Of a stretch of DNA of 20,878 bases, positions 1-20,878 are shown one piece after another. The stretch comes from a virus: positions 1-20,878 of IMG/VR virus record IMGVR_UViG_3300009519_000017; one strand, written 5' to 3'. Both the position numbers and the translations under genes were made by a program. Positions within the stretch are counted from its first letter, which is position 1, and every line of letters starts with the position of its first letter. The notes under the pieces are model-generated. The model did not search any database. It saw only the letters and a program-made list of their open reading frames with translations, and was not told where the DNA came from.

Positions 1-27
1 ACTTACGATAGGGGCGTACGGTCCCAC

Positions 28-153
28 TTACATGGCCCGAATGTTCCTGCTGCGTTTCCTGCTAGCCCAGATTCGCAGCACACCTTGCGCCAGTTTCTGG
101 CATTGAACATCGTTCTTGAGGTCAGCCACGCAAGTGGAACCATAGCCCTCCAC
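28..153 (-). CDS. possible 41-residue ORF of unknown function
   Basis: I do not recognise this ORF. It opens directly after, and in the same frame as, the TGA (166-168) of the upstream 78-codon gene. It continues without a stop for 45 codons to TAA at 28-30. A GTG at 151-153 could start a 41-residue peptide with a helix-like middle (VADLKNDVQCQKLAQGVLRI) and a basic tail. A competing frame on the same strand starts with ATG at 141-143, two bases after GGAGGG, and runs 46 codons to TAA at 3-5. At most one is likely to be the gene. The same-frame opening also allows readthrough of the TGA, or a once longer upstream protein. Confidence is low because both candidates are short and neither has a recognisable motif. 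Confidence 0.25.
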   Translation of the reverse strand: MEGYGSTCVADLKNDVQCQKLAQGVLRIWASRKRSRNIRAM

Positions 154-165
154 CAGCCAGTCTAC

Positions 166-402
166 TCAGGGAGTGGCTCCTCGATACGGCAGATACAGCA
201 TCAACACATCAACCAGATGCTTGATTAATTCGTTTGCTATGCACTCTCTTTCTTCCAAAGATGTCATCTTGCGCACGCCGTCTTCGGGGGTATATATGGC
301 CTCTGGAATGTGGACGTACGGTGCCAGCGTGACTGCCTGACCTTCATTGTCAAGGTATTCGGCCAGAAGTCGTTCGGTCCTCGTCAGCGTTTCTTTCTCC
401 AT
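166..402 (-). CDS. hypothetical 78-residue protein, probably translated from a leaderless mRNA
   Basis: This is a small acidic protein beginning MEKETLTRTERLL, with predicted helices at both ends and no motif I can assign. I chose the ATG at 402-400. A TTG five codons upstream keeps the frame open but would lie upstream of the expected transcription start. No Shine-Dalgarno sequence precedes the ATG. A consensus promoter (-35 at 436-431, -10 at 413-408) would instead place the transcript 5' end at or within about three bases of the ATG. The gene follows the DNA polymerase gene in the same direction, and the promoter occupies the 38-base gap between them. It therefore seems to be a separately transcribed early gene. 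Its function is unknown. Confidence 0.6.
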   Translation of the reverse strand: MEKETLTRTERLLAEYLDNEGQAVTLAPYVHIPEAIYTPEDGVRKMTSLEERECIANELIKHLVDVLMLYLPYRGATP

Positions 403-407
403 AATTA

Positions 408-436
408 ATAGTACCAAATGGAAACAAGGTTGTCAA
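408..436 (-). promoter_or_regulatory. sigma70-type promoter, TTGACA-17-TACTAT
   Basis: On the minus strand TTGACA (436-431) is followed after exactly 17 bases by TACTAT (413-408). Expected initiation, 5-8 bases past the -10, falls at 403-400, which is the ATG of the downstream 78-codon gene. The same hexamers and spacing occur upstream of the SSB-like gene (5788-5760), supporting a real shared promoter class. Confidence 0.75.
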
Positions 437-440
437 GTGT

Positions 441-2873
441 TTATTTTGCCCAATGCGGGGCGACGTTGAATTCCGCTTCCATGGTTACTTTCGTCATCGC
501 CTCAGACGCGGCCCGCTTAAAAGCATCCGCGATCTCGGCAGCAACCGCCTGACCGTGCTCCTCAGGGCACGTTGCGACCAATTCGTCGTGAACAAACTTT
601 ATAAGCCGTGCATTATATTTCGGCAAGATGTGGAAGAGGTACGGCTTGCCCTGAGGGTCATAACCGCATCCCATCGCCAGCTTGGCAATGTCTATGTTCG
701 TCGCTTGCATCGGCAGGTTCTTCCCTTGCCGCTCAATGCCAGACATCATGGACCGCATGGACTTTGTGATCTCGGCCTCGGTCGGTTCGCGGTGCGTCAA
801 CCAGAACTTGACTTCACCGACGGGCTTCTTCAGCTTGTAAGTCACCGCGCCGGTCTTCTTGTTGATGACCTCGGTCTTGTTCTCCTCCATCCACGCATTG
901 ATGCGCGCCTCCGCTACCACGGGGCTGTACGCAATAGAATCTTTCCAGTACTTGACTATTTTCGCGCGCGCCTTTTCCTTCGTCGGCTGCGGGAAGATTC
1001 GTCGGCGTCCAAACATACTGAACGCCTTCATGTACTTTCTGGCATTGCGTCCTGACTGCTCAAGATAGTTCCAGATATCTGCGAAGCGGTTCATCCAAGC
1101 ATCAATGACCAGTTCGGCTTCTTCAATCGTAATGTTGGCTCGGCGGGCAAGTGTCGCAGCAACCATGCCATACGCAATTCCGAAATTGAGCGTCTTGGTG
1201 ACATCACGTCGGGCGTTGTGCTTTTTGCACTTGCACTTTTGGTGCTTCGGCTTTCCTTCGGCACTGAGTGCATAATACGTGCAATCGGGATCGGCGTTCG
1301 CCAGCCACTCAGCCGGGAAGAGAATTTCGCAGCAGACGGAGTGAACATCCTCCCCGCGCACGAAGGCTGCAATCCAGATGGCGGCATTCGAAAGTTCTGC
1401 GAGGATGCGAAGCTCCGCTCCGCTCATATCGCAAGTGACGTAGACATACCCTATTTCGGCAATGAAGCATTTGCGGCATTCCTTATCCCGCGGAAGGTTC
1501 TGTCCATTCGGGTTGTCCGAAGAGGAGCGGCCTGTCTCGGCGGCGAGCTGGTTGTATCGCGAGTGCAGCTTGCCATCGAACGGGCTAAGCCAGCCCTCGT
1601 CGTTGCAGGGGTGCGTGCTCCACTCCGTGATCCACTCTTCACCATACGTCGTGATCTGTTTGTCGTATTCTCTATAATCCCTCAGGGCGTCAATAGCCGG
1701 GTGACCGACTCGCACGACCTTGCCGTTGCCGTCTTGCGACCCGAACGGTTGCATGTCCTCGTCGTTTGTCGTCTTCAGGGTTCTGAGTTCGGGGAAGTAC
1801 TGCCGCAGCGCTTTCAGCATGACAGATGGCGAGCCGTAGTTGATTAGAGCCTCGCCCTGCGCGTTCTCCAGCATTTCCTTACACCAAGTACGCTTCTTGC
1901 CCAGCGCGCCCGCCACAGCCTTGTATTCGATGCGCAGAGGGTCTTTGGTGTTCTTGATGACCCGCCACTTATCATTTGCCTCCTGCACCATCCCATCAGT
2001 GACGATATCGTTCGTCTTGCTGCCGACGAGCGGGACGAATATAGAATCGAGCTGGGAGAGCGCACCCGACCGCTTGACCATCAGGCCGTCGACGCGCTCT
2101 TTCCATTTCGGGCGGTCAATCTTTTCACCGTGGATGTGAAACTGCTCGAATGACATAATGCAGTCATTCTCGATCTGACAGATTCGCGCCAGACCCTCCT
2201 CAACTATACTCGGCACATGACTGCCGTTCGGGCGATTGTACCCGTTCAGTTGTCGGAACCTGATTGCTACAGGGAGCCGCGTGTCAAGGACGGCGTACTC
2301 GATCTGTGCTTCGGTAATGGGGTCTGTGAGGTTAAACGAAGTCTGTAGAGTTTTGTCAATCTCGGCATCGCAGTACCGCTCCATCATTTGTTCCATGGAG
2401 AAGTAGGGATAGTCTTCGAGGGAGTGCGCGCCAGCGGTCCGGACGCGCTCAACAATGTCGCATCCATAGAATCCATAGGGGGAGATTCCAAAGCCCCAAT
2501 ACATGCACGTATATTCGAACCCGAGGTTGACGCCCACCTTTAGATGCTGGTTGGAGCACAGGTACGGGCTGATTGCTCCGAGAAACGCCTTCAGCTTCGG
2601 GGCAGCGAACAGATTCTGGCCGTAGTTTCCTTGGACCTCAGACAGCAGGTCAGAGCGCCCGTCACAAAATTCTAAGAGATCGACAAAAAATTGGCGGTCG
2701 GACCATCCGAACTGCATCGTTCGGGTTTTGCGGTCGAAGAACGTCTTCGTGACGGTCGTTTCCACATCCCACCCGAAGACAGGCTTACTTGCCAGCCAAG
2801 TGATGAGTTCTGCAACAGTGTCCGGATGAATCACCGTCACATTGAGCAGCGGTTTGGGATCGAGAACCTTCAT
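441..2873 (-). CDS. family A DNA polymerase with 3'-5' exonuclease domain
   Basis: This is the replicative polymerase of the phage: DNA template-directed synthesis plus proofreading. Exonuclease motifs are DVETT (D36, E38), NLGFEY near 116-121 and YAVLD (Y193, D197). Polymerase motifs are A, CDMSGAELRI (D482); B or O-helix, RRDVTKTLNFGIAYG (555-569, K560, F564); and C, VHDE (H762, D763, E764). The length of 810 residues fits phage Pol I-like enzymes, which keep the 3'-5' but lack the 5'-3' exonuclease. Phe rather than Tyr at the O-helix position is the E. coli Pol I state. A Cys/Lys/His-rich insert (531-553) lies between motifs A and B. The ATG at 2873 is preceded by AGGAG four bases upstream. 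The gene lies downstream of the primase/helicase in the same direction, making a replication module. Confidence 0.95.
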   Translation of the reverse strand: MKVLDPKPLLNVTVIHPDTVAELITWLASKPVFGWDVETTVTKTFFDRKTRTMQFGWSDRQFFVDLLEFCDGRSDLLSEVQGNYGQNLFAAPKLKAFLGAISPYLCSNQHLKVGVNLGFEYTCMYWGFGISPYGFYGCDIVERVRTAGAHSLEDYPYFSMEQMMERYCDAEIDKTLQTSFNLTDPITEAQIEYAVLDTRLPVAIRFRQLNGYNRPNGSHVPSIVEEGLARICQIENDCIMSFEQFHIHGEKIDRPKWKERVDGLMVKRSGALSQLDSIFVPLVGSKTNDIVTDGMVQEANDKWRVIKNTKDPLRIEYKAVAGALGKKRTWCKEMLENAQGEALINYGSPSVMLKALRQYFPELRTLKTTNDEDMQPFGSQDGNGKVVRVGHPAIDALRDYREYDKQITTYGEEWITEWSTHPCNDEGWLSPFDGKLHSRYNQLAAETGRSSSDNPNGQNLPRDKECRKCFIAEIGYVYVTCDMSGAELRILAELSNAAIWIAAFVRGEDVHSVCCEILFPAEWLANADPDCTYYALSAEGKPKHQKCKCKKHNARRDVTKTLNFGIAYGMVAATLARRANITIEEAELVIDAWMNRFADIWNYLEQSGRNARKYMKAFSMFGRRRIFPQPTKEKARAKIVKYWKDSIAYSPVVAEARINAWMEENKTEVINKKTGAVTYKLKKPVGEVKFWLTHREPTEAEITKSMRSMMSGIERQGKNLPMQATNIDIAKLAMGCGYDPQGKPYLFHILPKYNARLIKFVHDELVATCPEEHGQAVAAEIADAFKRAASEAMTKVTMEAEFNVAPHWAK

Positions 2874-2900
2874 TTTACTCCTAAGTCCTTTGTTTTCATT

Positions 2901-3073
2901 GACTGTGAATGACTGTGATTGCGACTGTGATTCGTTTTCTGTTTAGAATCAATGACTTATGGTGCTTTGGTGCTGAATCACAGTCATCTCTCTCTTACAC
3001 CCCTACTCTAACGTATTGAAAAAATTGGGTCGACGTTAGGGGGTCCGTGTAATAGAGGACTGTGACTGTGATT
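2901..3073. repeat. cluster of GACTGTGA(A/T)T repeats between primase and polymerase genes
   Basis: Copies on the plus strand are at 2901-2910 (one base different), 2911-2920, 2923-2932 and 3064-3073, with a partial copy at 3058-3063. An inverted copy, AATCACAGTC, is at 2976-2985. The rest of the 199-base gap holds an inverted repeat CTAACGT/ACGTTAG (3008-3014 and 3033-3039) and no gene. Repeated decamers beside replication genes suggest an origin or a binding site for a replication or regulatory protein. That role is inference; the repeats themselves are plain in the sequence. Confidence 0.7.
3005..3033 (-). promoter_or_regulatory. weak promoter candidate upstream of the DNA polymerase gene
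   Basis: On the minus strand TCGACC (3033-3028) and TAGAGT (3010-3005) are separated by 17 bases; each matches the sigma70 consensus at four of six positions. The candidate overlaps the CTAACGT/ACGTTAG inverted repeat, so a binding protein there could control it. It is much weaker than the promoters at 436-408 and 5788-5760. Confidence 0.3.
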
Positions 3074-5130
3074 CAATCATTTTCCCCCTTCATCGCAAAA
3101 ATATCAGTCTTTTTGTGTGTCTTACCAACCAAATACACCGTTCCGTTTGTCAGCATTGCCTTCCAAGCACGCCCAAATTCATCATGAGTGCCGTCGCGGT
3201 TCACATTGCAAAAATCTATGACACGCATCTTGGTGATGTTCTCTTTTTTCTTGAACGCCTTCGAAATTAGTGTGCACATCTGAGATACAGGGCTGACCTG
3301 ATCGGCGGGCCATATCTCTCTTCGCAGCATCAGTTCGTGCGCGGCCCAATCAGCAGCCTTCTTGACCTGCGCCTCTGTAATCACATTCGGGTCTTCAGAA
3401 AATAATGTACGGAGTAGAAGATCGCGCTTGAAATGCGAGTCGAGTCTGCCACAAAAGTGGTGCCCGAATTCAGAATCCGCATCCATCTCCGCATGAAGCC
3501 ACTTGTCGAATTCCAATCGCAGTTCCTTCGCCGCATCGGTCTCGGTCGGGATATGTGGTCCCGCGCCGGGCGTCCCAAACATCGTAGAAAGACTTGTCCA
3601 GCGGTCGAGCATTTTCTGCTGTATCGGATTTACAATCTCGGGGTTCATGTCATCCCAGTCACCAACCTTTGCAGGCTTCTCGACATAGGACAGCACGCAT
3701 CGTGACAGGAAGCCGTCGTCACCAAGCGCCTTGCCACTCAGCGCGCGAGTGAATGACTCTTTGGTGAAGCCGCCTGTGATCGTGACGCTGACGTTCTTGA
3801 CAGTCCCGCCTGCGTTCGTGCAACTCCCCGCGGATATTTCTGCGCCATCGTACAAATTGAGCATTCTCGTATTGAGTGTTGAGTTTTGACCTGCGCCCTT
3901 TTCGAACAACAAACGCATCTCATCGAAGTGCGTCACGACACGACGATCTTCCAGACCGTTCTCGACGAACTTCTTGACAAGGAACTCTCCGGACGAATAC
4001 CATCCGGGGTCACCCATGAAGATACCAGCCTTCTCAATATAGTTTGCCATTCCGTATTTACTGACGCGCTTCCAAGACTCACCCTTACCAGAGTCGCCGG
4101 GGGCGATCAGGAAGCTGTAATTGCGCATGTGCAGGTCGGGGTGGTGCGGGAAACCAACCATGCCATCAAGTGAGGCACCAAGCACCGCTTTGATTGTGGC
4201 GCGCACGAATGACGGCGGGATGTGTGTCCCATCAGCCAGAGCGTGTGTCATCTCTCCAATCCAATCACCTTCGAGTAATTCGTCGGGGAGGTTGGCAATC
4301 GAGTTGTCAATCTTTTTGTTGCTGCCGCCGAATGTGATGACGGGCGTCAGTTCTGCGGCGTCGAACTTCGTGACAGCGGCGTCGGCGAGATTCTGAATCT
4401 TGTCATCCGGGTAGTTCTCTCCGTCTTCGCAATTGTTCTTGAGGAAGTTCTTGAGACCAGCATAAATGCCGTCGCGGTCCATCCCCATGTTGCGGAGTTT
4501 TCCCGCCATGCTTTGACAGTGTATCCATCGGCTTCCCGCAGGGATCAGCTCGCCGCCCGCGGATTTCGGCGTGTACTCCAGTTTCTTCTTTTCAAAAATC
4601 AGAAGCCCTTCAGGTAGCGGGGCAATGTCAATGTCTTCGAGAATTTCGTATTTCTCACCGCTGTCGGGGTGAACACTTCCGGCCCCGCAAACATACCCAC
4701 CCTTGCCCTTCAACTCACCAGTGACGTTTCCAATACTGAATGCTGTGGTGGGAATTGCCTTGGAGTAGTACATCTGAATGCCGTACTCAGGCTCGCCGGT
4801 CGTCTTGTTCTTGCGGCGTCCTGTACGTACAGTGTATGTTGGCGGAAGATTGTTTTCCGTCCGCCACGCGACAAACTCTTCGTAATTAGCCAGACCGTGG
4901 TCGGCGTCGAGTACCGTGATTCCGCTGGTCTCGCATCCCACACCGTAGTTGGCCTCAGTGCCATCATGCCATGCCTTGAGGGCGATCTCAGGAACTCGGG
5001 ACGCGGAGTGACACGCGTTAGGCGAGTAGCTGGCCCATGGGGCTTTGTCGTGAGGGAGGCAAGTCAATATTGCGAACCCTCGTGATAGAGCGTCTTCGGC
5101 GCTCTTCAGTAGCTCTTCGTTCAAACTCAT
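3073..5130 (-). CDS. primase-polymerase / helicase-like fusion protein
   Basis: This protein probably primes DNA synthesis and unwinds DNA at the phage fork. The N-terminal third looks like a bifunctional primase-polymerase (prim-pol) domain. GVGCETSGITVLDADHG places the metal-binding pair at D75 and D77, and YVCGAGSVHPDSGEKYE (146-162) matches the conserved His motif of that fold. The C-terminal part carries a P-loop, APGDSGKGES (343-352), and a Walker B-like VVTHFDE (398-404), typical of phage primase-associated ATPases. At 685 residues both domains fit on one chain. The ATG at 5130 follows AAAGG about seven bases upstream. An intrinsic terminator precedes the gene, so its expression probably depends on readthrough from the SSB-like gene. 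It ends inside the GACTGTGATT repeat cluster. The exact helicase superfamily is uncertain. Confidence 0.85.
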   Translation of the reverse strand: MSLNEELLKSAEDALSRGFAILTCLPHDKAPWASYSPNACHSASRVPEIALKAWHDGTEANYGVGCETSGITVLDADHGLANYEEFVAWRTENNLPPTYTVRTGRRKNKTTGEPEYGIQMYYSKAIPTTAFSIGNVTGELKGKGGYVCGAGSVHPDSGEKYEILEDIDIAPLPEGLLIFEKKKLEYTPKSAGGELIPAGSRWIHCQSMAGKLRNMGMDRDGIYAGLKNFLKNNCEDGENYPDDKIQNLADAAVTKFDAAELTPVITFGGSNKKIDNSIANLPDELLEGDWIGEMTHALADGTHIPPSFVRATIKAVLGASLDGMVGFPHHPDLHMRNYSFLIAPGDSGKGESWKRVSKYGMANYIEKAGIFMGDPGWYSSGEFLVKKFVENGLEDRRVVTHFDEMRLLFEKGAGQNSTLNTRMLNLYDGAEISAGSCTNAGGTVKNVSVTITGGFTKESFTRALSGKALGDDGFLSRCVLSYVEKPAKVGDWDDMNPEIVNPIQQKMLDRWTSLSTMFGTPGAGPHIPTETDAAKELRLEFDKWLHAEMDADSEFGHHFCGRLDSHFKRDLLLRTLFSEDPNVITEAQVKKAADWAAHELMLRREIWPADQVSPVSQMCTLISKAFKKKENITKMRVIDFCNVNRDGTHDEFGRAWKAMLTNGTVYLVGKTHKKTDIFAMKGEND

Positions 5131-5144
5131 CTTTTAGCCTTTCT

Positions 5145-5180
5145 AAAAAAGCCCGCAGAGTCTGGCGACCCGCGGGCTTT
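5145..5180 (-). terminator. intrinsic terminator between SSB-like and primase genes
   Basis: The inverted repeat AAAGCCCGC (5148-5156) / GCGGGCTTT (5172-5180) forms a 9-bp GC-rich stem with a 15-base loop. Read leftward it ends in six T residues. It lies just after the SSB-like gene and before the primase/helicase start, so it would let SSB be made in excess over the primase. Confidence 0.8.
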
Positions 5181-5197
5181 GCTACAAAAGGGGTTTC

Positions 5198-5677
5198 CTA
5201 GAAAGGAATGTCTTCGTCTTCGACCGGCGCGGTCGGTGCGAGCGTCGGCTTAGCGAGGACAGGTATTGCGGGTGTTGTGGACTTGGCGGTGGGAGCCGGG
5301 GTCTTACCAGCCTTCAAGGGAATGAAGGTTTCAATGTTGGCATACTTTCCGTCATCGCTGTGGACGACAACAAGTTGGACACGGTTACCGAGTAGGTCGT
5401 CCGTATCGAATGTATTACCGGGGGTGATGTGCAAAGCTGCGAGCAATTTTCCAAGCATCGACTTCTCGCCAATGCTCTGCGTGAATCGCCCCCAGACTTC
5501 AACGTTCTTGCCTTCGGCATCTTGCTGGTCAAGGCATTCAAACACAATGAGAACTTTCTCTTTTGTGCCCCACTTTCCGCCCTCCTGCGGTCCGAGGTCT
5601 TCAGTGCGAACAATCTTCGCGTTGTGTAACCCTGCATCCGCAATTTCAAACACTTTCTTCGTGATCTGTACGCCCAT
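5198..5677 (-). CDS. single-stranded DNA-binding protein-like protein with acidic DEDIPF tail
   Basis: This is probably the phage ssDNA-binding protein, coating single strands during replication. The 159 residues form an N-terminal beta-rich domain (about 1-113) and a Pro/Ala/Thr-rich linker. The end is EDEDIPF, nearly identical to the DDDIPF tip with which bacterial SSB recruits partner proteins. The N-domain does not look like a textbook bacterial SSB OB fold by eye, so the assignment rests on the tail, the length and the position at the head of the replication operon. I chose the ATG at 5677 because AAGGAG lies six bases upstream; the frame stays open for 21 more codons without a ribosome binding site. 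The transcript would start near 5753, giving a leader of about 76 bases that contains a GCCCC/GGGGC hairpin (5721-5738). Confidence 0.72.
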   Translation of the reverse strand: MGVQITKKVFEIADAGLHNAKIVRTEDLGPQEGGKWGTKEKVLIVFECLDQQDAEGKNVEVWGRFTQSIGEKSMLGKLLAALHITPGNTFDTDDLLGNRVQLVVVHSDDGKYANIETFIPLKAGKTPAPTAKSTTPAIPVLAKPTLAPTAPVEDEDIPF

Positions 5678-5759
5678 TTGGGTCTCCTTATTTTTCACAT
5701 GTAGTGTGGTAATGAGTGTCGCCCCACAGACGCGGGGCACGCGGTTTCCTCACATTCCA

Positions 5760-5788
5760 ATAGTAGCAGTTGGGGCGGGGTCTGTCAA
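5760..5788 (-). promoter_or_regulatory. strong leftward sigma70-type promoter for the replication operon
   Basis: On the minus strand TTGACA (5788-5783), a 17-base spacer, then TACTAT (5765-5760) preceded by TGC, an extended -10. It is identical in hexamers and spacing to the promoter at 436-408. It would drive the SSB-like gene and, past the terminator, the primase and polymerase genes. Confidence 0.8.
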
Positions 5789-5816
5789 TAGGAAAATTTT
5801 ACACGAAAATAAAGGC

Positions 5817-5845
5817 TTGACTTTTAGGCGCACGGCTGCTATTCT
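5817..5845 (+). promoter_or_regulatory. rightward sigma70-type promoter for the sigma-like gene
   Basis: TTGACT (5817-5822), a 17-base spacer, then TATTCT (5840-5845) with an upstream TGC (extended -10). Transcription would start near 5852, so the GGAGGG ribosome binding site at 5852-5857 sits at the very 5' end of the mRNA. It is back to back with the leftward promoter. Confidence 0.72.
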
Positions 5846-5860
5846 GACAGTGGAGGGAAT

Positions 5861-6349
5861 GTGAACGAGAAAGAGATCGGCAGGGCAATAGCCCGTGGCA
5901 TACGGAAGGTTTTGCCCGTCGGCGCGCCCGCAAGCACTGGAATCCGAGAAGACTTGTACCAAAGCGTTTGGGTAAAACTGCTGGAGGGCGGTACATTTGA
6001 CACGAAATTGGCCTACAATGCCGCGCGAGCCCTCGCTAAAACATGGCTTCGCACAGAAAAACTAACACCAGTTTCTCAGATGGTTCTACAGGTTGCCGCC
6101 GCGGAAGATGATGATTCTGAAGAACTTATGCCGTGGGACGTTACCGCACATGTATTCGCGGACGATCACGAGGCGCGGGCGATGTCACACCTTGAAGATG
6201 AAGAAAGGGAGCGCATTTTCAACCATTTAGAACAAAAGGATAGGCGGTTTTTGGCTAGGTATTGTTCCCAAAATCGCAAACATACTCCTGCGCAAAGGGT
6301 TAGGTTTCAACGACTTAGTCGATATATGAAAAAATTATACAACAAATAG
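5861..6349 (+). CDS. small sigma-70 family (ECF-like) transcription factor candidate
   Basis: This 162-residue protein has the layout of a small ECF-type sigma factor. An N-terminal helical part contains REDLYQSVWVKLLEG (about 29-43), resembling region 2 sequences of the EDLxQEVFxxL type. It is followed by LAYNAARALAKTWLRTEK. A charged linker leads to a C-terminal helical segment (LEDEERERIFNHLEQKDRRF onward) where region 4 would sit. If so, it would bind host core RNA polymerase and redirect it to phage promoters. The similarity is modest and region 4 is not a clear helix-turn-helix, so another DNA- or polymerase-binding role is possible. It starts at GTG 5861 behind GGAGGG, directly downstream of its own extended -10 promoter. 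It is the first rightward gene, a sensible place for a regulator. Confidence 0.5.
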   Translation: MNEKEIGRAIARGIRKVLPVGAPASTGIREDLYQSVWVKLLEGGTFDTKLAYNAARALAKTWLRTEKLTPVSQMVLQVAAAEDDDSEELMPWDVTAHVFADDHEARAMSHLEDEERERIFNHLEQKDRRFLARYCSQNRKHTPAQRVRFQRLSRYMKKLYNK

Positions 6350-6511
6350 TGTTACTTTTGTCACCAAACGGCTATAGTACTGTAGGTGGACGAAAAAGTT
6401 TGTCGCAGACTGTGGCGACCCCATACCCCATTGGGGGCGGGAAAGAAATAAACGACAGTCAACTGGGAGACGGCAACCCGTACCAAAACCGTCAAATTTC
6501 TCGGAGGGGAT
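6350..6511 (+). other. untranslated spacer with hairpins and a possible -10 element
   Basis: This 162-base gap holds no convincing gene. TATAGT at 6373-6378 resembles a -10 hexamer, but no good -35 lies 16-18 bases upstream, so a host sigma70 promoter is weak here; a promoter for the sigma-like protein just upstream is conceivable. Short stems follow: GTCGC/GCGAC flanking an 8-base loop, CCCC/GGGG around ATT, and GACGG/CCGTC just before the next ribosome binding site. Confidence 0.3.
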
Positions 6512-6694
6512 GTGGATGACCTAGCCAACAAAATCGTGCTCAAAACGCCCGGCGATCCAAGGGGCGACGACGGCTATCAGCTTTGCAATCATTGCGGAGA
6601 GGTTTTGGTAGCAGGAGACACGGTTATAGTATCCGAACAAAACGGCTTTGCATCATATCGTCACTATCCGTATGGAGATTGTCGTAAGGATTAA
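6512..6694 (+). CDS. 60-residue protein with Cys/His zinc-knuckle-like motif
   Basis: I do not recognise the family. The protein has CNHCGE (Cys-x2-Cys, about 25-30) and, about 30 residues later, HYPYGDC, giving a Cys2-His-Cys set that could bind one zinc ion. It starts at GTG 6512, preceded by GGAGGGG (6503-6509); a nearby ATG at 6516 is in another frame and stops after one more codon. Small zinc-binding proteins like this are common among phage early or middle genes, where they often contact nucleic acid or host proteins, but no specific role can be read here. It follows the sigma-like gene after a structured spacer. Confidence 0.6.
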   Translation: MDDLANKIVLKTPGDPRGDDGYQLCNHCGEVLVAGDTVIVSEQNGFASYRHYPYGDCRKD

Positions 6695-6949
6695 GCTACG
6701 GGGAGCGGGGTCGGATTACTACCGCAACGTGGCATTTCAGAGCTACATCAACCTTTGATAAGGCAAAGCATTGGAGTTGCCAGTAAGCTGAGGGATATGC
6801 GCCAAAGCCCAACAGCCCGCGGCCTTAGCCCCAGTCAGAGGTAATCGAGAACCACCGGCGACCTCCTCCTCCTCTCGCGTGTAACCCCCGCGAGCGCCGG
6901 TGACATCAGGCCCAACAGGATGCCAGTCTTGTTGGGCCATAGTTTTTTC
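6695..6949 (+). ncRNA. structured untranslated RNA region ending in a terminator (candidate small RNA or attenuator)
   Basis: No supported gene lies in this 265-base gap; instead it holds strong secondary structure. GCTGAGG (6787-6793) can pair with CCTTAGC (6823-6829, one G.U). CACCGGCG (6853-6860) pairs perfectly with CGCCGGTG (6895-6902), enclosing a second stem CTCGCG/CGCGAG (6874-6879 and 6889-6894). The internal bulge reads ACCTCCTCCTCC, a repeat of the anti-Shine-Dalgarno core. The region ends in a terminator hairpin. GCCCAACAG occurs both in the terminator's 5' arm and at 6807-6815, so an alternative pairing with the 3' arm is possible. It could be a stand-alone small RNA or the attenuated leader of the glycosyltransferase operon. 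Confidence 0.4.
6909..6949 (+). terminator. intrinsic terminator upstream of the glycosyltransferase operon
   Basis: GGCCCAACA (6909-6917) pairs perfectly with TGTTGGGCC (6930-6938) around a 12-base loop, followed by ATAG and six T residues (6943-6948). It ends the transcript from the sigma-like/zinc-knuckle region only 11 bases before the next gene. Confidence 0.85.
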
Positions 6950-6959
6950 TGGTGGTGCT

Positions 6960-7103
6960 ATGGACTTCACACGCAACCCGTACGGATGGGTGCCATTGGA
7001 CACCAGCCGTGAACTGCTTCGGATGATCTTTCCGAACTACCCCGATGTCAGCGTGTGTCGACCGCTGCCACAATGGATCAAAGACAAGTTGAAGGAGGGG
7101 TGA
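6960..7103 (+). CDS. hypothetical 47-residue protein at the head of the glycosyltransferase operon
   Basis: A short protein (MDFTRNPYGWVPLDTSREL...) with no recognised domain; aromatic and proline residues are frequent and it ends DKLKEG. I chose the ATG at 6960 because the open frame upstream runs through the terminator hairpin. Its own ribosome binding site is weak (GGTGG). Its TGA (7101-7103) overlaps the ATG of the first glycosyltransferase, and that gene's GGAGGGG lies within its last codons. Translation coupling with the glycosyltransferase is therefore likely. The role is unknown; it may mainly deliver ribosomes to the next gene. Confidence 0.5.
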   Translation: MDFTRNPYGWVPLDTSRELLRMIFPNYPDVSVCRPLPQWIKDKLKEG

Positions 7104-7825
7104 TGGGGCCGCGAATTCTACTGGGTATATTCACGTGCCACAAGTACCAATACATTGTGCCCGGTAGCGATACGCGAGATTGGTTCACCCGCCCGCCTGT
7201 TGTGGATCGCGTCTCCGCGATTCGAGACACATGGTTGAAGGATGTCACGGTCGATTATAAGTTCTTCTACGGGCGTGGGAGTGGACGGTCACCCCAGCCG
7301 GACGAAGTGTTCTTAGACGCGCCAGACGACTACCTGCACTCAGCGGACAAGCTTCGAGGCGTAATCAAATACGCGCTGGCTAAGGACTACGACTATCTCC
7401 TCAAGATTGACGACGACGTGTATGCCTACTGGAAGCGCATCATGCAGAACGTGCCTACCGCGGACTACGTCGGCAGTTCAACAGGCCCAGTGCCCGTGCC
7501 CGACCCCACAGCAGTTGTGTGGTGGAAGTCCCGCACAGCAAACACCACTACTTATTGTTCGGGAATGGCTTACTGGTTGAGTAAGCATGCCCTGAAAGTT
7601 TTGTCGGAAAGTGCGCCCGGCTGTTGGGCGGAAGACAGATGGGCGGGCGAGTCTTTGTACCGCAAAGGGATTTACGGCGAAATAGATGGTCGTTATTACA
7701 TCGCGCCGCGCACGAGAACGAACCAGTACATCACAGACGCGGAGTTAGCAAAACCAAACGACTTCTTAGTAATACACTCACTTACGCCAGATCAAATGCG
7801 GCGTCATTGGAAGGAGAGCCAATGA
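7103..7825 (+). CDS. GT31-like glycosyltransferase (beta-1,3-galactosyltransferase fold)
   Basis: This protein probably transfers a sugar from a nucleotide-sugar donor to an acceptor. The order of motifs is that of GT31 enzymes: RVSAIRDTWL near the start, then VDYKFFYGRG. Next is YLLKIDDDVYAYW with the metal-binding DDD at 103-105, then YCSGMAYWLS. The last is CWAEDRWAGESL, the position of the catalytic or structural ED. The 240 residues make a single GT-A domain without a signal peptide or membrane anchor, unlike the Golgi-anchored eukaryotic members. Donor and acceptor cannot be read from sequence. It starts at ATG 7103 behind GGAGGGG and overlaps the preceding stop codon. Its own stop overlaps the next gene (ATGA), so three glycosyltransferases are coupled. 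Confidence 0.8.
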   Translation: MGPRILLGIFTCHKYQYIVPGSDTRDWFTRPPVVDRVSAIRDTWLKDVTVDYKFFYGRGSGRSPQPDEVFLDAPDDYLHSADKLRGVIKYALAKDYDYLLKIDDDVYAYWKRIMQNVPTADYVGSSTGPVPVPDPTAVVWWKSRTANTTTYCSGMAYWLSKHALKVLSESAPGCWAEDRWAGESLYRKGIYGEIDGRYYIAPRTRTNQYITDAELAKPNDFLVIHSLTPDQMRRHWKESQ

Positions 7826-8559
7826 ACATAGTGCGTAGTATGTGGACCGAAAAAACAATCGACCTGATGGAAAGGTTGTCCATCTCTTCGTACTTATACC
7901 ACGGTGTTCCTTATCACCTATACCTCTACAACGACGTGACGGGAATACCAGACGGCGTGGTGATCCACGATGCGCGAGAGATTCTGCCGCAATCGGAAAT
8001 ACAAAACTTTCGCCACCCAGAACAGTTCGCAGATTATTTTCGGTACGCCATGCTGCTGATGGAGGGCGGCTGGCACGCAGACATGGATTCTGTCTGTCTG
8101 AAACCGTTTGACATAAGTACGCCGTACGCTTTCGTGTTGGACAACGTTGACGAGTTTTATGTCAGCGGTTGCTTCATGAAGACGCCGAAGGGCGCTCCCA
8201 TAATGCAGCACTGCTTCAAGACAGTTTCGGACATGAGCGTATCTGACCGCGTAAACAAAGGCTATCAGGATGTCGGGCCGAAGTTGGTACAAAGTTCAGT
8301 CCTAAAATTCGGCATGACAAGTTACCTTCAGCCGAAAGCCGCGTTCGACCCAGTCCCTTGGAACCGAATCAAAGATATCGTGAACCCCACAATAAAGTGG
8401 GATTTGACAAAATCCTACGCAGTTCATCTTCGCGGCAGTATCTGGGACAATGGACCGAACGCCGCCGCGGGTATTCTTCCCTCGGGAAAGAAACTCGACA
8501 GCACTGCGAGCTATCCGGCTGACTGCCTTTACGAACAATTGAAGAGGAGATATTTGTGA
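7822..8559 (+). CDS. GT32-like glycosyltransferase with DXD motif
   Basis: This is a DXD-type sugar transferase resembling the capsular-polysaccharide/Och1-like GT32 group. The signature is FADYFRYAMLLMEGGWHADMD followed by SVCLKPFD, with the metal-binding D87-x-D89. The 245 residues form one soluble domain without membrane segments. It starts at ATG 7822 within an ATGA overlap with the GT31-like gene and has AAGGAG six bases upstream. It ends in a GTGA overlap with the double GT2 gene. Tight coupling suggests the three enzymes build one glycan stepwise. The frame extends upstream into the previous gene, but no start there has a ribosome binding site. Confidence 0.8.
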   Translation: MNIVRSMWTEKTIDLMERLSISSYLYHGVPYHLYLYNDVTGIPDGVVIHDAREILPQSEIQNFRHPEQFADYFRYAMLLMEGGWHADMDSVCLKPFDISTPYAFVLDNVDEFYVSGCFMKTPKGAPIMQHCFKTVSDMSVSDRVNKGYQDVGPKLVQSSVLKFGMTSYLQPKAAFDPVPWNRIKDIVNPTIKWDLTKSYAVHLRGSIWDNGPNAAAGILPSGKKLDSTASYPADCLYEQLKRRYL

Positions 8560-10022
8560 AATTAGTCAGCGTCATCATACCTTTATACAACGCAAGGCGG
8601 TATGTGGCGCAGGCCATCGAGTCCGCACTGAACCAGACGTATAGTAACGTCGAGGTCATTGTGGTAGATGACGGTTCGACAGATGATCCTTTGGAGGTCA
8701 TCAGTAAGTACCCAGTGCGTGTGATACGCCAAGACAATAAGGGTGCGTCCGCTGCACGCAACACAGGCATACGCGAAGCCACAGGCGAATTTATAGTGAC
8801 GCTTGATGCCGATGACACCATTTCACCAGAATATATTGTTCGGACAATGTCTTTGATGACGCCGGACATTTCAGCGGTTTGCACTGACTTTGATTATTTC
8901 GGCCAGCATACAGGTCGAACGCACATCACTATTCCGACGTTGGTTGAAGAGTTGACAGGTAATAAGTTGACTTGCTGCGCGTTGTTTCGCAAGCAGGCGC
9001 TGGTTGATGTAGGTGGGTACAACACAGAGTTGTTTGCCTATGAAGATTGGAACCTCTGGATAGACTTACTCAGCCACGGAAAAAAATTAGCGGTGCTAAG
9101 TGAGCCCCTGTTTCACTACAGGTCGAAGCCTACAGACGAGCATGGACTTTACTCACAGGCACTGCCCCGACATCAAGAGTTAGTGAACAAAATCCAAGCA
9201 CTGCATCCAGATTTGTATGGACCGAACTCGTTCACCGTTGTAGTTCCGTCCAAGTTCAAAGACATTTTCAACGACTGTAGGGACAGCGTGAATCGCTTCT
9301 GCCCGAACGTACGAAAGATTTTAGTGCGGGACGGAGAAGAGATCGTCAAGCCCGAAGGCTGGACAACAGTCTCTGGGATAAAGCCCTTCATATACAGCCG
9401 AAACATCAACCTTGGCATACAGCAATCCATTGGTGATGTTCTGCTGTGCAACGACGATGTTCGTTTTCTACAGGCGGACACAGTCGAACAGATGCAGGAC
9501 TATCTCAAAAAAAATCCTACTGTCGGTGTACTATCCCCGAAGATAGATGGCGGCGTCTCGAATTATTTACAACATGTATCGAGTGCCAAAGAGGGCGTGT
9601 GCAGTTTCTATCTTGCCTTTGTGTGTGTGTTGATCCGCCGCGAGGTCATAGAAAAAGTTGGCATGCTGGACGAGAGATATGCTGGGTACGGATACGACGA
9701 TGTAGATTATTGTCGTAGAGTTTTCAACGCAGGATACCAATTCGCCGTCACTAAAAATGTGAAGGTGAAGCACGGGCACGGTGCCAACACAGCCTCTTCG
9801 TCTTATTCCAGAGAGTTCGGTAAGAAACAGGGACAGATTCAGGGACATGCGGCAGATTTGTACAAAGCAAAATGGGGCGATTCAAGTGTCGAGTGGGGAA
9901 AGCCCACAAACAACGCTTCAGCCCCGCCAGCGACATTTATTAAATCTATAGCAGGAAGTCCGTATAGATACGCATCAGATGGTATGGCTGTCAACTGGTG
10001 GAGTACGCACAAAAGAGTTTAA
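8556..10022 (+). CDS. two-domain GT2-family glycosyltransferase
   Basis: Two GT2-like GT-A domains lie in tandem. Domain 1 (about 1-220) begins VSVIIPLYNARRYV, then has VVDDGSTDD (D38, D39) and the metal-binding LDADD (84-87). Its C-terminal part has ETW-like AYEDWNLWIDLL. Domain 2 (about 230-450) has TVVVPSKFKD and LLCNDDV (D300, D301). GYGYDDVDYCRRV (about 380) follows, at the position of the catalytic acid in rhamnosyltransferase-like GT2 enzymes. At 488 residues it could add two different sugars. The first glycine-rich nucleotide pocket of domain 2 is less typical, so its activity is less certain. The GTG start at 8556 overlaps the previous stop, with AGGAG upstream. The next gene starts eight bases after its TAA. 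Confidence 0.85.
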   Translation: MKLVSVIIPLYNARRYVAQAIESALNQTYSNVEVIVVDDGSTDDPLEVISKYPVRVIRQDNKGASAARNTGIREATGEFIVTLDADDTISPEYIVRTMSLMTPDISAVCTDFDYFGQHTGRTHITIPTLVEELTGNKLTCCALFRKQALVDVGGYNTELFAYEDWNLWIDLLSHGKKLAVLSEPLFHYRSKPTDEHGLYSQALPRHQELVNKIQALHPDLYGPNSFTVVVPSKFKDIFNDCRDSVNRFCPNVRKILVRDGEEIVKPEGWTTVSGIKPFIYSRNINLGIQQSIGDVLLCNDDVRFLQADTVEQMQDYLKKNPTVGVLSPKIDGGVSNYLQHVSSAKEGVCSFYLAFVCVLIRREVIEKVGMLDERYAGYGYDDVDYCRRVFNAGYQFAVTKNVKVKHGHGANTASSSYSREFGKKQGQIQGHAADLYKAKWGDSSVEWGKPTNNASAPPATFIKSIAGSPYRYASDGMAVNWWSTHKRV

Positions 10023-10030
10023 GGAGATTT

Positions 10031-10384
10031 ATGGCGAATGACGGAGCAACACTCGTAGCACGCGGTGCCGCAGCATCGGGCGAACAGCCGAATGGCATCG
10101 TGGCACAGTACCAGTTGGCAGGAACACAGACGGGCACGGCAATCGGCCCGTACGATTCCGGCACGATACTCGGCACAGTTCCTCCGGGGAAGCCCGGACT
10201 GAAGTTGGTCAACGGCACGGTTCAAAATGCCACTGACCTTATTTGTAACAACGCACCGTTGGGCAATACGTTGCCCAGCACCGCCAGCAAAGTTGTCGCA
10301 GGTGTGGTGCAGAGCGGCGTGCCTGCGGTCAACGCAGCACAGGTGACATCGGCGGGATTGTCTCTATCCCCCGAACATGAGTAA
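10031..10384 (+). CDS. hypothetical Ala/Thr/Gly-rich protein, possible virion or glycan-acceptor protein
   Basis: I recognise no domain in these 117 residues. The composition (small residues, few charges, many Thr, Ser and Asn, probably beta-rich) is like phage decoration or fibre proteins. The ATG at 10031 follows AAGGAG by four bases and comes just after the double GT2 gene, so it belongs to the same transcript. Being last in the glycosyltransferase cluster and Thr/Ser/Asn-rich, it could be the glycosylated substrate. That is inference from context only. An alternative reading is a head decoration protein displaced from the head module. Confidence 0.5.
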   Translation: MANDGATLVARGAAASGEQPNGIVAQYQLAGTQTGTAIGPYDSGTILGTVPPGKPGLKLVNGTVQNATDLICNNAPLGNTLPSTASKVVAGVVQSGVPAVNAAQVTSAGLSLSPEHE

Positions 10385-10393
10385 GGAGGAAAC

Positions 10394-10576
10394 ATGGATT
10401 TGGTTATTGCATTGGCAGTGGCAGTGATTCTGTTCGGCGCGGGCTTCGGGTTTCGTGGACTGATCTCGCGTGAGTTAAAGGCTGTGGTCGCGGACTTCAA
10501 GGCGGAAGTCACGAAGTTGCGGGCGGACCTGACAGCAGCCGAGGCTGATGCCAAGACTGAACTGAAGAAACTGTAG
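10394..10576 (+). CDS. small membrane protein with coiled-coil tail
   Basis: This 60-residue protein has one N-terminal transmembrane helix (about 3-23, IALAVAVILFGAGFGF). The rest is a regular heptad-like helix rich in Ala, Lys, Glu and Asp to the end. The topology is that of small phage inner-membrane proteins: i-spanin, holin-associated or superinfection-exclusion types. No lysis enzyme is visible nearby, so none of these can be assigned. The ATG at 10394 is preceded by AAGGAGG. It is followed by a hairpin that could partly terminate transcription. Confidence 0.6.
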   Translation: MDLVIALAVAVILFGAGFGFRGLISRELKAVVADFKAEVTKLRADLTAAEADAKTELKKL

Positions 10577-10601
10577 CGCACAAAAGGACGTTTCGTACAG
10601 C

Positions 10602-10634
10602 GGGCACCTTGAAAATAGGTGCCCATAGTTTCTT
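10602..10634 (+). terminator. possible intrinsic terminator
   Basis: GGGCACC (10602-10608) pairs perfectly with GGTGCCC (10618-10624) around a nine-base loop. It is followed by ATAGTTTCTT, an interrupted T-run. The tail resembles the ATAGTTTTTT after the 6909 terminator, but the weak T-run makes termination partial at best. Confidence 0.5.
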
Positions 10635-10643
10635 GGAGGGGTT

Positions 10644-10976
10644 ATGCAGTCCGACCGCCGGTTACGATCTTGGTATGCTAAGTTCAACAAAAAGTACTGG
10701 GGTGACACCCTTCCAACAGATACCGTTCTCTTTTGGGAACCGACACCTAAGTGTGACGGCGTAACTTGCCCTGTGTTTGAAGTACGAGATGGTTGTTTTG
10801 AAATCAAACTTGACCCAGCACTGAAGGGCGAACCTTGCTGGTGGCGAATCGTGCTTTTGCATGAAATGTGCCATGTTGCCGTTTGGCAGCGGCACCCAAA
10901 ACACCAGCACGGAAAACCGTTTCAAGAAGAGAAAAACCGCATTTATGCGATGGGGGCTTTGAAGAATTTGTGGTAA
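10644..10976 (+). CDS. SprT-like zinc metallopeptidase-fold protein
   Basis: The SprT-like fold is indicated by LLHEMCHVAVWQRH, a HExxH motif at H73-E74-M75-C76-H77. A further HG (H89) sits where the third zinc ligand is expected. The N-terminal WYAKFNKKYWGDTLP is typical of the family's opening helix (N-x-x-Y/F-F-x-x-x-L-P). At 110 residues it is a minimal domain. Cellular relatives such as SPRTN cleave DNA-protein crosslinks; phage members are common but rarely characterised. A role in removing proteins from DNA, or in head or tail maturation, is therefore only inference. The ATG at 10644 follows GGAGGGG. A repeat-rich operator-like gap follows the gene. Confidence 0.78.
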   Translation: MQSDRRLRSWYAKFNKKYWGDTLPTDTVLFWEPTPKCDGVTCPVFEVRDGCFEIKLDPALKGEPCWWRIVLLHEMCHVAVWQRHPKHQHGKPFQEEKNRIYAMGALKNLW

Positions 10977-11040
10977 GACATTCGCGAATCGCGAATTGCA
11001 AATGTCACCGTTCGATGACATTTACGAATGTCACCATTCG
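10977..11040. promoter_or_regulatory. repeat island with inverted and direct repeats, operator-like
   Basis: GACATT/AATGTC pairs occur twice: 10977-10982 with 11001-11006, and 11017-11022 with 11027-11032 around TACG. Laid over these, AATGTCACC(G/A)TTCG is repeated at 11001-11014 and 11027-11040, 26 bases apart (about two and a half helical turns). TCGCGAA is also repeated in tandem at 10982-10995. Such an array could bind a dimeric regulator or act as an RNA hairpin upstream of the structural gene at 11064. No clear sigma70 promoter is seen in it. Confidence 0.5.
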
Positions 11041-11063
11041 GTAACCTTCTGGGAGGAGGGAGT

Positions 11064-11438
11064 ATGCCAAGATATATACCAAAGTATCGCCAGAAGTGGA
11101 TTTACCAGTTCATGAAACTAGGACGGGACAAAAATGCTGGCGGGCCTACTAAGTTGGCCGCTAACATCTGGGGTGCATTTCTCGACGGCCTAATACCCGA
11201 ATCGGCGCTCCCACAGTTTCAGAAGAACGGAAGTATACCAGATACAAAACCACCTGCTGCGCCCGCGCCCGAGCCGCCGCCTGCGCCCGTTGAAGATTAC
11301 GCGCGGCTGCGAGAGTTCCAAGAACAAACTTACGGAGGAGGGCACAATGAGCGAGCCAACACAGGCACAACCAGCGCCGCAACCGGCACCACTGGAGATG
11401 CAAGTACAAATCCCCCAGTGCGACCTGAAAATGGTTGA
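11064..11438 (+). CDS. hypothetical protein with Pro/Ala-rich linker
   Basis: I recognise no family. The N-terminal 55 residues are basic and aromatic (MPRYIPKYRQKWIYQFMKLG) and look folded. They are followed by a linker rich in Pro and Ala, with tracts such as APAPEPPPAP, and a low-complexity Thr/Gly/Ala tail. The ATG at 11064 has a strong GGAGGAGGG upstream; an ATG 12 codons earlier lies inside the repeat island and lacks a site. The last 92 bases overlap the next gene in another frame, and its tail composition there may be dictated by that gene. It may be a small structural or terminase-associated protein, but that rests on position alone. Confidence 0.55.
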   Translation: MPRYIPKYRQKWIYQFMKLGRDKNAGGPTKLAANIWGAFLDGLIPESALPQFQKNGSIPDTKPPAAPAPEPPPAPVEDYARLREFQEQTYGGGHNERANTGTTSAATGTTGDASTNPPVRPENG

Positions 11439-11667
11439 GGGATTCTCACGGGTTTGGCGTAAGAACGCCATCATCCTTGCGGTGCTCGACCAGACATCCA
11501 AAGAATTTGCACGAGACTTTGCGAATATGGTTCTGAAGTCATTCGTCATTGAGCAAGCACAGCGCATCATGAAGATGCAGGCGGAAGCAGCAGCGGTTCG
11601 CGCAGCAGACAATGGGATGATTAAGGACTGCACACCGCTCCCGCAAAAGAATTTGATTATAGCATAG
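11347..11667 (+). CDS. hypothetical 106-residue helical protein
   Basis: A Pro/Gln/Ala-rich N-terminus (about 1-20) is followed by a helical domain (about 28-95) with no motif I recognise, ending LPQKNLIIA. The ATG at 11347 is preceded by GGAGGAGGG, which lies inside the preceding gene. The two genes overlap by 92 bases in different frames, unusually long for this compact genome. The gene sits four places upstream of the terminase large subunit. The small terminase subunit has not been found, and a helical protein of this size is one candidate, weakly supported. Confidence 0.55.
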   Translation: MSEPTQAQPAPQPAPLEMQVQIPQCDLKMVEGFSRVWRKNAIILAVLDQTSKEFARDFANMVLKSFVIEQAQRIMKMQAEAAAVRAADNGMIKDCTPLPQKNLIIA

Positions 11668-11674
11668 GAGCCTT

Positions 11675-12001
11675 ATGGCAAAGTTGACCAGCGCAAAGCG
11701 CAATAGTTTGAAGACGAGTACGTTCGCAATTCCGGGGCGCAGAGCTTACCCGATTCCCGACCGTAGCCATGCGGCCAACGCACTGTCGCGCGTGTCCGGC
11801 AATGGCTCCCCCGCGGAAAAGAAAGCGGTGCGGGCAAAGGTTCATGCAAAATTTCCTTCGATGGGTAAGATGCACGCAGGCGGCGTGGTTCCTGCCGACG
11901 GCAATTACACGCTAAAGAAAGGCGAGACCGTAACTCCAGCACAGGGCCATACGGGCCATTGGGAGATTGACGGTAAGAGCAAAAAGTTTATTTGTGGGTA
12001 G
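11675..12001 (+). CDS. conserved phage protein of the DUF6582-like type
   Basis: The 108 residues match a short protein type I have seen in many phage genomes. It opens with KLTSAKRNSL, then AIPGRRAYPIPDRSHAANAL and RVSGNGSPAEKKAVRAKV, ending the domain near residue 62. Its function is unknown; in other phages it often sits in structural or packaging regions. The C-terminal half adds VPADGNYTLKKGETVTPA, a motif that recurs in altered form in the gene at 12611. The ATG at 11675 follows AGGAG by about four bases. The family name is from memory and should be read as a likely, not certain, label. Confidence 0.65.
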   Translation: MAKLTSAKRNSLKTSTFAIPGRRAYPIPDRSHAANALSRVSGNGSPAEKKAVRAKVHAKFPSMGKMHAGGVVPADGNYTLKKGETVTPAQGHTGHWEIDGKSKKFICG

Positions 12002-12009
12002 GAGATTTT

Positions 12010-12102
12010 ATGATAGAAGCAGCATTGGTGTTTTTCGGCTTCACAGGATTCTGTATCCTTTTGGTATACGGCGTCTTGTTGTACGACCGCTTGGCTCAGT
12101 AA
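12010..12102 (+). CDS. 30-residue single-span membrane peptide
   Basis: A very short gene. ATG at 12010 follows GGAG by five bases, and TAA at 12100-12102 is followed at once by AGGAG for the next gene. The peptide is almost entirely one transmembrane helix (AALVFFGFTGFCILLVYGVLL) with a short YDRLAQ tail. The spacing, flanked by ribosome binding sites on both sides, supports it being translated. Membrane peptides of this size in phages can be lysis or exclusion factors; the function here is unknown. Confidence 0.6.
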   Translation: MIEAALVFFGFTGFCILLVYGVLLYDRLAQ

Positions 12103-12111
12103 GGAGACAAC

Positions 12112-12609
12112 ATGGAGGAGATCATACGTGGGCTATATGTTGGCTCCGATAAGGACGTAGCGAAGGCTGAAGGGCGAGGCTACGCACGACTAGCATGTTG
12201 TAAGGACGGACCTGACAGTCACCGCTCGATGTTAGGCTATACGACACTCGGCGCACCCAAGGGCAAGAACTATCTTTCAGTGCGCAAGGGCGATGTCATG
12301 GCGCTGAACCTCATTGATGTCGACGATCCGACCATGATTCCTGACGAGGTCATTGATCTCGGGATAAACTTCATAGAAGATATGCAGTCCGCGGGCCGCA
12401 AAATACTCGTCCACTGCAACGCAGGTCACAGCCGGTCGACAACAATTACCCTCATGTACCTCAGGGCAGTCGGCGAGATGCCTGATAGTTTCCTCGCAGC
12501 AGAAAAGAAATTCAGATACATCTATCCGCCGTACGATCCCGGTGTTGGAATGCGGGCGCACGCGCGCGAGCGATGGAAGTCGCTACCCGACTTCTTCAAA
12601 GGACAATGA
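12112..12609 (+). CDS. dual-specificity-phosphatase-like protein
   Basis: The protein has the Cys-based phosphatase signature: KILVHCNAGHSRSTT, with nucleophile C102, phosphate-binding loop 102-108 and R108. An upstream NLIDVDDP (D69, D71, D72) could provide the general acid. The 165 residues match a single minimal dual-specificity or atypical DSP domain. The reaction would be removal of phosphate from protein Ser/Thr/Tyr or from another phospho-substrate such as RNA 5' ends or a lipid. In a virus it might counter host phospho-signalling. The ATG at 12112 follows AAGGAG. It sits among small structural genes, so a virion-associated role is also possible. The catalytic residues appear intact. 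Confidence 0.82.
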   Translation: MEEIIRGLYVGSDKDVAKAEGRGYARLACCKDGPDSHRSMLGYTTLGAPKGKNYLSVRKGDVMALNLIDVDDPTMIPDEVIDLGINFIEDMQSAGRKILVHCNAGHSRSTTITLMYLRAVGEMPDSFLAAEKKFRYIYPPYDPGVGMRAHARERWKSLPDFFKGQ

Positions 12610-12610
12610 C

Positions 12611-13261
12611 ATGCCTGCTCCTCCTACTCCCACTAAGCCAGACCAAGACATCATGAACGAAGGTCCGGGTCTCAAAGACAGGGCCAGAGAAACAAGCGCG
12701 GTGTTGAATTCTGTAGCGACGCCCGCGGGCACACCTGCAAGCTCGACAGCCGCCAAGGGTACCGCAGTCGACAAGACCAATCCCAAGGGCGCGCCTTATG
12801 GCACTAAGCCGGGAGAGAAACGCATATCCGATAAAGACATCAGTGATATGACGAAGGGTCTTCCGTCGTATAAGAGCGGCACAGATTATGTCCCTAAGAC
12901 GGGACCAGCAATACTGCACAAGGGCGAGAAAGTCACACCCGCAAAGGACAATCCAATGAAAAACATTTACGACAAGGTTACCGAAGGCGATGCGAAGCCG
13001 CCCAAGAAGATCAAATCCATCCATACGCGCAAAGCCGCGGGTGGGACGTACATCCACGAACATCATCACCACTATCCCGAACATCACAAGATGGAAGAGC
13101 ACACGTCTGCTGACGACAAGTCAATGTTGCAGCATCTGACGGATCAGGCTCCCAATATGTCCGAGACCGCACCCGCAATGCCGACCCCCGGTGGGCCGCA
13201 AGGCGCGGATCAGGCACAGGCTGGCGCGGTTGGCGCTGGCGCACCCCCCGCACAGGCTTAA
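12611..13261 (+). CDS. hypothetical low-complexity protein with His-rich patch
   Basis: These 216 residues are largely disordered-looking: Pro/Ala/Lys/Gly-rich ends, a HEHHHHYPEHH patch (about 157-167) that could bind metal, and an Ala/Gly/Gln tail. The middle has SGTDYVPKTGPAILHKGEKVTPA, a motif commonly embedded in phage tail or head proteins and related to the VPADGNYTLKKGETVTPA of the gene at 11675. I chose the ATG at 12611, two bases after the phosphatase stop, with AAAGGA upstream. It directly precedes the terminase large subunit gene, but it does not resemble a small terminase. A minor virion protein is the most reasonable guess. Confidence 0.6.
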   Translation: MPAPPTPTKPDQDIMNEGPGLKDRARETSAVLNSVATPAGTPASSTAAKGTAVDKTNPKGAPYGTKPGEKRISDKDISDMTKGLPSYKSGTDYVPKTGPAILHKGEKVTPAKDNPMKNIYDKVTEGDAKPPKKIKSIHTRKAAGGTYIHEHHHHYPEHHKMEEHTSADDKSMLQHLTDQAPNMSETAPAMPTPGGPQGADQAQAGAVGAGAPPAQA

Positions 13262-13277
13262 TGATTTTGGCGCGATA

Positions 13278-13362
13278 AGGGGATGTATCTCCCCTGACAA
13301 TAAGTCGCCTGACGTGTATGCCGCACGAGACCGGATTGATCGTCCGGAGGCATTAATTTTTT
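13278..13362 (+). terminator. two hairpins before the terminase gene, weak terminator candidate
   Basis: AGGGG (13278-13282) pairs with CCCCT (13291-13295), and CCGGA (13331-13335) with TCCGG (13343-13347). Six T residues at 13357-13362 come nine bases after the second stem, farther than usual. The 110-base gap holds no gene. These hairpins may reduce readthrough or protect the terminase mRNA end. Confidence 0.3.
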
Positions 13363-13371
13363 GGAGGAGCT

Positions 13372-15375
13372 GTGAAGATAGATAGCCTGCAAACCATGCT
13401 GGACAAACATCTCCAAGACAAGAACTACCAGTATCGAGACAAGTCTTGGGAAGAGATCGACGCAATGGCCCAGCAGAGTTTTTCTAAACTCTCTCCAGCT
13501 CACCAGTTGAAAGTCCTCAAAGTCGGCGATAAGTACGGCATGCCTAAGGACAACAAGTTGACGATGCGCGTTCGTTTCATGGCGCAAACCAATCTGTTCT
13601 TTTTGTGCAAACTACTTGGCTACGATGCCATGACAGACCATGAGTATGTCTGGACTGACGGCAAGGTACATAACACGCATGAGGAAATTTGCAACGAATT
13701 CTTCGTTCGCAAAGACCCGACGTTGCCGAACTTCAAAGCATTTGCGGCGAAAGAGAACTACATCGAAAAGAAAGAGCGTCTTCTGCTCGTGCCTCGCGGC
13801 GGCTTCAAGAGCACCATGGATATGGCGGATTGCGTTCAGTGGGTATGCTGCTTCCCTGAAGTGACGATCCTCATTCTGACAGGCGTGCTCGACCTCGCAG
13901 AAGATTTTGTAAGTGAGATCAAAGGACATTTTGTACTCGAAGACGCTGACAGTTCGTGCATGAACCTCTTCACCCTCAAAAAAGCCCTGCAGGCGAAGAC
14001 GATGCGCGATGGCGATCCTAGCATCTTTCAAATCGTTTTCCCCGAACACTGCATCCCCAAGGACGACGGCAAGGGCTATGAATATCAGACGCCCGCGGTC
14101 TCCCAGTTGGAGAAAGAGTGCACGGTATTCGCGGCATCAATCGAACAGAACCTCGCAGGCTGGCACGTCTGTATCATGAAGTTGGACGACGTTGTCACGA
14201 ACGAGAACAGTTTGACAGTTGACCGACTGAAGAAGGTCAATAAGCAGGTCAGCATCAACCAAGCCATGCTGCATCCTTACGGTTTTTACGACAAGATTGG
14301 GACTTGGTACGATTCAGAAGATACGTACGGACAGGATATCAAGAACTCGAAGAAGTACGCCGAAGAGGGCGAAGACTTCCCGATGAAGATTTACATCCGT
14401 GCTGCTTGGTGGGCCAACGAAGCAGCTGTTAAGGCAGGAAAAATTGAAGAGGAAATGGTCGAATCTGACTGCGGCCTCTGGTTCAATGAGGAAAACAATC
14501 CTCACGCACTGACTTATCAGTTCCTTCGCACCAAGAAAAAGACCGACGAGTACTTCGCAATCAAGTACCTCAACGATCCGACACAGATGCACGTCGTCAA
14601 GTTCCCACGCGAACTTTTGATACGACGCACAATCCAAGCGAATCTCATGCCCGGAACTGGCATGATAGTTACGACCGTCGACACAGCCTATTCGACGAAG
14701 AGTTGGGCAGACTATACGGTCATCATTACGGCACTTATTTACGGCGGTCGATTTTACGTTATCGATATGAACCGCGGAAGATTCAACGAGTATGAGTTAC
14801 CTGCAGTCATCGCCGCTAATGTGCTGAAGTGGAAGCCTAGGCGAGTTTGTATTGAGGAGTCTGTCGGCGTCAAATGGCTCGGCAGAGAAGTCTATCGCGA
14901 GATGGACAAATTGAAGGTGCGCGCCAGCATAGAATTCGTCTCTTTGGGATTGGGCAACAAAGCCAATTCGAAGATGATGAAGGCGAAGCCGGTTCTACGA
15001 TACCTCGGAGACGAGCGCCTTCTGTTCGTCAACTCCTGTCCCTCGCTCGAAGAACTTTACGACGAACTTTCGAAGTTCGGAACCGCGGCGGCAACGCACG
15101 ACGACATTGTCGATGCTCTTGCGCTGCTCGTCAACCAGTTTTCTGGGTACGCAGAGATGGAAGCAAAAATCACTGCACAGCAGGACACATACTGTCCTGA
15201 CCCGCTGGGCAAGGCTAAATACGAACAGACCTACGGGCTGGGTGCTTACGCAAAGTTCAATGCACAGCAGATGGTTCAGGAAAATCCTGACATGAGTCTC
15301 TATGAGGCGATCAACGCTGTCAAAGAGGACACGTACGATCCGTCAGCGACCGACCCACTGGCAGACTTGTTTTAA
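13372..15375 (+). CDS. terL: terminase large subunit (packaging ATPase/nuclease)
   Basis: This is the DNA packaging motor: ATP-driven translocation into the prohead and cleavage of the concatemer. The ATPase half has a Walker A-like LLLVPRGGFKST (P141-T148), a non-classical P-loop common in terminases. The Walker B-like MKLDDVV has D272 and D273. The RNase H-like nuclease half has TTVDTAYS (D437), CIEES (E495, E496) and HDDIVDAL (D577, D578, D581). All expected metal-binding acids are present. At 667 residues it is on the long side. It starts at GTG 13372 behind GGAGGAG; no in-frame ATG nearby has a comparable site. It is followed nine bases later by the portal gene, the usual phage order. 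Confidence 0.93.
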   Translation: MKIDSLQTMLDKHLQDKNYQYRDKSWEEIDAMAQQSFSKLSPAHQLKVLKVGDKYGMPKDNKLTMRVRFMAQTNLFFLCKLLGYDAMTDHEYVWTDGKVHNTHEEICNEFFVRKDPTLPNFKAFAAKENYIEKKERLLLVPRGGFKSTMDMADCVQWVCCFPEVTILILTGVLDLAEDFVSEIKGHFVLEDADSSCMNLFTLKKALQAKTMRDGDPSIFQIVFPEHCIPKDDGKGYEYQTPAVSQLEKECTVFAASIEQNLAGWHVCIMKLDDVVTNENSLTVDRLKKVNKQVSINQAMLHPYGFYDKIGTWYDSEDTYGQDIKNSKKYAEEGEDFPMKIYIRAAWWANEAAVKAGKIEEEMVESDCGLWFNEENNPHALTYQFLRTKKKTDEYFAIKYLNDPTQMHVVKFPRELLIRRTIQANLMPGTGMIVTTVDTAYSTKSWADYTVIITALIYGGRFYVIDMNRGRFNEYELPAVIAANVLKWKPRRVCIEESVGVKWLGREVYREMDKLKVRASIEFVSLGLGNKANSKMMKAKPVLRYLGDERLLFVNSCPSLEELYDELSKFGTAAATHDDIVDALALLVNQFSGYAEMEAKITAQQDTYCPDPLGKAKYEQTYGLGAYAKFNAQQMVQENPDMSLYEAINAVKEDTYDPSATDPLADLF

Positions 15376-15384
15376 CGGAGAGAT

Positions 15385-17571
15385 ATGGCAGACACAGTTG
15401 AAACATCGCCCGCGAAGATCGAAACACTTGGAATCGCTGATCTGGAAAACTCCGAAGGTAATCCCAACAGGGATTTGACCAACGAGGATTTTAACAAAGA
15501 CGGCGACATCCTGACCATCGGCGGCGACCTAGCACTCGTCGTGCAATCCGCTGTGGCTGCGAAGGCGTACATCTCAAACAGACAGTGGACATTGCTTTGG
15601 AGAGATGCTGACCTTCTGTACCAATCGCCGCGCCCAATGACCGTGTACGAAAACACGTACGTCCTTGAGCCCAACGTCCAGCGCTTTACCGTTGCGAAGG
15701 TGTGCAACGCGGTCGTACCTCAACTCCACAAGGGTCTCTTTTACGACGATCCTCCAATGATTCTTCGACCTACAGGTGGAACCAGCAATGACCCCGTCGC
15801 AGCTGGTAAGACCCAACAGATCGTGGACGCAAAGACTACACTGCTCTCATACATCCTGCGCGACTGTGAATTCAAAACCCAGACTAAATGGGGCTTGGAG
15901 CAGATGGCGCATCTCGGAACTGGTATTTGGAAGTGGGGATACGACTGGAAGACGATCCAGTACTACACTAGGACAGCCTCGGTCGTAAATCTTCCGGGCA
16001 CCGACGGCACGCCAGACGACAGTGTCGTCACCGACGAACCACCCAATATCAAGGTTCGTGAGAAGATCGTTCCGCTGCCCGTATTCGAATTTCGTCCGCT
16101 CGACAAAGTTCTAGTTGACCCCCAGTTAAACGTCTCAGATATTCGCAAAGCCGCGTGGGTCATAGACGTTCGCTACATGGACTTCTACCAAATGAAGGAA
16201 CTGCGCGATGCCGTCGTACAGGCATTGGCTGATGGCGAAAAGGGTGAAGCAATAAAAGGCTGGCGCTTTCCGGGGGAGGAAGACCTAAAGAAATTCTGGG
16301 CCACAGGAAAAGAACAGGCCCAACTACTGGAGACGGAACAAGCCTCTTACATCGAAGGTGTCGTTCACCACGCGGAGAAGGTCAACATCAGAGTAAGCCC
16401 TGACCCGCTGCGCCGCAAGCTTGAGATCATGGAGTATTGGGACAAAGATCGAAAGATCATGGTTCTCAATCAAAAGACCGTCATCTTTACAGGCAAGAAC
16501 GAGTTCAAACAGGTACCGTTTCTTTCCGCCAACTGGTGGAACCGACCAAAGGCATTCTATGGCATGGGTCTCGGGCTGATCGTTGGGCAAAACCAACGTG
16601 TCGACCAAGGCACCATCAATGCCATTCTGAAAATCCTTTCGTTCGGCGTCAACCCGTTGTACCTACGCGACCGTGATGACAACGCCCCGACACAAATGAT
16701 TCGGTCGGGCATTGGAAAAATTCTCACCGTCAAGGACACCGAAAAAGCATATCGTCTGATGGAAACTCCGAAAGTACCGTCAGATGTTTGGAGTGCACTC
16801 AAGGAATCGGAGCAGGCTACAGAGTCCTCGTCTGGTGCAGATCAGCAGTTAGTGCAGGGGTCTACCGCAGGTCCGCGTTCCTCAATGGGGCGAACGGCTG
16901 GCGGTGCAAACATTCTCGCGGGTGCGAGCGCAACACGTCTCGATGGCCCGCTGGACAACTTCATCGAACAGGTGTTCAAACCGTTCCTCAGCATCCTCGA
17001 CATGTTGATCTTCAACATAATGTCGGACAAAGCCATACTTGCCGTTCTTGGAAAAGAGCGGGGGGAAGCGTATGCGAAGCACATTGACATGCAAGAGTTC
17101 CACGATGCTCAAATCGAGTACGAGGTTCTTGCAGGTTCTAGCTTGGCAGCTAAGCGTACGATGGCCCAGTCAATGGTCATGTTGACTCAGATTCTGGACA
17201 ACCCACAGATACAAGAAAGTCTGGCGGACATCAACGAAGAGTACATTGACTTCAAGCCAATTATCAACATGTGGATGGAAGCGTCCGAATGGAAGAACGG
17301 ACAGGACATCATCAAGCCTCTGACCGACGCCATGAAGAAAAAGCGTGCCGCCAGTTCGAAGGCCGCACAGATGCAGATGCAGACACAGGCTAAGGCACAA
17401 GGCGACCAACAGAAGTTCCAACAAAAACAACAATTAGCCGACCAAGAATCGGACAACCGAATCAAACGCGACATCATACGTGAGTCCGCAAGGGCAAACG
17501 GTATGAGCGAAGCGGTTGAAGGCACGCCTAGCCCTCAGGGGCTTGAAGGTCAACAGCCTACGGTTGAGTAA
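15385..17571 (+). CDS. portal protein, large P22-like type
   Basis: This is the dodecameric head-tail connector through which DNA enters. At 728 residues it matches the large P22-type portals rather than HK97 types of about 400 residues. Identifying stretches include TGIWKWGYDW, VLVDPQL followed by DIRKAAWVIDV, and QVPFLSANWWNRPKAFYGMG. Also seen are GLIVGQNQRVDQGTINAILK and the conserved wing and crown transition around GGANILAGASATRLDGPLDN. The C-terminus has a Gln/Lys-rich coiled-coil stretch (about 645-690), where P22-like portals form a barrel. The ATG at 15385 follows GGAGAG. The neighbours (terminase before, scaffold and coat after) agree with this assignment. Confidence 0.9.
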   Translation: MADTVETSPAKIETLGIADLENSEGNPNRDLTNEDFNKDGDILTIGGDLALVVQSAVAAKAYISNRQWTLLWRDADLLYQSPRPMTVYENTYVLEPNVQRFTVAKVCNAVVPQLHKGLFYDDPPMILRPTGGTSNDPVAAGKTQQIVDAKTTLLSYILRDCEFKTQTKWGLEQMAHLGTGIWKWGYDWKTIQYYTRTASVVNLPGTDGTPDDSVVTDEPPNIKVREKIVPLPVFEFRPLDKVLVDPQLNVSDIRKAAWVIDVRYMDFYQMKELRDAVVQALADGEKGEAIKGWRFPGEEDLKKFWATGKEQAQLLETEQASYIEGVVHHAEKVNIRVSPDPLRRKLEIMEYWDKDRKIMVLNQKTVIFTGKNEFKQVPFLSANWWNRPKAFYGMGLGLIVGQNQRVDQGTINAILKILSFGVNPLYLRDRDDNAPTQMIRSGIGKILTVKDTEKAYRLMETPKVPSDVWSALKESEQATESSSGADQQLVQGSTAGPRSSMGRTAGGANILAGASATRLDGPLDNFIEQVFKPFLSILDMLIFNIMSDKAILAVLGKERGEAYAKHIDMQEFHDAQIEYEVLAGSSLAAKRTMAQSMVMLTQILDNPQIQESLADINEEYIDFKPIINMWMEASEWKNGQDIIKPLTDAMKKKRAASSKAAQMQMQTQAKAQGDQQKFQQKQQLADQESDNRIKRDIIRESARANGMSEAVEGTPSPQGLEGQQPTVE

Positions 17572-17578
17572 TATGAGC

Positions 17579-17611
17579 GGGGCAGACACTTAACCTATTG
17601 TGCACTGCCCC
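17579..17611 (+). other. perfect 7-bp inverted repeat between portal and next gene
   Basis: GGGGCAG (17579-17585) and CTGCCCC (17605-17611) flank a 19-base loop, followed by CAAAATTT rather than a T-run. It starts seven bases after the portal stop. It is a poor terminator; it may be an mRNA processing or stability hairpin separating portal from the head genes. Confidence 0.4.
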
Positions 17612-17629
17612 CAAAATTTCGGAGGAGAC

Positions 17630-17983
17630 ATGCTCGATCCAGTGAAGTCACTTGAGATGGCAAACGTCATGGAGATGGACATCAAACTTGACGCCCGTCA
17701 AAAGCAAATACTTTCTGCATACATACAGCAGGAAGGTTGGGACATCATGCAGCTGTTGATGGTCCAAGTTGTGAAGGACTTCAACACGGCGCTCATGAAT
17801 ACGCCCGTCGACCAGCCCGAGTCCGTAGTTGCACTGCATTGTGTTGCAAAGGCCGCGGCCCAATTTTACACAGGGCTGATACAGAGGATTGTCGAAGAGT
17901 TCGATCTTGCACACTATAACGCTTCGAAACTCGGCACACCCGAGAATCCGGAAATGCCGAACGTTTCACCAGAGTTTCAATAA
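17630..17983 (+). CDS. hypothetical helical head-module protein
   Basis: I do not recognise this 117-residue protein. It looks almost wholly helical (MEMDIKLDARQKQILSAYIQ onward), mildly acidic, with an extended Pro/Asn tail. It starts at ATG 17630 behind GGAGGAG; a possible start ten codons upstream lies inside the 3' arm of the hairpin and has no ribosome binding site. It sits between portal and scaffold-like genes, a position often held by head maturation or minor head proteins. There is no protease motif. It may help scaffold or portal assembly. Confidence 0.6.
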   Translation: MLDPVKSLEMANVMEMDIKLDARQKQILSAYIQQEGWDIMQLLMVQVVKDFNTALMNTPVDQPESVVALHCVAKAAAQFYTGLIQRIVEEFDLAHYNASKLGTPENPEMPNVSPEFQ

Positions 17984-17997
17984 TCTAGGAGGAGATT

Positions 17998-19134
17998 ATG
18001 CCAATGAACAGTTCAGTTCGTAACCGTCTTAGTCGAATGGAGCCGGAAGTGATCGCGCCCACAGCTGCGCCCGTCGCACCCGGCGATAACACACTTGACG
18101 ATCCGAGTGACCCGCGCATCACGTCCGCGGTTGCTCCCATAGTTGCGCATAGCGAGCCCATAGTTGCGCATAGCGATCAGGTAGTTGCGCCTACGGATGC
18201 ATTGCCAGAGCTTCGATACGAGTACCAGCCGACAGATATTGCCGGTGCGAAGTTGGGTGGAAAACAAGTCATCGTCTATCATACGCCGGACGAGTTGGCG
18301 CAAAAACTCACAGCTCAAAATGTCGAACTCGTGCGCAAGTTGCGCGAGGTCACCCGCAAACAAACGCTGGGGATCGTGGACGATACGCCACTGCCCGACG
18401 ACGCACAGCGCTTTGAGTCATTTGTTGAGTTTAAGCCGCGCGAGTTGTCCACCGAAGAGCGGTTCAATCTTTCGCAAGACTTGAACGATCCGTCGAAGTC
18501 GCTAGAAGCGATTGACACGATGTTCGAAGCCAGCGTCGGCATGAAGCCTGACGTACTGCGTCAAACACTGAACAACCAACAGTTGCTCATGTTGCAGTTG
18601 ACGGCAAAGTCGAACTACGACATTTTCGAGAAACAGACACCGGAGTTTTATCCGTGTGCTGAAAACAAACAAGTACTGACAGCATGGATGTTCAAGAAGA
18701 AGCTAAATCCTACTGTCGCGATGTTCAACTTAGCTTTTTCAACGCTGAAGGGAGCCGGATTGCTCCTCGACAGCCCTATCGTGCGTGAGGTAACTCCCGC
18801 GCCCGTGCCGTCTGTACCCACAGTGGGTCCGACTGCACCCGCGCCGAGTACGGAACCAAAAGTATCGCCGGTTCCAGTTGCAACCGAGAGTCGGATTACT
18901 CCCGTCGAGCAGCCGCAAACAAAGCGCCAAGTAAGAGTCCCGTCCGGTCTGAATAGCAGCAATGCTTCAGACTCCACAACAAGTGGTGTGACAACTGACA
19001 TTACTTTGGATGATATTGATAACATGCCTTCCGAAGAGTATAAGAAAAAACTTAGAAACCCGGCTTTTGCAAAGTTGGTGAACGACCTGCAACGTGCAGC
19101 GGACGCCAGAAAGCGTGCACCAGTATCAGCTTAA
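17998..19134 (+). CDS. scaffolding-like protein upstream of major capsid protein
   Basis: This protein is probably the internal scaffold that directs coat assembly. The evidence is position immediately before the coat gene, high charge and low complexity, and layout. A Pro/Ala/Val-rich N-terminus (1-75) includes the tandem heptapeptide PIVAHS(E/D). A helical middle (about 95-255) follows, with DELAQKLTAQNVELVRKLRE as a likely coiled coil. Then comes a Pro/Thr/Val-rich linker (about 260-320) and a basic C-terminal helical segment ending LQRAADARKRAP. Basic C-terminal helices bind coat protein in P22-type scaffolds. The 378 residues fit. The ATG at 17998 follows AGGAGGAG. A minor structural protein cannot be ruled out. 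Confidence 0.65.
   Translation: MPMNSSVRNRLSRMEPEVIAPTAAPVAPGDNTLDDPSDPRITSAVAPIVAHSEPIVAHSDQVVAPTDALPELRYEYQPTDIAGAKLGGKQVIVYHTPDELAQKLTAQNVELVRKLREVTRKQTLGIVDDTPLPDDAQRFESFVEFKPRELSTEERFNLSQDLNDPSKSLEAIDTMFEASVGMKPDVLRQTLNNQQLLMLQLTAKSNYDIFEKQTPEFYPCAENKQVLTAWMFKKKLNPTVAMFNLAFSTLKGAGLLLDSPIVREVTPAPVPSVPTVGPTAPAPSTEPKVSPVPVATESRITPVEQPQTKRQVRVPSGLNSSNASDSTTSGVTTDITLDDIDNMPSEEYKKKLRNPAFAKLVNDLQRAADARKRAPVSA
18136..18198 (+). repeat. 21-base tandem repeat inside the scaffold-like gene
   Basis: CCCATAGTTGCGCATAGCGA(G/T) occurs at 18136-18156 and 18157-18177, differing only in the last base. A third, decayed copy is at 18178-18198. Each unit encodes seven residues (P-I-V-A-H-S-E/D), so the frame is kept. 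The near identity of the first two units suggests a recent duplication. Confidence 0.85.
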
Positions 19135-19149
19135 CCTGAAGGATAGATT

Positions 19150-19305
19150 ATGTCTTTCTCTCCTGCTGGAAACCAGCAATCCAACCTGCCTCAATCCACG
19201 GTGAAGTATTATGATAAACGGTTCCGTGAGAACCTGAAGGCGCAAACCCCGTTCGTCGCATGCGCAGAGCGCCTTGACCTGCCCATGAAGAGCGGTAACC
19301 AGTAT
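19150..19305 (+). CDS. major capsid protein, exon 1 (codons 1-52)
   Basis: This is the N-terminal arm of the coat protein. ATG at 19150 follows GAAGGA. The exon encodes MSFSPAGNQQSN... through LDLPMKSGNQY (52 residues), and the genomic frame then hits TAA at 19309-19311. The sequence YYDKRFRENLKAQTPFVACA followed by LPMKSG resembles the N-terminus of N4-gp56-type (HK97-fold) coat proteins. In these, a beta strand and an aromatic run should follow, and this is found only after 650 intervening bases at 19962. The exon's last nine bases (19297-19305) pair with 19320-19328 to form intron helix P1, ending in the U.G pair expected at a 5' splice site. Without splicing the product would be a 53-residue fragment. 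Confidence 0.85.
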
Positions 19306-19961
19306 ATCTAAAACATTTTGTACTGGTTGTAAAAATAAATCTTGCTAAATCGGTGGACCCCTGCTATAGTAAATAGTAGACAATACCGAGGAAAGACCCC
19401 ATGCCTACATAATATCCGAAAGGAGGCAAAATGTCAGATAAAGCGAAGTATGGCTACCTCGCAGGCATTCTAGATGGTGAAGGTTGCATCACAATCGGTG
19501 CTGGTCAAAAAGAGACCTGCATAAATTACAACTCAATCGTGATGGTACAAAGCACGAGTAAGAAGTTGATTGATTGGCTGCAAAGTAATTTTGGCGGAAG
19601 CGTATACCTGTCAAAGAAAGCGACAGCGAAAACGAAAGAAGCCTACATGTGGCGAGTGCTAAAGAAGAAGGATATAGAGATTCTTCTATTAGCAACGCTC
19701 CCTTACCTAGTTGTGAAACGGGAACAAGCAAAAATCTTGCTGAATTTCGTTAGACTCGCTCCTGAAGCGAACAACGAATTGCGTCGAGTTTATTGGCAAC
19801 AGTTAAGAATTTTGAATTCTCGTGGGGTATCCCTAACGACTAATACGCAAGAGACTCCGCAGGGAGTCATGATAGAGTCTGAACTGCATGGTGACATGCA
19901 GAGCGACCTGATGGTGACATCAGGGACTTTCGAGTCTTAAACCCAAAACACATTAGAAATG
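19306..19961 (+). other. group I self-splicing intron in the major capsid gene
   Basis: Pairings seen by eye: P1, 19297-19305 with 19320-19328 (8 Watson-Crick pairs plus U19305.G19320). P3, UCUUGC 19340-19345 / GCAAGA 19847-19852. P4, UCGGU 19350-19354 / ACCGA 19385-19389. P5, 19361-19367 / 19373-19379. P6, ACCCCAU 19396-19402 / GUGGGGU 19822-19828. P7, GACU 19838-19841 / AGUC 19876-19879. P8, GACUCC 19853-19858 / GGAGUC 19863-19868 with a GCAG loop. P9, 19884-19890 / 19895-19901 and P9.1, 19907-19913 / 19918-19924, both perfect 7-bp stems with GUGA loops. GACU-UUCG-AGUC follows at 19925-19936. The order matches a group IA core like that of T4 td. The 5' site is firm; the 3' end is given as the terminal G at 19961, with alternatives at 19955 or 19956. 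Confidence 0.9.
19431..19940 (+). CDS. intron-encoded LAGLIDADG homing endonuclease
   Basis: This protein would cut intron-less alleles of the capsid gene so that repair copies the intron in. The single LAGLIDADG motif is YLAGILDGEGCITIG (about 9-23), with the metal-binding acid in DGEG. The body has two beta/helix segments (SIVMVQSTSKKLIDWLQSNF, then YMWRVLKKKDIEILL). With one motif in 169 residues it should act as a homodimer. It sits in the loop of intron helix P6 and has its own AAAGGAGG four bases before ATG 19431. The last 40 or so codons (from NSRGVSL) double as intron P6', P7, P3', P8 and P9. That tail is probably dictated by the RNA and lies beyond the usual domain. It may also act as a maturase, which is untested. 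Confidence 0.88.
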   Translation: MSDKAKYGYLAGILDGEGCITIGAGQKETCINYNSIVMVQSTSKKLIDWLQSNFGGSVYLSKKATAKTKEAYMWRVLKKKDIEILLLATLPYLVVKREQAKILLNFVRLAPEANNELRRVYWQQLRILNSRGVSLTTNTQETPQGVMIESELHGDMQSDLMVTSGTFES

Positions 19962-20798
19962 TTCATGTACGTGCCGCTGGCTGCTAACACCAACCAGACG
20001 ACCGAAGGAACTGTGGGCCCGTCCCTGTCCGTCAACGTCCTGAATACGACTGCCACTATCGGCGAGTACGCTGACTACGCGAACTTTTCGTCCCTGTCTC
20101 TCGCAACCGCGATTGACCAGACCGTCGAGAACGTTGCGAAAGAAATGTCGTATCGTCTTGGCGAGTCTCTGAGCGCATTGGTTCGCGCAACTGCTGACGG
20201 TGCATCCAGCATCGATGCCAGCGTGTTGGTGGAACTGGCTGCGACAACCACGGCGAGCTTCACCGCTCTGTCGCTGTCTCAGATTCGTAACAGCGTCCAG
20301 TCTATGGCTGGCCGTTCGATCCGTCCGTTCGACGAGGCTTCCAAGTCCTTTGTCGGCGTCATCCATCCGTTCGCCCTTGGCGACGTGACGGCTGACAACA
20401 GCAACGATTCGCCTATCGACATCCTGAAGCACACCCCTGTGGGTCTCGCCCGCATGGAAGAGCTGGTCAGCGTCGATCTGACGGAAGTCATTGAAATCCC
20501 GACCACGGGCGTTCATTTCTTCCAGTCTCCGTTGGTCACCAAGACCATCAACTACAGTGGCGTGACTGGCCTGACGGCCCTTCGCACCTACATCTTCGGT
20601 AAGGACGGTATCTTCGCCATTAACCTTGGAGCGCAGGGCGACACCACTTACGGAGACGGCGAGTGGCGCAACATCAAGTGCAACATCGTGCAGAACGCTG
20701 AGCCGACGGTTGCAGACCCTGAAGGGTTGATCCCCGGATATACTGAGTCTGTCCGGGTTACATCTGGTAAAGCGATGGCTGCTGTAGCCGGTCGCTAG
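19962..20798 (+). CDS. major capsid protein, exon 2 (C-terminal body)
   Basis: This is the main HK97-fold body of the coat protein. Translation of the exon gives FMYVPLAANTNQTTEG, then ATIGEYADYANFSSLSLATA, and ends AMAAVAGR with TAG at 20796-20798. Joined to exon 1 in frame the protein has about 330 residues, similar to small N4-gp56-type coat proteins. Exon 2 has no ribosome binding site before the ATGs at 19959 or 19965, so independent translation is unlikely. If the splice lies at 19955/19956 instead, the protein gains two residues, (E or K)-M, before FMY. That would restore the eight-residue SG-to-Tyr spacing I remember for the family. The gene follows the scaffold-like gene, the expected place. 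Confidence 0.85.
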   Translation, partial: FMYVPLAANTNQTTEGTVGPSLSVNVLNTTATIGEYADYANFSSLSLATAIDQTVENVAKEMSYRLGESLSALVRATADGASSIDASVLVELAATTTASFTALSLSQIRNSVQSMAGRSIRPFDEASKSFVGVIHPFALGDVTADNSNDSPIDILKHTPVGLARMEELVSVDLTEVIEIPTTGVHFFQSPLVTKTINYSGVTGLTALRTYIFGKDGIFAINLGAQGDTTYGDGEWRNIKCNIVQNAEPTVADPEGLIPGYTESVRVTSGKAMAAVAGR

Positions 20799-20837
20799 TT
20801 GGGACATCCTATCGAGTTCATTTTACGACCTCGCTAG

Positions 20838-20870
20838 GACCAGATACCACGATTAACATACTGGTCGTGG
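20838..20870 (+). other. interleaved inverted repeats downstream of the capsid gene
   Basis: ACCAG (20839-20843) can pair with CTGGT (20861-20865), and CCACGA (20847-20852) with TCGTGG (20865-20870). The two pairings cross and share one base, so they form either a pseudoknot or alternative hairpins. The sequence ends eight bases later, so a following T-run cannot be seen. A terminator or mRNA 3' stabilising structure after the abundant coat message is plausible. Otherwise 20799-20878 holds nothing recognisable. Confidence 0.35.
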
Positions 20871-20878
20871 GTAAATTC

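Follow-up and report, generated by a model that had tools for sequence, protein, structure and literature searches.

Guide-only micro-introns upstream of group I introns in a phage major head protein gene: possible substrates of a neighbouring ribozyme

Core-less, degenerate introns are known from Euglena chloroplasts, whose group III introns are thought to need catalytic parts from elsewhere, and a non-coding insert in a phage coding gene is known from T4 gene 60, where a bypass element of about 50 nt, linked to a homing endonuclease, is skipped by the ribosome between identical take-off and landing codons. Phages that carry many group I introns have been reported before, as far as the available portions of those reports go (PMC12363816; PMC11878797). 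In the portions available of the work on mycobacteriophage LittleE, a capsid-gene intron is spliced in infected cells and is regarded by the authors as most likely a group I intron, and Tuc2009 is named as another capsid-gene case (PMC3706429). Tiny group I introns of 63-75 nt in the SSU rRNA of Phialophora are reported to splice, although the accessible part of the report gives poor or no in vitro splicing of a 67-nt intron with about 20 nt of flanks (PMC3160393). Finally, engineered group I spliceozymes, tried on 64- and 100-nt introns, are described in the excerpted report as excising the 100-nt intron both in vitro and in E. coli (PMC4094466). Capsid-gene group I introns, tiny group I introns and the engineered removal of core-less introns are, in short, known already. 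In the open-licence literature, which leaves most subscription papers outside, we found among the matches listed no natural core-less intron served by a neighbouring group I intron.

In this study, we analysed a 20,878-nt stretch of viral DNA (IMG/VR record IMGVR_UViG_3300009519_000017, positions 1 to 20,878; hereafter the window), and found that its major head protein gene is interrupted at three places, by intron A, micro-intron F and intron G. The terminase gene (13372-15375) is located upstream of the portal gene (15385-17571), and a further gene (17998-19134) lies between the portal and coat genes. This order of terminase, portal and head genes resembles that of the Tunturiibacter phage Tunturi_3 (97.6 kb), a podovirus infecting a member of the Acidobacteriota, in the accessible main text of whose description the word intron does not occur (PMC11924767). 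Based on the gene order and on a profile match to phrog_1357 (E 0.004 for exon 1 and 7.4e-7 for exon 2), the interrupted gene was identified as that of a phage major head protein; exon 2 is also 80.5% identical to Tunturi_3 gp6, annotated as major head protein. An AlphaFold model of the coat protein was set aside (pLDDT 29.5). Inserts were mapped by protein-to-DNA alignment without knowledge of splice signals, using a profile of 47 distinct uninterrupted proteins. The gene starts with exon 1 (19150-19305; ATG at 19150, 52 codons, ..SGNQY), and this signal-free alignment gives exon 2 at 19956-20739 and exon 3 at 20802-20853; these exons and all intron features given below are on the plus strand. 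In most uninterrupted relatives the full coat protein has 343 residues and a C-terminus ..PGWTSYRVHFTTSLGPDTTIRMRQIDAASAIS or a near-identical one. Where they overlap with the window, contigs L002-L006 match it exactly, and L007 differs by one base.

Intron A (19306-19955) is 650 nt long, ends in ..ATTA and contains a putative LAGLIDADG gene. The reading frame of exon 1 ends at an in-frame TAA (19309-19311), and exon 2 is back in frame at 19956, in agreement with the arrangement proposed in an earlier sequence-only reading of this DNA, namely coat codons 1-52, a stop, a group I core and then the coat body. The uninterrupted relatives, which mostly have the protein sequence SGNQY-EM-FMYVPL, read through CAGTAY joined directly to GARATG, and therefore the protein is restored once exactly the 650 nt of 19306-19955 are excised; the alignment to uninterrupted relatives that had been proposed as a check thus gave exact empty sites in most of them. 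An internal guide (19312-19330) bridges both exons. Its P1 strand (19320-19330) pairs with exon positions 19295-19305, forming ten pairs beyond the U.G at the cut (U19305 opposite G19320), and its P10 strand (19312-19319) forms eight contiguous pairs with the start of exon 2 (19956-19963). The core comprises P3 (TCTTGC at 19340-19345, with 19847-19852), P4 (19351-19354 with 19385-19388), P7 (GACT at 19838-19841, with AGTC at 19876-19879) and a P9 hairpin (CTGCAT/ATGCAG, 19884-19901; strands 19884-19889 and 19896-19901), and these helices, like P1, are readable directly in the sequence. P3 closes over the gene for a putative LAGLIDADG homing endonuclease (19431-19940, 169 aa), which starts between P4 and P7 and overlaps P7-P9. 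Its product matches PF00961 with E 1.6e-4 and 23.0 bits, where the cut-off is 23.1, and phrog_5046, a family labelled HNH, with E 4.3e-19. This frame was absent from the sequence-only reading.

The core of intron A was further compared among ten homologous introns out of 14 extracted, with the endonuclease gene excised where present, and P3, P4, P7, P9 and P9.1 were scored. Over 26 pairs, 98.8% were paired and 14 of the 26 had changed on both sides, a degree of covariation reached by none of 500 shuffles, and slid controls were only 30-43% paired. Both sides had changed in five of six pairs of P3 (TCTTGC/GCAAGA in the window; CTTCAC/GTGAAG, CTTGAC/GTCAAG and TTCGGC/GCCGAA in others) and in four of six pairs of P9, whereas P7 is invariant in this type, hence shows no covariation, and neither supports nor contradicts the assignment. 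A covariance-model search, another check that had been proposed, gave a divided result: Rfam at its curated cut-off found no match in the window, where Intron_gpI reached 29 bits in permissive mode (E 3e-5; cut-off 50), but it scored above the cut-off for an intron at a site 5 nt away in L018 (59.5), the same intron in L094 (59.5), and L240 (55.0). These three are the only matches above the Rfam cut-off, in one of seven and two of eleven loci searched. Similarity to short stretches of the L018 core occurs in 255 phage records, including 137 from Escherichia phages, and none of these covers 80% of the query. Based on its core, its P1 and the empty sites, intron A is classified as a group I intron, and it presumably excises itself. 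The claim that a group I intron splits the major capsid gene is supported by the empty-site relatives, by 61 distinct genes that have no full intron and by the covariation of the core.

The protein frame and P10 each put the 3' cut of intron A after A19955, so that the intron has no omega-G. To our knowledge, G is almost invariably the last nucleotide of a group I intron, and this near-universality favours an alternative, confined to intron A, in which the 3' cut lies at a nearby G (19956 or 19961). We regard this as unlikely, since a cut at G19956 would shift the frame, a cut at G19961 would delete the conserved Glu-Met, and the frame and P10 agree with each other on the A. Moreover, five distinct introns at site 30 likewise end in A, and there no G adjoins the cut, the next base being C. 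Among 66 distinct full introns, 55 are of the U..G type, including two at site 292 counted so after a 2-base shift, and 11, the window's intron A among them, are of the U..A type. The latter sit at sites 30, 52 and 90, and their P10 is longer (mean 6.6 vs 3.7, p 0.0015), with the register at sites 30 and 90 chosen on P1/P10 fit, where the protein is unchanged and hence not deciding. Thus intron A likely ends in omega-A, and it is filed as a group I intron on its core features with this departure flagged. A last nucleotide other than G is also found, as omega-U, in the tiny fungal introns, according to the accessible text (PMC3160393).

Micro-intron F (20740-20801) is only 62 nt long and consists of a guide only. 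Its P1 is formed by the exon end CCCGGAU and GUCCGGG (20751-20757) with a U.G at the cut, its P10 by 20747-20750 and 20802-20805 (GGAC with GUCU), and its last nucleotide is G. Excision restores the conserved GGA TGG ACA TCC, which encodes GWTS, and the joined exons read CCCGGAT followed by GGACATCC. Unspliced, the frame of the window after PG continues into YTESVRVTSGKAMAAVAGR and then a stop (20796-20798). Insert F thus reads on to ..MAAVAGR before this stop, and its last codons differ among relatives largely at third positions. The sequence-only reading had placed the end of the coat gene at 20798, that is, at a stop inside this second insert (20740-20801), and because that gene end is wrong its observation is borne out only in part: intron A was recognised, and the second insert and the third intron, from 20854, were missed. 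A second, unspliced coat isoform with an alternative C-terminus may be made through insert F.

Intron G lacks an endonuclease gene and begins at 20854; the window holds it as far as 20878, with the remaining 173 nt beyond, and its full length is 198 nt in L002, one of the contigs that match the window exactly where they overlap with it. Among 15 introns of this type 97.2% of the core is paired and 20 of 29 core pairs, including all seven pairs of P3, have changed on both sides, which was reached in 0 of 500 shuffles. On this covariation of the P3-P7 core, intron G is classified as a second group I type, and it too presumably excises itself. A 53-nt stretch of the type is similar to sequence that Brochothrix phages carry in ribonucleotide reductase genes. 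Most introns of the type go unrecognised by Rfam, and among 12 records bearing micro-introns Rfam found no group I intron at E 0.01 in three (L232, L148 and L159), so that the full introns there rest on the covariation of the intron G type.

Both kinds of insert recur among relatives. Our sample consisted of 114 distinct gene sequences of relatives, many of them near-identical and some cut by contig ends, with L173, which starts inside an intron, set aside. Also dropped were five in-frame indels of 24-26 nt and position 2 of L174, an N-terminal alignment artefact in which only 5 of 11 guide positions pair; L091, whose contig ends, was left out of the order test only. The inserts comprise micro-introns of 33-98 nt, full introns without room for an endonuclease (193-254 nt) and full introns with such room (566-1202 nt). 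The capsid gene had been called an unusual host for introns; capsid introns are in print, and at least one full intron is present in 52 of 113 assessed genes, which speaks against this view. The suggestion of homing into an invariant coding site fared better, as inserts assigned to 22 positions and the close intron-free relatives described below fit it.

All of the 25 distinct micro-introns in these coat genes follow a U in the exon and end in G, five of them once the register is moved by one base without effect on the protein, and all 25 have a P1 with U.G at the cut and a P10. In a first set, 17 of 18 guides had 10-11 of 11 pairs; no more than 6 of 2000 shuffled inserts matched the observed guide pairs of any of these 17, and when guides were set against exons from other sites, with the L174 artefact still in the pool, ten guide pairs were reached in 2 of 250 swaps. 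In a set of 23 micro-introns, no guide had fewer than 10 of 11 pairs and each insert contained an in-frame stop; the length of 17 of them is not a multiple of three. At site 313 the guides track synonymous exon changes (GGT/GGC/GGA with A/G/T, and CCC/CCT with G/A), and guides fit their own exons better than those of sisters by a small gain (10.3 vs 9.1 of 11 at site 313, 10.5 vs 9.5 at site 20, and 11 vs 10.5 at site 22). P1 is equal in micro-introns and full introns, whereas P10 is longer in the 25 micro-introns (mean 6.3) than in the 59 of 66 full introns with a guide found (mean 3.4, p 2e-5), as would be predicted for a 3' site that the guide alone holds and that is not tethered to a core.

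What the micro-introns lack is the core. The P7 motif GACT..AGTC is present in none of the 25 tails, compared with 65 of 67 full introns under a test that is lenient for long introns, and 16 of the 25 tails are 31 nt or shorter. Pairing between the tail and the downstream intron is at chance level (mean longest 5.96 vs 5.95 in shuffled sequences; 0 of 25 at 5%), and therefore no tether was found by this measure. AGTC occurs in 8 of 22 tails, three near-copies omitted, vs 2.6 expected (5 of 1000 shuffles), and this motif is a lead only, because other 4-mers score alike and the tails are related. The portal gene has inserts of about 200-230 nt at five loci, and no micro-insert was found in those five.

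The distribution of micro-introns is closely tied to that of full introns. Of the 52 genes that contain a full group I intron, 26 also contain micro-introns, but none occurs in the 61 genes without a full intron, a few of which are cut by contig ends. Furthermore, a full intron directly follows every micro-intron in all 21 architectures with both (L091 omitted), at a spacing of 18-111 exon nucleotides and over 15 distinct site pairs; within-gene permutation fractions for this order have a product of 9.4e-9, which is not a true probability because genes and architectures share descent. The coat gene of L084 contains six inserts, in which micro-intron and full intron alternate three times. Micro-introns sit at sites 20, 22, 30, 52, 53, 299, 301, 306, 313 and also 326, and at sites 20, 22, 30, 52, 53 and 326 some genes have a micro-intron and others a full intron. 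This sharing of sites suggests that the upstream intron lost its core once a downstream intron was present.

For 20 coat genes bearing micro-introns, each compared with its nearest relative below 97.5% identity and with near-identical genes recounted, 737 synonymous and 120 non-synonymous differences were counted before the micro-intron, 271 and 12 between the micro-intron and the full intron, and 988 and 134 after the full intron; the comparison thus places the coding sequence downstream of micro-introns under purifying selection. All 88 spliced frames are stop-free, which is weak evidence because the alignment penalises stops and took full-length sequences only. No second complete coat gene was found in the 12 micro-bearing records, none of which is rated at least 90% complete; each has one coat locus, with a weak extra match of 36 residues in two. 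For the window type, L068 and L288, there are relatives without introns at 95.9-97.1% identity across the spliced coding sequence (95.9% between the window exons and L008; 96.6% between L288 and L030), and the existence of such close relatives means that turnover is fast. In a set of 85 complete coding sequences, the joined exons of an interrupted gene never equal an uninterrupted sequence, the nearest being 97.1% identical.

Considering that the recognition parts are kept, the catalytic part is missing, a ribozyme follows and P10 is longer, it is reasonable to speculate that the downstream core serves both introns. We consider it probable, judging from sequence comparison, that the micro-introns are spliced in cis by the ribozyme of the downstream full intron. 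With slightly less assurance, though still leaning towards it, we suggest that they amount to a natural spliceozyme system, in which core-less, guide-only introns would depend on the next downstream core and one RNA enzyme would perform two excisions. According to this model, introns A and G would be group I ribozymes, each excising itself, and micro-intron F, its own core presumably lost, would retain only the features of a substrate, namely the P1/P10 guide, the U.G at the 5' cut and the terminal G. The core of the downstream full intron would dock the P1/P10 of F and splice it, either before the downstream intron excises itself or while it is still tethered. The micro-intron would lie upstream of the full intron and not the reverse because the core must be transcribed later and still be attached; an upstream core would be self-excised already by the time a downstream micro-intron is made. 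The parental inserts may have spread via LAGLIDADG homing.

That the micro-introns are instead autonomous minimal group I ribozymes of the Phialophora kind, aided by flanking RNA, seems to us distinctly unlikely. All 25 do contain P1 and P10, and the accessible part of the fungal report has the 67-nt intron spliced in vitro when given about 300 nt of flanks, but the same report draws its introns with P7 and a middle pairing (PMC3160393). The tails here lack GACT..AGTC and are mostly no longer than 31 nt, and no micro-intron was found in any of the 61 genes without a full intron. The fixed order and the 18-111 nt spacing likewise weigh against splicing in trans by whichever group I core the genome offers, such as an excised intron, or by an intron-encoded maturase or a host factor, since they would be left unexplained. 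Engineered group I ribozymes do act in trans on introns, as the excerpted report describes (PMC4094466), and the L161 record has extra Rfam group I matches outside the coat gene. However, seven micro-bearing genes (L018, L094, L148, L159, L161, L232 and L355) have no endonuclease-sized intron in the coat gene, and we hold action in trans to be quite improbable.

Two further explanations dispense with splicing of the micro-inserts, and both are very improbable. In one, ribosomes would hop over the inserts by programmed bypassing, as in T4 gene 60. Sizes of known bypass elements overlap those of the micro-inserts, and all 23 inserts tested have an in-frame stop; nevertheless, the take-off codon equals the landing triplet in none of the 23, both codons are glycine (GGN/GGG) only at site 313, where a hop would drop a conserved Trp, and bypassing gives no role to P10 or to a P1 containing U.G. 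In the other, the micro-inserts would be dead scars co-carried by homing of the neighbouring intron, with the coat protein truncated or re-initiated. The fast turnover agrees with this, and co-conversion with a nearby homing intron would yield the proximity of micro-introns, though not their fixed order. Scars would hardly retain near-perfect guides, lie upstream in 21 of 21 architectures and be followed by coding sequence with so large an excess of synonymous differences. Splicing in cis by the downstream ribozyme is therefore the reading we prefer.

If this reading is true, natural group I introns can shed their catalytic core and use that of a neighbour, in parallel with the reliance of spliceosomal introns on shared RNAs, and the arrangement would be a group I counterpart of the division between intron and spliceosome. 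It would also mean that intron searches based on the core overlook one class of intron and that annotations of soil-phage coat genes as broken are mistaken. Splicing efficiency, in addition, is put to a strong natural test by an essential capsid gene that holds up to six inserts. For this step, in which a core is lost and a neighbour's is used, the closest models that we found are engineered ribozymes.

Unlike the micro-introns, the group III introns of Euglena derive from group II introns. The micro-introns differ from the T4 gene 60 insert in having no identical take-off and landing codons. Like intron A, the LittleE intron is located in a major capsid gene, has a LAGLIDADG-like frame inside and, in the part of the report available, is preceded by U and ends in G; LittleE has one insert, with the endonuclease on the opposite strand, whereas up to six inserts, some of them tiny, are present here (PMC3706429). 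The Phialophora introns share with the micro-introns a very short length, a P1 with G.U at the 5' cut and a P10, and are described in the accessible text as having P7 and pairing with the 3' exon, in rRNA and at one position (PMC3160393). No helper intron is mentioned for them in that text, and this counts against a helper model (PMC3160393). The micro-introns, in contrast, do not combine P1 and P10 with a P7 signature, extend over 33-98 nt, and occur in a protein gene, at several sites and beside a full intron. The proposed model is most like the spliceozymes, group I ribozymes that excise from mRNA an intron of about 100 nt lacking a core; as far as the excerpted report goes, these are artificial, act in trans and recognise their target via the ribozyme 5' end and P9.2 (PMC4094466). 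In the coat genes described here, by comparison, the intron itself bears the guide, and the core that would act on it lies downstream in the same transcript.

Among the distinct full introns of the coat gene, that is, the group I introns with a core, 11 of 66 have A rather than G as their last nucleotide, and long P10 pairings are found in most of these 11. A-ending introns occur in the window (19955-19956) and in relatives L171, L172, L174, L240, L055, L079, L268, L364, and L368. The introns at coat-gene site 30 of L055 and L079 are 1202 and 989 nt long, and each holds two tandem endonuclease-like stretches (L055:4050-4913; L079:3007-3882), each with 28-32% identity to the LAGLIDADG protein of the window intron. 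PHROG labels the latter endonuclease (19431-19940) as HNH, whereas Pfam places it with LAGLIDADG. In L051, two LAGLIDADG-like frames lie within the coat gene and a third (L051:2933-3472) directly 5' of its start.

In the micro-introns, which are short guide-only inserts, AGTC, the motif of the P7 3' strand, occurs in 8 of 22 tails (2.6 expected), although other 4-mers score similarly and the tails are related by descent; GACT occurs in one. The reading frame that enters micro-intron F of the window continues over 20740-20798 and ends in MAAVAGR before a stop. Where its last codons differ between relatives, the differences are largely at third positions, and this frame may provide a second coat C-terminus.

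Inserts of ~200-230 nt are also present in the portal genes of L047, L060, L085, L088, and L435, and no micro-insert was seen in these five genes. In the L161 record, the same portal gene stretch gives weak Rfam group I matches.

A downstream frame in L002 (8149-8250) shows 41% identity over 34 residues to coat residues 292-325. The only genome_contigs match is L300, a contig of 59.9 kb that is assigned to a Bacteroidetes MAG and carries an uninterrupted coat gene. Its likeness to the Tunturiibacter phage Tunturi_3 suggests that L300 is a mis-binned phage contig.
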